64,000 nucleotides of DNA. It comes from Plantactinospora endophytica (GTDB lineage Bacteria; Actinomycetota; Actinomycetes; Mycobacteriales; Micromonosporaceae). The notes under the pieces are model-generated. The model had not been told where the DNA came from, searched no databases, and saw only the letters and a program-made list of their open reading frames with translations. The position numbers and the translations under genes were made by a program. The stretch spans positions 62,001-126,000 of the forward strand of contig NZ_BONW01000030.1 in the NCBI RefSeq assembly GCF_016862915.1. The letters run 5' to 3'. This document shows, piece by piece, positions 1-64,000 of this stretch (positions are counted from its first letter, which is position 1; each line of letters opens with the position of its first letter).

Positions 1-2
1 AA

Positions 3-326
3 CTGGCGCTGATGCGCGGCGAGCCCCGGCCGATGCTGAAGGAACAGTTGGCGCACCTGGTCGAGATGTCGACCCGGCAACTGGTCTTCATCCACGTCGT
101 GCCGCGATCCGCCGGGCTGTATGCCGGGCAGATGGGCCCGCTGATCCTCGCCTCCCTGCCCGGCGGAGGCGACGTGGCGTTCCTCGAAGACCAGGCGGCG
201 GGACGGCTGCTGGCCGAGCCGGACCAGGTTGCCGCGATGGCGCGGGCCTGGGACGCGATACGCTCGGTAGCACTTCCCCGAGACATGTCCCGAGACCTGA
301 TCGTGAGGATGGCGAACGAGCAATGA
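3..326 (+). CDS. XRE-family regulator with DUF5753 domain, C-terminal part
   Basis: This reading frame is open from the window edge, so the N-terminal helix-turn-helix lies outside. What remains (about 107 codons) matches the C-terminal half of the DUF5753 domain of XRE-type regulators, ending in SRDLIVRMANEQ. Its stop overlaps the start of a DUF397 gene (ATGA), the usual arrangement of this regulator pair in actinomycetes. Such regulators are thought to control development or secondary metabolism together with the small DUF397 protein. The assignment rests on the C-terminal pattern plus the neighbour. A very similar C-terminal sequence is found as a remnant at 17974-18081. Confidence 0.75.
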   Translation: MALMRGEPRPMLKEQLAHLVEMSTRQLVFIHVVPRSAGLYAGQMGPLILASLPGGGDVAFLEDQAAGRLLAEPDQVAAMARAWDAIRSVALPRDMSRDLIVRMANEQ

Positions 327-502
327 CTCCCAACTGGCGAAAGTCGACCCGCAGCAACGCGAACGGCGGCGCCTGCGTCGAGGTCGCCGACAACCTCCCC
401 GGCCGCGTACTCGTCCGGGACAGCAAGGACCCACACGGACCAGCCCTGACCTTCGGCCCGGCCGCCTGGCGGCACTTCGTGCACCGCGTCGCCGCCCGCT
501 GA
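323..502 (+). CDS. DUF397 domain protein, 59 aa
   Basis: This short gene overlaps the stop of the preceding regulator by four bases and is probably translationally coupled to it. The product starts MTPNWRKSTRSNANGGACVE and carries the DUF397 signature: W-R-KS-RS-N-GGACVEVA, then VRDSKDP and a tryptophan near the end. DUF397 proteins are small partners of XRE/DUF5753 regulators. Their biochemical role is unclear, with anti-regulator activity suggested. It is close in sequence to the second DUF397 gene at 17796-17987. Confidence 0.9.
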   Translation: MTPNWRKSTRSNANGGACVEVADNLPGRVLVRDSKDPHGPALTFGPAAWRHFVHRVAAR

Positions 503-581
503 CAGCCCGAGCCCTCGGTGACCGGCGCGGTGCCGGGGCGTCGCCGTTGCCGTACCCCTTGAAGCAGCCCGGCCCACGGCC

Positions 582-2210
582 TCAGATCATCGTCTGGGCG
601 TTGGCCTCCATCTCGGTGGCCGCGTCGCCCTTGCGGTCCCTGGCCAGGGCCTCGGCGGAGCCGGCCGGCGGTCCGCCGCGCAGTTCGCGGTTCGGCATCG
701 CCAGGGTGACCGCGACCGCCAGGATCGCGACCAGCCCGGCCACCAGGAAGACGGTGTGCAGCGCGCCGACGAACGACTCCTGGACGGCGGCCCGGATCGG
801 CTCCGGCAGGGCCAGGATCCGGGACGGCTCGTTGACCGAGAACTCCATGGTGGCTCCGGCGAACTGGGCGCGCTGCTCCGGCGGAAGCTGCCCGATCGCG
901 CCGGGCAGCCGGTCGGCCAGTCCCCGGGAGAGTCCGGCGGAGAGCACCGCACCGAGGATCGCCACCCCGAACGAACCGCCCAGCGACCGGAAGAAGGTCG
1001 CGGCCGAGGTACCGGCGCCGAGGTCGCGTACCTCGACCGCGTTCTGCACGGCGAGGACCAGCGACTGCATGCAGAGGCCGAGGCCGACACCGATGATCAC
1101 CATGTAGATGAAGGCGTTCCAGAGCGGCGTGTCCACCTGCAACTGGGTGAAGAGCAGCATGCCGGCGACCAGCACCGCCGCCCCGGCCACCGGGAACCAC
1201 TTGTACCGGCCGATCTGGCTGATCGCCCGGCCGGAGAGTACCGAGGTGACGATCACGCCGGCCATCATCGGCAGCATCAGCAGACCGCTGTCCGTCGGCG
1301 ACGCGCCCTTGACGATCTGGAGGTAGAGCGGGATGAAGATGATCGACCCGAACATCACCAGACCGAGGATGAAGCCCGCCGTGTTGGCCAGCGCGAAGGT
1401 GGGTCGGCGGAACAGCGAGATCGGCAGGATCGGCTCGGCCACCCGGGCCTCCTGGACCAGGAACAGTACGCCGAACACCGCGCCGGCCACGAACAGCCCG
1501 ATGATGACGCCGGAACCCCAGGCGTACTCGTTGCCACCCCAGCTCAGCGCGAGCAGCAGGGCGCTCACCCCGGCGACCAGCAGGCCGGCGCCGAGCCAGT
1601 CGATGGCGTGCTTCCGCCGCTGGAACGGGATCAGCCGCATCACGTGGTAGCAGACGATGATGGCCACCACCGCCAGCGGCACGTTCAGGAAGAAGATCCA
1701 CCGCCAGTCGTGCTCGGCGAAGTACCCGCCGACCAGCGGCCCGGCGACCGAGGAGAGCCCGAACACCGCACCGAAGAGGCCCTGGTAACGGCCGCGTTCC
1801 CGGGGCGACACGACGTCCGAGATGATGGTGAAGGCCAGCGTCATCAGACCGCCGGCGCCGAGCCCCTGCACGCCACGGGTGATGATGAGCTGGGTCATGT
1901 CCTGCGAGAAGCCGGCGGCGAGCGAGCCGACCAGGAACGCCCCGATGGAGAAGAGGAAGACCGGGCGGCGGCCGAAGAGGTCGGCCATCTTCCCGTACAG
2001 CGGGGTGGAGGCGGTCGACGCCAGCAGGTACGCGGTGACCACCCACGAGTAGTGGTTGATCCCGCCCAGCTCGCCGACGATGGTGGGCAGCGCCGTTCCG
2101 ACGATGGTCTGGTCCAGCGCGGCCAGCAGCATGCCGGTCATCAGGCCGCTCATCAGGAGCAGGATCTGTCGGTGGCTCAGCGCCGGCCGCGCCTCGTCAG
2201 CGGTGGTCAT
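582..2210 (-). CDS. MFS multidrug efflux transporter, DHA2 (14-TM) family
   Basis: The product of 542 aa is an EmrB/QacA-type proton-driven drug exporter of the cytoplasmic membrane. Family motifs are visible: LDQTIVGTALPTIV in TM1, GKMADLFGRRPV (motif A) after TM2 and RGVQGLGAGGL (motif B) in TM4, followed by about ten more hydrophobic segments and a charged C-terminus. I chose the ATG at 2210 because GAAGAGG lies a few bases upstream; an in-frame ATG 24 bases further out has no such site. No TetR or MarR gene is adjacent, so regulation is unknown. The substrate cannot be told from sequence. Confidence 0.9.
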   Translation of the reverse strand: MTTADEARPALSHRQILLLMSGLMTGMLLAALDQTIVGTALPTIVGELGGINHYSWVVTAYLLASTASTPLYGKMADLFGRRPVFLFSIGAFLVGSLAAGFSQDMTQLIITRGVQGLGAGGLMTLAFTIISDVVSPRERGRYQGLFGAVFGLSSVAGPLVGGYFAEHDWRWIFFLNVPLAVVAIIVCYHVMRLIPFQRRKHAIDWLGAGLLVAGVSALLLALSWGGNEYAWGSGVIIGLFVAGAVFGVLFLVQEARVAEPILPISLFRRPTFALANTAGFILGLVMFGSIIFIPLYLQIVKGASPTDSGLLMLPMMAGVIVTSVLSGRAISQIGRYKWFPVAGAAVLVAGMLLFTQLQVDTPLWNAFIYMVIIGVGLGLCMQSLVLAVQNAVEVRDLGAGTSAATFFRSLGGSFGVAILGAVLSAGLSRGLADRLPGAIGQLPPEQRAQFAGATMEFSVNEPSRILALPEPIRAAVQESFVGALHTVFLVAGLVAILAVAVTLAMPNRELRGGPPAGSAEALARDRKGDAATEMEANAQTMI

Positions 2211-2493
2211 AGTGCCTCTTCCCCCCGTTGGCACGGAAAATGCCTGCCGCCAGTCTCGACCCGCGCGGCCCGCCCGCGTCGCCGAGCGCCGGGTTTGTGA
2301 TCACTCTCATGGGTGCCCGGCGCCCGACCGACGACGGTAGGGCGGATGCGCGCAGCGGGGGCGCGGTGCTCGACTCGGACCGGTTACGCGTGCGCGGAAG
2401 TGTGCCGAGCTGAACTGTGCCGAGCCGAGCGCTGCCGTGCCGACCGCCGACCGGCTGCGTGCCGACGCCGACGCCGACGGCGCCGGCCACCGG

Positions 2494-3042
2494 TCAGTGG
2501 CGACCTTCGGCGAGTTCCTCCACCAGCTTGGCGCAGAACGCCGGCAGGTCGTCCGGCTTCCGGCTGGTCACCAGGCCGTTGTCGACGTGGCACTCCGCGT
2601 CGACCCAGTGCGCGCCCGCGTTCGAGAGGTCGGTGCGGAGGCTGGGCCAGGAGGTGAGGGTGCGGCCCTTGACCACGTCGGCGTCGATCAGCGTCCACGG
2701 CGCGTGGCAGATCGCCCCGACCGGCTTGCCGGCGTCGAAGAACGCCCGGACGAACCGGACGGCGTCCGGATCGGCCCGTAGGGCGTCCGGGTTGGCCACC
2801 CCGCCGGGCAGCACCAGGCCGTCGTAGGCCGCCGGGTCCGCCTGGGCCACGGTCGTGTCGACGTCGTACGTCCCGGACTTGTCCAGGTGGTTGAACGCCT
2901 GGATCCGGCCGCCGTCGAGGGAGACCAGTTCGACCCGGCCGCCGGCCGCCTCGACCGCCTCCCGGGGACGGGTGTACTCGACCTCCTCCACGCCGTCGGT
3001 GGCCAGGAAGGCGATGCGCTTGCCCTGCAACGTCGCGGTCAT
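2494..3042 (-). CDS. DJ-1/PfpI family protein (class I glutamine amidotransferase-like)
   Basis: The protein of 182 aa belongs to the DJ-1/PfpI superfamily: LPGG in the middle and a nucleophile elbow AICHAPWTL with the expected cysteine-histidine pair. Close relatives (Pfp1, YhbO, general stress protein 18) act as cytosolic stress proteins, with protease or deglycase activity reported. The ATG at 3042 is preceded by GAGAGGAGAA, a good ribosome binding site; the frame stays open further upstream but without one. It is divergent from the HldE-like gene, leaving about 180 bases for both promoters. Confidence 0.9.
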   Translation of the reverse strand: MTATLQGKRIAFLATDGVEEVEYTRPREAVEAAGGRVELVSLDGGRIQAFNHLDKSGTYDVDTTVAQADPAAYDGLVLPGGVANPDALRADPDAVRFVRAFFDAGKPVGAICHAPWTLIDADVVKGRTLTSWPSLRTDLSNAGAHWVDAECHVDNGLVTSRKPDDLPAFCAKLVEELAEGRH

Positions 3043-3224
3043 CTCGGTTCTCCTCTCCGAGGACGGGAACGGGGGATATGTGACGACGATCCGTTTGGTC
3101 GCGTCCCGTGAAAAGACGTTCCCGGCACGACATGCGCCAAACCCGCCGTACGACGACCGGCAGCCGCCGCCGGCCGCACGGCGGGGCAGGTTTGTCCGGC
3201 CGGGCACCGGGGACCCGCAGCGAC

Positions 3225-5531
3225 ATGGCGACAGACGCAGCGGAACAGCGCCGGTTGGCCTCGGTGGTGGAGAGCTGGCTCGGCCGGGGCGTACTGGTGG
3301 TCGGCGACGCCATGCTGGACGAGTGGCGGTTCGCCGAGTCGGACCGGCTCTGCCGGGAGGCACCCGCCCCGGTGTTGTCCCTGCGGCGCCGGCTCACGGC
3401 GGCCGGTGGCGCCGCGAACACCGCCGTCAACCTCACCGCGCTGGGCGGCCGGGCCGCGCTGGTCGCCCCGGTCGGCGCGGACGTCGCCGGTGACGAACTG
3501 CACGACTGCCTGGACCGGGCCGGCGTCTGGGACCGCACCATCAGCCAGCCCGGTCGCCCCACCCCGGTGAAGCGTCGACTGCTCGCCGCCGACCAGATCC
3601 TGCTCCGCGAGGACGAGGGCGACGCCGACGAGACACTGCCCGAGGAGGGCGTACGGCGGATGCTGAACGCGCTCGCCCGGGCAACAGAGGAGTTGCGGGC
3701 CGACCGGGACGGTCAGCCGCCGACCCTGGTGGTCTGCGACTACGGTCTGGGTGCCCTGCCGGAGGCGGTACGCACCTGGCTCGTCCGGCACCGCGACTCC
3801 TTCGCCACGGTCGCCCTGGACGCGCACGACCTGGCCTACTGGCGTGGGCTGGCCCCGACCGTGGTGACGCCGAGCTTCGCCGAGGCGACCCGACTGCTCG
3901 ACGAGGCGGTCTCCGCCGGACCGTCCGGCCCGCCGACAGCGCTCGCCAGCACCCGGGTCAGCGTCGCCGAGGACGGCACGACCGTGGCCACCGGCGGCCG
4001 GAGCGACGACGCCAGCGCCGAAGACGACGCCCGGAAGGTCAGCGCGGGCGCGGAGCCCGGAAAGGTCGGCGCGGGCGCGGACGCCGGCAGGATCAGCGCG
4101 AACGCCGGCAGGGTCGCCGTGGGTGCCGACGCGGGAAAGGACGCCGACGGCACCGCCGCGAAGGACCCCGCGAGCGGCACCGGAGCAGGCCACGACAGCG
4201 GCACCGGGAGCGGCACCGGAACAGGCCACGGCAGCGGCACCGGGAGCGGCACCGGAACAGGCCACGGCAGCGGCAGCGGCACTCGAAGTGGAGGCGGCGC
4301 CGGAGCGGGCCGCCCGGCGTCGTCGCCCGGCCGGCCCGGACCGGTACTCGCCGCCGGTGCCGAGGACGGCGGCCGGGACGGCGACCGGTCGTCCACACCG
4401 GACGGAACGCCACCGGGCAGCGGCGAGGGTGCCGGCCCGGTCGGCGGCGACGGCATCACCGTGACGAGTGACGAGATCGGCGTGTCCGGCGACGACATCG
4501 TGGTGGCCGGCGACGAGACGTCGAGTGCGGCCGGTGGGCGGCCGGTCGCGGCCGGTGGCGCCAGCCGGGCCCTGGTCGCCCAGGCCCGCCTCGCCGAGCT
4601 GCGGGAACGCACCGGCGCCGACGTGGTGGCGGTGACCCTGGACGCCGAGGGCGCGGTGGTCGGCGGGGCCGACGGGCGCCCCCGCCGCAGCCACGCCACT
4701 CCGGTACCGGCCAGTTACGCCGTAGGCGCCGGTGACGCGTACCTGGCCGCGATGACGCTGGCGCTGGCCGCCGACGCGCCGCTGCCGACCGCCGCCCAGC
4801 TCGCCCAACTCGCCGCCACGACAACCGTCTCGGACACCGGTACCTGTGTCTGCCTCCGGGAGGACCTGCTCGCCGCGCTGGGCTCGACCGGCGACGAACC
4901 GGCCCGGATCGTGCTCGACCGGGCCACCCTGCTCGAACTCGTCGAGGGACACCGGGCCGACGGCCGGTCCGTCGTCTTCACCAACGGCTGCTTCGACGTA
5001 CTGCACCGGGGGCATGTGCGCTATCTCGACCAGGCACGCCAGCTCGGTGACCTGCTGGTGGTGGCGGTCAACTCGGACGACAGCGTACGGCGACTCAAGG
5101 GCGCGGACCGGCCGGTGAACCCGGTGGAGGACCGGGTGGCCGTACTCGCCGCGCTGTCCTGTGTGGACCACGTGGTGGTCTTCGAGGAGGACTCGCCGAC
5201 CGCGCTGATCGAGGCCGTCCGCCCCGACGTGTACGTCAAGGGCGGCGACTACCCGCCGGAGATGGTCCCCGAGGCACCCCTGGTACGCCGACTCGGCGGC
5301 CAGGTCCGCACCCTCGGCTACGTACCCGACCGGTCCACCTCGGCAGTGATCGACCGGATCCGGTCGCACGGCGACGACCGACGACAGGCGGCGACCGGTG
5401 CGACCCACCCCGGGCCAGGCGGGGCGGCGGCAGACTCCGACCCGAGCGGAGCGTCGGACCGAAGCAGGGAGGTCGTCGCCGCGCCGATCGAGGCGGGCGG
5501 GGCGGCGTCCGGGTCGAGCCGCCCGGCGTGA
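3225..5531 (+). CDS. hldE: Bifunctional heptose-7-phosphate kinase / heptose-1-phosphate nucleotidyltransferase (HldE-like) with large insert
   Basis: The 768-aa protein joins a PfkB-type sugar kinase (GVLVVGDAMLDEW, AAGGAANTAVNL, and the catalytic GAGDAY near residues 501-506) to a cytidylyltransferase-like domain (TNGCFDVLHRGH near residue 590, VKGGDYPPE). HldE makes ADP- or NDP-heptose precursors for surface glycans or antibiotics. Most HldE proteins are about 470-500 aa. Here residues ~228-443 are a low-complexity Gly/Ser/Thr/Ala/Asp-rich insert inside the kinase domain, partly built from 36-bp repeats. Catalytic residues on both sides are intact. The following glycosyltransferase overlaps its stop (GTGA), so the two are coupled. 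The start at 3225 is the most probable of several; its ribosome site is weak. Confidence 0.85.
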   Translation: MATDAAEQRRLASVVESWLGRGVLVVGDAMLDEWRFAESDRLCREAPAPVLSLRRRLTAAGGAANTAVNLTALGGRAALVAPVGADVAGDELHDCLDRAGVWDRTISQPGRPTPVKRRLLAADQILLREDEGDADETLPEEGVRRMLNALARATEELRADRDGQPPTLVVCDYGLGALPEAVRTWLVRHRDSFATVALDAHDLAYWRGLAPTVVTPSFAEATRLLDEAVSAGPSGPPTALASTRVSVAEDGTTVATGGRSDDASAEDDARKVSAGAEPGKVGAGADAGRISANAGRVAVGADAGKDADGTAAKDPASGTGAGHDSGTGSGTGTGHGSGTGSGTGTGHGSGSGTRSGGGAGAGRPASSPGRPGPVLAAGAEDGGRDGDRSSTPDGTPPGSGEGAGPVGGDGITVTSDEIGVSGDDIVVAGDETSSAAGGRPVAAGGASRALVAQARLAELRERTGADVVAVTLDAEGAVVGGADGRPRRSHATPVPASYAVGAGDAYLAAMTLALAADAPLPTAAQLAQLAATTTVSDTGTCVCLREDLLAALGSTGDEPARIVLDRATLLELVEGHRADGRSVVFTNGCFDVLHRGHVRYLDQARQLGDLLVVAVNSDDSVRRLKGADRPVNPVEDRVAVLAALSCVDHVVVFEEDSPTALIEAVRPDVYVKGGDYPPEMVPEAPLVRRLGGQVRTLGYVPDRSTSAVIDRIRSHGDDRRQAATGATHPGPGGAAADSDPSGASDRSREVVAAPIEAGGAASGSSRPA
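4172..4285 (+). repeat. 36-bp tandem repeat inside the HldE-like gene
   Basis: A 36-bp unit beginning CACCGGAGCAGGCCAC recurs at 4178, 4214 and 4250 with one or two changes. It encodes a Gly-Ser-Thr-Gly-His repeat within the linker inserted in the kinase domain. The unit length is a multiple of three, so expansion keeps the frame. Confidence 0.85.
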
Positions 5532-6574
5532 GCGCCGGTCCGCGACCCGACCGGGGCGGCGGACGGCCGACCCCGACAACCCGACCGCTCGACCCGGGCG
5601 ACCCGGCCGGCTTCCGTACGCCCCGGCTGCTGGACGTGCTGGTGCCGACCCGGAACCGCCCGGCGGAACTGGCCGTCACCCTGGCCGGCCTCGCCGCCCA
5701 GCACGCCACGCAGAGCAGTCCGCCAACCCGCGAACAGGACCGACACCCCACCCACAGCGGCACACCGGCCGACGGACAGGGCCGGCACTCCACCGACGGC
5801 GGCCCGGCGAGCGGCGGGGGCGGTCGGGACGGGGTGGCCCGGTTCGGGGTGGTGGTCAGCGACCAGTCCGACGGGGAGCCGGGCTGGGCGGAACCGGCGG
5901 CAGCGGCGATGGTGCGGGTACTCCGGCACCGTGGTCATCCGGTGCTGCTCACCCGCCGGCTGCCCCGGCGCGGGCTGGCCGAACACCGCGCCTACCTGCT
6001 GGACGCCTCGGCGGCCCGGTACGTACTTTTCCTCGACGACGACGTCTGGCTCGAACCCGGCACCGTCGACCGGCTGCTCACCGCGATCCGGGAACTCGGC
6101 TGCGGTTTCGTCGGCAACGCGGTGCACGGACTCTCCTATCTGGACGACGTACGCCCGGAGACGCACCGGCACTACGCCGAGTGGGACGGGCCGCCGACGC
6201 CGGAGCGGCTCCGACCCGGCACCCCGGAGTGGGACCGGGCGCAGATCCACTCGGCCGCCAACCTGCTGCACGTCACCGCCGCCCGAGGGCTGCCGGCCGG
6301 GCAGTGGCGGGCGTACAAGGTCTCCTGGATCGGCGGCTGCGTACTCTACGACCGGTCGCGGCTGCGCTCGGCCGGCGGATTCGACTTCTGGACCCGCCTC
6401 GACCCGGGGCACCAGGGCGAGGACGTCGCCGCCCAACTCGCCGTACTGGCCCGGTACGCCGGGGCCGGCGTGCTGCCCAGCGGCGCGTACCACCTGGAGG
6501 CGCCGACCACGGTGACCGAACGGACCATGGAGGCGTGGGAGGTCACGTCGTCGTCAGATCGGTCACCGCCGTGA
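5528..6574 (+). CDS. Glycosyltransferase family 2
   Basis: The 348-aa product has the GT-A fold start LLDVLVPTRNRP and the metal-binding DDD triad in LFLDDDVWL (D170-D172). Further on come GGCVLYDRSRL and a GEDVA motif typical of the acceptor side. A Ser/Thr/Gly-rich stretch (residues ~60-95) interrupts the N-terminal part and looks like linker expansion similar to that in its upstream neighbour. It starts with GTG overlapping the hldE stop, so the pair forms one operon, probably adding sugars to a heptose-containing glycan. It converges on and overlaps the GT9 gene by 32 bases. Confidence 0.85.
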   Translation: MSAGPRPDRGGGRPTPTTRPLDPGDPAGFRTPRLLDVLVPTRNRPAELAVTLAGLAAQHATQSSPPTREQDRHPTHSGTPADGQGRHSTDGGPASGGGGRDGVARFGVVVSDQSDGEPGWAEPAAAAMVRVLRHRGHPVLLTRRLPRRGLAEHRAYLLDASAARYVLFLDDDVWLEPGTVDRLLTAIRELGCGFVGNAVHGLSYLDDVRPETHRHYAEWDGPPTPERLRPGTPEWDRAQIHSAANLLHVTAARGLPAGQWRAYKVSWIGGCVLYDRSRLRSAGGFDFWTRLDPGHQGEDVAAQLAVLARYAGAGVLPSGAYHLEAPTTVTERTMEAWEVTSSSDRSPP

Positions 6575-7643
6575 GCACCTCCACCACCGGTACGTCGGTG
6601 ACGAACGAGACCCGGTGCGGGCAGGCCGGACCGCCGCCCCGGGCCGGATAGATCTCCCGGCTACAGTCCCGTCCACAGACCGGGCAGTTGATGGTCCACG
6701 AGGCGATCGGCCGGTGCCGGCCACGCAGCGGCGTCGCGCAGTTGATCAGGTTGCCGACCCAGAAGATGCCGACCGTCGGGGTGTCCAGCGCGGCGGCGAC
6801 GTGTACCGGGCCGGTGTCGTTGGCCACCACCACCGCACAACCGGCATAGAGGCCGATCAGGCCGCTCAGCGACAGCTCGCCGACCACCGAGCGGACCGGC
6901 CGTCGGGCCGCCGCCACCACCTGCTCGGCGAGGTTCCGCTCGTCCGGGATGCCGGTCACCAGTACCTCGTACCCCTCGTCGACGAGGTGGTCGGCGACCG
7001 CGGCGAACCGGTCCGCCGGCCAGCGGCGGCGCGGGTCGCTGGCACCGGGGTGCAGGGCGATCCGGGGCCGGTCCGGCTCGCCGAGCACCATCCGGGCCTC
7101 GGCCAGGTCCGCCTCGGTCGCCGCGAGCCGGGGTTCCAGGCCGGTCGGGCTGGCACCGACCAGGCCGGCGACCTCCAGGTAACGGACCACCTCGGGCTGG
7201 TAGTAGACGTACCGGAGCCAGCGGTCCAGCGGCGGAGCGTCCTCGGCCCGCAGTCCGGCGGTCACCCGGGCGCCGAGCCCGGCGACCAGCGGATTGGAGT
7301 TGGCGCCGCCACCGTGCATCTGGAGCGCGAGGTCGAACCGCTCCCGGCGGGCCGCGTCGAGAAACCGGTCCAACGCCTCCGTCGACGGCTCGGGCTCGTC
7401 CGCGCCGGCCTCCCGAATACCGGGTGCGGGCGGCACCACCAGTACCCGGTCGACCGGGCCGGGCCGGTCCCGGAGCAGCCGCTCGTGCCACGGGGCGCCG
7501 ATCAGCACCAGCTCGGCGTCCGGATAGCCGACCCGCAGCGCGTCGAGCGCCGGCAGCGCGAAGATGAAGTCGCCGAGCGCGTTGGCCCGGAGTACGGCGA
7601 TCCGCTCGACGTCCCGGACCAGATCGCGCACCTTGCCGATCAT
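6543..7643 (-). CDS. Glycosyltransferase family 9 (heptosyltransferase-like)
   Basis: The 366-aa product shows the GT9 pattern: VLRANALGDFIFALPAL at the N-terminus and NDTGPVHVAAAL in the C-terminal nucleotide-sugar binding half. GT9 enzymes transfer heptose from ADP-heptose. With hldE next door this strongly suggests a heptose-containing surface glycan. The tail carries several cysteines (NCPVCGRDC and ACPH), possibly a metal site. The start at 7643 fits the conserved N-terminus. It follows the Hsp20 gene by 22 bases on the same strand. Confidence 0.88.
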   Translation of the reverse strand: MIGKVRDLVRDVERIAVLRANALGDFIFALPALDALRVGYPDAELVLIGAPWHERLLRDRPGPVDRVLVVPPAPGIREAGADEPEPSTEALDRFLDAARRERFDLALQMHGGGANSNPLVAGLGARVTAGLRAEDAPPLDRWLRYVYYQPEVVRYLEVAGLVGASPTGLEPRLAATEADLAEARMVLGEPDRPRIALHPGASDPRRRWPADRFAAVADHLVDEGYEVLVTGIPDERNLAEQVVAAARRPVRSVVGELSLSGLIGLYAGCAVVVANDTGPVHVAAALDTPTVGIFWVGNLINCATPLRGRHRPIASWTINCPVCGRDCSREIYPARGGGPACPHRVSFVTDVPVVEVLTAVTDLTTT

Positions 7644-7665
7644 CGGGTACGGGTCCGCTGCCCGG

Positions 7666-8241
7666 TCAACCCGTGAACCGGGGCGCCGAAGTACCGACGG
7701 CGGTGTCCGGCCGGTGCAGTTCACGGTCGGCGGCCGGGTCGACGGTCACCGGCCCGCCACCGGCTCCGGCCGTACGCCCGGCAAGCTGGCCGGGGTCGTG
7801 CCGCCGGCCGCCGATGGTGATGGTCCGCCGGCCCGGCCGGGGTCCCTTCGGCAGCCTGACCGTGAGCAGGCCGTGGTCCATCACGGCGTCGATCCGGTCC
7901 GGGTCGACCGGCGCCGGCAGGTGTACCCGGTGCTCGAACGACCGGGTCTGCGATCCGCTCCCGACCAGTCCGTGGTCGGCGTTGACCTCGGCCTCGGACC
8001 GGGCCCGGATGCACAGTTCGCGGTCGTCGAGTTCGAGCGCCACCTCCTCCGGGGCGACTCCGGGCAGCCGGGCGACCACGGTCCAGCCGTCGTCGCTCGG
8101 AGTCAGCTCGACGTCGGGCTTCCCGCCCCGGCCGCCGGCCAGCGCGGAGCCGACCAGCCGGCCCAGCTCCGCACGGAGCGACTGCAACTCGCCGATCGGA
8201 TCGAAGCCCCGGTTTCCCGCACCACGTCCTGGCTCAGTCAT
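7666..8241 (-). CDS. Small heat shock protein, Hsp20/alpha-crystallin family
   Basis: The 191-aa protein contains an alpha-crystallin domain (residues ~45-140): VARLPGVAPEEVALELDD, an RSFEHRVHLP strand pair and the end motif GLLTVRLPK. Hsp20 proteins are ATP-independent holdases in the cytoplasm. The C-terminal tail is long and Gly/Pro-rich and no clear I-x-I motif is visible. GGGAGGGA lies upstream of the ATG. It probably shares a transcript with the GT9 gene. No HspR/HAIR box was recognised. Confidence 0.88.
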   Translation of the reverse strand: MTEPGRGAGNRGFDPIGELQSLRAELGRLVGSALAGGRGGKPDVELTPSDDGWTVVARLPGVAPEEVALELDDRELCIRARSEAEVNADHGLVGSGSQTRSFEHRVHLPAPVDPDRIDAVMDHGLLTVRLPKGPRPGRRTITIGGRRHDPGQLAGRTAGAGGGPVTVDPAADRELHRPDTAVGTSAPRFTG

Positions 8242-8280
8242 ACCGCCGTATTCCCTCCCGTCGCGCCTGCCACTCCTCGG

Positions 8281-8385
8281 ATCCGATCCCGGTCACCCGA
8301 CGGATCCGATGCCGGTCACCCACCGAATCCGATGCCGATCACCCGGCGAACCTGTGACCCGGCGAATCCGGTGCCGGTCACTGCT
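8281..8385. repeat. 23-bp short tandem repeat, about four units
   Basis: Units containing ATCCGATGCCGGTCACCC begin at 8281, 8304 and 8327, with a degenerate copy and a last unit at 8366. The array sits between the Hsp20 start and the end of the DUF2231 gene and runs a few bases into the latter's 3' end. Confidence 0.8.
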
Positions 8386-8893
8386 CGTCGGGGCGGTCGG
8401 CGGAGGCGGCGGCGGTGGTCCGGGGGCGCAGCGAACTCGGCGCGTTCAGGTCGGCCTCCGGATCCACTCCGACGCCGAGCCGGTCGACCATTTCGCCGCC
8501 GAGCCAGGCGCCGAGCGAGGCTCCGGCGACCGCCACCACCTCGATCGCCACCAGGGCACCGCCGGCCGCCCGGGTGTCCGCGGCCAGCCGCACCGCCCAG
8601 ACCGCGGCGAAGAGCAGCAGCACCGCGATGTTGGTCGCGCCGTGCGCCACCCCGACCCGCTTGGCCCGGGTGCCGGACGGTACGGCCAGCAGGTCCACCG
8701 CGCCGGCCAGCACCGCCAGTACCCCGCCGATCAGACCGACCAGGATGTTCCAGTACGCCAGCTCGCCGAGGAAGGCCGGTCCGCCGGCCACGTCGATGAT
8801 GTCGAAGATCGTGGCGGCCACGAAGAGCGCGATCGGGAACATCACCAGCATCGGATGGACCGGGTGCCCCAGCACCTTGATTCGGCTCTCCAT
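8378..8893 (-). CDS. DUF2231 family membrane protein
   Basis: The protein of about 171 aa has the DUF2231 pattern: HPVHPMLVMFPIALFV followed by four hydrophobic segments and a disordered Ala/Asp-rich C-terminus. Family members are small inner-membrane proteins of unknown function. Two ATGs are available (8899 and 8893). The GGAGG upstream is only two bases from the first and eight from the second, so 8893 is preferred. The gene end overlaps the 23-bp repeat array. Confidence 0.85.
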   Translation of the reverse strand: MESRIKVLGHPVHPMLVMFPIALFVAATIFDIIDVAGGPAFLGELAYWNILVGLIGGVLAVLAGAVDLLAVPSGTRAKRVGVAHGATNIAVLLLFAAVWAVRLAADTRAAGGALVAIEVVAVAGASLGAWLGGEMVDRLGVGVDPEADLNAPSSLRPRTTAAASADRPDEQ

Positions 8894-8933
8894 GATCATC
8901 GCCTCCCGGGCTCAGCGGATGCCTGCGCCACAC

Positions 8934-8963
8934 AGCGACGCACTCGTAATGCGTAGGTCGACG
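8934..8963 (+). repeat. 30-bp fragment identical to tRNA-Thr(CGT) anticodon/variable region
   Basis: These 30 bases match exactly the anticodon stem-loop, variable loop and start of the T stem of the tRNA-Thr gene at 15731-15804. The fragment reads on the plus strand while the tRNA is on the minus strand, so the two copies are inverted relative to each other, 6.8 kb apart. Bases on both sides no longer match. Such fragments are typical scars of integrases that use tRNA genes as attachment sites. Confidence 0.85.
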
Positions 8964-9079
8964 CGTTCCGAGGCGTCTCGTCCCCGTCCCGAAGCGTCTC
9001 GTCCCTCCGTCACGTCTCGCCGCTGCTGACGCGGTACCCGAATTGTCCGTCTGCAAACCCTCCGTACCGAGGTGATCCG

Positions 9080-10273
9080 CTATTTCGCAGCCGAACGGCG
9101 GTTCTGGCGGGCCGACCGGTGCCGGATCAGCATCTTCAGGTCGGCGAGTACCACCCCGAGCAGCACGGCGTTCACGGTGCAGACGATCAACAGCGGGGAA
9201 AGGAAGATCATCGGTGGGCCGAGCAGCACCAGCACCCCGCACCCGACCAGCCGGGACCAGTCCACCCGACCCAGCACCCGGTACTCGAAAAGAGAGCGGG
9301 CGGCCAGGAACAGCGCGGGCCCGCTCACGATCGCGGCGACCTTGGGCGCGGTGGTCGCCCCGAACGGGTGGTCGATCACGAGATGGTCCCCGACCGCCGT
9401 CACCACCACCCCGGCCAACATGAGCAGATGGGCGTACGAGGCCGAGCGGCCGACCCGGACCGGATCGGCGGCGGACCGGATCGCGTCGCCCATCAGCGCA
9501 CCGCCCCGGTGGAAGTAGACCAACCACAGCAGTACCGCCCCGACGAACGACAGTACGAACGCCAGGGTCCGTTCGGCGGTGAACTCTCCACTGTCCAGCG
9601 CCGCCCCGGCGACCAGGATCAACTCGCCGAACGCGATGGCGAGGAACTGGAAGTAGCGCGTCGTCAAGTGCTCGCCGGCCACCGTCCACTCGGAGACCTG
9701 CCCCCGCCCCAGTCCCGGCGCCGGGTACTGCAACATGTCCGCCGAGTAGTCGATCGCCACCGCGACGATCCACAACGCGCCGCGCAGCGGATCCTCGGCG
9801 AACGTCCCGCCGATCCACGGCACGGCGGAGACGAGATACCAGAACAGGATCCGGGCGACCCGGCGCCGGGCCTCCCGACCCCGGACGATCAGCAGCAGAT
9901 AGAGCCCCCGGAGGATGTGCACCCCGACGTACGCGCTGGCGAAGACCAGGTCACGATCGCCGTACGCCTTCGGCAGGGCGGCGGTCAGCAGCAGGCTGCC
10001 GAGCATCGCGGCGACGATCAGGAGCTGGACCGACCCCCGGGACGGGTCGAACCGGGCGACCACCCATGCGGTGGCGGACCAGGCCCACCAGACCGCCAAC
10101 AGCAGGACGATCATCCGGAAGGCGCCGGCCCAGGTCAGGTCGCCGACCAGTTCGTCGGTGAGCTTGGTGAGCGCGAAGACGTACACCAGGTCGAAGAAGA
10201 GTTCGACGAAGGCCGGGCCGTACAGCCCGCCCTCGCGCGTCGACTGCTGCTCCCTCTCCCGCTCCCGCTCCAT
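9080..10273 (-). CDS. Low temperature requirement protein A (LtrA) family membrane protein
   Basis: The 397-aa product has about ten hydrophobic segments and the LtrA signature at its N-terminus: ELFFDLVYVFALTKL, then a W-rich TM pair (VWWAWSATAW). LtrA proteins are membrane proteins of unclear biochemical role, first linked to growth at low temperature in Listeria. The ATG at 10273 opens with a Glu-Arg run (MERERERE) and has GGGGGCGGG upstream. The frame stays open for another 260 codons upstream through a 27-bp repeat array, but no convincing start codon is found there. Confidence 0.85.
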   Translation of the reverse strand: MEREREREQQSTREGGLYGPAFVELFFDLVYVFALTKLTDELVGDLTWAGAFRMIVLLLAVWWAWSATAWVVARFDPSRGSVQLLIVAAMLGSLLLTAALPKAYGDRDLVFASAYVGVHILRGLYLLLIVRGREARRRVARILFWYLVSAVPWIGGTFAEDPLRGALWIVAVAIDYSADMLQYPAPGLGRGQVSEWTVAGEHLTTRYFQFLAIAFGELILVAGAALDSGEFTAERTLAFVLSFVGAVLLWLVYFHRGGALMGDAIRSAADPVRVGRSASYAHLLMLAGVVVTAVGDHLVIDHPFGATTAPKVAAIVSGPALFLAARSLFEYRVLGRVDWSRLVGCGVLVLLGPPMIFLSPLLIVCTVNAVLLGVVLADLKMLIRHRSARQNRRSAAK

Positions 10274-10382
10274 CAGCCCGCCCCCGCCCAGCTTGGCAGG
10301 CGGGGGTCGGTCCCGGGCCGGGTTCGGCAGAGCCGGACCCGAGGGTGTCGTTCGCCAGAACGCCCGTTCCTGTTCCTCCCGG

Positions 10383-10530
10383 CTGTGGGCTTCCGACGCT
10401 TCCTCGCGGCTGTGGGCTTCGGACGCGTCCTCGCGGTTGTGGGCCTCGGGCGCTTGCTCGCGGCTGTGGGCTTCGGACGCTTCCTCTCGGCTGTGGGCTT
10501 CAGATGCGTTCCGGGTTGTGGGCTTCGGCC
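10383..10530. repeat. 27-bp tandem repeat (five regular units) upstream of LtrA gene
   Basis: The core GTGGGCTTCGGACGC recurs at 10385, 10412, 10439, 10466 and 10493, exactly 27 bases apart, with a degenerate copy at 10518. On the minus strand the array would encode EEASEAHSR nine-residue repeats in frame with the LtrA gene. It lies between the BNR-like gene's end and the LtrA start and most likely belongs to the untranslated leader. Confidence 0.9.
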
Positions 10531-10551
10531 GCGATGCCCGGCGGGTGGTGC

Positions 10552-11691
10552 CTAGCCGCGCCTCGGCTCGGTCGTCCGCCACCAGCCGTCGGTGCTGGTG
10601 GCGGCCCAGCCTGCGCCACTCGTCACCCAGATCAGCCCGTCGGCCTGCCCGACCGAGGGGTCGTCCGGCACGGTGATCGTCTCTCCCTTCGTGAACGACC
10701 GCCCGCCGTCCCGGCTGACCCAGACGGCGAACCTGCCGTCCGGCTCCCAGGAGCCCACCAGCAGGTGGCCGGCGGCGTTGACGGTGGCGACCTCGGTCGC
10801 GTCCCAGGGCACGTAGGTGGCGAACCAGCTCGTACCGCCGTCGTCGGTCCGGTAGACCACGGCCCCGCTCGGGCACTCGCCCAGCACGTACGCCTGCTCC
10901 GGACCGGCCGGCACCAGCAGCGGGTTCCGTACCACCGCCGGCAGTGCGGCCGTCGGCACCCAGCTCCGTCCGGCGTTCTCGCTGCGGGCCACCCGGGGCA
11001 CCGTCGTCGCGCCACCGGGCGGAGCTGCGGCGCCGGAACCCAACAGCCACACGCTGCCGTCCGGTGCCCGCCGCGGCAGCCCACCGTCACCAGCCCGGGG
11101 CAGCGAGCTGAGCTGGTACAGGTCGCCGGTGGTCGGGTCGACCATTTGGGCGGAGCCGTCCCGGGCCTCCCTGACCTGCGGCGGCAGCGTGTCCACCGGC
11201 CGGACGCCCTCCTCGGCCGGCTGCCAGGACACCCCGGCGTCCCGGGTCAGGTACCGCACCCCGCGCACCTCGGCCACGAAGACCGTCGGCCCGAACAGCC
11301 GGTACGAGGTGCTGACCGGTACGCCGCAGTCGTCCCGCCACCCCACCGGCCCCCGGTACGGCGACCACGTCCGGCCGTCGTTCGTGGTGACGCTGAACTG
11401 CGCGGCGCACTCGCCGTACCGGACCGCGACGACGGTCCCGCCGTCCAGCACGGCGGTGGCGGTGAGATAGCCGCCTCCGGCACCGTCACCGGTCGCCGTG
11501 GCGGTCATGCCGATACCGCGTACCACCGGCACCGCCGTCAGCGCGACCAGCGCCATCATCCCGACGGCGGCGGCGGAGACGAGGGCCCGGCGGCGGCGGA
11601 CCCGGCGGGCCGCCCGCGCGGCCAGATCGGCCAGCGGCGGCTGCGGAACGGACTGGCCCACCTCGGCGGGATCGAACGGGTACGTCTGCAT
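10552..11691 (-). CDS. Membrane-anchored BNR/sialidase-like repeat protein
   Basis: The 379-aa protein has a short cytoplasmic N-terminus, one TM segment (ALVSAAAVGMMALVALTAV, residues ~36-54) and an extracytoplasmic part with Asp-box-like repeats of the BNR/beta-propeller type: TNDGRTW, TRDAGVSW, SENAGRSW, TDDGGTSW, SRDGGRSF. Its start overlaps the stop of the ECF sigma factor gene by one base (TGATG). This position is usual for an anti-sigma factor or a sensor protein, but no zinc-binding anti-sigma motif is present. A role in controlling the sigma factor is inferred from context only. Confidence 0.8.
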   Translation of the reverse strand: MQTYPFDPAEVGQSVPQPPLADLAARAARRVRRRRALVSAAAVGMMALVALTAVPVVRGIGMTATATGDGAGGGYLTATAVLDGGTVVAVRYGECAAQFSVTTNDGRTWSPYRGPVGWRDDCGVPVSTSYRLFGPTVFVAEVRGVRYLTRDAGVSWQPAEEGVRPVDTLPPQVREARDGSAQMVDPTTGDLYQLSSLPRAGDGGLPRRAPDGSVWLLGSGAAAPPGGATTVPRVARSENAGRSWVPTAALPAVVRNPLLVPAGPEQAYVLGECPSGAVVYRTDDGGTSWFATYVPWDATEVATVNAAGHLLVGSWEPDGRFAVWVSRDGGRSFTKGETITVPDDPSVGQADGLIWVTSGAGWAATSTDGWWRTTEPRRG

Positions 11692-12194
11692 CACTTGCTC
11701 CCGGAGCGGGCGAATTCGGCTGGGCCGTTGAGGAGAGCGGCCAGGGCGGTACGGCCACGGGACAGCCGCGACTTGACCGTGCCCACCGAGACGTCGAGGG
11801 TCCGCGCGACCTCGTCGACCGGCAGGTCCACCAGGTAGTGCAGGGCGATGGCGTGCCGCTGGCCGGCCGGCAACCGACGCATGGCGGCCATCAGCGCGAC
11901 GTGCTCGGGAGAGAAATCCGGCACCACCGGCGGCGGCCCGACCCGGCGCAACAGCCGGTCCAGGGTCCGCCGCCGCCGGTGCCGGGTGTGCGCCAGGTTC
12001 ATCGCCACCCGGCGCAGCCACGACTCCGGGTTCTCCAGGTCGACGAAACGCTCCGGAGCGCTGAGCGCCCGGACGAACGCCTCCTGTACCACCTCCTGTG
12101 CCTCGTTCAAGTCGCCGGTGACGGCGTACAACTGGACGATCAGGCGCCGGAAGCTGCCGGCGTACACCTCGGCAATCGCGTTCAGATGCGTCAC
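11691..12194 (-). CDS. ECF RNA polymerase sigma factor (SigE-like family)
   Basis: This 167-aa sigma factor contains region 2 (DLNEAQEVVQEAFVRAL and ENPESWLRRVAMNLAHTRHRRR) and region 4 (LPAGQRHAIALHYLVDLPVDEVARTLDVSVGTVKSRL split across two helices). It starts with GTG preceded by GGAGAGGGGCG. It is the first gene of a coupled pair with the membrane-anchored BNR-like protein. The target promoter cannot be derived here. Confidence 0.9.
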   Translation of the reverse strand: MTHLNAIAEVYAGSFRRLIVQLYAVTGDLNEAQEVVQEAFVRALSAPERFVDLENPESWLRRVAMNLAHTRHRRRRTLDRLLRRVGPPPVVPDFSPEHVALMAAMRRLPAGQRHAIALHYLVDLPVDEVARTLDVSVGTVKSRLSRGRTALAALLNGPAEFARSGSK

Positions 12195-12360
12195 CAGTCG
12201 CCCCTCTCCTCACCTCCCCCACGAACGAGAGGCATCGAAGGTTCCCGAGATGTCTGAGGAAATCGTGGCGCGGCCGGGTACGCCGCGTCCTCGGTCAGCC
12301 GGCCAGCCCGAGCCGCCGGTCGGCTCCGGATCACCGGTGGGGCGGGCGGGTCCGCCAGGA

Positions 12361-13008
12361 TCACCCCTGGGCGCAGCGCTCCTTCAGGATGGGTACGCCG
12401 TCGCCGGTCAGCTCGTCGCAGCAGCTCGCCCGCCCGGTCATCGCCATCACCAGCGCCACGGTGCGGCCGGAGACCACCGGCCCCGAGCCGGTCGCGAACG
12501 GCCCGTCGGTCGCGGCGAGCCGTAGCCCGCCGATCCGCCCCTTGGCGAGGACCACCATGTCCGAGCGGTGGTAGTACTCGGCCAGCCGGGTGACCGTACC
12601 GATCGGGTAGTCGCGCCGGATGCCCAGCGGGCGCCGGATGTCCTCGGCGTGCACGACCGTTTCGCCGAGCATCGCCACGAGCGGCACCGGCGGCTTGGTG
12701 GTACTGGTGAGCACGGCGCGGAACCGGTCGAGCGTCTCCGCCGGGCTGTCCCCCAACTGCTCGGCCAGCCGCATCGCGACCTGCCGGTCGAAGTCGAACC
12801 GGCAGCGGATCACCCCGGCCATCCAGCGCAGCGGGTTGAGCCCGGCCGCCGAGGCCAGGTGTGCCAGCACCTCCCGCACGGACAGCCCGGCGCAGAGCGA
12901 CGGGGTGGCCCACTGCTCCTCGGTCAACTCGGCCAGGTCGGCCGCGAGGGCCGCCCGCTCGGCATGGACGAGCTGCCAGAGGTCGGTGTTCGGGGTCGAA
13001 TCGGTCAT
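12361..13008 (-). CDS. Maleylpyruvate isomerase (MDMPI) family, mycothiol-dependent type
   Basis: The 215-aa protein has the DinB-like MDMPI N-terminal domain: EEQWATPSLCAGLSVREVLAHLA at residues ~30-55, the usual tryptophan/cysteine/histidine pattern. A second half (RIGGLRLAATDG, SGRTVALVMAMTGR) resembles the SCP2-like C-terminal portion. Members are mycothiol-dependent transferases or isomerases in actinobacteria; the substrate is unknown. AGGAGG nine bases before the ATG fixes the start. It is divergent from the SigG-like sigma factor gene. Confidence 0.85.
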   Translation of the reverse strand: MTDSTPNTDLWQLVHAERAALAADLAELTEEQWATPSLCAGLSVREVLAHLASAAGLNPLRWMAGVIRCRFDFDRQVAMRLAEQLGDSPAETLDRFRAVLTSTTKPPVPLVAMLGETVVHAEDIRRPLGIRRDYPIGTVTRLAEYYHRSDMVVLAKGRIGGLRLAATDGPFATGSGPVVSGRTVALVMAMTGRASCCDELTGDGVPILKERCAQG

Positions 13009-13161
13009 CTCGGCGGGCCTCCTGCGGCAAGGATAAATACGGCGAACATGGCGGAAGAACGGGCTAACCGGGCGCAACTCGTGGGTCGGTCACCGGCCGG
13101 CCGGACAAGAGACTGCGGGAGCGGGCCGGAATCGTCGGTCGGTGGAGCAGAATTCTGGCTC

Positions 13162-14226
13162 GTGAGCGAGATCTCCTCGACCCGGTCCACCGGCCCCGGT
13201 GCCAGCCCGGGCAGCCGCGCCGACAGCGCAGACCTGCGCGGTGCCCTGGACGGAGACGACGCGGCGTTCACCCGGCTGGTGGCACCGCTGCGTCCCGAAC
13301 TGCACGCGTACTGCTACCAACTGCTCGGTTCGCCACACGACGCCGACGACGCCGTCCAGGACGCCCTGCTCCGGGCCTGGCGCGGGCTGGCCGGCTTCGA
13401 GGGCCGGGGATCGCTGCGCTCCTGGCTCTACACCGTGGCCACCCGTACCTGTCTCGACATCGTCAAGGGTCGGGGCCGACGGGCCCTACCGGTCGACCTC
13501 GGCCCGGCCAGCGACCGGGTCGTACTCGACAACCGGCCGTCGACCGAGGTCGGCTGGCTGAGCCCGTACCCGGACGGGGACCTCGGGACCGGGCCGGCCA
13601 GCCCGCACGCCCGGTACGAGCGGCGGGAGGCCGTCGAACTCGCCTTCGTCGCCGCGCTCCAGCACCTGCCCGGAAACCAGCGGGCGGTACTCCTGCTCGT
13701 CGACGTCCTCGGCTTCGCCGCTGCCGAGATCGCCGATCTGCTCGGCACCTCCGTGGCATCGGTGAACTCGGCCCTGGCCCGGGCCCGCCGGCTCGTCGCC
13801 GAGAAAGCCCCCGCCGCCAGCCAGCAACGAACACTGCGCCTGCTCGGAGACGACCGGATCCGCAAGATCGCCGCCGGGTACGCCGACGCACTGGAACGCC
13901 ACGACACCGAGGCACTGATCGCGCTGCTGACCGAGGACGTCACCTGGTCGATGCCGCCACTGCCACACTGGTACTCCGGGCTTCCGTCGGTCGCCGAGTT
14001 CGCCCGGACGGTCCCGATGGGGCTCTGCCCGAGCTGGCGTACCCGGCTGGTCAGCGCGAACGGCCAGCCGGCAGTGGCCGGCTACGTCGGCGCGGACGCC
14101 ACCGCACCGCACGTCGCCTGGGCAATCACCGTTTTGACCCTGCGTGGCGACCGGATCGCCGGGCTCACGTCGTTCCTCGACGCCACCCACTTCCCGTCGT
14201 TCGGCCTGCCCAACATGCTGCCGTGA
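13162..14226 (+). CDS. ECF sigma factor with SnoaL-like C-terminal domain (SigG/SigJ type)
   Basis: The 354-aa protein combines sigma regions 2 and 4 (DADDAVQDALLRAWRGL; LPGNQRAVLLLVDVLGFAAAEIADLL) with a C-terminal SnoaL/NTF2-like domain (residues ~235-354, DALERHDTEALIALLTEDV). ECF groups with this tail are believed to be controlled by the tail rather than by an anti-sigma factor. It begins with GTG at 13162; a longer open frame upstream lacks a good start. The last codons enter a 46-bp repeat array. Confidence 0.9.
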   Translation: MSEISSTRSTGPGASPGSRADSADLRGALDGDDAAFTRLVAPLRPELHAYCYQLLGSPHDADDAVQDALLRAWRGLAGFEGRGSLRSWLYTVATRTCLDIVKGRGRRALPVDLGPASDRVVLDNRPSTEVGWLSPYPDGDLGTGPASPHARYERREAVELAFVAALQHLPGNQRAVLLLVDVLGFAAAEIADLLGTSVASVNSALARARRLVAEKAPAASQQRTLRLLGDDRIRKIAAGYADALERHDTEALIALLTEDVTWSMPPLPHWYSGLPSVAEFARTVPMGLCPSWRTRLVSANGQPAVAGYVGADATAPHVAWAITVLTLRGDRIAGLTSFLDATHFPSFGLPNMLP

Positions 14227-14350
14227 CGGATGGTTCCAGCCGTCCTGCGGTCTGCCCGACACGCTGCCTTGACGGATGGTCCCAGCAGTCCTGCGCTCTG
14301 CCCGACATGCTGCCGTGGCGGATGGTCCCAGCGGTCCTGCGTCGCGAGCG
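14213..14350. repeat. 46-bp direct repeat, three copies
   Basis: Copies begin at 14213, 14259 and 14305, exactly 46 bases apart; each starts ACATGCTGCCGTG or a variant. The first copy includes the last codons and stop of the sigma factor gene, so the others appear to be duplications of the gene end. No hairpin is obvious. Confidence 0.9.
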
Positions 14351-14381
14351 CTGGCCGATGCTCTCGGCGCGAGGCGAGCCG

Positions 14382-15113
14382 CTACCTCTCGCGCGGGCCC
14401 CTGCGACCCAGCCGGCGCAGCCGCGACTTGGAAAACTGGACGACGTTGCTCACCAGCGCCTGGTCGGGTGCCGCCACCGTGTAGCCACGGGTCTGCAACT
14501 CGGCGACGGCAGTCGACGGGTCCCGACGAACCGCAGCCGCCAACTGTCTACGGCGAAATTCGTCCCGGCTCCGCTCCAGCACCGCCTTCCAGCCGGCCTG
14601 CGGTTCGAGGATGCCCTCGGCGATCAACGCCTCGACGATGTCCTCCAGGGCGACCTGGTAGCGGCGACCGCCGACCGGAAGATGCAGTTTGCTGACGCTG
14701 CCCTCGCTTCTGCCCGACGCCAGGAGAAGCTCGTCCCAAGCCTCCCCGTGCGCGAAAATCTGCAGGTGAGCGTCCGGATATCCGATCTTGTCCCGCTCGT
14801 AGTCGTAGTGGAACAACTCCACGGCCGGCTTACCCGCCGACACGAGGAAGGTGGACTTTTTGACCGTGAGGTAGTTGTCACCGTCGAGGAAGAGCTGACC
14901 GGAGACGGTGAGCCAGCAGGGCACCCCGCCACGCGTCTTCATCGGGATCGGTTCGGCGCGCTGGCCTCGGCGCAGCCCGGTACCAAAGACCACCATGCCG
15001 TCAGGACGTTCGAGGACGCCGACGAACGCCCGATCGCAGACCGTGCGGTTCAGCATGGTGATGAGGTCTCTGGCGAACCGTTCGGCAATCTTGCCCGGTT
15101 CGCTCCGGCTCAC
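14382..15113 (-). CDS. Conserved-looking protein of unknown function, 243 aa
   Basis: I do not recognise a named domain. The protein is soluble, mixed alpha/beta, with a well-formed core (LFLDGDNYLTVKKSTFLVS, ELFHYDYERDKIGYPDAHL) and a basic C-terminus (SKSRLRRLGRRGPRER). The histidines and acidic residues in FHYDYERD...AHLQIFAHGEAWDE might form a metal site, but this is speculation. GTG at 15113 overlaps the stop of the upstream small gene (GTGA), so the two are coupled. Coding periodicity is clear and the composition matches the chromosome. Confidence 0.7.
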   Translation of the reverse strand: MSRSEPGKIAERFARDLITMLNRTVCDRAFVGVLERPDGMVVFGTGLRRGQRAEPIPMKTRGGVPCWLTVSGQLFLDGDNYLTVKKSTFLVSAGKPAVELFHYDYERDKIGYPDAHLQIFAHGEAWDELLLASGRSEGSVSKLHLPVGGRRYQVALEDIVEALIAEGILEPQAGWKAVLERSRDEFRRRQLAAAVRRDPSTAVAELQTRGYTVAAPDQALVSNVVQFSKSRLRRLGRRGPRER

Positions 15114-15397
15114 CCGATCATCGTCCAGAGGACGAGCGCCTCCGGCGACCGGAAATCGCGCCTCGCGGCCTGGTCGGCCAGTGCTTCGTAGGTCAACCCG
15201 AGTTCGTCGAGTTGACGCTGCACGAACGCGTCCCACTCCTGACGGGAGGGCTTCCAGGTGAGGGTGTCGTCCTGCTCTGCGGAGGCGGCAAGCGGCGGCG
15301 TCATCTTGTTGACCTTCCAGGCGGCGGGCGGATCCTGGTTGGTGCTTCCCAGCGTACTGTCTTCGGCGACAAGATCACGCTTGGTCACTCTTGCCAT
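15110..15397 (-). CDS. Small protein of unknown function, 95 aa
   Basis: This short gene lies upstream of, and overlaps by four bases, the 243-aa unknown gene. The N-terminal half is hydrophilic and probably disordered; the C-terminal half is helical (WKPSRQEWDAFVQRQLDELG, then LTYEALADQAARRDFRSPEA). That last stretch resembles an HTH-like or antitoxin-like helix pair. A two-gene toxin/antitoxin-like arrangement is possible but not supported by any known motif. Confidence 0.65.
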   Translation of the reverse strand: MARVTKRDLVAEDSTLGSTNQDPPAAWKVNKMTPPLAASAEQDDTLTWKPSRQEWDAFVQRQLDELGLTYEALADQAARRDFRSPEALVLWTMIG

Positions 15398-15683
15398 GCC
15401 GTAAGTAACTGCCGGTCGACCCCGACGTTACCGGCTGGACGAAGTCGGTCAACCCGACAACCGGCGCTCAACCCCTGGCCGAAGTAGGCACCTGTGGTGG
15501 CCCATCGGTGACAGATCGTCCCCGCCGAGGGCCATTATGCCTGCTCAGAAGGGTGCCGGAGAGTTCCGAGATCGCGTCGTACCGGGGCACGCTGCCGGGA
15601 AGGTCGCCAAGCCGACTCGTGCCCGGCACACGGGTTGTTGGCTCACTTTCTGGGAGCCAGCCCATTCGACGGCGAAGACGACG
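15398..15683. other. Non-coding stretch between unknown gene pair and tRNA terminator
   Basis: No convincing gene is seen here. It probably holds the promoter of the minus-strand gene pair (near 15400-15450) and the tail region of the tRNA-Thr transcript. Short frames on both strands lack start sites and family resemblance. Confidence 0.5.
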
Positions 15684-15724
15684 AAGCGGTGCCCCGGTCA
15701 GATGCATCGACCGGGGCACCGCTT
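15684..15724 (-). terminator. Terminator of tRNA-Thr
   Basis: A perfect 16-bp stem (AAGCGGTGCCCCGGTC and its complement) with a 9-base loop begins seven bases past the 3' end of the tRNA on the minus strand. It has no U-tract beyond a short AT-rich end but is positioned as the tRNA transcription terminator. Confidence 0.85.
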
Positions 15725-15730
15725 TCGTTG

Positions 15731-15804
15731 AGCCGCCTGACGGAATCGAACCGTCGACCTACGCATTACGAGTGCGTCGCTCTGACCGACTGAGCTAAGG
15801 CGGC
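15731..15804 (-). tRNA. tRNA-Thr (anticodon CGT)
   Basis: The cloverleaf is complete. The acceptor stem GCCGCCT pairs with AGGCGGC, with discriminator U. The D arm is TTAGCTCAGTCGGTCAGAGC, the anticodon loop is CTCGTAA within GCACTCGTAATGC, and the T loop is GGTTCGATTCC. CCA is not encoded. The anticodon CGU reads ACG (threonine). A 30-base piece of this gene is repeated in inverted orientation at 8934-8963. Confidence 0.97.
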
Positions 15805-15978
15805 AACGCCGGCAAGTGTACGACACCGGGCGCCGGCCCGGCTCGGGGGTTTCCGCCCGGCGCCCTCCGACAGGGCCTCCAGACGTGCCCCGCACCCCGT
15901 CCGAGCACCCGCGACGGTGCCCGGAACGGTCGGCAGGCGGACAGTCGTTCGAGTCTCGGTCCGACTAGGCTGCCATCG

Positions 15979-17703
15979 ATGAGCGATCACCAGGCGCCGC
16001 CGATCCCGGCGCAGCCCGCGTCGCCGCCTCGGCCGGGCAGCCTCGATCCGCGCGAACTCGGCTTCACCCCACAGCGTCCGGTGCCCTGGCTGGCGCCGCT
16101 GCTGCTGATCAGCACCGGGCTGCGTACGCTGCTCGCCCTGCTCTTCGGCGCCTACCTGGACAAGCGGGAGCTACAGAACTCGCTGCCCAGCGAGGTGACC
16201 CGGCAGGTCGGCCCGGACGGGGACCTGTGGCTGGACTTCGTGGCCGACCTCGGCGACGGGTTCAACGCCACCTACTCGGTCGCCTACCTGCTCTCCCGCC
16301 CGGAGTTGACGGTCGACGGGCACCGGCTGCCCCGGGGCCAGATGCTGCTGATGGGCGGCGACCAGGTCTATCCGACGGCCAGCGGCGAGGCGTACGAGAA
16401 CCGGTGCAAGGGGCCCTACCAGGCGGCCCTGCCGCAGGCACCGGTCGACGGCCCGCGCCCGGTGCTCTACGCCGTACCCGGCAACCACGACTGGTACGAC
16501 GGCCTCACCGCCTTCCTCCGGCTATTCGCCCAGTCCCGGGCGAGCAACATCGGCGGCTGGCGTACCCCGCAGAGCCGGTCGTACTTCGCCGTGGAGTTGC
16601 CGGCGGACTGGTGGCTGTTCGGCCTGGACGGGCAGTCCGGGGTCTACCTCGACGACCCGCAACTGCGCTACTTCGAAGAGGCGGCGAAACGGCTCACCCC
16701 CGACTCACGGGTGATCATCGCCGTGCCGGAGCCGTCCTGGGTCAAGGCCGTCGACAAACCCCAGGAGTACGACACCCTCGACTTCTTCATCCGTACCCTG
16801 ATCGCCCCCACCGGCGCCCGGGTCCGGCTGCTGCTCTCCGGCGACCTGCACCACTACGCCCGGTACCGGGGGCCGGACCGGGACCTGGTCACCTGCGGAG
16901 GCGGCGGCGCCTACCTCTATCCGACGCACAAACTGCCGAAGCGGATCGAGGTGCCGCCGAAGGACACCCTGGTCCGGCGGGCCAGCACCAGCGAGCCGTA
17001 CGCGCTCGCCGGCCGCTACCCGGAGCCGTCCCGGTCCCGACGGTACGGCTGGGGAATCTTCGGCCGGCTGCCGCTGCGCAACCCCGGTTTCACCACCCTG
17101 CTCGGCGGGCTGCACACGCTGCTGATGCTCGCCATGGCCGGGGTGGTCGCCCCGCGCTCCGAGGCGACGGCACAACGGCTGTTCAGCATCCCGCTGGCCA
17201 TCATGCTGCTCGTCACGGTGCTCGGTGCGGTCTTCTTCGCCAAGCCGCCCAGCGCCAGCGGCAAACGGCACGCCCGGAACTGGATCCTCGGGCTCTGTCA
17301 CGGGTTCGCACACATCGGGCTGGCCGCCGCCGGTACCTGGATCTGGCTCCAGTTCTTCTTCCACGCCTGGCCGTGGCCGCTGCCGGTGGTCGCGGCGGCC
17401 GTGGTGTACGGGCCGATCGCCGGCCTGGTGTCCAGCCAGCTCACCGCGCTCTACCTGCTGGTGGCCGGCTCGTTCGGGGTCAACCTCAACGAACTCTTCG
17501 CCGGCCAGGGCATCGAGGACGCCAAGTGCTTCCTCCGGCTGCACATCGCCGCCGACGGTACGCTCACCGGCTATCCGGTCGCGGTCGACCGGATCTGCCG
17601 CGACTGGCGGGCCGACCCGGAGGGCGCACCGGACGACGCCTGGTTGACGCCGACCCAGCCACTGCCGTTCCGGCTCGCCGAGCCTCCGTTCACGCTCCGC
17701 TGA
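15979..17703 (+). CDS. Membrane-associated metallophosphoesterase
   Basis: The 574-aa protein carries the calcineurin-like metallophosphoesterase motifs in order: ADLGDGF (~residue 90), MGGDQVYP (~130), PGNHDWYDG (~170) and SGDLHHYARY (~290). These supply the two-metal site. One N-terminal hydrophobic segment (residues ~35-55) and about five C-terminal TM segments (~370-535) anchor it in the membrane. The substrate is unknown. It stands alone between the tRNA gene and a DUF397 gene. Confidence 0.85.
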   Translation: MSDHQAPPIPAQPASPPRPGSLDPRELGFTPQRPVPWLAPLLLISTGLRTLLALLFGAYLDKRELQNSLPSEVTRQVGPDGDLWLDFVADLGDGFNATYSVAYLLSRPELTVDGHRLPRGQMLLMGGDQVYPTASGEAYENRCKGPYQAALPQAPVDGPRPVLYAVPGNHDWYDGLTAFLRLFAQSRASNIGGWRTPQSRSYFAVELPADWWLFGLDGQSGVYLDDPQLRYFEEAAKRLTPDSRVIIAVPEPSWVKAVDKPQEYDTLDFFIRTLIAPTGARVRLLLSGDLHHYARYRGPDRDLVTCGGGGAYLYPTHKLPKRIEVPPKDTLVRRASTSEPYALAGRYPEPSRSRRYGWGIFGRLPLRNPGFTTLLGGLHTLLMLAMAGVVAPRSEATAQRLFSIPLAIMLLVTVLGAVFFAKPPSASGKRHARNWILGLCHGFAHIGLAAAGTWIWLQFFFHAWPWPLPVVAAAVVYGPIAGLVSSQLTALYLLVAGSFGVNLNELFAGQGIEDAKCFLRLHIAADGTLTGYPVAVDRICRDWRADPEGAPDDAWLTPTQPLPFRLAEPPFTLR

Positions 17704-17795
17704 CCCGGCTGGCTACCGGCGGCGTACCGCCGGTTCTCGGGCCGGCGCGACGGCGGCGACAGCGACGGCAACGGCGTGCAGCACACCGACGACGG

Positions 17796-17987
17796 TCAGG
17801 CGGGCCGTTTCGCCAGGCCGACGAAGCTCCGCCACTGCTCCGGCCCGAAGGTCAGGACGAACCCGTCCGGGTCCTTGCTGTCCCGCACCAGTACGAGACC
17901 GGGAAGGTTGTCCGCCACCTCGACGCAGGCACCGCCGTTTGAGCTACTACGACTGGACTTCCGCCAGGTCGGCTCAGTTGTGCTCAT
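17796..17987 (-). CDS. DUF397 domain protein, 63 aa
   Basis: The product has the DUF397 signature (WRKSSRSSSNGGACVEVADN, then VLVRDSKDPDG and a W near the end). It closely resembles the first DUF397 protein at 323-502. Its regulator partner should lie directly upstream on the minus strand, but only the last 35 codons of that gene survive (17974-18081). The DUF397 gene is therefore an orphan. Confidence 0.9.
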   Translation of the reverse strand: MSTTEPTWRKSSRSSSNGGACVEVADNLPGLVLVRDSKDPDGFVLTFGPEQWRSFVGLAKRPA

Positions 17988-18081
17988 CGATAATCCTCAG
18001 GATCAGGTCTCGGGACTGGCCACACGGGAGCACGAGGCCACTCAGACCTTCCCACGTCCGCTCAAGTTCGCCTACCTCCTC
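17974..18081 (-). pseudogene. Remnant of an XRE/DUF5753 regulator (C-terminal 35 codons)
   Basis: On the minus strand the frame ending at 17974 reads ELERTWEGLSGLVLPCG and then QSRDLILRIIDEHN before its stop. This matches the C-terminus of DUF5753 regulators and aligns with SRDLIVRMANEQ of the window's first gene. It overlaps the start of the DUF397 gene by 14 bases, as expected for the pair. Upstream of 18081 the similarity is lost, and the frame is closed by a stop about 100 bases further on. No helix-turn-helix is present. Confidence 0.7.
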
Positions 18082-18309
18082 GGCACCTGGCACCGGGCAG
18101 GCTGGCGATCCTCTACTAGGTGCCCCGGCGCCGCCGATAACCCCGCTCGTAGCGATCAGCCCTGCCCTTCCGGCTCACCGAATGCCCACGCTCCGCCGAC
18201 GCACCGCCCCGGAGGACAGACAGTTCATTATCTCGTAGCGTTTGGCCGGCCAGGGCGAGCGGAAAGCTACGGGATCATGAGATGGCGGCGGGTCAGCCGG
18301 GGCAGGGTG

Positions 18310-19158
18310 TCAGCCGGCGTAGTGTTCGTCGTGGGCCTTGCGGGGGCCGCAGACCGAGGCGCGGCTGCACGAGCAACGCGAACCGTCGGCGTCCATCCGG
18401 ACCACCACCGCGTCGCGCGGCACGCTGTGCCCGACCACCCGACCGGTACCCTCCGGAGTGGACACCCGCGACCCGACCGCCGGGGCCGACGCCTGGAACT
18501 GCTGGTACAGCGGATGCTCGTATTTGAGGCAGCACATCAGCCGGCCGCAGGCGCCGGAGATGCGCAGCGGGTTGAGCGGCAGCTCCTGGTCCTTGGCCAT
18601 CCTGATGGTCACCGGCTCGAAGTCGGTCAGGAAGGTGGCGCAGCACAGGTCACGCCCGCAGGAGCCGATGCCGCCCTGCACCCGGGCCGAGTCCCGGGCG
18701 GAGAGCTGGCGCAGCTCGACCCGGCAGTGCAGCGTCGCGCCCAGGTCCCGGACCAGGGATCGGAAGTCGACCCGGTGCGGCGCAGTGAAGTAGATGGTCG
18801 TCCGGGAACCGCTCGATCCGCCGGCCGGCGCCGACTCGATGACGTGGTCGACGGCGACCACCTTCATCGGCAGCCCGTGCTCCCGGATCAGCCGCTTCGC
18901 GGCCACCTTCGCCTCGGCCTTGCGCTTGCGCAGCATCTCGTCGCGGCGCAGGTCCTCCTCGCCGGCCAGGCCGGCCAGCCGGGGAAAGCCGCTGGTGTCC
19001 TCCGACACCCACTGTGCGGCCCAGACGCACTCCGCCACCTCGGTGCCCTCGTCGGTGGGGACCAGCACCCGGTCACCGACCGCCGGCTTCAGCTCGCCGG
19101 GGTCGAGGTAGTAGAGGCGGCCGTAACGGTTGAAGCTGACCGCGCACAGCATGCCCAT
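18310..19158 (-). CDS. ricT: PSP1/YaaT family protein, RicT-like
   Basis: The 282-aa protein is a PSP1-domain protein with the two cysteine clusters typical of RicT/YaaT: GSCGRDLCCATF and SGACGRLMCCLKYE. In Bacillus RicT works with RicA and RicF in an Fe-S-containing complex that supports RNase Y activity. Actinobacteria have the PSP1 protein next to holB, as here, and its role there is less clear. A C-terminal extension contains more cysteines (SRCSCSRASVCG). AGGGTGA precedes the ATG. Confidence 0.9.
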   Translation of the reverse strand: MGMLCAVSFNRYGRLYYLDPGELKPAVGDRVLVPTDEGTEVAECVWAAQWVSEDTSGFPRLAGLAGEEDLRRDEMLRKRKAEAKVAAKRLIREHGLPMKVVAVDHVIESAPAGGSSGSRTTIYFTAPHRVDFRSLVRDLGATLHCRVELRQLSARDSARVQGGIGSCGRDLCCATFLTDFEPVTIRMAKDQELPLNPLRISGACGRLMCCLKYEHPLYQQFQASAPAVGSRVSTPEGTGRVVGHSVPRDAVVVRMDADGSRCSCSRASVCGPRKAHDEHYAG

Positions 19159-19286
19159 GCGCTCACCCTACGACGGATCCGACCATCCGCCGAACCTCGT
19201 CCCGAGCCCGACCGGTCGGCGGCCGGGTCGGTATCCCCGGCCGACCCGACCGGCCCACCTGCTGACCTACTCACCGAGAGTGCCGC

Positions 19287-19961
19287 TCAGCGGACGACGT
19301 GCCCGCCGTCGGGGCTTACGGTCGGGGTGTCCGGTGGGCGGTAGGTGGATTCGTCCAGTTCCGCAGCCCACCGCTGGGGCAGCGCCTCTGCCCGGTCGTA
19401 CGCCTCCGCGACCGTGGCCAGGATCCGGGCGCCGATCTCGGCAGCGGCCGACCCGACCGGCAGTCCCTCGGGGGCGACACCGGACGGGCCGTGTTCGCCG
19501 ACCCGGGCGGTCACCACGGTCACCGCCTCGGCCGAGCCGAGCAGGTCGGCGAGGGTACGCGCGAGCGCGTAGCGGGTGCCGGCGATCCACTCGGCGACCG
19601 CCGCCGCGTACGCCGCCGTGGCGTCGACCCGGCCGGTCAGCTCGACGAGGTGGTCCGCCATCCCGGTGCGGTGTGCCGCGTACGTCTCGGCGGCCGGCCC
19701 CTGCCACGAGCCGCCGTCGACCAGCACGGCCCCGGCCTCGGCGTACCCCCGGCGCAGGTCCCCGGTCACCTCCCCGGCGGCGTCCAGCGCCCCGGTGCGC
19801 AGCCCGAGCACCGCCTGCACGGCGTCGCCGGGAAGCACCCGGAGCCGGCGGAGCAGTGGCCAGATCCGGTGCCCGGCCGGCGCCCCGGTGGCGGCGAGCA
19901 CGTCGTCGACCCGCCCGGACAGTTCGACGGCGGGCTCCGCGAGCTGGTCCAGGACGTCCAT
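19287..19961 (-). CDS. WXG-type helical protein (possible type VII secretion substrate)
   Basis: The 224-aa protein is almost entirely helical and contains a WxG-like turn (GGSWQGPAAETYAAH, residues ~85-100) between long amphipathic helices, as in WXG100/LXG-type substrates. It begins with ATG preceded by GGAGG and overlaps the stop of the EspC-like gene by one base. No ESX secretion machinery lies in the window. The function is inferred from gene order and the WQG motif only. Confidence 0.65.
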   Translation of the reverse strand: MDVLDQLAEPAVELSGRVDDVLAATGAPAGHRIWPLLRRLRVLPGDAVQAVLGLRTGALDAAGEVTGDLRRGYAEAGAVLVDGGSWQGPAAETYAAHRTGMADHLVELTGRVDATAAYAAAVAEWIAGTRYALARTLADLLGSAEAVTVVTARVGEHGPSGVAPEGLPVGSAAAEIGARILATVAEAYDRAEALPQRWAAELDESTYRPPDTPTVSPDGGHVVR

Positions 19962-20266
19962 CACACCTCCTCCGGCTGCCGGCGGTACGCCTCGACGTCG
20001 ACGTCCGCGTACGCCTGGTCGGCGATTCGCAGCGCGGCTGCGGTGTCGGTCAGCCGCTCGGCCGTCGCCGTCAACTCCCGGGCCCGGTTGTCGAGCGCGG
20101 TCGACCACTGCCGGTGCAGCATCGCGCCGACCTCGCCGAGCCGGCCCGACCCGTCGGCGGCGAAGGCGCTGCCGTCCGGCCCGGCGTACGGCAGCCGGCG
20201 GGCGAGGTCGGCGAGAGTGCCTGCCACGCTGTCGAGCCGGCCGGCGAGGTCCCGGAGGCGGTCCAC
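19961..20266 (-). CDS. EspC-like small helical protein (type VII secretion target family)
   Basis: The 101-aa product resembles the excreted EspC/ESX-1 substrate-like family: paired helices (RLRDLAGRLDSVAGTLADLA; LHRQWSTALDNRARELTATA) and a C-terminal tail with YADVDVEAYR. It starts with GTG directly after the stop of the YbaB-like gene (no gap) and overlaps the WXG-like gene, so the three genes form one tight operon. Confidence 0.65.
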   Translation of the reverse strand: MDRLRDLAGRLDSVAGTLADLARRLPYAGPDGSAFAADGSGRLGEVGAMLHRQWSTALDNRARELTATAERLTDTAAALRIADQAYADVDVEAYRRQPEEV

Positions 20267-20593
20267 TCATGCCTCCGTCAGCCGGCGGTACTCGCCGAAC
20301 GTCTCGGTGTGCAGCTTCTCCCGGGCCCACCGGGCGGCGTCGTCGGCCGCTGCGATGGCGGCCCGCACCGAGCGGGCCACCTCCGGCCCGCTCCGGAGCT
20401 GGAGCGGTCCCAGGAACCGCACGTCGCTGACCGCCCCGCCGGCAGTGACGATCAGCTCGACCAGCCCGTCCGGGGACCGGACGGTGACCTCGACCCGTTG
20501 GATCGCCTGGTCGAACTCGGCCTGCAGCGCTTCGATGCGCCGGTAGCGCTCGATCGCCTCCTCGACCCACGACTGGTCGATCTCCCGCGTCAC
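20267..20593 (-). CDS. YbaB/EbfC-family nucleoid-associated-like protein
   Basis: The 108-aa protein shows the YbaB pattern: an N-terminal helix, then VEVTVRSPDGLVELIVTAGG and a basic helical C-terminus. YbaB/EbfC proteins bind DNA as dimers, but in actinomycetes such paralogues also accompany WXG100 and EspC-like genes with unknown function. GTG start with GGGAGG upstream. First gene of the three-gene operon. Confidence 0.75.
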   Translation of the reverse strand: MTREIDQSWVEEAIERYRRIEALQAEFDQAIQRVEVTVRSPDGLVELIVTAGGAVSDVRFLGPLQLRSGPEVARSVRAAIAAADDAARWAREKLHTETFGEYRRLTEA

Positions 20594-20682
20594 CGGCAGG
20601 TCCTCCCGCTTCCGCCCCGTCGGTTCACCGAATGTGAAAGCTTGACTGCGTTACGGCACCGAACCGTACCGGCCGGCCCGCC

Positions 20683-20698
20683 CGAAGGGAACCCTTCG
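20683..20698. terminator. Short hairpin between holB and YbaB operon
   Basis: A perfect 7-bp stem (CGAAGGG, loop AA, CCCTTCG) lies in the 218-base gap downstream of holB. It may terminate holB transcription or sit in the leader of the next operon. Confidence 0.35.
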
Positions 20699-20811
20699 CC
20701 CCAAGATCTCCCTGATCAGCACAGAACTCCCGCGCAGTCCAGAATGCAGAATCGGCAGTAGGGAGTCAGCGGCAGCGGTACGGGGTCGGCGGTCGGGCGG
20801 GACGGCGTCGG

Positions 20812-22053
20812 TCAGCCGCGCCAGAGGGCGAGCATCATCGCCTCGACGGCGATCCGTGGCTTGACGTTGGTCTCGATCGCCGTACGGCAGCCCAGCACCG
20901 CCTCCAGCCGGCGCAGGGTGCTCTCGGCGGTCCACTTCCCGGCGGCGGTACTGGCGATCGGGGCGACGTCGGTGTGCACCGGCTCGACGGGGGCGCGCAG
21001 CGAGACGGTCAGCACGTCCCGGTAGAAGCCGGCCAGGTCGACCAGGGCCCGGTCCAGCGCGTCCCGCTGGGCCCGGGTGGCCCGGGACTTCTGCCGGCGT
21101 TCGAGGTCCTTGATCTGCCCGGCGGCGCCCCGGATCGCGCCCGCCGCGCCCCGCCCGGTACCGCCGGCACCGAGCGCCGTCTCCAGCGCGGCCCGCTCGG
21201 CCGCGTCCGACTCGACCACGGCCGCCGCCGCCTCGGCCTCGGCCGCCTCGATCAGCGCGGATGCGGCGTCGAAGCAGGCCCCGACGCCGGTCAGCTTGCG
21301 CGGCAGGGCGAGTACCGCGTCCCGCCGCTTGCGTGCCTCCGGGTCGTGGGCCAACCGGCGGGCCCGGCCCACGTGTCCCTGCGCCGCCGCTGCCGCCCAG
21401 GCCGCCACGTCCGGCGCGATGCCGTCCCGATCCTGGAGTACGGCCGCCACCGCCTCGGCCGGCGGCTGGCGCAGCGCCACCACCCGGCACCGGGACCGGA
21501 TGGTCACCGAGATGTCGTCCGGGTGCGTCGACGGCGTGCAGAGCAGGAAGACGGTACGCGGTGGCGGCTCCTCCACCGCCTTGAGCAGCGCGTTCCCGGC
21601 CGCCTCGGTGAGCCGGTCGGCATCGGAGATGACGAGTACCTGCCAACGTCCCCCGCTCGGCGTGCTGGCCGCCCGCAGCACCAGGGCCCGCATCTCGCCG
21701 ACCCCGATGGAAAGTCCCTCCGGCACCACGAACCGTACGTCAGCATGGGTGCCGGCCAGTGTCGTGTGGCAGCCGGCGCACTCACCGCAGCCGGTGCCCC
21801 GGTGACATTGCAGCGCCGCCGCGAACGCCCGGGCCGCGACCGACCGCCCCGAGCCGGGTGGCCCGGTGAAGATCCAGGCGTGCGTCATCGCGCTGCCGAC
21901 CCCGGCCCCGTCCGGCGTACCGGCCTCGGGGCTGGCTCCGACGGACATCGCCTCGACGGCGGCGGCCCGGATGGTCTCCGCCGCGGCTGCCGCCCGGCGG
22001 AGAATGTCGACCGCCTCGGGCTGGCCCACCAGGTCGGCGAAGACCTCGGGCAT
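20812..22053 (-). CDS. holB: DNA polymerase III subunit delta'
   Basis: The 413-aa AAA+ clamp-loader subunit has the order expected: P-loop-like GPPGSGRS, a zinc-binding cysteine set (C in CHRGTGCGECAGCH), VISDADRLTEAAGNALLKAVEEPP (Walker B/sensor region) and SRCRVV. The P-loop lysine is replaced by arginine, in line with delta' not hydrolysing ATP. The start overlaps the stop of the upstream MFS-Tmk fusion gene, so tmk and holB are coupled, as is common in bacteria. Confidence 0.93.
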   Translation of the reverse strand: MPEVFADLVGQPEAVDILRRAAAAAETIRAAAVEAMSVGASPEAGTPDGAGVGSAMTHAWIFTGPPGSGRSVAARAFAAALQCHRGTGCGECAGCHTTLAGTHADVRFVVPEGLSIGVGEMRALVLRAASTPSGGRWQVLVISDADRLTEAAGNALLKAVEEPPPRTVFLLCTPSTHPDDISVTIRSRCRVVALRQPPAEAVAAVLQDRDGIAPDVAAWAAAAAQGHVGRARRLAHDPEARKRRDAVLALPRKLTGVGACFDAASALIEAAEAEAAAAVVESDAAERAALETALGAGGTGRGAAGAIRGAAGQIKDLERRQKSRATRAQRDALDRALVDLAGFYRDVLTVSLRAPVEPVHTDVAPIASTAAGKWTAESTLRRLEAVLGCRTAIETNVKPRIAVEAMMLALWRG

Positions 22054-24527
22054 CAGGGGCGCCGTTCGAGTTCGAAGCCGCCCGCCGCACCACCGGCGCG
22101 CTCCCGCCCGCCCGGCACGCCGTCGGTCCTCCGGGCCTCGTCGGTTGTCCGGGCGGCGTCGGTTGTCCGGGCGGCGTCGGTTGTCCGGGCATCGGCCGGG
22201 TGTTCCGGCTCGCCCGGTGTCTCGACGCCGGCACCCAGTTCCGCCGCCTCCTCGGCGGCGGTCGCCCGTTCCGCCTGGGCCCGCTGCTCGGCCTCGGACA
22301 ACTTCGGCGGGGTCGGCGTGTCCGGCGCGCCGGCCGCTGCCGGATGGCCGGCCAGCTCCGGATCGGCGAGCATCCCGGTGACCCGTTCGGCCACCGCCGC
22401 CGCGAGTTCGTCGGCCGGCCGCGAGGCGTCGAGCACCAGGTAGCGCTTCGGGTCGGCGGCGGCCAGGTCGAGGAAGGCGTACCGGACCCGGTCGTGGAAG
22501 TCGATCGACTCGGTCTCCACCACGTCGGGGTCACCGCCCCGGGCGGCCACCCGGGACAGGCCGGTCCGGGGCTCGATGTCGAGGAGTACGACCAGGTCGG
22601 GCTTGAGGCCGCCGGTGGCCCAGGAGGAGAGCCAGGAGACCTCGTCGACCGGCAGGGTCCGGCCGGCGCCCTGGTAGGCGAGGGAGGAGTCGACGTACCG
22701 GTCGCTGATCACCACGGCACCCCGGGCCAGTGCGGGACGGACCACGGTGGCGACGTGGTGTGCCCGGTCGGCCGCGTAGAGCAGTGCCTCCGCCCGGGGT
22801 GCGAGGGCGTCCGGGCCGGTCGTCCGGCCGAGCACCAGGCCGCGGATCTGCTCCCCGACCCCGGTCGCGCCCGGCTCCCGGGTCACCACCACCTCGTGCC
22901 GCTGCCGACGCAGCGCCTCGGCCAGCCGGCTCACCTGGGTCGACTTGCCCGCTCCCTCACCGCCCTCGAAGACCACGAAGGCACCGGTCGAGGCGAACGG
23001 CTCGGCCGGGAAGAGCGGCCGGCCCCGGATCGAGCCCCAGAGGTCGGGCAGCACCGGTACGCCGGGCTTGTCGTCCATCTGGCGGAACGCCTTGATGCCG
23101 GTGAGGATGCCGGCCGCCCCGGCGACCAGCAGCAGCAGTCGGGTCGAGGAGACCGAGATGCCCAGGTCGGCGATGCGCAGTTGCCGGGAGCCACCGACGC
23201 CGACCAGCAGGCTGCTCACCGAGATGGCCAGGATCAGCACCAGTCGCGTCCCGGTCTGCACGACGGCGAAGACCCGGCCGCGTACCTCGTCGGCGATCTC
23301 CCCGCCGAGCAGGGTCGTACCGGCCAGGAAGGCCATTCCGGCGCCCGCGCCGACGAGTACCGCGCCGAGGATCGCCATGGAGAGATGGATGGAGCCGGCC
23401 AGCATCAGCACCGAGGCGCTGGCCAGCACGATGCTCACGCCGAACCAGCGGCGCCGGGACATCTCCCGGACGATCATCGGCCCGAGGCCGATGCCGAGCG
23501 AGAGCCCGAGGAAGATCGAGCCGAAGAGCAGGTAGAACGCGGCGTCACCGGCGGCCAGCGACTTGGTGAAGAAGTTGGCCGTACCGATCACCACGCCGCC
23601 GCCCGCGAAGGCACCGAAGATGCCCAGCACCAGGCCACGGACCAGCGGGGTCTTGCCGATGAACTTCCAGCCGTCGACGAACTGCCGCAGCACGCTCTGC
23701 TCGGCCTGCTCGACGCTCTCCCGGCGGCCCCGGCGACCGCTGATCTCCCGGATGCCGAAGAACACCACCAACGCGGTGGCGAGCCGGCTCAACGAGTTGA
23801 AGTAGAGCGCCAACTGGGTCGGGTCGGCCCAGCCGGGCGGCGGGCCGCCGGAGGCCGCCCGGATGCTCCGGTCGAGTACGGCGATGCTCACCGCGGCCAG
23901 CACGGGGGTGAGCCCGTACGTGGTGATCAGCGTGAGCTGGTTGGCCATCTCCAGCCGGGACCGGGGGATCAGGTTCGGGACCGCGGCCTCCTTGGCCGGG
24001 ATCCAGATCAGCGTGATCGCCTCGATCAGGAAGGTGGCGATCGCCGCCCAGCCGACCACCAGGCCGCCGCCGACGTCCAGCAGGGCGGCGAGCGGGATCG
24101 AGGCGAAGAGTACGAACCGGAGCAGGTCGCAGATGACCATCGTGTAGCGGCGGTCGAACCGGTCGGCGAGCACTCCGGCGACCGGGCCGAGCAGCAGGGC
24201 CGGGAGCAGTCGTACCGCGATCACGGCGCCGAACGCGAGACCCTTGGCGGTGTCCCCGGTGACCTGGCTGGAGGCGAAGATCGAGGTGGCCAGCAGGCCG
24301 AGCCAGTCGCCGAACGAGGCGGCGCCGAGCACCAGCCAGAGCCGACGGAACGGGCGGATCCGCAGTACCGAGCGGAGTGCCTGGTAGCCGGTCCGGTCGA
24401 CCGGGCCGGTGCCGGACGAGGGCGTGCCCGTGTTGGGCGGCTGCGTGGTGCGCTCCGCGCTCCTGTCGTTCTCGTCGATGGCCGTACCCCTCCGCGCCCC
24501 GGCCCATGGCTGGGCTCCCCCGAGCAC
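22053..24527 (-). CDS. tmk: Fusion of MFS transporter and thymidylate kinase
   Basis: Residues ~45-470 form a 12-TM major facilitator domain (GVLADRFDRRYTMV after TM2). Residues ~513-735 form a complete dTMP kinase: P-loop FEGGEGAGKST, TREPGATGVGEQIR, the DRYVDSSLAYQGAGR motif and LDIEPRTGLSR. The C-terminal ~85 residues are disordered, with ARTTDA repeats. The kinase makes dTDP in the cytosol; the transporter's substrate is unknown. This fusion is known from Micromonosporaceae. The GTG start at 24527 lacks a clear ribosome site and is uncertain. Confidence 0.9.
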   Translation of the reverse strand: MLGGAQPWAGARRGTAIDENDRSAERTTQPPNTGTPSSGTGPVDRTGYQALRSVLRIRPFRRLWLVLGAASFGDWLGLLATSIFASSQVTGDTAKGLAFGAVIAVRLLPALLLGPVAGVLADRFDRRYTMVICDLLRFVLFASIPLAALLDVGGGLVVGWAAIATFLIEAITLIWIPAKEAAVPNLIPRSRLEMANQLTLITTYGLTPVLAAVSIAVLDRSIRAASGGPPPGWADPTQLALYFNSLSRLATALVVFFGIREISGRRGRRESVEQAEQSVLRQFVDGWKFIGKTPLVRGLVLGIFGAFAGGGVVIGTANFFTKSLAAGDAAFYLLFGSIFLGLSLGIGLGPMIVREMSRRRWFGVSIVLASASVLMLAGSIHLSMAILGAVLVGAGAGMAFLAGTTLLGGEIADEVRGRVFAVVQTGTRLVLILAISVSSLLVGVGGSRQLRIADLGISVSSTRLLLLVAGAAGILTGIKAFRQMDDKPGVPVLPDLWGSIRGRPLFPAEPFASTGAFVVFEGGEGAGKSTQVSRLAEALRRQRHEVVVTREPGATGVGEQIRGLVLGRTTGPDALAPRAEALLYAADRAHHVATVVRPALARGAVVISDRYVDSSLAYQGAGRTLPVDEVSWLSSWATGGLKPDLVVLLDIEPRTGLSRVAARGGDPDVVETESIDFHDRVRYAFLDLAAADPKRYLVLDASRPADELAAAVAERVTGMLADPELAGHPAAAGAPDTPTPPKLSEAEQRAQAERATAAEEAAELGAGVETPGEPEHPADARTTDAARTTDAARTTDEARRTDGVPGGRERAGGAAGGFELERRP

Positions 24528-24658
24528 ACTCTAATCGCGGTACGGATCCGCCCCGACCCCGACATTCCCCGGAACCGGAGCCTAGGGGGCGTCCCGGACG
24601 CCATGCCGGGAGATGCGAGACGGTTTCGCATTCTTCCCCGGGGGGTTAGCGTGCTCGG

Positions 24659-25879
24659 GTGGCCACCGAACGCGAGATCCTGCGCAGACGCCTCGACCAG
24701 GCGACCGCGCGCCTCGAACCACCCTTCGCCGTGGTCGACCTCGACGCGTTCGACGCCAACGCCACCGCCCTGGCCGGGCAGGCCGCCGGCAAGCCAGTCC
24801 GGATCGCCAGCAAGTCGCTGCGCTGCCGGACCCTGCTCGGCCGGGGCCTGGCCGAGCCCGGCTGGGCCGGCGTGATGGCGTACACCCTGGCCGAGGCGAT
24901 CTGGCTGGTCCGGGCCGGGGTCACCGACGACGTACTGGTCGGCTACCCGACCACCGACCGGACGGCGCTGGCCCAAGTCGCCGCCGATCCGGAACTGGCC
25001 GCCGCGATCTGTCTGATGGTGGACAACACCGACCAACTGGACCTGGTCGACGCGGTCGCCGCTGCGGGCAGCCGGGAGGAGATCCGGACCTGCCTCGACC
25101 TGGACGCCTCCTGGCGACCGATGTCCGACGCCTTCGGCGGCCGGCTGCACATCGGCACCCGCCGCTCACCGGTGCACTCGGCAAGCGACGCCGGCACGCT
25201 GGCCGCCGCCGTCGCGCAGCGGCCGGGGTTCCGGCTGGTCGGGCTGATGGCGTACGAGGCACAGATCGCCGGGCTCGGCGACGCCCCGCCCCGGCAGGCC
25301 GTCCGGGGCGCCACCATCCGGCTGCTGCAACGCCGGTCGTACCGCGAACTCCTGCACCGCCGCGCGGCGGCGGTCGCGGCGGTACGCGAGCACGCCGACC
25401 TGGAGTTCGTCAACGGCGGCGGTACCGGCAGCATCGCACTGACCTCGGCGGACCCGGCGGTAACCGAGATCACCGCCGGGTCCGGCCTGTACGGGCCGAC
25501 GCTGTTCGACGCGTACCGCAGTTGGCGGCCCCGCCCGGCGGCGTTCTTCGCGCTGCCGGTGGTACGCCGCCCCACCGCCCGGGTGGCGACCCTGCTCGGT
25601 GGCGGCTGGGTGGCCTCCGGGCCGGCCCACCGGTCCCGGCTGCCCACCCCGTGGCTGCCGTCGGGCCTGCGGCTGAGCGGCACCGAGGGGGCCGGCGAGG
25701 TGCAGACCCCGGTCTCCGGTGTCGCCGCCGAGTCGCTCCGGGTGGGCGACCGGGTGTGGTTCCGGCACGCCAAGGCCGGCGAGCTGGCGGAACACGTGGC
25801 GGAACTGCATCTGGTCGAGTCGGACCGGGTCGTGGACACCGTTCCGACCTATCGCGGCGAGGGCCGGGCCTTCCTCTGA
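24659..25879 (+). CDS. PLP-dependent amino acid deaminase/aldolase (D-threonine aldolase-like fold)
   Basis: The 406-aa protein has an alanine-racemase-type N-terminal barrel with the PLP lysine in RIASKSLRC (K52) and a C-terminal D-serine-dehydratase-like domain ending in a probable metal site (RHAKAGELAEHVAELHLV). Substrates in the family are beta-hydroxy D-amino acids. GTG start, divergent from the tmk fusion with 131 bases between. Confidence 0.8.
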   Translation: MATEREILRRRLDQATARLEPPFAVVDLDAFDANATALAGQAAGKPVRIASKSLRCRTLLGRGLAEPGWAGVMAYTLAEAIWLVRAGVTDDVLVGYPTTDRTALAQVAADPELAAAICLMVDNTDQLDLVDAVAAAGSREEIRTCLDLDASWRPMSDAFGGRLHIGTRRSPVHSASDAGTLAAAVAQRPGFRLVGLMAYEAQIAGLGDAPPRQAVRGATIRLLQRRSYRELLHRRAAAVAAVREHADLEFVNGGGTGSIALTSADPAVTEITAGSGLYGPTLFDAYRSWRPRPAAFFALPVVRRPTARVATLLGGGWVASGPAHRSRLPTPWLPSGLRLSGTEGAGEVQTPVSGVAAESLRVGDRVWFRHAKAGELAEHVAELHLVESDRVVDTVPTYRGEGRAFL

Positions 25880-25959
25880 CGGGAAGCGGGCCCACACAAA
25901 AGAAATCTGGTCGACGAACCTGCTCGGCCGACGGATTCGGTCGGTCGACGGAAGGTCGG

Positions 25960-26604
25960 TCAGCCGGCGGAGGGCGCGGCGTCGACGTGTCGGTGCAGGT
26001 ACTCCCGGATCAGCGCGGTCGCCTCGGTCAGTACCTTCTCGTCGCCCTCCGGATCGCGCCGGAAGGCCAGCTTGATCAACGCGTCGGCCGCCTCGACCGC
26101 GATCTCCAGCGCGAACCGCAGTCGGGGCGCGTCGGCGGTGCCGAACTGCTCGACCAGCACCCGGGCCAACTGTTCGGCGATGACACCGTTGTTGTCCCGG
26201 TCCTCGTCGAGCAGGTGCACGTCGACGACGTCGCCGAAGTGCAGGGTACGGAAGCCGGGCACCCTCCGGTGCATCGTGATGTACTCGTCGATGGCGGCGT
26301 CGACCCCGTCCCACCAGTGGGTCAGGTCGCCCCGGGAGAACCGGTCGCCCAGCCGCTCCAGGTACGCCTCCATGTTGCGCAGGGTCAGTGCCTGCACGAT
26401 CGCTCGCTTGTCCGGGAAGAACTGGTACACCGACCCGATGGCCACTCCCGCCCGCTCGGCGAGCAGGGTCGTGGTCAGCCCCTCGTAGCCGACCTCGTCG
26501 ACTATCTCGGCGCAGGCGTCGAGCATGCGCTGGACCCGGGCGACGCTACGGCCCTGCACCGGTACGCGGCGCAGTGGACCGGATGTGGCGGTTGACGTGG
26601 ACAC
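25960..26604 (-). CDS. TetR-family transcriptional regulator
   Basis: The 214-aa protein has an N-terminal HTH (LTTTLLAERAGVAIGSVYQFFPDKRAIVQAL, residues ~43-73) and a TetR-type helical ligand domain. It is divergent from the FAD-dependent oxidase gene and probably controls that gene and itself through the inverted repeat at 26679-26706. GTG start with GGGAG about ten bases upstream. Confidence 0.88.
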   Translation of the reverse strand: MSTSTATSGPLRRVPVQGRSVARVQRMLDACAEIVDEVGYEGLTTTLLAERAGVAIGSVYQFFPDKRAIVQALTLRNMEAYLERLGDRFSRGDLTHWWDGVDAAIDEYITMHRRVPGFRTLHFGDVVDVHLLDEDRDNNGVIAEQLARVLVEQFGTADAPRLRFALEIAVEAADALIKLAFRRDPEGDEKVLTEATALIREYLHRHVDAAPSAG

Positions 26605-26678
26605 TCGTCGCCACTCCCTTTCGACGGGGTGAAGGTTACTAGGCGTCGCGAAGTTCGAAACGCTACCCGGACTAACGA

Positions 26679-26706
26679 GCCGAGTGGATATCGGTATTTA
26701 CTCGGC
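26679..26706. promoter_or_regulatory. Inverted repeat, candidate operator in divergent promoter
   Basis: GCCGAGT and ACTCGGC form a perfect 7-bp inverted repeat with a 14-base spacer in the only AT-richer part of the 196-base gap between the TetR gene and the oxidase gene. ATTTACTCG occurs again about 25 bases further right, which may be a second half-site. Confidence 0.5.
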
Positions 26707-26800
26707 GTGACGATCCTGATTTACTCGCCCTGGTAGACCTTGACGCGAGTCTAATTCATGTTTGTCGCTCGGCTGCCTGGTCAGAGCCAGGGGAGGTCAG

Positions 26801-28123
26801 ATGAGTGGACGTACCGCACCACCCGGCGCCACCTCCTCCTGGGCCAACTGGGCCGGCAACCAGCGCACCGTCGGCGACGCGCTGCGACCGTCGACCGTGG
26901 ACGAGGTCGTCGCCACGGTCCGGGCCGCCCGGTCCGCCGGTCGGCGGATCAAGCCGATCGGCAGCGGTCACTCGTTCACCGCGATCGCCCGGGCCGACGA
27001 CCAGTGGCTCGATCTCACCGCGCTGGCCGGACCGATCCGGGTCGATCCCGGGCGTCGGCTGATCACCGTACCTGCCGGGATCACCCTGCACGCGCTCAAC
27101 GAGGTGCTCGCCGGGCACGGTCTGGCCCTGGCCAACCTGGGCGACATCGACGCGCAGACGATCGCCGGGGCGATCTCCACCGGTACCCACGGCACCGGCG
27201 CCAACTACGGCTGCCTCTCCACCTTCATCGCCGGGCTGACCCTGGTGACCGGCACCGGGGAGTTGCTGGAGTGCTCCGCCGAGCGGAATCCGGAGGTGTT
27301 CGCGGCGGCCCGGGTCGGGCTCGGCGCCGTCGGCGTACTCGTCGAGGTGACCCTGAGCTGCGTGGACGCCTTCGTGCTGCGGGCCGACGAGCGCCCGGCA
27401 CCGCTCGCCGAGGCGCTCGCCGCGCTGCCCGAACTGGTCGGCGGCAACGACCACTTCGAGTTCTACTGGTTCCCCTACACCGACCGGGTCCAAATCAAGA
27501 TCAATAATCGGGTACCGGTCGACGACCGCCCGCTGCCCCGGTTCCGTAGCTGGCTGGACGACGACTTTCTGGCCAACTCCGTCTTCGCCGGAGCCTGCCG
27601 GCTCGGCCGGGCCGCCCCGAGCCTGGTGCCGGCCATCTCCGCCGTCTCCGCCCGGGCGCTCACCGCACGCAGCTACACCGCCCGCTCCGACCGGGTCTTC
27701 TGCACGCCGCGCCGGGTCCGGTTCGAGGAGATGGAGTACGCGCTGCCGAGAGCCGCCCTGCCGGAGGCGCTGGCCGGGCTGCGCCGGGTGATCGACGAAC
27801 TGCCGTTCCGGGTGCTCTTCCCGGTCGAGGTCCGGTTCACCGCCCCGGACGACATCTGGCTCTCGCACGGTTACCGGCGCGAGTCGGCGTACGTCGCCGT
27901 GCACCAGTACGCCGGGATGCCGGCCGAGCCGTACTTCCGGGCCTTCGAACGGGTCGCCGCCGCGCTGGGCGGCCGGCCGCACTGGGGGAAGCTGCACTAC
28001 CGGGACGCCGATTCGCTGCGGCCGGCGTACCCCCGGTTCGCCGACTTCCTCGCGGTCCGGGACCGGCTCGACCCGGATCGGATCTTCGCCAACTCCTACA
28101 CCGAGCAGGTGCTCGGCGCCTGA
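26801..28123 (+). CDS. FAD-dependent sugar-lactone oxidase (D-arabinono-1,4-lactone oxidase family)
   Basis: The 440-aa protein has the VAO-type FAD domain: KPIGSGHSFTAIA, AGITLHALNEVLAGHG and ISTGTHGTG. The C-terminal ALO domain ends with PHWGKLHY and RLDPDRIFAN. Relatives oxidise L-gulono- or D-arabinono-lactones or alditols using O2. GGGGAGG four bases before the ATG fixes the start. Confidence 0.9.
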   Translation: MSGRTAPPGATSSWANWAGNQRTVGDALRPSTVDEVVATVRAARSAGRRIKPIGSGHSFTAIARADDQWLDLTALAGPIRVDPGRRLITVPAGITLHALNEVLAGHGLALANLGDIDAQTIAGAISTGTHGTGANYGCLSTFIAGLTLVTGTGELLECSAERNPEVFAAARVGLGAVGVLVEVTLSCVDAFVLRADERPAPLAEALAALPELVGGNDHFEFYWFPYTDRVQIKINNRVPVDDRPLPRFRSWLDDDFLANSVFAGACRLGRAAPSLVPAISAVSARALTARSYTARSDRVFCTPRRVRFEEMEYALPRAALPEALAGLRRVIDELPFRVLFPVEVRFTAPDDIWLSHGYRRESAYVAVHQYAGMPAEPYFRAFERVAAALGGRPHWGKLHYRDADSLRPAYPRFADFLAVRDRLDPDRIFANSYTEQVLGA

Positions 28124-28189
28124 AACCGGCGCTCCGCCCACCGGGATGGTCCCGTCACGGCCGAAAATCGTTCGGGCCGGCGTCGACAC

Positions 28190-29146
28190 ATGCCGTATAC
28201 AGGCCCGGTGACCAGCGAGATGCCCCGGCTCCGGCCGTACACCGACGCCGACCTGCCGCGCCTGTCGCGGACCTTCGCGGGCTGGATCGCCGAGGCGGGC
28301 CGGTGCGGGTACGACCACGTCGGAGAGGTACCGCACCGGATCTACGAGAACCTCCGGGGGCACCGGCCGGCGGGCGAACTGGTCCAACTCTGGGAGTCCG
28401 GCGACGAGATCGTCGGGCTCGCGGTCAACCTGCGCTTCGGTGCCGCGTTCGACGTCTTCTGCGCGCCCGCGCTGCGCGGTACCGCCGCCGAGGTCGAGAT
28501 GCTCCGGACGGCGTACCAGACCACCGCCCGCCGGATGACGGCCGACCGGACCGCCGAGCCGTACGTGCTGACCGACGTCTTCGACCGCGACACCACCCGG
28601 ATCCGGCTGCTCACCGAACTCGGCTTCACCCGCTTCCGCACCTGGGACGACGTCACCAGCCGGGACCTCGCCGACCCGGTCGCCGCGCCGGTCCCGCCGG
28701 ACGGTTTCGTGCTGCGCGCCGCCCGGCTCGCCGACGCCGCCGAGCTCGCGCAGGCCCGCAACTCGGCGTTCGACACCGACTGGACCGGCGAGGGGTACCG
28801 GTCGGCGGTGATGACCCGTCCCGGCTACTCCCCGGAGCGGGAGATCGTCGCCGAGGCGCCGGACGGCCGGATCGCCGCCTTCGCCGTCTACTGGCTCGAC
28901 GAGCAGAACCGGGCCGGCCACTTCGAGCCGGTCGGCACCCACCGGGACTTCCACCGCCGAGGGCTGGCCCGGGCGGTGCTACGGCACGCGATGCGACGGA
29001 TGCGAGAGGCCGGCATGACGACGGTGACCGTCAACCACGACGCGGCCAACCTGCCCGCGCACCGCCTCTACGCCTCGCTCGGCTTCCGCCGCGAGTACCA
29101 GACGTACGGCTTCCGCCGCCCCCGCCCCGCTCCCCCGACCACCTGA
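28190..29146 (+). CDS. Tandem GNAT acetyltransferase
   Basis: The 318-aa protein consists of two GNAT-like halves. The C-terminal half (residues ~170-315) is complete, with the acetyl-CoA loop HRRGLARAVLRHAM and the end motif HRLYASLGFRREYQ. The N-terminal half is degenerate. The acceptor is unknown. The start may instead be GTG at 28208; TATACA lies seven bases before that GTG, which would suit a leaderless transcript. Confidence 0.8.
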   Translation: MPYTGPVTSEMPRLRPYTDADLPRLSRTFAGWIAEAGRCGYDHVGEVPHRIYENLRGHRPAGELVQLWESGDEIVGLAVNLRFGAAFDVFCAPALRGTAAEVEMLRTAYQTTARRMTADRTAEPYVLTDVFDRDTTRIRLLTELGFTRFRTWDDVTSRDLADPVAAPVPPDGFVLRAARLADAAELAQARNSAFDTDWTGEGYRSAVMTRPGYSPEREIVAEAPDGRIAAFAVYWLDEQNRAGHFEPVGTHRDFHRRGLARAVLRHAMRRMREAGMTTVTVNHDAANLPAHRLYASLGFRREYQTYGFRRPRPAPPTT

Positions 29147-29190
29147 CCCGGCACCGCCGCCACCGACCGCCGGCCACCTCGCCGGCCAGC

Positions 29191-29255
29191 CCCACCAAGA
29201 TCCACGGCAAGTTATGGCTCGCCGGGAACCATTACTTGCCGTGGATCTTGGTGGG
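29191..29255. terminator. Perfect 22-bp inverted repeat between convergent genes
   Basis: Arms 29191-29212 and 29234-29255 are exact complements over 22 bases (CCCACCAAGATCCACGGCAA and on), with a 21-base spacer that can pair further (ATGG/CCAT). It sits between the GNAT gene and topA and touches the topA stop codon. It probably terminates transcription from both sides, though no U-tract is present. Confidence 0.75.
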
Positions 29256-32159
29256 TCAGTCGGTCGGGTCGGCGGCGGTGGTGGCCTTGCGCGGGGCGGC
29301 CTTCTTGGCCGGGGCCTTCTTCGCCGCCGTCGCCTTTGCCGCCGTCGCCTTCGTCGCCTTTGCGGCGGTGGTCTTCTTCGCGGCGGTGGTCTTCTTCGCC
29401 GCTGCCTTCTTGGCGGGTGCCTCGGCGGTGCCGGTGGCCTTCGCGGTCGCCTTCTTCGCGGGAGCCTTCTTGGCCGCCCGCTTGCGCGGCGCCGGGCCCT
29501 TGGCCCGCTTCTCGGCCAGCATCTCCGACGCCTCCTCCAGGGTCAGCGCCTCCGGAGTCTGGCCGCGCCGCAGCGACGCGTTGGTCTCGCCGTCGGTGAC
29601 GTACGGTCCGAACCGGCCGTCCTTGATCACCAGTGGCTTCTCGGTCAGCGGGTCGGCGCCCATCTCCCGCAGCGGCGGGGCCGCCGCCCGGCGCTGCCGG
29701 GTCTTCGGCGCCGCCAGCAGGGCCAGCGCCTGCTCCAGGGTGACCGTGAAGAGCTGCTCCTCGGACTCCAGCGACCGGAACTCGTCGCCACGCTTCACGT
29801 ACGGGCCATAGCGGCCGTTCGCGGCCAGCACCTCGGCACCGTCCGGGGCGACCCCGACCACCCGGGGCAGGGTGAGCAGTTGCAGCGCCTCGGTCATCGA
29901 CAGCGAGTCCGGAGACTGCGAGCGCAGCAGTGACGACTTGCGCTCGCCACTGGAGACGTACGGGCCGAACCGGCCCGACTTCAGCACGATCGGCTCACCG
30001 GTCTCCGGGTGCTCGCCTAGCTTGCGCTCCCCGCCGCCGCCGAGGAACAGCTCGTGCACCTTCTCCGGGGTCAGCTCGTCCGGGGCGACACCCTCCGGGA
30101 TCGGCGCCCGGTCGCCGGTCGCCGCCGCGTCCTCGGCCGGACCGCCGTCGCCGGTGTCCCGGGGCGCGGCAGCCGCCGGCTCCGCGCCGGGCAGGTTCCG
30201 TTGCAGGTACGGGCCGTAGCGGCCGACCCGGACCACGACGTCGCGCCCCTCGTCGTCCCGGAACAGCGGGATCGAGTTGACGCTGCGCGCGTCGATCTCG
30301 CTCAGGTTCTCGGTGACCATCTTCTTCAGCCCGCCGGAGCGGGCCACCGACTGGTCGCCGCCGTCCGGACTGCCGAAGTAGAACGAGGTCAGGAAGTCCA
30401 CCGCCGCGTGGTCGCCACCGGCGATCTCGTCCAGCTCGTTCTCCATGGCGGCGGTGAAGTTGTAGTCGACGAGCCGTGGGTAGTGCCGCTCCAGCAGGCC
30501 GACCACGGCGAACGCCAGGAAGGACGGGATCAGCGCTTGGCCGCGCTTGAAGACGTACCCCCGGTCCTGGATGGTCTGCATGATCGACGCGTACGTGGAG
30601 GGGCGGCCGATGCCCAGCTCCTCCAGCGACTTGACCAGCGACGCCTCCGTGTAGCGGGACGGCGGCTGGGTGTGGTGGCCGGTGGCGGCCAGTTCCTCGG
30701 CGGTCAGCGGCTGGTCCTTGACCAGGTTCGGCAGCCGCCGCTCGGCGTCCTCGGCCTCGGCGTTCTCGTCGTCGGACGACTCCACGTACGCCCGCAGGAA
30801 GCCCGGCTCGGTGATGGTCTTGCCGGTCGCGCCGAAGTCGGCCTCCTCGCCCGCGCTGGAGACCGCCCTGATCCGCACCGAGACGCTGGAGCCGACCGCG
30901 TCGGTCATCTGCGACGCGATGGTCCGGCGCCAGATCAGCTCGTAGAGCCGGAACTCCTCGCCGGACAGCTCGTTGGCCAGCTCACCGGGGGTGCGGAAGT
31001 TGTCTCCGGCGGGGCGGATCGCCTCGTGCGCCTCCTGGGCGTTCTTGACCTTGCCGGTGTAGCGGCGCGGCTCCGGTGGCACGTTCCGCTCGCCGTACAG
31101 CTCGGCGATCTGCCGGCGGGCGGCGGCGATGGCCGTCTCGGACAGGTTCACCGAGTCGGTACGCATATAGGTGATGTAGCCGTTCTCGTACAGCCGCTGC
31201 GCGGTACGCATCGTCTGCTGCGAGGAGAACCGCAGCTTGCGGGCTGCCTCCTGCTGGAGCGTGGAGGTGATGAACGGCGCGTACGGGCGGCGCCGGTAGG
31301 GCTTCTCGTCGACCCGGGTGACGGTGAACGGCCGCCCTTCGAGGCGGGCGGCCAGGCCACGGGCGCCGTCCGCGTCGAGGTGCGTCACCCCGGCACCCGG
31401 CTTCACCCGGCCGGTGGTCGGCTCGAAGTCCTTGCCGGTGGCGATCCGGTCGCCGTCCAGCGCGACCAGGGTGGCGGAGAAGCTGCGCGGCCCGTCGGCG
31501 GCGCCCTGCACGCCGAGGGTGGCCAGGATGTCCCAGTATTCGGCGCTGCGGAACGCCATCCGCTGCCGCTCGCGCTCGACCACGATCCGGGTGGCCACCG
31601 ACTGGACCCGGCCGGCGGAGAGCCCGGACCGGACCTTCCGCCACAGCACCGGGGAGACCTCGTAGCCGTAGAGCCGGTCCAGGATCCGGCGGGCCTCCTG
31701 GGCGTCGACCAGGTCGCGGTCGATCTCGCGCGGGTTGGCCACAGCCGCCTGGATCGCCTGTCGGGTGATCTCGTGGAAGACCATCCGCTTGACCGGCACC
31801 TTGGGCTTGAGCGTCTCCACCAGGTGCCAGGCGATGGCCTCGCCCTCGCGGTCCTCGTCGGTGGCGAGGAAGACCTCGTCCACCTCCTTGGCCAGCCGGG
31901 TCAGCTTGGTGATCTGCTGCTTCCGGTCGGGCGACACGACGTAGAGGGCGGCGAACCCGTTGTCGACGTCGACGCCGAGCCGGGCCCACGACTCACCCTT
32001 GTACTTGGCGGGCACGTCGTCGGCGTTGCGTGGCAGGTCACGGACGTGACCAAGGCTGGCTTCGACCACGTATCCCGGGCCGAGATAGCCCGAGATCGTC
32101 TTGGCCTTCGCCGGTGACTCGACGATGACCAGACGGGTGCTCCTGGCGTTGCTCGGCAC
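29256..32159 (-). CDS. topA: DNA topoisomerase I (type IA)
   Basis: The 967-aa enzyme relaxes negative supercoils. It shows the Toprim start RLVIVESPAKAKTISGYLG, the acidic site DEDREGEA and the active-site region YITYMRTDSVNLSE with the catalytic tyrosine. C-terminal repeated motifs (GRFGPYV, GRYGPYV) follow, then a Lys/Ala-rich tail (KKAPAKKA) as in other actinobacterial TopA. I chose GTG at 32159 because AGGAG lies five bases upstream and PSNARSTRLVIVESPAK is the usual N-terminus; the frame is open 85 codons further up. Confidence 0.96.
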   Translation of the reverse strand: MPSNARSTRLVIVESPAKAKTISGYLGPGYVVEASLGHVRDLPRNADDVPAKYKGESWARLGVDVDNGFAALYVVSPDRKQQITKLTRLAKEVDEVFLATDEDREGEAIAWHLVETLKPKVPVKRMVFHEITRQAIQAAVANPREIDRDLVDAQEARRILDRLYGYEVSPVLWRKVRSGLSAGRVQSVATRIVVERERQRMAFRSAEYWDILATLGVQGAADGPRSFSATLVALDGDRIATGKDFEPTTGRVKPGAGVTHLDADGARGLAARLEGRPFTVTRVDEKPYRRRPYAPFITSTLQQEAARKLRFSSQQTMRTAQRLYENGYITYMRTDSVNLSETAIAAARRQIAELYGERNVPPEPRRYTGKVKNAQEAHEAIRPAGDNFRTPGELANELSGEEFRLYELIWRRTIASQMTDAVGSSVSVRIRAVSSAGEEADFGATGKTITEPGFLRAYVESSDDENAEAEDAERRLPNLVKDQPLTAEELAATGHHTQPPSRYTEASLVKSLEELGIGRPSTYASIMQTIQDRGYVFKRGQALIPSFLAFAVVGLLERHYPRLVDYNFTAAMENELDEIAGGDHAAVDFLTSFYFGSPDGGDQSVARSGGLKKMVTENLSEIDARSVNSIPLFRDDEGRDVVVRVGRYGPYLQRNLPGAEPAAAAPRDTGDGGPAEDAAATGDRAPIPEGVAPDELTPEKVHELFLGGGGERKLGEHPETGEPIVLKSGRFGPYVSSGERKSSLLRSQSPDSLSMTEALQLLTLPRVVGVAPDGAEVLAANGRYGPYVKRGDEFRSLESEEQLFTVTLEQALALLAAPKTRQRRAAAPPLREMGADPLTEKPLVIKDGRFGPYVTDGETNASLRRGQTPEALTLEEASEMLAEKRAKGPAPRKRAAKKAPAKKATAKATGTAEAPAKKAAAKKTTAAKKTTAAKATKATAAKATAAKKAPAKKAAPRKATTAADPTD

Positions 32160-32530
32160 GTCTCTCCTGACCTCACTCACGATCTTTCCCCCTGCGGACC
32201 GCCCTGTCCGCGCTCGACCGCCGGGGTCGGCTCGACCGCCCGGTGGCCAGACGTCCAACGTAACGCGCTCCCCGACCGTGGAGTTGCGCGGGCCGAGAAG
32301 AGCACCGCTACGCTGCGGTGACGCCGGGTGCAACAACGCGGGACGGGCGGTCATGCCGGACGGCGACACCGTACACCCACGGGCGATCCGTGCGGGACCA
32401 ACCGGACGGATCACGCCGCCACCAGCAAGGCACTAATCGGATTAACCGAACAAATCTGACTCTCGGCTGTCCGGGATACGACACCGGTCGATCCGTCCGA
32501 GCCGCGTCGGCGCCTACCCGTGGAGTGTAG
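32160..32530. other. topA upstream region, no gene seen
   Basis: 371 bases between the topA start and the stop of the proline-rich protein gene. An AT-rich island around 32430-32460 (CTAATCGGATTAACCG) is the likely place of a topA promoter. No protein-coding pattern was seen. Confidence 0.45.
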
Positions 32531-33388
32531 TCAGGAGGTGCCACCCGGCCACTGACTCGGCGGCGCGGGCGGCGGCCGGTCCCCCACCAACTCCGCGAGC
32601 CGGGCCAGCCGGCGCCGCCCGGTTATCCGGTACGCCGGACCGCCGGCCCGGGCGTCGAGCAGTACCGCCGGCAGACCGATCGCGGCCAGCGCCGCCCCGA
32701 CCGGCTCCCAGCACGCCTCGTCGGCCGGCCCGAGCCGGAGCGAGAAGCCCAGTGGCTCGGGTCGACCGGCCGCCGCCGCCCAGAGCCGGAGCCGGGGACC
32801 GGTCAGGAAGAAGTTCGGCGGCGGTCGCTTCTCCGTGCCGCGCAACCAGCTCGCGCCCAACGGGGCGAGCAGCGTGCTGTACGACGTCTGCACCCCGTGC
32901 TGCTCCGCCACCCGGCCCAGCCAACTGGCGGTCAGCCCCCGGCGGGCCAGCTCGGCGACCAGTACGTGCACCCGCCAGGCGGCGTCCACCACGATCGTGA
33001 TCCTGGCCGTGCCACCCATCCGGACCAGCTCACCCGGCCCGGCCAGCAGCCCGGCGAGGTCACCGACGGACGGATCGGCGGCCTCGACCCCGAACAGCGA
33101 GAGCTGCCGGGCCGGCGGCACGACCGGCTCGGCCGGTGGGTCGAGCGGCACGACCGGCTCGGCCGGTGCCTCGGGCGGCACCACCGGCTCGGCCGGTGCC
33201 TCGGGCCGCTCCGGAGGCGGGGACGGCTCTCCGGGGGCGGGCGGCTCCGGAGGCGAGGAGGGCTCTCGGGGGGCGGGCGGCTCCGGGGGTGGCTCTGGCG
33301 GCGGGGGCGGGTCGGGTGGCTCGGGTGCCGCGCCGGCCGGGTCGGAGGACTCGGCCGGTACGGGCGGGAGGGGCGGTGTCAGCGACAC
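32531..33388 (-). CDS. Proline-rich protein with unknown C-terminal domain
   Basis: The 285-aa protein starts with about 95 residues of Pro/Glu repeats (PAEPVVPPEA three times, PPEPPAPGEP), followed by a globular domain of unknown function (residues ~100-285: RITIVVDAAWRVHVLVAELA, LAPLGASWLRGTEKRPPPNF). No secretion signal is seen. GTG at 33388 overlaps the stop of the lipoprotein gene by ten bases, so the two are coupled. I do not recognise the family. Confidence 0.7.
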   Translation of the reverse strand: MSLTPPLPPVPAESSDPAGAAPEPPDPPPPPEPPPEPPAPREPSSPPEPPAPGEPSPPPERPEAPAEPVVPPEAPAEPVVPLDPPAEPVVPPARQLSLFGVEAADPSVGDLAGLLAGPGELVRMGGTARITIVVDAAWRVHVLVAELARRGLTASWLGRVAEQHGVQTSYSTLLAPLGASWLRGTEKRPPPNFFLTGPRLRLWAAAAGRPEPLGFSLRLGPADEACWEPVGAALAAIGLPAVLLDARAGGPAYRITGRRRLARLAELVGDRPPPAPPSQWPGGTS

Positions 33389-33921
33389 TCCGGGACCTCG
33401 TCGAAGGCCCGCTTCAACTCCACCGAGTCCAGCTCGCTGGTGTCGAGCGAACTGGCGTCGTACTCCTTGTTGAGGGTGTCGACCGCGGCCTTGACCCCGT
33501 CGTAGAACTCGCCGGGCTGCCCGGTGCCGAGTGCCTCGATCGCCGTGCCGGCCCGGCCGTAGGCGTCCCGGACCGCCGTCAGCGAGGCGACGAAGCCCTC
33601 GGAGACCGCCTCGCCCTTCTCGGCGTCCGGTACGCCCGCCGCCGCCACCTTCTGCCGGGCGGTCTCGCTGGCCTGCTCGGCACCGCGCAGCAGCCGGACC
33701 AGGTTCTCCTTGGCCTGCGCAGGACTCGTCTGCGCGGTCATCTGCTGCTGGGTGCTCCGGGTCAGCGTCCCGATCTCGGCCCGCCACGGTGCCAGTGCGG
33801 CGCAGACCGCAGCGGCCCAGGCCTGCGGGGTGGGTCCCCCGGCGCAGCCCCCGAGAAGCAGGGCGATCGTGCACAGGGCCGCCGTGAACCTACCGGCGGA
33901 TGCCGTGCGGGGGGTACGCAT
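33379..33921 (-). CDS. Putative lipoprotein, 180 aa
   Basis: The N-terminus is a lipoprotein signal (basic start, hydrophobic AALCTIALLLGGC, lipobox cysteine C26). The mature part is helical (STQQQMTAQTSPAQAKENLV and AEQASETARQKVAAAG) and ends in a cysteine. It would be anchored on the outer face of the membrane. The function is unknown. It heads a two-gene unit with the proline-rich protein. Confidence 0.75.
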   Translation of the reverse strand: MRTPRTASAGRFTAALCTIALLLGGCAGGPTPQAWAAAVCAALAPWRAEIGTLTRSTQQQMTAQTSPAQAKENLVRLLRGAEQASETARQKVAAAGVPDAEKGEAVSEGFVASLTAVRDAYGRAGTAIEALGTGQPGEFYDGVKAAVDTLNKEYDASSLDTSELDSVELKRAFDEVPECR

Positions 33922-34046
33922 GCGTTGCAGCGTACGGGTTGGAGCGGACTTCGCGAGGGGGGTAATCGGCCGAGCCGCCCCGGACCCGGCCACGGACGGG
34001 TCGACCCGACCCGTGCCGGGCACCGGTGACACCGCCCCGGGAAACG

Positions 34047-34082
34047 GACCCGGGTCCGCCGCGTGTGCGACGGACCCGGGTC
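34047..34082 (-). terminator. Terminator downstream of hppA
   Basis: GACCCGGGTCCG and its complement CGGACCCGGGTC form a 12-bp stem that continues with CGC/GCG across one mismatch. It starts 15 bases beyond the hppA stop on the minus strand. Confidence 0.75.
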
Positions 34083-34096
34083 GAACGGCCATCGCC

Positions 34097-36481
34097 TCAG
34101 GCGTTGGCGGTCTGCGGCTGCTGGTCGGAGCTGCCGCTGCCGGTACCTCCGGTGTCCGGGTCGGAGTCCGACATGGCCACCGACTTGCGCTTGCTGAACA
34201 CCACCGCCGCGACGATGATCAGCGCCGCGACGACCGCGACCCCGATCCGCAGCGCGGTGTTCTTGTCCTCGCCGACGCTCCAGGCCACCACTGCCGGGGC
34301 GATCAGCAGGGAGACCAGGTTCATCACCTTGATCAGCGGGTTGATCGCCGGCCCGGCGGTGTCCTTGAACGGGTCACCGACGGTGTCGCCGATCACCGTG
34401 GCCTCGTGCGAGGGCGAGCCCTTGCCACCGAACGCACCGTCCTCGACGAGCTTCTTGCTGTTGTCCCAGGCACCGCCGGAGTTGGACAGGAAGACCGCCA
34501 TCAGGGTGCCGGCCCCGATGGCACCGGCCAGGTACGCGGCCAGCGCACCCGGGCCGAGCCCGAAACCGACCGCGATCGGCGCCAGGATGGCGAGCAGCCC
34601 CGGAGTCATCAGCTCGCGCTGCGCGTCCCGGGTGCAGATGTCGACCACCTTGCCGTACTCCGGCCGCTGGCTGTAATCCATGATCCCGGGCAGCTCGCGG
34701 AACTGCCGGCGTACCTCCATGACCACGGCACCGGCCGAGCGGGAGACCGCGTTGATGGCCAGGCCGGAGAAGAGGAACACCACGGCGGCACCGACGATCA
34801 GGCCGACCAGGTTGCGCGGGTTGGCCACGTTGAGCAGGCCGTCGATCGACAGGTCGGAACCCGCGTCCCGCAGTGCCGTGCCCAGCGTGTCGGTGTACGA
34901 CCCGAAGAGCGCGGTGGCCGCCAGTACCGCCGTGGCGATCGCGATGCCCTTTGTGATCGCCTTGGTGGTGTTGCCGACCGCGTCCAGCTCGGTGAGCGTA
35001 CGCGCGCCCTGCTCGTCGATGTCGCCGGACATCTCGGCGATGCCCTGCGCGTTGTCGGAGATCGGCCCGAAGGTGTCCATCGCCACGATCACGCCGACCG
35101 TGGTGAGCAGACCGGTACCGGCCAGCGCCACCGCGAAGAGCGAGAGCGTGAGCGACCCGCCGCCGAGCAGGAAGGCGCCGAACACCCCGGCACCGATCAG
35201 CAGTGCGGAGTAGACCGCCGACTCCAACCCGACGCTGATCCCGGCCAGTACGACGGTGGCCGGACCGGTCAGCGACGACTTGCCGATGTCCTGCACCGGT
35301 CGCCGGTTCGTCTCGGTGAAGTAGCCGGTCAGCGCCTGGATGGCGGCGGCCAGCACGATGCCGATCACGACGGCGCCGATGGCGAGGATCCGGGGGTCGA
35401 GCGGCGTCCCGGCGTCGTCGGCGAGGCCGAGCGCGGCCCGCCAGTCGTCGCCGAGCAGCCCGGCCCAGGTGGCCGGCAGGTAGACGAAGGACATCACCGC
35501 GACCAGGATCGCCGAGACCACCGCGGAGGCGTAGAACGCCCGGTTGATCGCGGTGAGCCCGGACCGGTCGCCAGCCCGCAGCCGGGTGATGAACACCCCG
35601 AGGATGGCGATCAGCACGCCGATGGTGGAGACGATCAGCGGGAAGACCAGCCCGTGCTCGCCGAACGCCGCCCGACCGAGGATCAGTGCGGCGACCAGGG
35701 TCACCGCGTACGACTCGAACAGGTCGGCGGCCATGCCGGCGCAGTCGCCGACGTTGTCGCCCACGTTGTCGGCGATGGTCGCCGCGTTGCGCGGGTCGTC
35801 CTCCGGAATGCCCTGCTCGACCTTGCCGACCAGGTCGGCGCCGACGTCGGCGGCCTTGGTGAAGATGCCGCCGCCGACCCGCATGAACATCGCGAGCAGC
35901 GCGGCACCGAAGCCGAAGCCCTCCAGCACGGTCGGCGCGTCGCCCTTGTAGATCAGGACGACCGCCGCCGCCCCGACCAGGCCCAGGCCGACGGTGAGGA
36001 AGCCGACGACGCCACCGGTACGGAACGCGATCTGCATCGCGGCCTCCCGGCCGCCCTGGTGTTCCCGGGCGGCGGCGGCGACCCGCAGGTTGGCCCGGGT
36101 GGCCAGCGCCATGCCGGCGCCACCGATGAACGCGCTGAACAGGGCGCCGACCACGAAGAAGCCGGAGCGGCCGATCTTCACCAGCGTCTCGCTGCCGTCG
36201 GTGTCGTGCACCGGCAGCAGGAAGAGCAGGATCACGGCGACCACGACGAATATGCCGAGGGTGCGGAACTGGCGCAGCAGGTAGGCCGAGGCCCCCTCCT
36301 GCACGGCCCCCGCGATCTCCTGCATCTTCTCGGTGCCCTTGCCGGTCGACAGCACGGCCTTGGTCAGCGCACCCGCGAAGCCGAGCGCCACCAGGGCGAT
36401 AACCGCCGCGACGACGACGTACGTCAGGTTCTCGCCGCCGAGGGACAGCCCGCCACTGTCGGCGGCCCAATTGTGGGACAT
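34097..36481 (-). CDS. hppA: Membrane-bound proton-translocating pyrophosphatase, K+-insensitive
   Basis: The 794-aa integral membrane protein (about 16 TM segments) couples PPi hydrolysis to H+ export. Substrate-site motifs are intact: KAADVGADLVGKVEQGIPED and NVGDNVGDCAGMAADLFE. The lysine in VGNTTKAITKG (alanine in K+-dependent enzymes) marks the K+-independent class. It is monocistronic, with a terminator downstream and a long leader region upstream. Confidence 0.95.
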   Translation of the reverse strand: MSHNWAADSGGLSLGGENLTYVVVAAVIALVALGFAGALTKAVLSTGKGTEKMQEIAGAVQEGASAYLLRQFRTLGIFVVVAVILLFLLPVHDTDGSETLVKIGRSGFFVVGALFSAFIGGAGMALATRANLRVAAAAREHQGGREAAMQIAFRTGGVVGFLTVGLGLVGAAAVVLIYKGDAPTVLEGFGFGAALLAMFMRVGGGIFTKAADVGADLVGKVEQGIPEDDPRNAATIADNVGDNVGDCAGMAADLFESYAVTLVAALILGRAAFGEHGLVFPLIVSTIGVLIAILGVFITRLRAGDRSGLTAINRAFYASAVVSAILVAVMSFVYLPATWAGLLGDDWRAALGLADDAGTPLDPRILAIGAVVIGIVLAAAIQALTGYFTETNRRPVQDIGKSSLTGPATVVLAGISVGLESAVYSALLIGAGVFGAFLLGGGSLTLSLFAVALAGTGLLTTVGVIVAMDTFGPISDNAQGIAEMSGDIDEQGARTLTELDAVGNTTKAITKGIAIATAVLAATALFGSYTDTLGTALRDAGSDLSIDGLLNVANPRNLVGLIVGAAVVFLFSGLAINAVSRSAGAVVMEVRRQFRELPGIMDYSQRPEYGKVVDICTRDAQRELMTPGLLAILAPIAVGFGLGPGALAAYLAGAIGAGTLMAVFLSNSGGAWDNSKKLVEDGAFGGKGSPSHEATVIGDTVGDPFKDTAGPAINPLIKVMNLVSLLIAPAVVAWSVGEDKNTALRIGVAVVAALIIVAAVVFSKRKSVAMSDSDPDTGGTGSGSSDQQPQTANA

Positions 36482-36911
36482 CTATGTCCTCCTGTACCGA
36501 ACACTCGCGCCGGGCCGGCGGACGAACCGGCCAGACGTCTCCACGCGTGGAGCGACAGACTCGCAAGCGCCCTCGGACCCGGACCCCCACAACCGGCGAT
36601 GCTCACCCGCCCGCAGGAGCGCGACCAGCACACTTGCTGATAACCCCGGGTACTCTAGCGGTCCGTCGTGTTGGAGGTCACACAGAGGACCCACCCGGTC
36701 GCGATGATCTTCGTCGCTGTGTTAGCGGCGGCGGTCTGGTAATGCGGGTACCGGCGCCGCCCGGCAGCGCCCCGGGATCATCCCCGGCGGACGTCCCGGG
36801 TTGCCGCCCGAGCGACCGGGCCACCCGGACCGCAGACCTCTCGGGTTACCGGCCGAGCGGCGTGGCCACCCGGACCGCAGACGTCCCGGGTTAGCGGCAA
36901 GACGTCCCGGG
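36482..36911. other. Non-coding region upstream of hppA
   Basis: 430 bases between the hppA start and the end of the RsbW-like gene. It should contain the hppA promoter (AT-richer stretch near 36640-36720). Its right part is filled by the 45-bp repeats at 36790-36930. No coding pattern was seen. Confidence 0.5.
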
Positions 36912-36930
36912 TTACCGGCCGAGGGGCCAG
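36790..36930. repeat. 45-bp tandem repeat running into the RsbW-like gene end
   Basis: Units with GACGTCCCGGGTT begin at 36790, 36835 and 36880 (45-base spacing) and again at 36901 (21 bases later). The last unit supplies the stop codon and final codons of the RsbW-like gene, so the array seems to have grown from the gene end. Confidence 0.85.
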
Positions 36931-37346
36931 GCCATTCGGACCTCGGTGCCGATACCCTCGTCCACCGGGCGCACCTGGAGGTCCTCGACAAAGCCCGCGA
37001 GCAGGGCGAACCCGACACCCACCGTCAGGGCCTCGTCGGTCAGCGACTCGTCGGCCAGTTCGTCCGGAGGCAGCGCGGCCAACCCCAGCCCGGCCTCGAT
37101 CGGCGCCCGGTCGATCACCCGGACCGTGTACGCCGGACCGTCCGACATCTCCACCAGCACCAGGTCGGTCAGCCCGTACTGCCGGTGCAGGGCGACCGCG
37201 CGGGCGCACGCCTCGCCGATCGCCAGTCGTACCTCGTCGAGCAGTTCCTCGGGCACACCGGCCCGCCGGGCCACCGCGACCCCGACCAGCCGGGCGGTAC
37301 GGACGTGGACCGGGGCCGGGGTGAAGGAGAGTTTGACGCTCGACAT
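36912..37346 (-). CDS. Anti-sigma factor-type ATP-binding protein (RsbW/SpoIIAB-like)
   Basis: The 144-aa protein has the HATPase_c pattern of anti-sigma serine kinases: ELLDEVRLAIGEACARAVALH (N-box), VRVIDRAPIEAGLGLAALPP and GVGFALLAGFVEDLQV (G-box). It would phosphorylate the adjacent STAS protein. The start is uncertain: ATG at 37346 fits the usual N-terminus (MSSVKLSFTPAPVHVRTARL), while ATG at 37394 overlaps the STAS stop and would couple the genes. Confidence 0.85.
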   Translation of the reverse strand: MSSVKLSFTPAPVHVRTARLVGVAVARRAGVPEELLDEVRLAIGEACARAVALHRQYGLTDLVLVEMSDGPAYTVRVIDRAPIEAGLGLAALPPDELADESLTDEALTVGVGFALLAGFVEDLQVRPVDEGIGTEVRMAWPLGR

Positions 37347-37386
37347 CACGCGTCGACCGTCGACATCAGGCATCGGCGCGTCGACA

Positions 37387-37743
37387 TCACGCATCGGTAC
37401 CGGACGAATCGGCCGAGGTGGCGGCCTCCAGCGTCGGGTAGATCGGGAAGACCTGGTCGAGGGCGGTGATCCGGAAAATCTTGAGCAGCGGCTCCTTGTC
37501 ACAGATCAGCCCGAAAGTCCCGCCGACCGGACGCAGCCGCTTGAGCGCCCCCACCAGCACGCCGAGGCCGGTCGAGTCGAGGAAGTCCACCCGGCCGAGA
37601 TCCACGACGATCGCCCGGGCCCCGCCGTCGATCAGCTCGACCAGACGCTCGCGGAGCCGGGGTGCGGTGTAGACGTCCACCTCGCCGCCGACCTCCAACA
37701 CGGTGTGCTCACCGATGGTGCGGGTCGTCAGCGACAGATCCAT
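37387..37743 (-). CDS. Anti-anti-sigma factor, STAS domain (RsbV/SpoIIAA-like)
   Basis: The 118-aa STAS protein carries the phosphorylatable serine motif [13 protein letters not shown] and the [17 protein letters not shown] start. It is the target and antagonist of the RsbW-like kinase encoded just downstream. GGAGGACTG precedes the ATG. No sigma-B-type gene is next to the pair. Confidence 0.9.
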
Positions 37744-37861
37744 CAGTCCTCCTCTGACCGCCAGGAACGCTCCTGGGCATCTAACCATCGACCAGCGGAC
37801 CGCGCACCGACAGTGGACCGACCGCTACCCCGCCTTCCGACGCACGTACGAGAGTGCGAGA

Positions 37862-40534
37862 GTGCAGGGCGTGACGTTTCCAGCAACAGTATCGGCCGGC
37901 AGCGGGGCCGAGGACTCCCGCCCGACCGGTCGCCCCGCCCCGGGCGAGCTGCTGGACCGGCTGCGCGGCCGGGCCGCGTTCGGCACCACCGGCAGCGCCG
38001 GCAGCCCGGTCACGCACGTCGAACGGGTGCCGGCCCGAGCCGGTACGGTGGCGCAGTGGCCGGAGTGGGTGCCGGCCGAGCTGCGTACCGCCCTCGTCGG
38101 GCAGGGCGTGGTCGCGCCGTGGCGGCACCAGGCCGAGGCGGCCGGGCACGCGTACGCCGGCCGGCACGTGGTGGTCGCCACCGGCACCGCGTCCGGAAAG
38201 TCCCTCGCGTACCAGCTTCCGGCCCTGGCAACGCTGCTCACCGACCCTCGGGCCACCGCGCTCTACCTGGCCCCGACCAAGGCACTCGCCGCCGACCAGC
38301 TCCGGTCCGTCGCCTCGCTCGGTCTGGACGGGGTACGACCGGCGTGTTACGACGGCGACACCCCGCGTACCGAGCGGGACTGGATCCGGGCGCACTCCCG
38401 GTTCGTGCTGACCAATCCGGACATGCTGCACCACGGGATCCTGCCCGGGCACGCGAAGTGGTCCGCCTTCCTGCGCCGGCTCGCCTTCGTGGTGGTCGAC
38501 GAGTGCCACACCTACCGGGGCGTCTTCGGGTCGCACGTGGCCCACGTACTGCGTCGGCTGCGACGGCAGGCCGCGCGCTATCCGGGTACTCCCGGAAAGG
38601 CGGTGCCGGGGCAGCGGAGCGGGACCGGCGGGTCCGGGCCGACGCCGGACGGCCCGGTCTTCGTGCTGGCGTCGGCGACCTCCGGCGACCCGGCCGCGGC
38701 GGCCGAGCGGCTGACCGGGCTGCCGGTCACGGCGGTCACCGAGGACACCGCGCCGCGCGGCGGGTTGACCTTCGCCCTCTGGGAGCCGCCGCTGCTCCCA
38801 CCGCCGTCGTCTTCGTCGCCGTCGGACCGCCTGGAGCCGGCCGACCTCGCCGAACTGGTAACGGCCGATGCCGATGCCCGACCTGTCAGGGCCGGCGCCG
38901 GACCTGTCACGGCGGGTGCTGACACCGGGCCTGTCACGATCGGCACCGACACCGGACCTGTCACGGTGGGTATCGGGGCCGGCACCGATCCGGTACCGGC
39001 GGTGGCCGGCGCCGGCATCGACGCCGCCCCGGTACGCCGTTCCGCGTTGCGGGAGACCGCCGACCTGCTCAGCGACACCGTCGCGGCCGGGGTCCGGACA
39101 CTGGCCTTCGTCCGGTCCCGGCGCGGGGCCGAGGTGATCGCCACCACCGCCCGGCGCTCCCTGGACGAGGCCGTGCCCGGGCTGGGCGGCCGGGTCGCCG
39201 CCTACCGCTCCGGCTACCTCCGCGAGGAGCGCCGCTCCCTGGAACAGGCGTTGCTCGGCGGTGAACTACTCGGTCTCGCCTCCACCAGTGCACTGGAACT
39301 CGGCGTCGACCTGGTCGGCCTGGACGCGGTACTGATCTGCGGCTACCCCGGCACCCGGGCGTCGCTCTGGCAGCAGGCCGGCCGGGCCGGGCGGTCCGGC
39401 CGGGAGGCGCTCGCCGTGCTGGTGGCCCGGGACGACCCGCTGGACACCTACCTGGTGCACCATCCGGAGGCGCTGTTCGGCCGGCCGGTCGAGGCGACCG
39501 TGCTCGACCCCGCCAACCCGTACGTGCTGGGGCCACAGCTCTGCTGCGCGGCGGCGGAGTCCCCGCTGACCCCGGCCGACCTGGAACTCTTCGGCGACGG
39601 AGCGAAGGACGCGGTCGAGTCGCTGGTGGCCGCCGGTGCGCTCCGGTCCCGCCCGACCGGCTGGTACTGGCGGCACGCCGGGCGCCCCGAGGTGGACCTG
39701 CGCGGCACCGGCGGCGCCCCGGTGGACGTGGTCGAGTCGTCGACCGGTCGGCTGCTCGGCACCGTGGACCCGGCGTCGGCACACTTCCAGGTGCACCCCG
39801 GCGCGGTCTACCTGCACCAGGGCGTGTCGTACGTGGTCGACGACCTCGATCTCGACGACGGCTGCGCGCTGGTGCACACCAAGGAGCCGGACTGGTCCAC
39901 CCATCCCCGGGACGTCACCTCGCTCTCCGTCGTCTCGGTCCGCTCCTACCTCGACTGCGGGCCGGTCGGGATGTTCCTCGGCGAGGTCGACGTGACCAGC
40001 CAGGTGGTGTCGTACCAGCGCCGACGGCTCGCCTCCGGTGAGGTGCTGGCCACCCTGCCGCTGGACCTGCCCGCCCGGGAACTGCGTACGGTCGCGGTCT
40101 GGTTCACCGTCTCGCCGGAGTCGCTGGCGGCGGCCGGGGTGGAGGCGGCCGAGATGCCGGGGGCGTTGCACGCCGCCGAGCACGCCGCGATCGGACTGCT
40201 GCCGCTGGTCGCCACCTGCGACCGCTGGGACATCGGCGGGCTGTCGACCGCCAACCACCCGGACACGGAGGCGCCGACGGTATTCGTCTACGACGGCCAT
40301 CCGGGCGGGGCGGGGTTCGCGGAGCGGGCGTACCGGGCGGCGTCGGAGTGGCTGGGGGCGACCCGGGACGCCATCGCCGAGTGCGGGTGCGAGGCCGGCT
40401 GCCCGTCCTGCGTCCAGTCCCCGAAGTGCGGCAACGGCAACAATCCGCTGGCGAAGCCGGAGGCGGTCCGGGTACTCGACGTGGTGCTCTCGAACCTGGC
40501 CAGGGTGGCTCCGGCCGGGCCGGACGAGACCTGA
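37862..40534 (+). CDS. DEAD/DEAH-box helicase with DUF1998 (MrfA/Hrq1-like)
   Basis: The ~890-aa protein has superfamily-2 motifs: ATGTASGKSLAYQLP (I), VVVDECHTY (II), LASATS (III) and QQAGRAGRSG (VI). A C-terminal DUF1998 domain carries a four-cysteine zinc site (CGCEAGCPSCVQSPKC). Relatives are 3'-5' DNA helicases in repair of cross-links. A low-complexity GPVTxGxDT repeat insert lies between the two RecA lobes. The start is one of several GTGs (37862, 37871). A helicase at this place near topA and tad genes is also seen in mycobacteria (Rv3649). Confidence 0.9.
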   Translation: MQGVTFPATVSAGSGAEDSRPTGRPAPGELLDRLRGRAAFGTTGSAGSPVTHVERVPARAGTVAQWPEWVPAELRTALVGQGVVAPWRHQAEAAGHAYAGRHVVVATGTASGKSLAYQLPALATLLTDPRATALYLAPTKALAADQLRSVASLGLDGVRPACYDGDTPRTERDWIRAHSRFVLTNPDMLHHGILPGHAKWSAFLRRLAFVVVDECHTYRGVFGSHVAHVLRRLRRQAARYPGTPGKAVPGQRSGTGGSGPTPDGPVFVLASATSGDPAAAAERLTGLPVTAVTEDTAPRGGLTFALWEPPLLPPPSSSSPSDRLEPADLAELVTADADARPVRAGAGPVTAGADTGPVTIGTDTGPVTVGIGAGTDPVPAVAGAGIDAAPVRRSALRETADLLSDTVAAGVRTLAFVRSRRGAEVIATTARRSLDEAVPGLGGRVAAYRSGYLREERRSLEQALLGGELLGLASTSALELGVDLVGLDAVLICGYPGTRASLWQQAGRAGRSGREALAVLVARDDPLDTYLVHHPEALFGRPVEATVLDPANPYVLGPQLCCAAAESPLTPADLELFGDGAKDAVESLVAAGALRSRPTGWYWRHAGRPEVDLRGTGGAPVDVVESSTGRLLGTVDPASAHFQVHPGAVYLHQGVSYVVDDLDLDDGCALVHTKEPDWSTHPRDVTSLSVVSVRSYLDCGPVGMFLGEVDVTSQVVSYQRRRLASGEVLATLPLDLPARELRTVAVWFTVSPESLAAAGVEAAEMPGALHAAEHAAIGLLPLVATCDRWDIGGLSTANHPDTEAPTVFVYDGHPGGAGFAERAYRAASEWLGATRDAIAECGCEAGCPSCVQSPKCGNGNNPLAKPEAVRVLDVVLSNLARVAPAGPDET

Positions 40535-40590
40535 TCGCGGTTAGTCGGTATTCGCATGCATGGATCTATGTGGATGCGGTTAAGTTAGGC

Positions 40591-40604
40591 TGGGAGCGCT
40601 TCCA
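40591..40604. promoter_or_regulatory. CebR/CelR-like operator palindrome
   Basis: TGGGAGCGCTTCCA differs at one position from TGGGAGCGCTCCCA, the established operator of the LacI-family cellulose-utilisation regulators CebR and CelR in actinomycetes. It lies 24 bases before the start of the 69-aa gene, overlapping a possible -10 (TAGGCT). Confidence 0.6.
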
Positions 40605-40627
40605 CGGATCCGCCTGAGGAGGACGTC

Positions 40628-40837
40628 GTGGCCGACACCATCGCCGAGACCGTCGAACTGCTGTACACCATCGACCAGGCACATCTGACTGTCGATCAGC
40701 AGATCGCGCTGTCGCAGGCGTACGCGGCACTGGCCCAGGCCGAACGCCTGGACCAGATCCACCAGATGCTGCACAGCATCCACCAGGTGCTGAACAGTTG
40801 GGTGGTGCGCCGGGCCACCGAGGGCAGCATCCGCTGA
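40628..40837 (+). CDS. Small helical protein of unknown function, 69 aa
   Basis: The GTG start has an ideal GGAGG five bases upstream. The protein is wholly helical (TIDQAHLTVDQQIALSQAYA; HQMLHSIHQVLNSWVVRRA) with no signal peptide or known domain. The CebR-like palindrome in its promoter and the cellulase-family gene beyond it suggest a link to glucan use. Confidence 0.75.
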   Translation: MADTIAETVELLYTIDQAHLTVDQQIALSQAYAALAQAERLDQIHQMLHSIHQVLNSWVVRRATEGSIR

Positions 40838-40895
40838 CCCGGCCGCACCCCAGGCACGGCCGCCGGCCCCGCTGGCGACCGATCCGGACCGGCGG

Positions 40896-41600
40896 TCAGC
40901 CGGAGACCGAGAAGCTGTTGGTGACGAAGTCCCGACCACCGGCGGACGACGTGATCTCGTAGCCGAGCTGTACGTCGCCGATGGTCACGTCGCCGAACCA
41001 GCCCCGGGCGCGGATCCAGGTGGCGATCGCCCGGACGTCGACCGTGCCGGAGTTGGTGTTGCCGCTCCGGATGAACGAGTAGACCTGGTTGGACCCGTTC
41101 GAGCCCCGGTAGACGTCCCAGGTGTGCCCGCCGACCGACGCCCTGACCTGGAAACTGCCCAACGGACCGACCGGCCCGTACCTGTTCATCCAGAGCATGA
41201 TCTCGTGGGCGTGGTCGGTGGTCCAGATGTCGTACGCCGTGGTGTAGGCGAGGCCACTGCCGCTGGTAGGCACCGTGACGTTGAAGCTGCTGGTGACGTT
41301 GCCGAGGGCACTGACCCGGCGGCCGATGTAGCGGGTGGCGTTCGGGTACGCCTTGATCCCGCCGGTGTTCGGGTGGTTGGCCCAGACCCCCCAGTTGCTG
41401 GTGGAGTTGGCCCAGATGGTCTGCGGGCCGTGCCCCGAACCCCAGATGTTGTTGTAGAGCGTGTACCCGCCGCTCGACCAGGTGCCCCAGCGGTCACTGG
41501 AACTCCAGACGGCGGCCCGCACGGGCGCGGGTGCGGCGGTGACGGTCAGTACGACGGCGAGCGCGAACGCGCCGACCGCCAGACGTAGGGAACGCAGCAC
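40896..41600 (-). CDS. Secreted glycoside hydrolase family 12 (endo-beta-1,4-glucanase/xyloglucanase)
   Basis: The 234-aa preprotein has a Sec signal peptide (cleavage near residue 29) and a GH12 jelly-roll: GYTLYNNIWG, PQTIWANSTSNWGVWANHP, GGIKAYPN. The catalytic glutamates are in HEIMLWMN (~134) and GYEITSS (~213). Family members hydrolyse cellulose or xyloglucan outside the cell. No CBM is attached. GTG start with GGAGG upstream. Its promoter carries a palindromic operator. Confidence 0.9.
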   Translation of the reverse strand: MLRSLRLAVGAFALAVVLTVTAAPAPVRAAVWSSSDRWGTWSSGGYTLYNNIWGSGHGPQTIWANSTSNWGVWANHPNTGGIKAYPNATRYIGRRVSALGNVTSSFNVTVPTSGSGLAYTTAYDIWTTDHAHEIMLWMNRYGPVGPLGSFQVRASVGGHTWDVYRGSNGSNQVYSFIRSGNTNSGTVDVRAIATWIRARGWFGDVTIGDVQLGYEITSSAGGRDFVTNSFSVSG

Positions 41601-41710
41601 GATGACCTCCTTGTCGGCCCGGCGGCAACGGGACGGACGCCGGGACAGCCGGAGCAGTCGAACGGTTCGACTGCGGCCCGGAGATGACGCGCGCGACATC
41701 GCTCACCGAA

Positions 41711-41739
41711 AATTTAGTTTTGGTTCCAAACTAAGTCAA
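41711..41739 (-). promoter_or_regulatory. GH12 promoter with palindromic operator in the spacer
   Basis: On the minus strand TTGACT (-35) and TAAATT (-10) are separated by 17 bases. The spacer and -10 are covered by the 21-base near-palindrome at 41714-41734 (arms TTAGTTT and AAACTAA). A repressor bound there would block the polymerase directly. The sequence stands out as AT-rich in this genome. Confidence 0.7.
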
Positions 41740-41789
41740 TAGATGTGTACCGATCACATTCGGGTGAAGCCGCGCCCTCCGCGATCGCA

Positions 41790-41842
41790 TTGACACCCTC
41801 GAATCCACGCACCTAGAGTTGACTTCCCTCACGCTGCGTGAG
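41790..41842 (+). promoter_or_regulatory. Promoter and downstream palindrome of the LamG/FnIII gene
   Basis: TTGACA (41790-41795) and TAGAGT (41814-41819) are spaced 18 bases apart. Just after the expected transcription start lies a palindrome, CTCACGC-T-GCGTGAG (41828-41842), a likely operator. Confidence 0.65.
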
Positions 41843-41905
41843 CGTTCCTCGCCCGTACCGGCTGTCGCCGCGCCCGGTCCCGTCCCCCGAAGGCAGGTCG
41901 CCGCC

Positions 41906-43285
41906 GTGTCCACCCCCGTCAGCACCGTGGCCGCTCCCGGCCGCCGCTGGTACACCCCGATCGCCGCCGGGCTGGCGCTGGTCACCACCGCCACCCTCGC
42001 CAGCGCGCTGCCCGCGACCGTCGCCCGGGCCGTCCCGCACGGCACCGCCCCGGCCCGACCGGCGGCGGCGGATGCCCACCTGCCCGAAACGGCGGCGGAT
42101 AGCCGACTGCACGCAACGGCGGCGGATGGCCAACCGCCCGCAGCGGCGGCGGCTCCGCTGTTCACGGACGACTTCGAGGACGGCAACGCCGCCGGCTGGT
42201 CGACCGCCGGCGGACAGTGGTCGGTCGGCACCGACACCACGCGGGCGTACCGGCAGCGCTCCGGCAGTGCCGCCGCCAGCGCCCGGGCCGGCGACTCCAC
42301 CTGGACCGACTACACGGTCAGCGCACAGGTCAGGCCGAATGCGCTGAGCAGCGCACGCTCCTCGATCGGGCTGCTCGCCCGGGTCCAGTCCAGCACCAGC
42401 CACTACTACCTGAACCTGCGCGGCAACGGTCAACTCGAACTCGGCAAACTCGTCGCCGGTCGGGTCACCGTGCTCGCCTCCGCACCGGCGACCGCCGCGA
42501 TCGGCGGCTGGCAGACGCTCCGGCTCGCCCTGCTGGGCAACCAACTCGTCGGGCAGCTCGGGACCGTCTCGGTCAGCGCCACCGACAGCCAGTTCGGCCA
42601 GGGCCGGATCGGGCTGGCCACCGGGTACGCCACCGGATGGTTCGACGACGTCCTGGTGGAGCCGCCGGCCCCGGACATCCAGCCGCCGAGTCCGCCCGGC
42701 CAGCCGCAGGTGCTGTCGGTCGTACCGGGAGCGGTGACCATCACCTGGCCCGCGTCGACCGACAACGTCGGAGTGACGCAGTACTGGGTCTACCAGGGTG
42801 ACCAGTTCTACTCGCAGTACGTGGCCCGGATCGTGCCGGACAACTCGCCGCTGACCCTGCAACTCAATCCGACGGCGGCACGAAGCCACTTCTCGGTCAC
42901 CGCCCGCGACGCGGTCGGCAACACGTCCTCGTTCTCCGCACGGACCTCCGTCGACCAGCCGCCGAGCTTCCCGCGCAGTGGCGACGACACGGTCCGGCCC
43001 AGCGCGCCCGGCGCCCCGGTGGTCACCGCCGTCACGCCGAACGGCTACCAGGTCACCTGGGAGCCGGCGACGGACGACATCGGCGTGGTCGAATACCACG
43101 TCTACCACGTGTTCGCCCTCGACGAGATCCGGGTCGACGCCAAGGTCACCACCAACTCCGCAGTGATCGTGCCGCGTGGCGGGTACGAGACGATCTACGT
43201 GGTCGCGTACGACGCGTCGTGGAACCGCAGCAGCAGTCCCACGGTGCAACTCGTCCCGCCAGCAACTCCGCCAGCCAGGCGGTAG
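41906..43285 (+). CDS. Secreted LamG-like / fibronectin type III protein
   Basis: The 459-aa protein has a signal segment (PIAAGLALVTTATLASALPA), a short Ala-Ala-Asp repeat linker, and a concanavalin-like/LamG domain (residues ~85-250: FTDDFEDGNAAGWS to TGWFDDVLVEPP). Two FnIII domains follow (each with P-x-VTWEPATDDIGVVEY-type pattern). Such modules bind polysaccharide. No catalytic domain is seen, so it may aid adhesion or degradation together with the GH12 enzyme encoded divergently. The start could lie upstream at 41819. Confidence 0.75.
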   Translation: MSTPVSTVAAPGRRWYTPIAAGLALVTTATLASALPATVARAVPHGTAPARPAAADAHLPETAADSRLHATAADGQPPAAAAAPLFTDDFEDGNAAGWSTAGGQWSVGTDTTRAYRQRSGSAAASARAGDSTWTDYTVSAQVRPNALSSARSSIGLLARVQSSTSHYYLNLRGNGQLELGKLVAGRVTVLASAPATAAIGGWQTLRLALLGNQLVGQLGTVSVSATDSQFGQGRIGLATGYATGWFDDVLVEPPAPDIQPPSPPGQPQVLSVVPGAVTITWPASTDNVGVTQYWVYQGDQFYSQYVARIVPDNSPLTLQLNPTAARSHFSVTARDAVGNTSSFSARTSVDQPPSFPRSGDDTVRPSAPGAPVVTAVTPNGYQVTWEPATDDIGVVEYHVYHVFALDEIRVDAKVTTNSAVIVPRGGYETIYVVAYDASWNRSSSPTVQLVPPATPPARR

Positions 43286-43420
43286 CTGCCAGGCCGGACC
43301 TGCGGGACGCAGCCGAATCTGCTTCCCCAGGATCAGCGGCTCTCACAGGCGTCCCGTCGCTCCGGTTAGCGGTGCAGGGAATCGACGCCAAACTGGACGT
43401 ACTCGGTCCGTAGCGCCAGG

Positions 43421-44029
43421 TCAGGCGGCTGGGCCGCTGTCGCCCCGGACCGGTCCGGCCCGAGCTGTCGCGCGGGCGACCCGGCTCATCCCGGGCAGCG
43501 GTTCGACCGTCACCTCGGCGGTGACCTGGAGGTCGAATCCGTCGAGCGTGCACCCGGTGATCCGGGCGCTGTTCGCGGCGGCGATGGCTGCCGCGCGGGC
43601 GCAGGCCCGGTCCGCGCCTTCGATCGCGTGGGCGGCGCCGGCGAGCGCGCCGAGATCCGCCGCGACCCGGGACTGGTGCCGGGCCACCCGAGCGGCCTCG
43701 ACCGCCGCTCCGCCGAGGCTGAACACGACCAGCGCCAGCCCGACCGCGAGCAGCCACAGGCTCGCGCTGCCTCGATCGGACCCGCTGCCGGAACCTGCCC
43801 ACGACACCCGCGCCGGGCCAGGAACAGCCGCGACTGCTGCCACGCACCAGGCTGGACGGCAACGGGCACCAGCTCGACGAGCCCGGTCCAGCCCCAGCGG
43901 CCGGCCTCGCCGACCCCGATCCAACCGGCGAAGCAAACCCTGCCGGACCCGGACCAGCCGGCGGAACAGGCCTCGCCGGGTCCAGTCCAGTCCAAGCCGT
44001 GTCCGGGGTGCGGTGCGGTCGGGCGTCAT
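43421..44029 (-). CDS. Rv3654c/TadG-like Flp pilus-associated protein
   Basis: The 202-aa protein has a basic, Arg-rich N-terminus (~75 residues), then DRGSASLWLLAVGLALVVFSL, the TadE/G-type membrane start, and an extracytoplasmic part (RHQSRVAADLGALAGAAHAI). It is last in the tad operon and overlaps tadE by four bases (ATGA). Rv3654c-like proteins are exported through or with the Tad machinery in actinobacteria. Confidence 0.8.
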   Translation of the reverse strand: MTPDRTAPRTRLGLDWTRRGLFRRLVRVRQGLLRRLDRGRRGRPLGLDRARRAGARCRPAWCVAAVAAVPGPARVSWAGSGSGSDRGSASLWLLAVGLALVVFSLGGAAVEAARVARHQSRVAADLGALAGAAHAIEGADRACARAAAIAAANSARITGCTLDGFDLQVTAEVTVEPLPGMSRVARATARAGPVRGDSGPAA

Positions 44030-44394
44030 GACACCGGCTCCGGTGCACCGGGTTCGACTGCCGCCACGGCGGTCCCGGTCACGGTGATCCGGGGCAGCCG
44101 CGCACCGAGCGTACGCACCGGTGCCCGTACGGTGGCCACCACCCGGTCGCCGGTCACCGAGACCGACACCACCGCGCCCGGCGGCGCGGCCCTGGTGCCG
44201 GCCGGCACACCCGGGGCGCCACGGGAGGCAGCCAGAGCCGCCTCCCGCGCCGCGTCCACGCACTGCCCCTTGGTGGTCACCGCGTTCACCGCAGTGAGCC
44301 CGGCGAGCAGCAACAACAGCAGCGCCGGCAGGCCGGCCGCCAACTCGGCGGTGACCGAGCCCCGGTCGCGGTCGACCGGCCAGCGCCGGATCAC
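44026..44394 (-). CDS. tadE: TadE-like pilus assembly protein
   Basis: The 122-aa product has the TadE/pseudopilin N-terminus DRGSVTAELAAGLPALLLLLLA (the glutamate after the cleavage region is typical) and a small extracytoplasmic domain. GTG start overlapping the DUF4244 pilin gene. Confidence 0.85.
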   Translation of the reverse strand: MIRRWPVDRDRGSVTAELAAGLPALLLLLLAGLTAVNAVTTKGQCVDAAREAALAASRGAPGVPAGTRAAPPGAVVSVSVTGDRVVATVRAPVRTLGARLPRITVTGTAVAAVEPGAPEPVS

Positions 44395-44561
44395 GACAGG
44401 GCCCGGTCGATCACGCTCGCCAATGCGGCCTGGACCCGACCGGAGGTCAACACCTTCAGCAGGATCCCGGCGAAGGCGACGGCGGCGAGGGTGCCGACGG
44501 CGTACTCGGCGGTGTTCATCCCGGCGTCGCCCCGGAGCCGGGCGGTCAACTTGCGCAGCAT
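44391..44561 (-). CDS. DUF4244 Flp pilin-like peptide, 56 aa
   Basis: The peptide begins MLRKLTARLRGDAGMNTAEY and continues AVGTLAAVAFAGILLKVLTS. The G-MNTAEYA boundary is the usual Flp prepilin processing site (Glu at +5) and the rest is one hydrophobic helix. It is the probable structural pilin of this Tad system. Confidence 0.9.
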   Translation of the reverse strand: MLRKLTARLRGDAGMNTAEYAVGTLAAVAFAGILLKVLTSGRVQAALASVIDRALS

Positions 44562-44582
44562 GGAGTTCCTCTCTCGGTTCGG

Positions 44583-45416
44583 TCAGAGCACGTCGCCGAG
44601 TACGGCGACGATCACCGGCACCAGGCCGGCGAGAATGAAGGCGGGCAGGAAGCAGAGGCCGAGCGGCAGCACGATCAGCACACCGGCTCGACGGGCCGCC
44701 GCCTCAGCACCGGTCGCCCGGTCGGCCCGCAGGTCGTCGGCGAGTCGGGTCAACGCCCCGGCGAGCGCGGCGCCACTCGCCGACGAGCGCACCGCCGCCG
44801 TTGTCAGCCGCTCCGCGCCCGGCACCGGTCCGAGCCGCGCCCACGCCTCCTCCGGCGTGCCGCCGAGCCGGAGGGTCCGACCCACCTCGGTGAGCCGCTC
44901 GCCGAGTGGGCCGGCGAGAGCCTCCGCGACCGCACAGACGGCACCGTCGACCGGTGCGCCGGCCCGTAGCGCCGCCGCGAGCAGGTCTGCCGCGAGTGGC
45001 AGGTCGGCGGACTCGCGCAGCCGGCGCCGTCGGGCGGCCGCCGGTTCGAGACGGCGCAGCAGCCGGTCGAGGCTGACCGCCGTCAGCACCCCGAGCAGGA
45101 GGCCAGGCCAGCCGCCCAGTAGAACTCCGGCCGCCAGCCCGCCCAGGCCGGCACCGATCCGGACGAGGTCGATCGGGCCCGCCCAGCCCGGCCCGTTTCC
45201 GGCCGGACCGAATCCCGCAGTCGTACCGCTGTGTGATCCGGTGCCGGTCCGACTGGCTACCCGGCTGGCTGTCTGGCTGCCTGTTCGAGCCGGCTGGCGG
45301 GCGGGGGTGAGTGCGGAGAGTCGCTGTCGGGGCGATCGGCGGGCGGGCACGCCGACGAGCGCCAGCAGCAGGGCGAGACCCGCCAGAACTGCCGGTACCA
45401 GCGTCCGGGCCGTCAT
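44583..45416 (-). CDS. tadC: Tad secretion inner-membrane protein TadC (T2SS F family)
   Basis: The 277-aa membrane protein has a T2SSF domain (residues ~125-260: LPLAADLLAAALRAGAPVDG, GTPEEAWARLG) flanked by TM segments at both ends. It forms the platform of the pilus machine with TadB. Its start overlaps the tadB stop by one base. Confidence 0.88.
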   Translation of the reverse strand: MTARTLVPAVLAGLALLLALVGVPARRSPRQRLSALTPARQPARTGSQTASRVASRTGTGSHSGTTAGFGPAGNGPGWAGPIDLVRIGAGLGGLAAGVLLGGWPGLLLGVLTAVSLDRLLRRLEPAAARRRRLRESADLPLAADLLAAALRAGAPVDGAVCAVAEALAGPLGERLTEVGRTLRLGGTPEEAWARLGPVPGAERLTTAAVRSSASGAALAGALTRLADDLRADRATGAEAAARRAGVLIVLPLGLCFLPAFILAGLVPVIVAVLGDVL

Positions 45417-46255
45417 CAGCGTTCCGAGGTGGCGACACGAGCGGATCGGCCGGCGCCGCCGAGCCGGGCCGCCCAGGCCAGGCCGGCGAGTTGCAGGATG
45501 ATCGCGCCGACCGCGCAGGCGGCTCCGATCGGGGTGTGCAGCAGGATCGCCAGCGGGTCGACACCGATGCCGTAGCCCAGCGCGATTCCGCCGGCCGGCA
45601 GCCCGGCGAGCAGCCAGGCGGTGGCTCGGGCACCGGCCGCCTGCGCCTCGGCAGCGGCCAACCCTCGGTCCATCGCCCGCGCGTCGGCCTCGATCCGCTC
45701 GACCAGGTCGGCCAGTGGCGCACCGGTCTCCTCGGCGAGGCGTACCGCTGCGCGGGCGAGACCGGCCAACCGGTCCGGCCCGTCGACCACCGACGTGGCC
45801 GTCGACAGGGCCGTCGACGGTGGGAGTCCGGCGCGCAGGTCGGCGGCGAGTGCGCAGAGCTCGTCGAGTTGGCGGCGGTGCGCGTGCTCGGCTGTCCGGT
45901 TGGCCCGGCGCCGCAGCAGGGCGCGTACCGCCAGGCCGGTGTAGGCGGCGACGGCGAGCGCGGCGACCGGTCCACCGGCGAGTGCCCCGCCGACGCCACC
46001 GAGGACTACACCGACGAGCACTGTCCGCCAGGGCGGCACCGAGGTCAACAGCCGATCCAGCGCCGCCGAGCGGGGCAACCGTGCACCCGGTCCGATCGCC
46101 GTGGAGATGTCCCCGGAGCCGGACTCCTGCACGGTGTCGGCGGTGTGGCGCCCGCTGATCACGGCGCGGCGCCGGGCCCGGAGCCGCCCGGACGGCCAGC
46201 CGACCAGGATTGCGGCGCCCACCAGGCAGGCGCCGGCCAGCCACCACGTGGTCAC
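45416..46255 (-). CDS. tadB: Tad secretion inner-membrane protein TadB (T2SS F family)
   Basis: The 279-aa protein starts MTTWWLAGACLVGA and has a T2SSF domain (QLDELCALAADLRAGLPPST, ETGAPLADLVERIEADARAM) with a C-terminal TM pair. The GTG start overlaps the tadA stop (GTGA). Confidence 0.88.
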   Translation of the reverse strand: MTTWWLAGACLVGAAILVGWPSGRLRARRRAVISGRHTADTVQESGSGDISTAIGPGARLPRSAALDRLLTSVPPWRTVLVGVVLGGVGGALAGGPVAALAVAAYTGLAVRALLRRRANRTAEHAHRRQLDELCALAADLRAGLPPSTALSTATSVVDGPDRLAGLARAAVRLAEETGAPLADLVERIEADARAMDRGLAAAEAQAAGARATAWLLAGLPAGGIALGYGIGVDPLAILLHTPIGAACAVGAIILQLAGLAWAARLGGAGRSARVATSER

Positions 46256-47502
46256 GGTCCACCCCGGGTGATCTCCCGCCCCTGCCCCGGCCCGGACGGC
46301 GGCCACGATCGGGATGCCGAGTTGCTCGGGTGGGCGGTGTCGAGCAGGGGTGGCACCGGCACTCCCCGCTCGGCTAGCAGCGCCGCCAGCGCCGGGCCGG
46401 CCGGGCCGACGCCCCGATCCCGACGCCAGGCCGGTACGACGGTGACCAGCCGCTCCGGCCCCGCCGGCAGCAGCAGGCAGACCGCCTCCAACACCCGTCC
46501 CGTCGCGGTACGCCGAACCTGGAGCAGTACCTGTAGGGCGGCGGTCACCTGGGCGTGCAGCGCTGGTCGGGGCAGCCCGCCGAGCAGACCCAGTGCCTCC
46601 AGGCGGGCCGGTACGTCGCCCGGGGCGTTGGCGTGCAGGGTGCCTGCCCCGCCCTCGTGCCCGGTGTTCAGGGCGGACAACAGATCGACCACCTCGGCGC
46701 CCCGGCACTCGCCCACCACCAGCCGGTCGGGGCGCATTCGCAGGGCCTGCCGCACCAGGTCGCTCAGCCCGACCGAGCCGGCACCCTCCACGTTGGAGGT
46801 GCGGGCCTGTAGGCCGACCACGTGCGGATGCACCGGCCGCAACTCGGCGGCGTCCTCGACCAGCACGATCCGTTCGGTCGGCGGTACCAGGCCGAGCAGG
46901 GTGTTCAGCAGGGTCGTCTTGCCGGAGCCGGTGCCTCCGACGACCAGGTAGGCGAGCCGGGCGGCGACCACGGCGGCGAGCAGCGCGGCGGCGGCCCGGG
47001 GCAGGGTGCCGTGGCGTACCAGGTCGTCGAGGGTGAAGGGGCGCTGACGGAAGGTACGCAGCGACAGGTAGGGCCCGCTGGTCGCCACCGGGGGCAGTAC
47101 GGCGTGCAGCCTGGTGCCGTCCGGCAGCCGCGCGTCGACGTACGGGCTGCCCTCGTCGAGTCGTCGGCCACAGGCGGCGGCGAGCCGCTGCGCAAGTCGG
47201 CGTACCTCGTCGGGGCCGCCGAGCAGGATCGGCACCGGGGACAGTCCGCAACCCCGGTCGACCCAGACCTTGGCGCCGTTGACGAGTACGTCGGTGACCT
47301 CGTCGTCGGCGAGCAACGGGGTCAGCGGGCCGGCGCCGACGAGATCGTGGTGCACCCGGGTGGCCATCCGCAGCACGGTGGTGTCACCGAGTACGGCGGC
47401 ACCGGGCTCGGCGCGTACGGCGGCAACGACGGCTGCCGGTGTCACGGTGGTCCCCTCGGCGGCGAACCGGCTCCGGACCCGGGCGGCGAGATCACTCCTC
47501 AT
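46252..47502 (-). CDS. tadA: Tad secretion ATPase TadA/CpaF
   Basis: The 416-aa cytoplasmic ATPase powers pilus assembly. Motifs: VTDVLVNGAKVWVDRG, Walker A VGGTGSGKTTLLN, Asp box EDAAELRP, and Walker B/His region RPDRLVVGECRGAE with TLHANAP. ATG follows the ssd stop after 40 bases. Confidence 0.93.
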   Translation of the reverse strand: MRSDLAARVRSRFAAEGTTVTPAAVVAAVRAEPGAAVLGDTTVLRMATRVHHDLVGAGPLTPLLADDEVTDVLVNGAKVWVDRGCGLSPVPILLGGPDEVRRLAQRLAAACGRRLDEGSPYVDARLPDGTRLHAVLPPVATSGPYLSLRTFRQRPFTLDDLVRHGTLPRAAAALLAAVVAARLAYLVVGGTGSGKTTLLNTLLGLVPPTERIVLVEDAAELRPVHPHVVGLQARTSNVEGAGSVGLSDLVRQALRMRPDRLVVGECRGAEVVDLLSALNTGHEGGAGTLHANAPGDVPARLEALGLLGGLPRPALHAQVTAALQVLLQVRRTATGRVLEAVCLLLPAGPERLVTVVPAWRRDRGVGPAGPALAALLAERGVPVPPLLDTAHPSNSASRSWPPSGPGQGREITRGGP

Positions 47503-47542
47503 GACCGGGCCATCCCGGTGGCTGCGCAGGCGCCCCGCGGCG

Positions 47543-48655
47543 TCATCGTGCCTCGGCCGGGACGCCGGCCGCTCCGGTGAGGTCGGTGATGATGCGCTGG
47601 CAGAGCGCGGCCAGCGGCCCCCGCCCGGCGGCCGCCGGAGCCTCGCCGCGTTCGAGGTTGCGGCAGAGTCCCGGCTCGGGACGCAAGGTGCCGACCAGTG
47701 GCAGGTCCAGTGCCCGGGCGACCTCGCGGGCCTTGAGCCGGCCCGGCGCCGGACCGCGCACGATGACCGAGAGGTTGGTGCAGTGCAGCCCGGCGACCGC
47801 GACCACCCGGGCGGCTGCGGCGGTGGCCCGCAGCTCGGCGGGAACCAGCACGAACGCCTGGTCGGCCGCCTGGAGTGCGATCACGGCCGCGTCGTCGAGT
47901 TGCCGGGGCAGGTCGACGACGACGATGTCCCGGCCACGGCGGCCGGCGTCCATGGTGGCCGCCATCGCCTCGGCCGGCAGCGCCAGCAGGTCGCCGCGAT
48001 CCCAGGAGAGCATCACCAGGTCGCCCCGGCTGGGCAGCGCCCGGACCAGCGCGGGTGCGTCGACCCGGCCGTCCGCCTCGGTCAGCGCCGGCCAGCGCAG
48101 ACCTTCCAGTTGTTCCCAGCCGAGCACCAGGTCGAGGCCGCCGCCGAGCGGGTCGGCGTCGACCAGCAGGGTACGCAGGCCGCACCGGGCGGCCGTGATC
48201 GCGAGCCCGCCGGCCAGTACGCTCGCGCCGGCCCCGCCGCGCCCACCGATGACCGCGACGATCCGGGCCGGGCCACCCACCGCACCCCGGCCGGTGAGCG
48301 CCTCGCCGAACCGGTCGACCAGCCAGGGTTCGGCCGCCGGCAGCACGGCGACGTGCTCGGCGCCGAGCAGCTCGGCCACCTCCCAGCCGCCGTCCCCCTC
48401 GCCGGAGCGGCCGACCAGGACCACCCGGGGTCGGCGGGGCAGCCTCGCCCGCAGGCATGCCTGGGCCTGGTCGGTGCCGATCATCACCAGTGGCGCGGCG
48501 GCCCATCGGGACCGGGCCGACGGCGGGTCGGCGGCCACCTCCACCTCGCCGCCACCCGCCGCCGCGAGCCGGAGCAGCTCGTCGAGTAGCTCGTTGTCCG
48601 AGGTCACGACCAGGGGCAGGCGCGGTCCGGGACGGACCTGGGTACGCGGTGGCAT
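47543..48655 (-). CDS. ssd: Septum-site-determining-like protein (Ssd/CpaE-MinD family)
   Basis: The 370-aa protein has an N-terminal receiver-like region (LVVTSDNELLDELLRLAAAG) and a ParA/MinD fold with GGRGGAGASVLAGGLA, LLVDADPLGGGLDLVLG and IVVVDLPRQLDDAA. The P-loop lacks the lysines of true MinD, as in actinobacterial Ssd. Such proteins are encoded at the head of tad operons (Rv3660c in mycobacteria) and place the pilus machine or affect septation. GGAGGACGTG precedes the ATG. Confidence 0.88.
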   Translation of the reverse strand: MPPRTQVRPGPRLPLVVTSDNELLDELLRLAAAGGGEVEVAADPPSARSRWAAAPLVMIGTDQAQACLRARLPRRPRVVLVGRSGEGDGGWEVAELLGAEHVAVLPAAEPWLVDRFGEALTGRGAVGGPARIVAVIGGRGGAGASVLAGGLAITAARCGLRTLLVDADPLGGGLDLVLGWEQLEGLRWPALTEADGRVDAPALVRALPSRGDLVMLSWDRGDLLALPAEAMAATMDAGRRGRDIVVVDLPRQLDDAAVIALQAADQAFVLVPAELRATAAAARVVAVAGLHCTNLSVIVRGPAPGRLKAREVARALDLPLVGTLRPEPGLCRNLERGEAPAAAGRGPLAALCQRIITDLTGAAGVPAEAR

Positions 48656-48981
48656 CACGTCCTCCAGCGGTGGGATCCGGCTCCAACGGGCGGTCCGGTT
48701 ACCGCCACACCCTGTCGTCCCGGACCCCTGCCCCGAGCAGGTGAAATCCCGCCCTGTGGATAACTCGGACGGCTGTGGACAACCTCCGCTCGACCGGTGG
48801 ATCTGATATGCGAACCAGGACATTCAGCGGCGATCCCGACAGCGGAACCCAGCCGTCCCGACAGCGGAACCGACAGCCTGCGCGGACGACGCCGACCAGG
48901 CCATATTCGAGGCCGGCCCGGGTACCCGAACCGCAGGTCGGCACCGTGCCACGGCGGTGCGGGTCGGAGGGAGGGGACGTG

Positions 48982-50034
48982 ATGGCGCAGTCCGTGAGCA
49001 TGACCTCGGTGGTGCTGGAGCCGGCCGCGGAAGAGATCGTCCGGCAGACGGCGAACCCGCCGTTCATCTGGCAACTCGGGCCGGAGAAGGGGCGGGCGCA
49101 GCTCGCCGACCTGCAGTCGGGCAACACGCCACGCCCGGAGGTCGACATCGAGGACATCGTGGTGCCGGGTGGCCCCTCCGGGCAGGTACCGGTGCGGATC
49201 GTCAAACCCCGGGGCGCCGGCCGGCTCGGTGGGACCGGTGCGGGCCTCGGCGACCGGATCCGGTCCGTGGCCCAGGAGATGATGCGGCCTCGCGGAGTCG
49301 GCGGGATGCTTCCGGCGGTGCTCTACATCCACGGCGCGGGCTGGGTCTTCGGGGACTCCCTCACCCACGACCGGCTGATCCGCGAACTCGCCGTGCAGTC
49401 CAACTCGGCGATCGTCTTTCCGGAGTACAGCCGGGCGCCGGAGGCGCGGTTTCCGATCGCGATCGAGGAGTGTTACGCGGTGGCGCAGTGGATCGCCGCC
49501 CAGGGCGACGACTACGGCATCGACCCGACCCGGATCGCGATCGCGGGCGACTCGGTCGGTGGCAACCTGGCCACCGTGCTGACGATGCTGGCCCGGCAGC
49601 GTAACGGCCCCCGCTTCGCCGAGCAGGTGCTGCTCTACCCGGTGACCGACGCCAACTTCGACACCGCGTCCTACCGCGAGTTCGGCACCGGCTACTACCT
49701 CAGCCGGGACGAGATGATGTGGTTCTGGGACCAGTACCTGCCGGACCGGGCCGAGCGGTCCGATCCGCTGGCGTCACCGCTGCACGCCAGGCCGGACCAG
49801 CTCAAGGGCATGCCGCCGACCCTGATCACCACGAACGAGGCGGACGTGCTGCGCGACGAGGGCGAGGCGTACGCGGCAAAGCTGCGCCAGGCCGGCGTAC
49901 CCGTGACACACGTGCGCTACCAGGGCATCATCCACGACATGGCGATGCTCGACGCGCTGGCCGACACCCAGGCCGCGCAGGCGGTCACCGCCCAGGCGGC
50001 GGCGACCCTGGCCCGCGCCCTGCACCACGTGTAG
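48982..50034 (+). CDS. Alpha/beta hydrolase, hormone-sensitive-lipase-like esterase
   Basis: The 350-aa esterase has the HSL oxyanion motif YIHGAGWVFGD, nucleophile GDSVGGN (Ser), the acid in NEADVLRDEG and the histidine in GIIHDMAM. It acts on acyl esters; no signal peptide is present. GGAGGGAGGGG upstream fixes ATG 48982. The upstream 150 bases, shared with ssd, carry the promoters. Confidence 0.9.
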   Translation: MAQSVSMTSVVLEPAAEEIVRQTANPPFIWQLGPEKGRAQLADLQSGNTPRPEVDIEDIVVPGGPSGQVPVRIVKPRGAGRLGGTGAGLGDRIRSVAQEMMRPRGVGGMLPAVLYIHGAGWVFGDSLTHDRLIRELAVQSNSAIVFPEYSRAPEARFPIAIEECYAVAQWIAAQGDDYGIDPTRIAIAGDSVGGNLATVLTMLARQRNGPRFAEQVLLYPVTDANFDTASYREFGTGYYLSRDEMMWFWDQYLPDRAERSDPLASPLHARPDQLKGMPPTLITTNEADVLRDEGEAYAAKLRQAGVPVTHVRYQGIIHDMAMLDALADTQAAQAVTAQAAATLARALHHV

Positions 50035-50056
50035 CAACCGCCGTCGACCCGCGGGG

Positions 50057-52231
50057 CTACTCGGTGAGGCCGATCCGGTGGTGCAGTCGGCGCAGCGGCC
50101 CCGGCGCCCACCAGTTCGCGTGCCCGGCCAGCCGCATCAGCGCGGGTACCAGCACGCCCCGGATCAGCGTCGCGTCCACCAGCACGGCCAGCGCCATCCC
50201 CACGCCCAACTGCTGGAGGAAGACGACCTGGCCGGTGGCGTAGGTGGCGAACGAGGCGGCGAGCACGGCCGCCGCCGCGGTGACCAGCGGACCGCTCCGG
50301 GCGATACCGGCCGGCACCGAGCCGACCGGGTCGCCCGTGCGGTCGTACTCCTCCTTGATCCGGGCGAGCAGGAAGACCTCGTAGTCCATGCTGAGGCCGT
50401 AGGCGACGCAGAACATCAGGATCGGGATGCTCGGTTCGATGGCGCCGGTCGGGGTGAAGTCCAACCACCCGGCGAGGTTGCCGTCCTGGAAGACGAAGAC
50501 CAGCACGCCGAACATCACCGACAGGCTCAGCAGGTTGAGCACGGACGCCTTCAGCGGTGCCAGCACACTGCCGGTCATCAGGAACAGCACGACGAGGGTG
50601 ACGGCGACGATCAGGCCGGCGACCAGCGGCAACCGCTCGGTCACCCCGTCCCGATAGTCGGTCAGCTCGGCCGGATAGCCGCCGACCAGGACCGGAAAGG
50701 GAGCCGGCTCGGCACGCACCGCGCGGACCAGGCCGACCGCGTCGTGCGACAGCCGCTCCGCCGAGGGTACGACCGACAGCCACGTCCCCGGCCCGGCGCT
50801 GCCTCCACCTGTCCCAGTCCCACTCCGGATTCCGGTCGGTGTCGGTACGGGCTGGCCGGCCGCGTAGGAGCCGGCCGCCGAGTCGACCCGGACCACCCCG
50901 TCGAGTCGGGACAGCGCGGCGGCGTAGGAGCCGACGGTCGACGGGGTACCGGTCGGGGCGACGACCTGCACCGCGTCCGCCTCCTCGGCGGCGAAGTTGG
51001 CGCGTACCTGGTCGTAGAGCTGGCGTACCGGGGCGGACTGCGGGAGCACCCGGTCGTCGGGAAGCCCGAACCGCACGCCGAGAAACGGGGAGCCGAGCAG
51101 CAGCAGGATCGCCAGCGCGGCACCGCCGAGCAGGAGCGGGCGGCGCATCACGTGGCGCGTGGTGACGTACCAGAAGGTTCCGGTGTTGTGCTGCGACGCG
51201 CCGCGCCGGTCGACACGGTGGCCGAGCAGCGCGAGCGCCGCCGGCAGCACGACCGTCGCGCCGAGCACGGCCGCGAAGACCACGGCAATCCCGGCGTACG
51301 CGAAGGAGGCGAGGAACGGGAACGGGAAGGCGAGCAGCACCGCCAGGGATGCGGCGACGGTGATGCCGCTGAACAGCACTGTCCGGCCGGCGGTGCGTAC
51401 CGTCCGGGCGACCGCCTCCCGCACGTGGCCGGCGGCGCCCGGGTCTGTCGAGTGGTGTAGCTCCTCGCGGAAGCGGAAGACGACGAAGAGTCCGTAGTCG
51501 ACGCCGAGGCCGATGCCGAGTACCAGGGCAAGGTTGGCGGCGAAGGTGGAGACGTCGACGATCGTGACCACGCCGCGCAGGATGGCCAGTGCTCCGGCGA
51601 CGGCGAAGATGCCGACGCCGAGGGTGAGCAGGGCCGGGGCGAGTCGCCGGTAGACCAGCCAGAGCAGCAGGAACACCATCGGCAGGACGATCAGTTCGGC
51701 GCGGACGAAGTCCCGCCTGGCCTGTTCCATCACGCTGCGGAACACCTCGTCACCGCCGCCGACCTCGACGGTCAGCGTGCCATCGTCGCGGGTGAACCGT
51801 GGGGTCAGCTCGGGCAGGATCTCCCGGCGTACCTGGTTGGCGTCGCCGGGTATCCAGGCCAGCACCAGCGCCTGCCGGCCGTCCTCGCCGCGCAGTGTGG
51901 CCGGGGCGTTTCGGGTCCAGTAGGACCAGGCGTCGCCGACGCCCGGATAGCCTGCGAGTTCGCTGGTCAGTGCGGCGCCGGCCGCCGCGATGTCGGGGCT
52001 GTCGACGGTGCCGTGGCGGGCGGTGACCAGCAGCGCGACGTTGGGACTGCCAGTGCCGAAGCCGGCGGCCAGGGCGTCGCGGGCGCGCATCGACTCGGAG
52101 CCGGGCGCCTCGAACCGGTTGAGCGAGAGCGCGTCGATCGTCCCCGCACCGATCGCGGCGGAAGCGAGCGTGACCAGCACCCCGACGACGACTATCCACA
52201 GTGGTCTACGACCGACGAACCGGGTCAGCAC
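50057..52231 (-). CDS. MMPL/RND-family membrane exporter
   Basis: The 724-aa transporter has 12 predicted TM segments in two MMPL halves with the RND-type proton-relay motifs LGIGLGVDYGLFVVFRF and VAYGLSMDYEVFLLARIKEE. MMPL proteins export lipids or drugs. It is divergent from a TetR gene, with two operator-like repeats between, so it is almost certainly repressed by that regulator. GTG at 52231 has AGGGGG upstream. Confidence 0.92.
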   Translation of the reverse strand: MLTRFVGRRPLWIVVVGVLVTLASAAIGAGTIDALSLNRFEAPGSESMRARDALAAGFGTGSPNVALLVTARHGTVDSPDIAAAGAALTSELAGYPGVGDAWSYWTRNAPATLRGEDGRQALVLAWIPGDANQVRREILPELTPRFTRDDGTLTVEVGGGDEVFRSVMEQARRDFVRAELIVLPMVFLLLWLVYRRLAPALLTLGVGIFAVAGALAILRGVVTIVDVSTFAANLALVLGIGLGVDYGLFVVFRFREELHHSTDPGAAGHVREAVARTVRTAGRTVLFSGITVAASLAVLLAFPFPFLASFAYAGIAVVFAAVLGATVVLPAALALLGHRVDRRGASQHNTGTFWYVTTRHVMRRPLLLGGAALAILLLLGSPFLGVRFGLPDDRVLPQSAPVRQLYDQVRANFAAEEADAVQVVAPTGTPSTVGSYAAALSRLDGVVRVDSAAGSYAAGQPVPTPTGIRSGTGTGGGSAGPGTWLSVVPSAERLSHDAVGLVRAVRAEPAPFPVLVGGYPAELTDYRDGVTERLPLVAGLIVAVTLVVLFLMTGSVLAPLKASVLNLLSLSVMFGVLVFVFQDGNLAGWLDFTPTGAIEPSIPILMFCVAYGLSMDYEVFLLARIKEEYDRTGDPVGSVPAGIARSGPLVTAAAAVLAASFATYATGQVVFLQQLGVGMALAVLVDATLIRGVLVPALMRLAGHANWWAPGPLRRLHHRIGLTE

Positions 52232-52251
52232 GTACGCCCCCTTGGTAAAGT

Positions 52252-52304
52252 ACGAGCAATCAGTCGTGTTTCTGGGATACGAGAATACGAGCAATCGCTC
52301 GCGT
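52252..52304. promoter_or_regulatory. Two TetR-type operator half-palindromes
   Basis: ACGAGCAATC occurs at 52252 and 52287, 35 bases apart. The second lies in the palindrome CGAGC-AATC-GCTCG; the first is a weaker version (ACGA...TCGT). They fill the gap between the divergent MMPL and TetR genes, the place expected for the operator. Confidence 0.7.
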
Positions 52305-52329
52305 TTACTAGGAGGGGTGTGCCGTCAAC

Positions 52330-52986
52330 GTGACCGAGGAGCACCACATGACCGAGGAGCACCGCGTGACCGAGGAGCCCAGGACGCGGCGTCGACAGGC
52401 CCGGGGCGAGCGCCGGATGGCCGACATCCTGGACGCCGCCGCGAAGGTGTTCGCGCAGCTCGGCTACGAGAAGGCCACCACCAACGCGATCGCGGCGGCG
52501 GCCGGCATCTCCCCCGGGTCGCTGTACCAGTTCTTCCCGAACAAGGAGGCGATCGCGCAGGCCCTCGCCGACCGGTTCGTCGCCGAGATGGGCGGTACGC
52601 ACCGGACCGCGTTCGAGAACCTCGACTTCGCGGCGCTGGACCTCGACGAACTGCTGGACCGGGTGGTGGACCCGATCGTGGCGTTCAACGTGGCGAACCC
52701 GGGGTTCAAGGCGCTCTTCGCCCGCCCCGACATGCCGGCCGGACTGACCGGGGCGGCCCAGCCGATCCAATCCGCCCTACTCGGCCGGGTGGCGGCCATC
52801 CTCGCCGCTCTCGACCCCGAACTGCCCGACGAGGACCGCGACCGCGCCGCCCGCGTCCTGGTACGCATCTTCCAGGCAATGCTCCCGGCCGTCGTTGACG
52901 CCCCGGAACCAGAACGTCCCGCCGAGGTACGCGAACTCAAGAAGGTGCTCCGGGGCTACCTCGCCCCGATCGCCAGGGAGGACTGA
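52330..52986 (+). CDS. TetR-family repressor of the MMPL exporter
   Basis: The 218-aa regulator has an N-terminal HTH (ATTNAIAAAAGISPGSLYQFFPNKEAIAQAL) and a TetR_C-type ligand domain. Three in-frame starts (GTG 52330, ATG 52348, GTG 52366) lie within an 18-bp direct repeat, and the second and third each have their own GAGGAG six or so bases upstream, so the true N-terminus is ambiguous. Confidence 0.9.
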   Translation: MTEEHHMTEEHRVTEEPRTRRRQARGERRMADILDAAAKVFAQLGYEKATTNAIAAAAGISPGSLYQFFPNKEAIAQALADRFVAEMGGTHRTAFENLDFAALDLDELLDRVVDPIVAFNVANPGFKALFARPDMPAGLTGAAQPIQSALLGRVAAILAALDPELPDEDRDRAARVLVRIFQAMLPAVVDAPEPERPAEVRELKKVLRGYLAPIARED

Positions 52987-53061
52987 GGGTACGTCCCGAG
53001 CCAGCACCCAACCCGGGCAGGGCGACTGGTGGCGATCCGGCCGGAGCAGCATGAGTGGGTC

Positions 53062-53450
53062 GTGACCAGCGTGAATGCGCTTAACTCCCAAAAGCGACGA
53101 CCCCCGTCGGGGGAGAGTGATCGGCCGTAGCGCCGAGTGCGATCGAGTGCCGTACCGCGTGGTCAGGAGTGGTGGTCGTGCTGCGGAGCATGATCGTCGT
53201 CGGCCGCGCGGTACGGCGTTCGCTGACTTTCTGCTGACCCCGCGGAGCCACCCGAGGTAGCTTCGATGGCAAGCCGCGCAGCGGCGCCGCAGCTGATCGC
53301 CTCATCCCGACGGCGGCCAACAGCCCACGCGATCGTCACGGCATCCAGAGGGGATGGCGCTGCGGACACCCGAGGACGGCCGGAGGCCGCCCGCAGGGTG
53401 GTCCGCGAGTGCAACAGCGTCGTTGATCATCGAACCGTCAGCTTGGGAAT
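53062..53450 (+). repeat. Left copy of a ~390-bp direct repeat bounding the island
   Basis: This segment matches 62386-62774 in the same orientation. The first ~177 bases differ by only about five bases. The rest is patchier but ends with conserved blocks at the same distance (+300 and +377). It contains a CCCCC/GGGGG hairpin, an 11-bp inverted repeat (GCCGTACCGCG at 53149 and its complement at 53207) and a 45-base stem-loop at 53362-53406. No gene in either copy has a consistent frame. Confidence 0.9.
53362..53406 (+). ncRNA. Candidate structured RNA element inside the repeat
   Basis: GCGGAC pairs with GTCCGC and ACCC with GGGT around an inner GGCC-GGA-GGCC hairpin. In the right copy (62686-62730) two A-to-G changes on the 5' side turn A-U into G-U pairs, so pairing is kept at RNA level. 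This favours a conserved RNA structure; transcription is unproven. Confidence 0.4.
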
Positions 53451-53717
53451 CGCTTTGATCAACACGGTGTGTAGATGTGGGCTCCGAAGTGGCGACGGAC
53501 TGTACGCACATCGCCGGGCGGTAGCCCGTGGGGCACGCGCTGTTGACCGGCAGATCGGACACGGTGCGGGCACGAAACCGTTCGGGTCCTACCCTCCCGT
53601 GTCGTAACGGCCCGCACAGGGGAAAGGTTACGCACGGGTGGAGATTGAGCGGTTTGCCTTCACAAGCCGTACGTACGTTCGACATGATGATGACCGTGAC
53701 GCTGAAGGAGGAAGCCA

Positions 53718-54488
53718 GTGGCAGACCGTAGCGCCATCGAGTGGACTGAGGCCACGTGGAACCCGACGACAGGATGCAACAAGGTCTCCGCCGGGTGCGA
53801 CAACTGTTACGCCCTTACATTGGCGAAGCGACTCAAGGCCATGGGCTCCGCCAAGTATCAGACAGACGGAGACCCTCGGACCTCGGGGCCGGGCTTCGGC
53901 GTCGCGATTCATGAGGATGCTCTCACGATTCCGTTCCGCTGGCGTGACCCGAGAGTCGTATTTGTCAACTCGATGAGCGACCTATTCCATGCGCGAATCC
54001 CGGGCAGCTTTGTCAAGGAAGTATTTAAGGTCATGGCGGCTACGCCGATGCACACTTACCAAACCTTAACAAAGAGGGCTATGCGGCTTGCCAAGCTCGC
54101 TGCTAGTCTTGACTGGCCGCCTAATGTCTGGATTGGTGTCAGCATCGAGGACGCATCTCACTTGGATCGACTAGCACATCTCCGCAAGATCCCAGCGTCT
54201 GTGCGTTTCCTATCAGCCGAGCCACTACTTGGTTCTTTGCGCGACGCGGACTTTACCGCCCTTGATTGGGTCATTGCCGGTGGAGAATCTGGCGCTCACG
54301 CACGGCCCTTGGATCCGAACTGGGTTCGCGAGATCCGGGACGCCTGCGTCGATGCAAGTGTCCCGTTTTTCTTCAAGCAATGGGGCGGCAGAAGCGCCAA
54401 AGCTGGAGGTAGAACTTTGGACGGTAAAACATGGGATCAAATGCCATCAAAGGTGGCTAGCCCCGTACTTGCATCGATACCGTCCTAG
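53718..54488 (+). CDS. DUF5131 / phage Gp37-Gp68 family three-Cys-motif protein
   Basis: The 256-aa protein has the family's N-terminus IEWTEATWNPTTGCNKVSAG with three cysteines (C20, C27, C30; C-x6-C-x2-C), then FVNSMSDLFH and a C-terminal FFKQWGG. The three-Cys motif is thought to bind an iron-sulfur cluster, as in radical SAM enzymes. Members are found in phages and islands beside TcmP, as here. GTG start with AAGGAGGA upstream. Its stop overlapped the original tcmP stop before the IS inserted. Codon use is less GC-biased than the surrounding chromosome. Confidence 0.9.
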   Translation: MADRSAIEWTEATWNPTTGCNKVSAGCDNCYALTLAKRLKAMGSAKYQTDGDPRTSGPGFGVAIHEDALTIPFRWRDPRVVFVNSMSDLFHARIPGSFVKEVFKVMAATPMHTYQTLTKRAMRLAKLAASLDWPPNVWIGVSIEDASHLDRLAHLRKIPASVRFLSAEPLLGSLRDADFTALDWVIAGGESGAHARPLDPNWVREIRDACVDASVPFFFKQWGGRSAKAGGRTLDGKTWDQMPSKVASPVLASIPS

Positions 54489-54536
54489 GCGTATTCAGGC
54501 CACCACGGCCTGCCCCTTGGATCCCACGAGGCGCTA
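54485..54536 (-). pseudogene. Detached 3' end of tcmP (last 16 codons and stop)
   Basis: Read on the minus strand in the frame of tcmP after removing the IS and one TA copy, this piece encodes SASWDPRGRPWWPEYA and a TAG stop. That stop overlaps the DUF5131 stop codon (CCTAGG). It shows that tcmP once ended here. Confidence 0.85.
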
Positions 54537-55413
54537 AAGGATGTCTCGTAACTTGGTGAAGGCGTTGCCTGGCAAGGGTGTTGGTGTCACCCGGTCAGGA
54601 TGATGTTGTGGAGGTGGGCGATGCCGGAAGCGGTGTCGGTCAATGTGCGGGCGGCGCGGCGGTAGTCGCGCAGGATCTTGAAGCACTTCATGCGGGCCAG
54701 GGCGTGTTCGACCTGGGCTCGGACGGTGCGATGCTGCTTGTTCAGCGCGAGCTTCCAGTCGGGTAGAGGGCTGCCGTCGGCCGGTTTGCGGTACGGGATG
54801 ATCACCTCGGGGTTGCCGCGGTAGGCGCCGTCGGCCATCACCGGCCGTCCGGCCAGCTTCTGGTCGATGCCCGAGGTGCGGTAGACGATCGTGTCGTTGC
54901 GGTTGCCGGGCTGCGGATCGCCGAGGGCCACGACGAGGCGGGTGTGGGCGTCGATGGCGACCTGCAGGTTGCTGCTGTAGCGGTAGTTCTTGCTCTGGGC
55001 GGCCAGGCGGTGGTCCCGGGTCGGGATCAGGGTGCCGTCGACGATCGTGATCTGGTCGACCCGGCGCCGGCGTACCGGTGCCAGGGCGAGCAGGGGGCCG
55101 AGGGTGTCGATGACCCGGTGGGCGGCGGAGTGCGACACCCCGAACAGCGGGCCGATCTGCCGCATCGTCAGGTTCGTGCGCCAGTACGCGGCGACCAGCA
55201 ACACCCGGTCCGGCAGGTCGAGAGCCCACTGCCGGCCCGGCCGGCCGTCAGCGATCGCGTCACCGCCACGCTCGGCGACCAGCTTGACGAGTCGGCGGAA
55301 CTGGACGGGCTGCAACCCGGTGAACGGGAAGATCCACTCCGGGCGGGCTGCCGAGATCACCTGCACCCCGACATGATCCACCGTGGACCGTCATCCAGTT
55401 ACGAGACATCCCT
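54537..55413. mobile_element. IS5-family insertion sequence, 877 bp
   Basis: The terminal inverted repeats are AAGGATGTCTCGTAACT at the left and AGGGATGTCTCGTAACT (complement) at the right, one mismatch in 17. The element is flanked by a TA duplication (54535-54536 and 55414-55415), as in the IS427-type subgroup. It carries one intact transposase gene. It has inserted into the 3' end of tcmP. Confidence 0.9.
54587..55381 (-). CDS. IS5-family transposase (DDE)
   Basis: The 264-aa protein has an N-terminal HTH_Tnp_4-like part (LTMRQIGPLFGVSHSAAHRV) and a DDE_Tnp_4 catalytic domain: IVDGTLIPTRD (first D), VMADGAYRGNP (second D) and VEHALARMKCFKILRDYR (E). It is a single, uninterrupted frame, so the element may be active. 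GTG start 33 bases inside the right inverted repeat. Confidence 0.93.
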   Translation of the reverse strand: MDHVGVQVISAARPEWIFPFTGLQPVQFRRLVKLVAERGGDAIADGRPGRQWALDLPDRVLLVAAYWRTNLTMRQIGPLFGVSHSAAHRVIDTLGPLLALAPVRRRRVDQITIVDGTLIPTRDHRLAAQSKNYRYSSNLQVAIDAHTRLVVALGDPQPGNRNDTIVYRTSGIDQKLAGRPVMADGAYRGNPEVIIPYRKPADGSPLPDWKLALNKQHRTVRAQVEHALARMKCFKILRDYRRAARTLTDTASGIAHLHNIILTG

Positions 55414-56335
55414 TAGGCTCCCATTTTGTGATGTCCGACGGCTTCACGCTGACCTCGACGTCAAATAGGGTCTGGAGGCCTTGTTTCTCGCGGCGCTTGT
55501 CTGCCGCCTTCTCTCGGGCCTCGGCTAGCATCTCAGGTTCGCGCTCAGCAGCTTTGCGGTAGAGGTGGGTCATTATCTTCTGGCCCACCTCGTGATCGGT
55601 AGCGAAGACCATGTCATATATGGGCATACCATGGAGCATCCGCATCGGAATCCTTGCCGTGTTAGCGTAGCCGAGACCTTTCTCAAGCCGCCTTCTTAGA
55701 AGGTTGACCATCTCGTCCCGATACTCCTCGGCCGAGATCGCATCGGCGTCGCGTGCGGCCTGAATAGTCTGCCACGCTTTAGTGCCATAGAGGCGATCAA
55801 CTCGCTCGACGAATGCGTCGGCGTTGGTGCCTTTCACTCCCTTGGCGACCATTGCTGGAGAAGCCAATATCCACAGCTCTGATTTTCGGATTCCGTCTCG
55901 AAACCTCGCGGCCTTTTCAAGCGTCCGCCAAGCAACCTCGGCGGCTTGCTGATCAACAAAGACGAATGTCGGGTACCGCCGGTACGGCGACAGATCACGC
56001 AAGACTTGATCGATGGTGGCGTTGCAGTCTCCGGGGTAGATCGTGAAGTCGTTGATGCGGTCTGGGTACCTGGCAGGTAAGTCCTGTTGAAGCTTGGCCG
56101 CCTTCGTGGCCATCTCACAGAAGGCGAGTTTCGTGAAGCCCGGCTTCGCGGCCAGGGCCAGTCGAGCTGATCCGTCGAACTCGACTCCGGTTGCCCTGTC
56201 GCGGTTGAACGGTTGTCCAGCCATGAGATCGACGTACACACGGTGGCGGGCTTTGGCGGAAGCTTGATTGAAGGCGGGTAGGTAGCCAGCCAGGATCTCA
56301 AGTTTGTTCCGCGTCCAGTACTGCCACTCACGCAT
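55391..56335 (-). CDS. tcmP: Three-Cys-motif partner protein TcmP, 3' end replaced by IS
   Basis: The 314-aa protein matches TcmP, the partner of DUF5131-type proteins: N-terminus WTRNKLEILAGYLPAFNQA, then a SAM-methyltransferase-like YVDLMAGQPFNRD, IYPGDCNATID, FVFVDQQ and the C-terminal YDMVFATDHEVGQKIMTHLY. The original last 16 residues are replaced by KGCLVTG read from the IS. The core is intact, so activity may survive. GGAGG before ATG 56335 fixes the start. A short overlapping frame (MSVEELAALLRG at 56385) lies just upstream. It faces the DUF5131 gene tail to tail. Confidence 0.88.
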   Translation of the reverse strand: MREWQYWTRNKLEILAGYLPAFNQASAKARHRVYVDLMAGQPFNRDRATGVEFDGSARLALAAKPGFTKLAFCEMATKAAKLQQDLPARYPDRINDFTIYPGDCNATIDQVLRDLSPYRRYPTFVFVDQQAAEVAWRTLEKAARFRDGIRKSELWILASPAMVAKGVKGTNADAFVERVDRLYGTKAWQTIQAARDADAISAEEYRDEMVNLLRRRLEKGLGYANTARIPMRMLHGMPIYDMVFATDHEVGQKIMTHLYRKAAEREPEMLAEAREKAADKRREKQGLQTLFDVEVSVKPSDITKWEPKGCLVTG

Positions 56336-56982
56336 ACAGGCCTCCCCGGTCCGCGTAGCAAGGCTGCAAGTTCCTCGACACTCATCGTGACGGCCCGTGA
56401 GTCCGAAAGCGAGGGTCTGTCGTAAAGCTTCTGAGGACGAGAGATTTTCGTGTTGGTACAGGTGCGGAGACCACGCGCCGCTTCGTCGACTCGGCATCAA
56501 GCCAGCCTTGGCATCCCGGGGGATGGGACAGCGGTACGCGACCACCCTCGGGGGCAGGCCAGGGCCTGTCCGGCGATAGGCTGCCCCAAGGGGTCGCAGA
56601 GGCTCCGCAGTCAAGGAAGGCCGCTTGCGGCCGTCGCTTGCGTCCTTGAGCGTGGAGGGGGCGGCCCCACACATTGCGCGCCGCCGCACCCCGGCCCTCT
56701 ACTTCTCGGCTCTCCGTCGCTGACGTGGTGCGGACGCGGGCCAAGCCGCAGGCTTGCCTCCCCGGCCATCTGTCCCGGCCTGGGAGGTGGGCGACTTGTC
56801 CACCCATCCTGCGGCTGGCCAACGCGTCACGGTGCGCGCCGCTCAGCGGCGCGCCTTGATCCAGATGAGGACGTTTCGGCAGTGTTCCTTTTACGCAACC
56901 CACCGATTGTCGACAGATGGGTGAACGTCGGCCTCGCGAGCCCTCGGAGATCGGTCATCGGGTCCCGGTCCAATCGGCCCAT
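56336..56982. other. Long non-coding gap between tcmP and HEPN gene
   Basis: About 650 bases lie between the divergent tcmP and HEPN genes without a convincing gene. Frames on both strands are short, Arg/Pro-rich and lack ribosome sites. The middle is rich in stable hairpins (see 56551-56854); the ends carry promoters for the two genes. Confidence 0.55.
56551..56854. ncRNA. Hairpin cluster, candidate structured RNA or replication/transfer site
   Basis: Three strong hairpins lie within 304 bases: GGGGCAG/CTGCCCC at 56551-56587; TCAAGGA/TCCTTGA at 56611-56649 enclosing GGCCGC-TT-GCGGCC; and a perfect 9-bp stem GCGCGCCGC-TCA-GCGGCGCGC at 56834-56854. GC content is far above that of the neighbouring HEPN gene. 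Whether it is transcribed is unknown. Confidence 0.35.
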
Positions 56983-57010
56983 TTGAGAGTCGTGAATCCA
57001 CCTGTATTAT
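56983..57010 (+). promoter_or_regulatory. Promoter of the HEPN gene
   Basis: TTGAGA (56983-56988) and TATTAT (57005-57010) are spaced 16 bases apart, a near-consensus housekeeping promoter. The expected start of transcription coincides with ATG 57019, so the mRNA is probably leaderless. Confidence 0.75.
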
Positions 57011-57018
57011 TCACTTCC

Positions 57019-58392
57019 ATGTCATCGAGGAACATAGGGGCGCCGGCTGTAGATCGTTTTCGTGGCGCCCTTATCCGATTAACCGACGCCTTGGAAGCAG
57101 TAGAGGAGCTGACTGAATTTACCGGCACTCACGTCTTGGCCTTAGACGACACAGAGAGGGTCATTGACTCCATCATCGAGCGCCGGGGTGTTCCGCTTAG
57201 TGAAGATAAGCGTGCTGCCGCATTAGACGCGGCCGCAACGTTCTTCGAGAGGCTGGAAACGAGCTTAGAGGGCGTAAGCCGGGTACATTTTGAAGTAGGG
57301 ACAGGCTTCAGACCCCCCGATGGAGGCGCTCAACATGAAGACCAAAACTTTGGCGAGAAGTTTCAAAATGAATTTCAACCCGCCATGGATCAGATGATAG
57401 ATGCACTAGAGGCCAACGGCATTAGAGGTCGACTGGCAATGGACATAGTGACTGCGTACTCTGCAACGAGAGTAAGGAAGCCTCGTGCAGCGATCCTATA
57501 TTCATCTCTTCTTGTCACTACCGTCGGTGCTTGCGAAGTGTTCTTGGGGGACACAATGCGCGCCTTCCTCAAGGCCCGCCCGGAAGCCATGAGCACGAGC
57601 GAAGCGAAGTTCTCATTCTCCGAGGTAGCGGGCTTCAAGTCGATTGAGGCGTTCCGCAACTATAGTATTAATAAACAAGTCGACTCAATCCTCCGACAAG
57701 GTAGTTTCGACGATTGGATGAAGTGGTTCGACGATAAGCTGCGTATCAAATACGAGGACATGACCAGTCATGGCCTCAACCTTCGCGAGGTCTTCCAGCG
57801 ACGTCATATCCACGTACACAACGATGGAAGAGTGTCCGATCTCTATCTACTTAAGTTGCCTGACCTCGAAGCACCTCCCACAATCAACACACACCTTGAG
57901 ATAACTCCCGCCTACCTTACGGGTGCCATTGATCAACTCTGGGATTTCGCCGTCGTCCTTATAGTCGCGGTCGGAAGAAAGCTTTTCCGAAAGGATGCAG
58001 CGTCCAGAGAAGCGATCAATAACCTTGGGGTCAATACTATATTCGAGCACCTCAAAAGCGGCAAATACCACTGCGTTATCGAACTCTACGCAAGACTCCA
58101 CGAGGGATTCGATAGCGAGGTCGACCGACTCACCACGAGGGTCAATCATTGGGTCGCACGGTCAAGATTAGGAGATCCCAAGGTTACCGCCGAGGTCGAA
58201 GCTTGGGACACTACGACGCTAAGCAGAAGATATCAGCTGGCCAAGACGGCATTGCAAGGAGACTACAAAGAGGCCGCCGAGCTAGCCGGACAGCTAATCG
58301 TTGGCGGCGAGTTAACACGAAGGGATTATCGAGAGTGGCCTTTGTTGCTACATGTTCGCGAGGCTTATCCGGATCCACCTATGCCCGACTAG
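57019..58392 (+). CDS. HEPN-motif protein, possible ribonuclease effector
   Basis: The 457-aa protein is helical and shows a HEPN-type R-x4-H motif in FQRRHIHVHNDGRVS (R262 to H267, followed by N and G). This matches the RN-x-x-VHN-x-G form found in many HEPN RNases of toxin and defence systems. Upstream helices (ILYSSLLVTTVGACEVFLGD) are typical of the fold; the C-terminal ~130 residues are TPR-like. GC content and codon use (ATA, TTA, AGA codons) differ clearly from the chromosome, so it was acquired. It has no ribosome site but a strong promoter, hence a leaderless start. Its relation to tcmP and DUF5131 is inferred from location. Confidence 0.7.
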   Translation: MSSRNIGAPAVDRFRGALIRLTDALEAVEELTEFTGTHVLALDDTERVIDSIIERRGVPLSEDKRAAALDAAATFFERLETSLEGVSRVHFEVGTGFRPPDGGAQHEDQNFGEKFQNEFQPAMDQMIDALEANGIRGRLAMDIVTAYSATRVRKPRAAILYSSLLVTTVGACEVFLGDTMRAFLKARPEAMSTSEAKFSFSEVAGFKSIEAFRNYSINKQVDSILRQGSFDDWMKWFDDKLRIKYEDMTSHGLNLREVFQRRHIHVHNDGRVSDLYLLKLPDLEAPPTINTHLEITPAYLTGAIDQLWDFAVVLIVAVGRKLFRKDAASREAINNLGVNTIFEHLKSGKYHCVIELYARLHEGFDSEVDRLTTRVNHWVARSRLGDPKVTAEVEAWDTTTLSRRYQLAKTALQGDYKEAAELAGQLIVGGELTRRDYREWPLLLHVREAYPDPPMPD

Positions 58393-58868
58393 CCAACGGG
58401 CACGAACTCGCGAAAAGCCCCTGGCCCGCACCTATCCCGTCCTACCGCCAACCGCCGGAAGGGAATGGTCCTACGCCCAGTCCGCCATCGAGCGGAAATG
58501 GACGCACGCTGGCGGATCGGACGCTGGTCTGCGCCCTTTGTCGAGGTCAATCGCGCCCGAGATGACTCGCGCAACCACTGGCCGATGAGTCTTCGGCATC
58601 TGGAGCCTGAGGCGCCCGCCGGATCTTCGCCGAGTCCTTCACGCTCAGCACCTCCCGATGCTTTGAGGAGGAGGTCCAGATTCAGCCGGTACCACATGGC
58701 CGCTCCTGGCCGGCTGTAGTCGTCCGTGCCAAGCGACGGGCGTCGGCGTGCTTTCGACCTGGACGCTCGCGCAGAGGGGCCGGTGCCGCGCTCCCCTGGC
58801 GGCGGCGCGTGCGGCCCGCTTGTGGACCGCTTTGAAGACGTACACAGAGCTTCCGCGGAGCTGGTAGT
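58393..58868. other. Non-coding or decayed region
   Basis: 476 bases with only short frames of odd composition on both strands. I see no domain, start site or hairpin worth naming; it may be decayed mobile DNA. Confidence 0.4.
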
Positions 58869-59102
58869 TCATTGCTGGTAGGGCGATCCTTCCACAGCGG
58901 CGCAGATGGCTTGCTGAGGGCTTGGGCGGCTGGGACGCCATGTGGTGATGATGGGACGGATTGCATCGACCAACGCGGAGACGGCATCGTACATCTCGGA
59001 GTCGGGCAGCTTGTCCAGGGTGGCGACGGTGTCCAGGGTGAGTTGGTACCGGTAGCGGTTGGTGTCGTCATCTCGCCAGTGCGGAGAGTTGCGCCACTCC
59101 AC
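58869..59102 (-). CDS. Small protein of unknown function, 77 aa
   Basis: The frame reads EWRNSPHWRDDDTNRYRYQL then TLDTVATLDKLPDSEMYDAV and looks like a real soluble protein. It starts at GTG 59102 inside the end of the upstream 45-aa frame. The combination looks like one gene split by a frameshift near 59070-59100, or two overlapping genes. Confidence 0.55.
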   Translation of the reverse strand: MEWRNSPHWRDDDTNRYRYQLTLDTVATLDKLPDSEMYDAVSALVDAIRPIITTWRPSRPSPQQAICAAVEGSPYQQ

Positions 59103-59205
59103 GGGTGAGCACTTCGGCGGCGGCGGCGTGGATGGCGGCAGCGCGTTGCTGGGTCGTGGGTGTGGCGTCGTGGCCGTCGTCTGTGGGCGTGGCTGCGTCG
59201 CGCAT
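59068..59205 (-). CDS. Short helical peptide, 45 aa, possibly 5' part of the next gene
   Basis: ATG at 59205 opens MRDAATPTDDGHDATPTTQQ followed by RAAAIHAAAAEVLTRGVAQL. It overlaps the 77-aa frame by 35 bases in another frame. The helical end joins naturally to the second frame if one base is shifted. No other feature is seen. Confidence 0.4.
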   Translation of the reverse strand: MRDAATPTDDGHDATPTTQQRAAAIHAAAAEVLTRGVAQLSALAR

Positions 59206-59281
59206 GTCCGAATGCTACAGATGTGCGACGGATCGTGATCTGCGCCTGCCGGGCTCGGCCTGACGATCAGTGACGGATGGG

Positions 59282-59836
59282 CTACGCGTCGGCCAAGGCC
59301 GTGAGCCATTCGTGGGCAAGGATGGAGTAGAGCAGGGAGTCTCGCCAGGTGCCGTTGGTGTGGACATGGTCGCGTAGGTGGCCTTCGTACTGCATGCCGA
59401 GACGTTTGACGACGGCGATAGATCCGGCGTTCTCGGGGTCCATGGCGGCGCTGATGCGGTGCAGGTCGAGGACGGTGAAGCCGTAGGTGATGAGGGTGCG
59501 GGCGGCGTCGGTGGCGAAGCCGTGGCCCCAGTGGTCGGCGTGGATGGCGTACCCGAGTTTGGCGGCTTTGACTCCGCCCAGGCCGAGCCTGCCGAAGCCG
59601 ATCATCTGGTCTTGCTTGTCGGTGATGGCCAGGTAGTACTCGTTGCGGGGTTCGGACTGGGCGCGTTGGATGGCGCCTTCGATCATGACGGCGGCCTGGT
59701 CGTGGTCGCGGCTGTCGTAGGAGAGCCATCGGGTGACGCGGTCGTCGCCGACGATGGCCAGGGCGTCGGTGACGTCGTCGAGGCGGAAGTCGCGGAGGTC
59801 GACCAAGCTGCCGGTGATGGTGTCGATCGGGTACAC
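59282..59836 (-). CDS. RimJ/RimL-type GNAT acetyltransferase
   Basis: The 184-aa protein has the RimJ/L pattern: VDLRDFRLDDVTDALAIVGD, YAIHADHWGHGFATDAARTL (acetyl-CoA loop) and MDPENAGSIAVVKRLGMQYE near the end. The substrate may be a protein N-terminus, an antibiotic or a toxin-charged tRNA. GTG at 59836 has GAGG upstream and follows the XRE-type regulator stop by 14 bases, so they are co-transcribed. Confidence 0.85.
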   Translation of the reverse strand: MYPIDTITGSLVDLRDFRLDDVTDALAIVGDDRVTRWLSYDSRDHDQAAVMIEGAIQRAQSEPRNEYYLAITDKQDQMIGFGRLGLGGVKAAKLGYAIHADHWGHGFATDAARTLITYGFTVLDLHRISAAMDPENAGSIAVVKRLGMQYEGHLRDHVHTNGTWRDSLLYSILAHEWLTALADA

Positions 59837-59850
59837 GCTCTGATCCTCGC

Positions 59851-61161
59851 CTATCGCGGGAGGGCGTTGGCGGGGGTGTGGGTGAAGTGCTCGATCCCGT
59901 CGACCAGGTCCCGGGCGTCGGCGGTGAGTCCAGCGCGGCTGACGGCCTGGTGCACGCGGCGGACGGAGTGAACGATGCCGTTGATCCGCTGGTCGGCGGG
60001 CAGCTCTAGCACGGGCGCCAGGGCGTCGATGGCGGCGTCGAGGTCGCGGCCGGCGATCCGGGCGATGGCTAGGTCGGTGTGGGATCCGGCCTGGTCGCCG
60101 AAGGCCCATGCCGGGTCGTGGGGATCGGCGTAGGCGGTGACGGCGCGCGTGGCGTAGTCCTCGGCGGCGGTGGCCTGGTCGGGGAGCCAGGCCAGGGCGT
60201 CGGCGGCGTAGTAGAGGGTGCGGGGCTGGTTGAAGGTGCAGATGCCGCCCATCGCGTCGAGGTCGTCGGGGCGTACCCGGGTCCATGCCTGCTCGGCCTC
60301 GGTGATGGCGGCCTTAGCTTGTTCGGCGTTGCCGAGGGCGGCGTAGGCGCGGGCAGCGCTTGCGGGGAGCCAGACCGCGGTGGTGCCGCCGGCTTCGGTG
60401 GCGTGTTCGCGTCCGGCGTCGGCGTAGCGGACGGCTTCGGCGTACCGGCCGGCCCAGTAGGCGACGAGGGATTGCATGCCGCGCAGCCAGGCTTGCAGTC
60501 CGGGGTGTCCGGCCTGTTCGGCGCAGAGTACGGCGGTGCGGGTTTGCAGCATCGCGGCGTGCGGGTCGGCCAGGTCGTGCGACACCTTCGCCAGTAGACC
60601 GCTGGTGATGCCGGCCAGGAAGTGCAGATCCCTCGACTGGTTCGGCGGCTGGCGGCGCTCCAGCAGGGTGAACAGGGTGTCTTGGGTCTCGGCGAGGTCG
60701 CCGATGAGCTGGTTGACCGGCTGCTGCGGGTAGGCCAGGGCGAGCCGCTGTACGTCTTCGGCGAGTTGCTGGATCGCGGCGGGGGTGGTGGCTTCGGCGG
60801 CGAGCATGGCGTAGTTGCGAGCGCGTTGGGCGGCCATGGCGAGGATCGTCCTTTCGGGGCCAGTACCGGGCAGGGCGAGGGTGCCGCGCTGCTCCGGAAT
60901 CGCGGAGGGGTTCTCGGGAGCCCAGGGGCGTTGCAGCTCGTCGACCGGTCGGCCGAACATGGCTTGCAAGGCACGGCGGGTTGCCGGGGTTGCCCCGGAC
61001 AGGTCCCGTTCGCCGCGCGCCAGGCGGCCGAGGTGCCGGGCGCTGATCGCCGCGCGAGGGTCGAACCGGGAGAACTCCTCGGCCAGTTCCTCGTACGTGC
61101 GGTCACTCTGCTGGATCAGGTGCGCCAGCAGAGTGCGGGGTTCGCGCCGCTCGCGAGCCAT
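59851..61161 (-). CDS. XRE-like regulator with TPR-type helical domain
   Basis: The 436-aa protein has an N-terminal helix-turn-helix-like region (ISARHLGRLARGERDLSGAT, residues ~38-60) and a long helical repeat domain resembling TPR (AEAVRYADAGREHATEAGG; AALGNAEQAKAAITEAEQAW). Such regulators are frequent in actinomycete accessory regions and sense peptides or proteins. It heads the unit with the GNAT gene. Confidence 0.75.
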   Translation of the reverse strand: MARERREPRTLLAHLIQQSDRTYEELAEEFSRFDPRAAISARHLGRLARGERDLSGATPATRRALQAMFGRPVDELQRPWAPENPSAIPEQRGTLALPGTGPERTILAMAAQRARNYAMLAAEATTPAAIQQLAEDVQRLALAYPQQPVNQLIGDLAETQDTLFTLLERRQPPNQSRDLHFLAGITSGLLAKVSHDLADPHAAMLQTRTAVLCAEQAGHPGLQAWLRGMQSLVAYWAGRYAEAVRYADAGREHATEAGGTTAVWLPASAARAYAALGNAEQAKAAITEAEQAWTRVRPDDLDAMGGICTFNQPRTLYYAADALAWLPDQATAAEDYATRAVTAYADPHDPAWAFGDQAGSHTDLAIARIAGRDLDAAIDALAPVLELPADQRINGIVHSVRRVHQAVSRAGLTADARDLVDGIEHFTHTPANALPR

Positions 61162-61593
61162 CGTGCCGCCTTCCCTCGGTTGGGCTTGTCCCTACGCTGT
61201 CCCACCCAGGTCCTTGCATCAATACAGGTCCCTGGAAGGTCTGTCCGATGTCCTCCACAGATGCCACTACGGGCCTCGAACGGTCCCCGCCGACAAGTAC
61301 ACGATCAGTGCATGGCCGCTCCACACAACGCAACCACCGATTCGAGGCTAACCCGGACCGGTGAAGGTTGTGGAGTTCCGGTCCTTGCCATACACAGCAG
61401 CGGAACTGCATCGACTGCGGCGGTACCGGTGTGAGCGGCCCGCAGGTTCCTGGCGTGGACGGGGAGCTGGCCGGGTGAGACAGGCCCGGGGTGGGTGCTG
61501 GGCAGTGACCGTACGTACGGTCGACCCGACGACGACGGCCGGTCCGATGAACCCGCCCACCTCGGCGCCGCCGAAGCGAAGGGGACACCTTCC
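61162..61593. other. Divergent intergenic region with a perfect palindrome
   Basis: About 430 bases between the XRE-type regulator and the short plus-strand genes. It contains a perfect 16-base palindrome, GACCGTACGTACGGTC (61507-61522), a likely operator for the neighbouring regulator. No convincing gene was seen; a plus-strand frame from 61361 is doubtful. Confidence 0.55.
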
Positions 61594-61596
61594 GTG

Positions 61597-61854
61597 GTGC
61601 CGAAGACAGGAGACCTGGTACGCGTGACCGGACGAGCGTCTGTGCAGTTCGCCGGCACACGAGCGCTGATGCTGCGAGTCCTGGCGGTCGATCCGAAGCC
61701 GACGTACTACGGATGGGCATGGATCACCGGCTACGTCCTCGACCACCTAGGCGAAGCGGTCGAGCGGCGAGAGATCTTCGTACAGCCGGCCGGCCTGCAA
61801 CTGGTCCAAACGCCGAGACCGGCACGGCACCCGGTCGGAGGACGTCGTGTTTGA
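61597..61854 (+). CDS. Small protein of unknown function, 85 aa
   Basis: GTG at 61597 (or 61594) starts a compact protein with PKTGDLVRVTGRASVQFAGT and a YYGWAWITGYVLD strand region, suggesting a small beta-barrel such as an SH3- or OB-like fold. AAGGGG lies about ten bases upstream. First of three overlapping short genes. Confidence 0.6.
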   Translation: MPKTGDLVRVTGRASVQFAGTRALMLRVLAVDPKPTYYGWAWITGYVLDHLGEAVERREIFVQPAGLQLVQTPRPARHPVGGRRV

Positions 61855-62104
61855 CGTACGGGTGCGGCTCGGTGAGGTGATCCGGATCCCGGCCGCCAGC
61901 AGGTTCCGCCCCACCGACGGCCCCGTGGCGTTGTGGGTGACCGGCGTACGACTCGTAGCCAATCGCCCCGAGCAGCACGAGTGGGTCTGGCTCGAAGGCG
62001 TAAAAATCCTGCACGACGGCCGATCCGGCGATCAGGCACAGATCCTCGTCCCCGCCCGCCTCCTCGCCCCCACCACACCGAACCCACCCGAGAACCCGCC
62101 GTGA
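61847..62104 (+). CDS. Small protein of unknown function, 85 aa
   Basis: GTG at 61847 overlaps the previous stop by eight bases. The product (VRLGEVIRIPAASRFRPTDG, VALWVTGVRLVANRPEQHEW) is beta-rich and resembles the previous protein in its W/V pattern, so the two may be distant paralogues. Its end overlaps the next gene (GTGA). Confidence 0.6.
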   Translation: MFDVRVRLGEVIRIPAASRFRPTDGPVALWVTGVRLVANRPEQHEWVWLEGVKILHDGRSGDQAQILVPARLLAPTTPNPPENPP

Positions 62105-62389
62105 GAGGCCACCACCTCACCCCCGCCGAGGAGGCCGGACTACGACTCGCCCAACGACAGTTCGAGGAACACCCCACTCAGCCACGACGGCCGCTGCCCC
62201 CGCTGCGGCAACCTGGACTCCTGCGCGCCTCGAAGAGCAGCGTGGTGGACGTTGCGCATCACCCGCCGACTACCCCACCGCCGCCCCGACGCGCCCCGTC
62301 CCGACCTCATCGACAGGCCACCCACCGAGCCGCCACAGGACCGGACGAACCAACCAGAAGGCTGCACGAACCAAACAGAAGGGCTGTGA
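62101..62389 (+). pseudogene. Frameshifted small gene with a CxxC zinc-like motif
   Basis: The gene starts at GTG 62101, coupled to the previous one, and reads RGHHLTPAEEAGLRLAQRQF. About 80 bases in, a +1 frame takes over with the sensible sequence SHDGRCPRCGNLDSCAPRRA, ending at 62389. The original frame instead becomes Pro/Arg-rich. A one-base frameshift (mutation or sequencing error) is likely. The stop falls at the first bases of the right 390-bp repeat. Confidence 0.55.
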
Positions 62390-62774
62390 CCAGCGTGAAT
62401 GCGCTTAACTCCCAAAAGCGACGACCCCCGTCGGGGGGAGAGTGATCGGCCGTAGCGCCGAGTGTGATCGAGTGCCGTACCGCGTGGTCAGGGATGGTGG
62501 TCGTGCTGCTGAGCATGATCGTCGTCGGCCGCGCGGTACGGCGTTCGCTGACTTTCTGCTGACGCTCGGCGGCGCTCTGGTCGTACTCGGTAGCAAGCCG
62601 CGAAGCGGCGCGGTAGCGATCGCCCGGCGCTCGATGATGGGCGACAGTACTGGCGATCGTCACGACATCGGCTGATCGGTGCGCTGCGGGCGCCCGAGGA
62701 CGGCCGGAGGCCGCCCGCAGGGTAGTCCGCAGCGTAGAGGCTGCCGAACCTGCCAGCACCCTCAGCTTGGGAAC
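62386..62774 (+). repeat. Right copy of the ~390-bp direct repeat bounding the island
   Basis: Same orientation and spacing as 53062-53450. The 11-bp inverted repeat and the 45-base stem-loop (62686-62730) are both conserved; one G is inserted in the GGGGG run. Between them lies the 9.3-kb island. Confidence 0.9.
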
Positions 62775-63027
62775 TCGCTGGGCGCCGGTCCGGGTCAAAG
62801 TCAGCGGCTTGCGCTCCTGGTCATGGTGCCTGTGGTTGCCCACGGTTCTCCGTGGTTTCCCGACGCTACGGGCACGTAGGGGGCACAGGGTACGAGCGCG
62901 GTGGAGGTGGAGCTGTCTGGGCTCTGCTGATCCTTGGCTGATTGGGCCGGGTGGGTGCGTCTTCTGGTGTGGTTGCGGCGGTCGTTTGTGTGTTGGTTTG
63001 GTTGCGACTGTCGGTGATGATGTGTCG

Positions 63028-63405
63028 ATGCGACTGCTACGCAAGGTGATCTTTGTTGTGGGTTTGCTGGTTGCCGGTGCCAGCCTGGCGTTGTTTGCGC
63101 GGTTCCTCTTGACGCAGGGCGTGGAGCGGGCGTCCTGGTGGGTATCCGTGGCGGGGTTCTTCGTCACGGTGTCCGGGGTGGCGATCGCGGTGTACGCGTG
63201 GCGGCGTCCGGTGCCACCGCCCGGGTCAGGGAACGGCAGCGAGGTGTCAGGGGGCACTGCTGGGGTGGGCCCGGTCGCGGGTGATGGGGGTTTCGCGGCG
63301 GGGGATGTGCGGATGGAGGCGCGGGATCAGGCGGTGGTGGCGGGTGTGGTGCAGGGGTCGGTGTCGACGGCAAACCCTCACAGGCCGGGTCCGGCTTCGG
63401 CCTAG
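63028..63405 (+). CDS. Small membrane protein upstream of STAND NTPase, 125 aa
   Basis: The protein has two TM helices (KVIFVVGLLVAGASLALFA and WVSVAGFFVTVSGVAIAVYA) and a Gly/Val-rich soluble tail (AAGDVRMEARDQAVVAGVVQ). It could anchor or sense for the NB-ARC protein encoded right after it. The start may be GTG 63022. No clear ribosome site. Confidence 0.65.
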   Translation: MRLLRKVIFVVGLLVAGASLALFARFLLTQGVERASWWVSVAGFFVTVSGVAIAVYAWRRPVPPPGSGNGSEVSGGTAGVGPVAGDGGFAAGDVRMEARDQAVVAGVVQGSVSTANPHRPGPASA

Positions 63406-63425
63406 CTGGGCCCGGCTTTGATCGC

Positions 63426-64000
63426 GTGGCGGTGCAAGCGCAGACAGCGTTGACCGCCGCTGGTCATGGAATGGCTATCGGTTCTGTCGGCGCGCTGTAC
63501 GTGGGCGGTGATGGTGACCGGCCGGCGGTATCGGTCGCGCCGCCGATGGGACGGCGTAGCCGGCATCTGCGGGGCCGGGATGACCTGGTTGATGAGTTGC
63601 TGGGGCTGGTCACCGATGGTGTGGGTGGGTCGCGGGTGCGGGTGTTGCACGGGCTCGGCGGGTGTGGGAAGACGTCGATCGCGTTGGAGGTGTGCGCGCG
63701 GTCGGGTGGCGGGCCGGTGTGGTGGGTGTCGGCGGTTGATGAGGTGTCGTTGCGGGCGGGGTTGACGGCGGTGGCTCGGCATGCGGGTGCGAGCGAGCAG
63801 GAGCTGCGGGCCGGGGATCTCGGAGATGTGTTGTGGGGGCGGTTGTCGGGGTTGGCGTCGGGGTGGTTGCTGGTTGTGGACAACGCTGATGAGCCGGAGG
63901 TGCTTGCGGGGTCGGGGCAGTTGGTGGATGGGAATGGGTGGTTGCGGCCGGCTGAGGTGGAGGGGTTGGTGGTGGTGACCAGCCGTAGCGCGCGGTGGCC
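63426..64000 (+). CDS. NB-ARC/STAND NTPase, N-terminal part (runs off window)
   Basis: The open frame continues to the window end. It shows LRGRDDLVDELLGLV, the P-loop HGLGGCGKTSIALEVC and Walker B WLLVVDNADEP, followed by VVVTSRSARW (sensor 1), the order of NB-ARC/STAND ATPases. In bacteria these are regulators or abortive-infection proteins with C-terminal repeats, which would lie outside. GTG 63426 or 63432 or ATG 63471 may be the start. Confidence 0.8.
   Translation, partial: MAVQAQTALTAAGHGMAIGSVGALYVGGDGDRPAVSVAPPMGRRSRHLRGRDDLVDELLGLVTDGVGGSRVRVLHGLGGCGKTSIALEVCARSGGGPVWWVSAVDEVSLRAGLTAVARHAGASEQELRAGDLGDVLWGRLSGLASGWLLVVDNADEPEVLAGSGQLVDGNGWLRPAEVEGLVVVTSRSARW

Follow-up and report, generated by a model that had tools for sequence, protein, structure and literature searches.

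A 6C RNA gene as the probable attachment site of tandem integrative elements in Plantactinospora endophytica

Introduction

In the genome of Plantactinospora endophytica (9.68 Mb in 90 contigs), a set of accessory genes is enclosed by a pair of direct repeats, each about 390 bp long. Are these repeats the boundaries of a mobile island, or do they belong to a separately spreading element that happens to lie on either side of it? Both possibilities had been left standing by a reading made from the sequence alone, which also proposed that recombination between the repeats would delete the enclosed genes. We addressed the question in a stretch of 64,000 nucleotides (C30:62001-126000, hereafter the window; C30 ends at 126868) and in the corresponding loci of related genomes. 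Coordinates without a contig name are those of the window.

Results

The paired repeats share a 25-nt core

Copy 1 of the repeat occupies 53062-53450 and copy 2 62386-62775, and their matching blocks keep a constant spacing of 9324-9325, just as the sequence-only reading had described: 53057-53113/62381-62437 (96%, with 53062-53113 identical), 53109-53238/62434-62563 (97%), 53308-53345/62632-62669 (74%) and 53357-53406/62681-62730 (94%). The first 52 nt are identical and the copies are about 85% alike beyond them. Based on how its parts are spread across other genomes, the repeat was divided into A (the att core region), B (a 106-nt imperfect palindrome), C (~80 nt) and D (~53 nt). The two copies of palindrome B are 97% alike, while C-D has drifted to about 85%. 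A 25-nt core shared by the left and right ends, AAAGSGACGACCCCCGTCGGGGGGA, is found twice in the 64-kb window with three or fewer mismatches, compared with a maximum of zero occurrences in 100 shuffles. The only further match to the repeat in the host genome (E <=0.001) is to part A, at C31:13770-13821.

Part A is the 3' end of a 6C RNA gene

The nature of part A became apparent at the empty site of a congener (G032), where ssd is followed by two more genes, then 6C and HAD, and a single core is present without any element. In this congener, A continues into a second hairpin, and Rfam identifies the whole as 6C RNA (RF01066). The host genome has one match to this family, an intact gene at C31:13800-13872 (72.7 bits, cut-off 47), about 30 bp from a gene for a 419-aa integrase; the 52-nt block recurs in it for a third time. 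The core spans the C-rich loop of 6C, the 3' arm of its second hairpin and the start of its U-rich end, and A and the HAD gene are on opposite strands. While the C31 gene represents the whole two-hairpin RNA above the Rfam cut-off, as in the 6C/B11 RNAs of mycobacteria, the window copies hold the 3' part only, and therefore a search of 48-64 kb of the window yielded no Rfam match at E <=1. A tRNA gene was considered as the attachment site and rejected, as the sole tRNA in the window (15730-15804) lies 37 kb away.

Each repeat thus opens with a displaced 6C 3' end, after which comes the end of an element, made up of palindrome B and modules C and D:

53062-53117, plus strand: att copy 1 (attL of island 1), displaced 6C 3' end; core at 53091-53115
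53126-53231, plus strand: module B1, 106-nt imperfect palindrome
53263-53341, plus strand: module C1
53357-53409, plus strand: module D1
62386-62441, plus strand: att copy 2, shared by island 1 (right end) and element 2 (left end); core at 62415-62439
62451-62556, plus strand: module B2
62587-62664, plus strand: module C2
62681-62731, plus strand: module D2

As guesses, B may be an attP arm, and C and D may have a role in transfer or as a single-strand origin.

6C lies in a conserved locus that is either empty or occupied

Of 140 family genomes, 113 gave a 6C match, which scored above the cut-off in 108. Flanks were taken for 60 of these loci in descending order of score (five were skipped, one of them on a very short contig). 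The HAD gene adjoins 6C in all 60, and an ssd homolog lies on the 6C 3' side in 58. In M. tuberculosis, 6C lies between Rv3660c and Rv3661. Eight of the 60 loci have either an integrase homolog no more than 700 bp away or a second core, and the remaining 52 carry no trace of the element family. Among the 50 traceless loci with ssd, the median distance between ssd and 6C is 598 bp (<=1000 bp in 32), and 18 hold more than 1 kb of other DNA in this interval. In the host, the usual 3'-side neighbor of 6C is separated from it: an ssd-like gene (AAA_31/CbiA ATPase by Pfam; 47543-48655, minus strand) forms the chromosomal flank 4.4 kb from repeat copy 1, with 6C and the HAD gene on contig C31.

Because the core is itself the 3' end of 6C, integration is expected to leave an intact gene. 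At eight occupied sites, 6C scores 69-78 bits, compared with 68.8 at the empty site of G032 and in G078; the scores in G113 and G238 are 72.7 and 73.9. Hosts that are more distant and have a linked integrase score lower (G103, 63.6; G090, 58.4; G098, 56.7; G086, 46.0), within the span seen for their congeners in that survey; for the occupied site of G086, just below the cut-off, congeners score 46.3-50.4.

A second element probably spans two contigs

To the left of 6C on C31 lie homologs of two short genes of the window, sg1 and sg2, an FtsK/SpoIIIE-type gene, a RepSA initiator gene and the tyrosine integrase gene; the HAD gene is downstream. The integrase (PF00589, E 9e-24) ends at C31:13770 and 6C starts at 13800. 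The initiator matches PF20199 (E 2e-93) and reaches 45.6 of 700 for the NCBIfam RepSA equivalog, far below its cut-off. The translocase exceeds the cut-off for PF01580 (E 4e-15) and scores 27.5 of 800 bits for NCBIfam TraB, so we call it FtsK-type rather than TraB. With one core at 62415 and another on C31, the host locus is split across two contigs, and since C30 ends at 126868 and C31 opens with other cargo genes, these contigs most likely flank a single gap inside one element. Element 2 would accordingly run from 62386 to the end of C30, through an unsequenced gap, and on through C31:1-13770. Its cargo includes, on the window side, the start of an ATPase gene that continues past the window (63426-64000, plus strand; AAA_16, E 2e-5, below the Pfam cut-off) and, on C31 (L055:573-3086), genes for a HEPN protein, an NsnA/GmrSD-like protein and a NUDIX protein. 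The NsnA/GmrSD-like gene is a candidate defense gene.

Island 1 carries cargo and backbone genes but no integrase

The enclosed set, island 1 (53062-62385), runs from its left end through DUF5131, an IS5-like element, TcmP, a low-GC gene, GNAT, an NsdA-family regulator, sg1 and sg2 to the next A. The gene caller was crude, so that gene starts are approximate.

53023-53061, plus strand: possible sg2 remnant abutting att copy 1, suggestive only
53718-54488, plus strand: DUF5131 protein, part B of candidate defense pair PDC-M41 (PF07505, E 5e-98)
54534-55416, minus strand: IS5-like element (transposase 54587-55381; inverted ends of 29 nt, 86%)
55391-56335, minus strand: TcmP, part A of PDC-M41 (TIGR04474, E 4e-53; PDC-M41A, E 7e-24; start approximate)
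57019-58392, plus strand: low-GC gene (51.9% GC; start approximate)
59282-59836, minus strand: GNAT acetyltransferase (PF13302), backbone gene of the element family, homologs in related elements
59851-61161, minus strand: NsdA-family TPR regulator, backbone gene (NF053720, E 6e-29; homologs 80-83%)
61594-61854, plus strand: short gene sg1, backbone, homologs in related elements
61847-62104, plus strand: short gene sg2, backbone, homologs in related elements
62262-62348, plus strand: weak candidate for what is left of an integrase gene (blastn 67%, E 0.021)

The foreign cargo is much as the sequence-only reading had named it, with DUF5131, TcmP, the IS and GNAT confirmed by family matches, and with two short coupled genes that match no family. 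Two of its labels changed: the regulator called XRE belongs by its NCBIfam match to the NsdA TPR family, and the supposed HEPN protein is indeed of low GC (51.9% at 57-58 kb vs 71-75% at 48-52 kb) but has no match in Pfam, PADLOC or NCBIfam. DUF5131 and TcmP both match their parts of PDC-M41, with the IS5-like element sitting between the two genes, and may form this candidate defense pair; for DUF5131, the PADLOC match to PDC-M41B (E 3e-105) is nearly equaled by PDC-M30B (7e-102). The IS5-like element lies at the 3' end of tcmP and may have altered the last residues of TcmP.

That no integrase is seen holds throughout the 64-kb window, where relatives of the C31 integrase, RepSA and FtsK were absent at E <=0.1; the integrase sits on C31. 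The possible integrase remnant in island 1 scores 64 in a local alignment, where 1000 shuffles reached at most 59; other parts of the window give blastn matches of similar E value, and a profile built from ten int tails found no match at 62262-62348. Left of copy 1, the 39-nt sg2-like piece agrees in 12 of 13 residues (E 0.001) and 31 of 39 nt without gaps, its score of 46 exceeding the maximum of 42 in 2000 shuffles and being reached by one of 1358 other window pieces. Should this fragment be genuine, copy 1 would be an old junction in its own right; as a trace of an older, third element, the fragment is suggestive only.

Related loci point to a decayed element followed by a second one

In relatives, the locus is either an empty ssd-6C-HAD arrangement or occupied by elements; in some of these, two cores enclose FtsK, RepSA and integrase, and some stand in tandem. 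The FtsK-Rep-Int order is found at near full length between two cores beside HAD in G222, G208, G186 and the first of two elements in G188, so that each of these four relatives has a continuous element with att repeats at either end. Left ends of this first type consist of A-B plus C and/or D. A second type, with a distant FtsK homolog (32-33%), occurs in G188, G182 and G236; in G188 (C1:3924000-3974000; L039, L127, L166), a tandem pair of differing FtsK type lies between ssd and 6C. Less complete sets are also present, with Rep in two pieces in G155, a partial Rep in G216 and partial FtsK and Int in G196. The integrase frames of G222, G216, G155, G208, G186 and G103 extend past the att core (463-544 residues vs 419), and the C-terminus would therefore differ between the circular and the integrated form.

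These sequence identities, together with synteny, gene content and the adjacency of integrase and 6C, make it very probable that the repeats are att sites of tyrosine-integrase elements that use the 6C 3' end as attB, and that two such elements lie here in tandem. From the layout of the relatives and the integrase-6C adjacency on C31, we read island 1 as most likely a decayed, integrase-less AICE, similar to a CIME, that precedes a second AICE.

Island 1 could instead be a lean, integrase-less satellite that retains the left end, regulators and cargo and depends on 6C-type AICEs, acting in trans or in cis, for its movement; we consider this unlikely. A second species (G003) has a similar layout in a truncated element of 3.3 kb, in which A-B-C and sg1-sg2 lead directly into A-6C-HAD and no Int, RepSA or FtsK homolog was found, and the sg2-like fragment adjoining the core left of att copy 1 also fits a satellite. 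These are, however, only two clear cases, and integrase fragments beside 6C in G113, G130, G137 and G053, and left of a core in G208, resemble ordinary decay. A broader version, by which island 1 and the G003 element belong to a satellite family that retains cis sites and regulators only and travels with 6C-type AICEs, its movement being tied to a conserved regulatory RNA through repeated use of 6C, with the 3' end supplied by the chromosome or by the element, appears somewhat less probable again.

Modules C and D also occur apart from 6C

The repeats might be copies of a dispersed noncoding element flanking foreign genes by chance, and some part of the repeat is indeed matched in 129 of 300 family genomes. 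The A core nevertheless lies within 100 bp of B in 33 of 36 B matches (among the loci examined, with overlapping loci counted apart), A is the 3' end of 6C, and the host genome holds no further copy at E <=0.001 beyond part A on C31. Occurrences at unrelated places without accessory cargo, which the sequence-only reading had named as refuting its proposal, are seen in part for C and D: away from 6C, these adjoin backbone genes of the element in eight of nine loci of one set, but in another set of ten, five (L040, L041, L042, L045, L047) showed no backbone gene in the 14-19 kb examined. We consider a chance-flanking element very unlikely, and favor boundaries over separate spread for A-B.

A vapBC-like pair separates D from C in L040; this label, like esterase, MMPL, TetR and glyoxalase, is a reading of translations for genes taken without a family search. 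At three C/D loci (G079, G020, G036), tRNA-Arg(cct) is located 1.8-2.7 kb beyond Rep, and no integrase was found there with the C31 integrase as query; G067 and G034 carry a distant integrase (31-34%) close to tRNA-Pro and tRNA-Gly. The presence of B, C and D on one strand with variable spacing had suggested a cassette or integron, a reading that was dropped once the element ends had been mapped.

That the second copy arose by simple duplication or misassembly is scarcely credible: the locus does lie at contig ends and the first 180 nt are 97-100% alike, but the copies differ by about 15% past module B in a gapped alignment, and tandem cores enclosing elements recur in other species (e.g. G188, G236, L186, L188).

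Integrase relatives are divided between 6C and tRNA genes

A scan of GTDB contigs with the C31 integrase gave 30 loci, in which 6C was called by a profile built here from 6C sequences. 6C lies within 142 bp of the match in 22 of them, all from Micromonospora or Phytohabitans (one cut by a contig end, and several with integrase fragments). Six lie beside a tRNA gene: tRNA-Asp in Jiangella (three), tRNA-Ala in Pseudonocardiales, tRNA-Val in Catellatospora and tRNA-Val in Bacillus (226 bp away). One (L171, Micromonospora) has the core only, and one has neither 6C nor tRNA. Within 140 family genomes, 19 integrase matches (E <=1e-60) in 17 genomes comprise six within 500 bp of 6C, ten beside tRNAs and three with neither; at 69% identity or more, 3/3 are at 6C, compared with 3/16 below. 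The 16 matches from 298 order-level genomes comprise nine at 6C (the host's included), one inside the G188 tandem, five at tRNAs and one with neither, and the three from outside the family are all beside tRNAs. These three sets overlap.

In a tree of 24 integrases, one branch parts 14 6C-linked rows, including the internal G188 copy, from eight tRNA-linked rows (support 93/92, just below the tool's strong-support mark of 95; 99% of 200 bootstrap trees). Two rows lack an assigned site, and the two distant tRNA-Pro/Gly rows are about 0.4 kb from their tRNA. The integrase group appears to have switched between tRNA and small-RNA targets, and we infer that the direction was from tRNA to 6C.

Discussion

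Tyrosine integrases recombine between like cores. An incoming element would bring its own copy of the 6C 3' end, so that integration would leave a whole 6C on the HAD side, with the old 3' end displaced away from it. In principle, all three cores are open to the integrase of element 2: recombination between copies 1 and 2 would delete island 1, between copies 2 and 3 would excise element 2, and between copies 1 and 3 would excise both, moving island 1 in cis. The earlier proposal that the repeats bound the foreign set is borne out, and deletion of that set by recombination between them is a predicted possibility; recombination, excision and transfer of these elements are predictions from sequence.

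The element family to which element 2 belongs resembles pSAM2-like AICEs in having an FtsK-type gene, an initiator of the RepSA family, a tyrosine integrase adjoining an att core, and direct repeats, and in the order att-tra-rep-int-att given in PMC3218068. It differs in its target, which is a 6C regulatory RNA gene and not the typical, though not defining, tRNA 3' end; in the portions available of PMC3218068, PMC3364876 and PMC9513070, tyrosine-integrase AICEs are found mostly in the 3' ends of tRNA genes, and others in protein genes or intergenic regions. Island 1 is like a CIME or DAICE (CIMEs are defined and reviewed in PMC5704250) in being cored on both sides, lacking an integration or transfer gene and being followed by a same-core element, and unlike a CIME in that its site is 6C and its cis-mobilization is a prediction. 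Judging by the layout of the family, its integration and transfer genes were probably lost rather than never present. DAICEs, decay, accretion and exchange of integration modules have been described for Streptomyces AICEs (PMC9513070), so these processes are already known. The use of 6C as a target appears to be new: the literature matches listed, with subscription papers mostly outside the search, include no 6C or other small RNA gene as an AICE site.

For the biology of these bacteria, a conserved regulatory RNA gene joins the targets of actinomycete conjugative elements. As described in PMC10470900, B11, the 6C homolog of M. abscessus, works via its C-rich loops. Displaced 3' ends explain partial 6C copies near islands, and the split between tRNA and small-RNA sites among close integrase relatives opens the basis of target choice to study. 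The integrase and its site might become an integration tool for Micromonospora-type hosts. Finally, since 6C lies between ssd and HAD in nearly all loci examined, the locus is a predictable hot spot for candidate defense genes, of which the PDC-M41-like pair and the NsnA/GmrSD-like gene are the candidates here.
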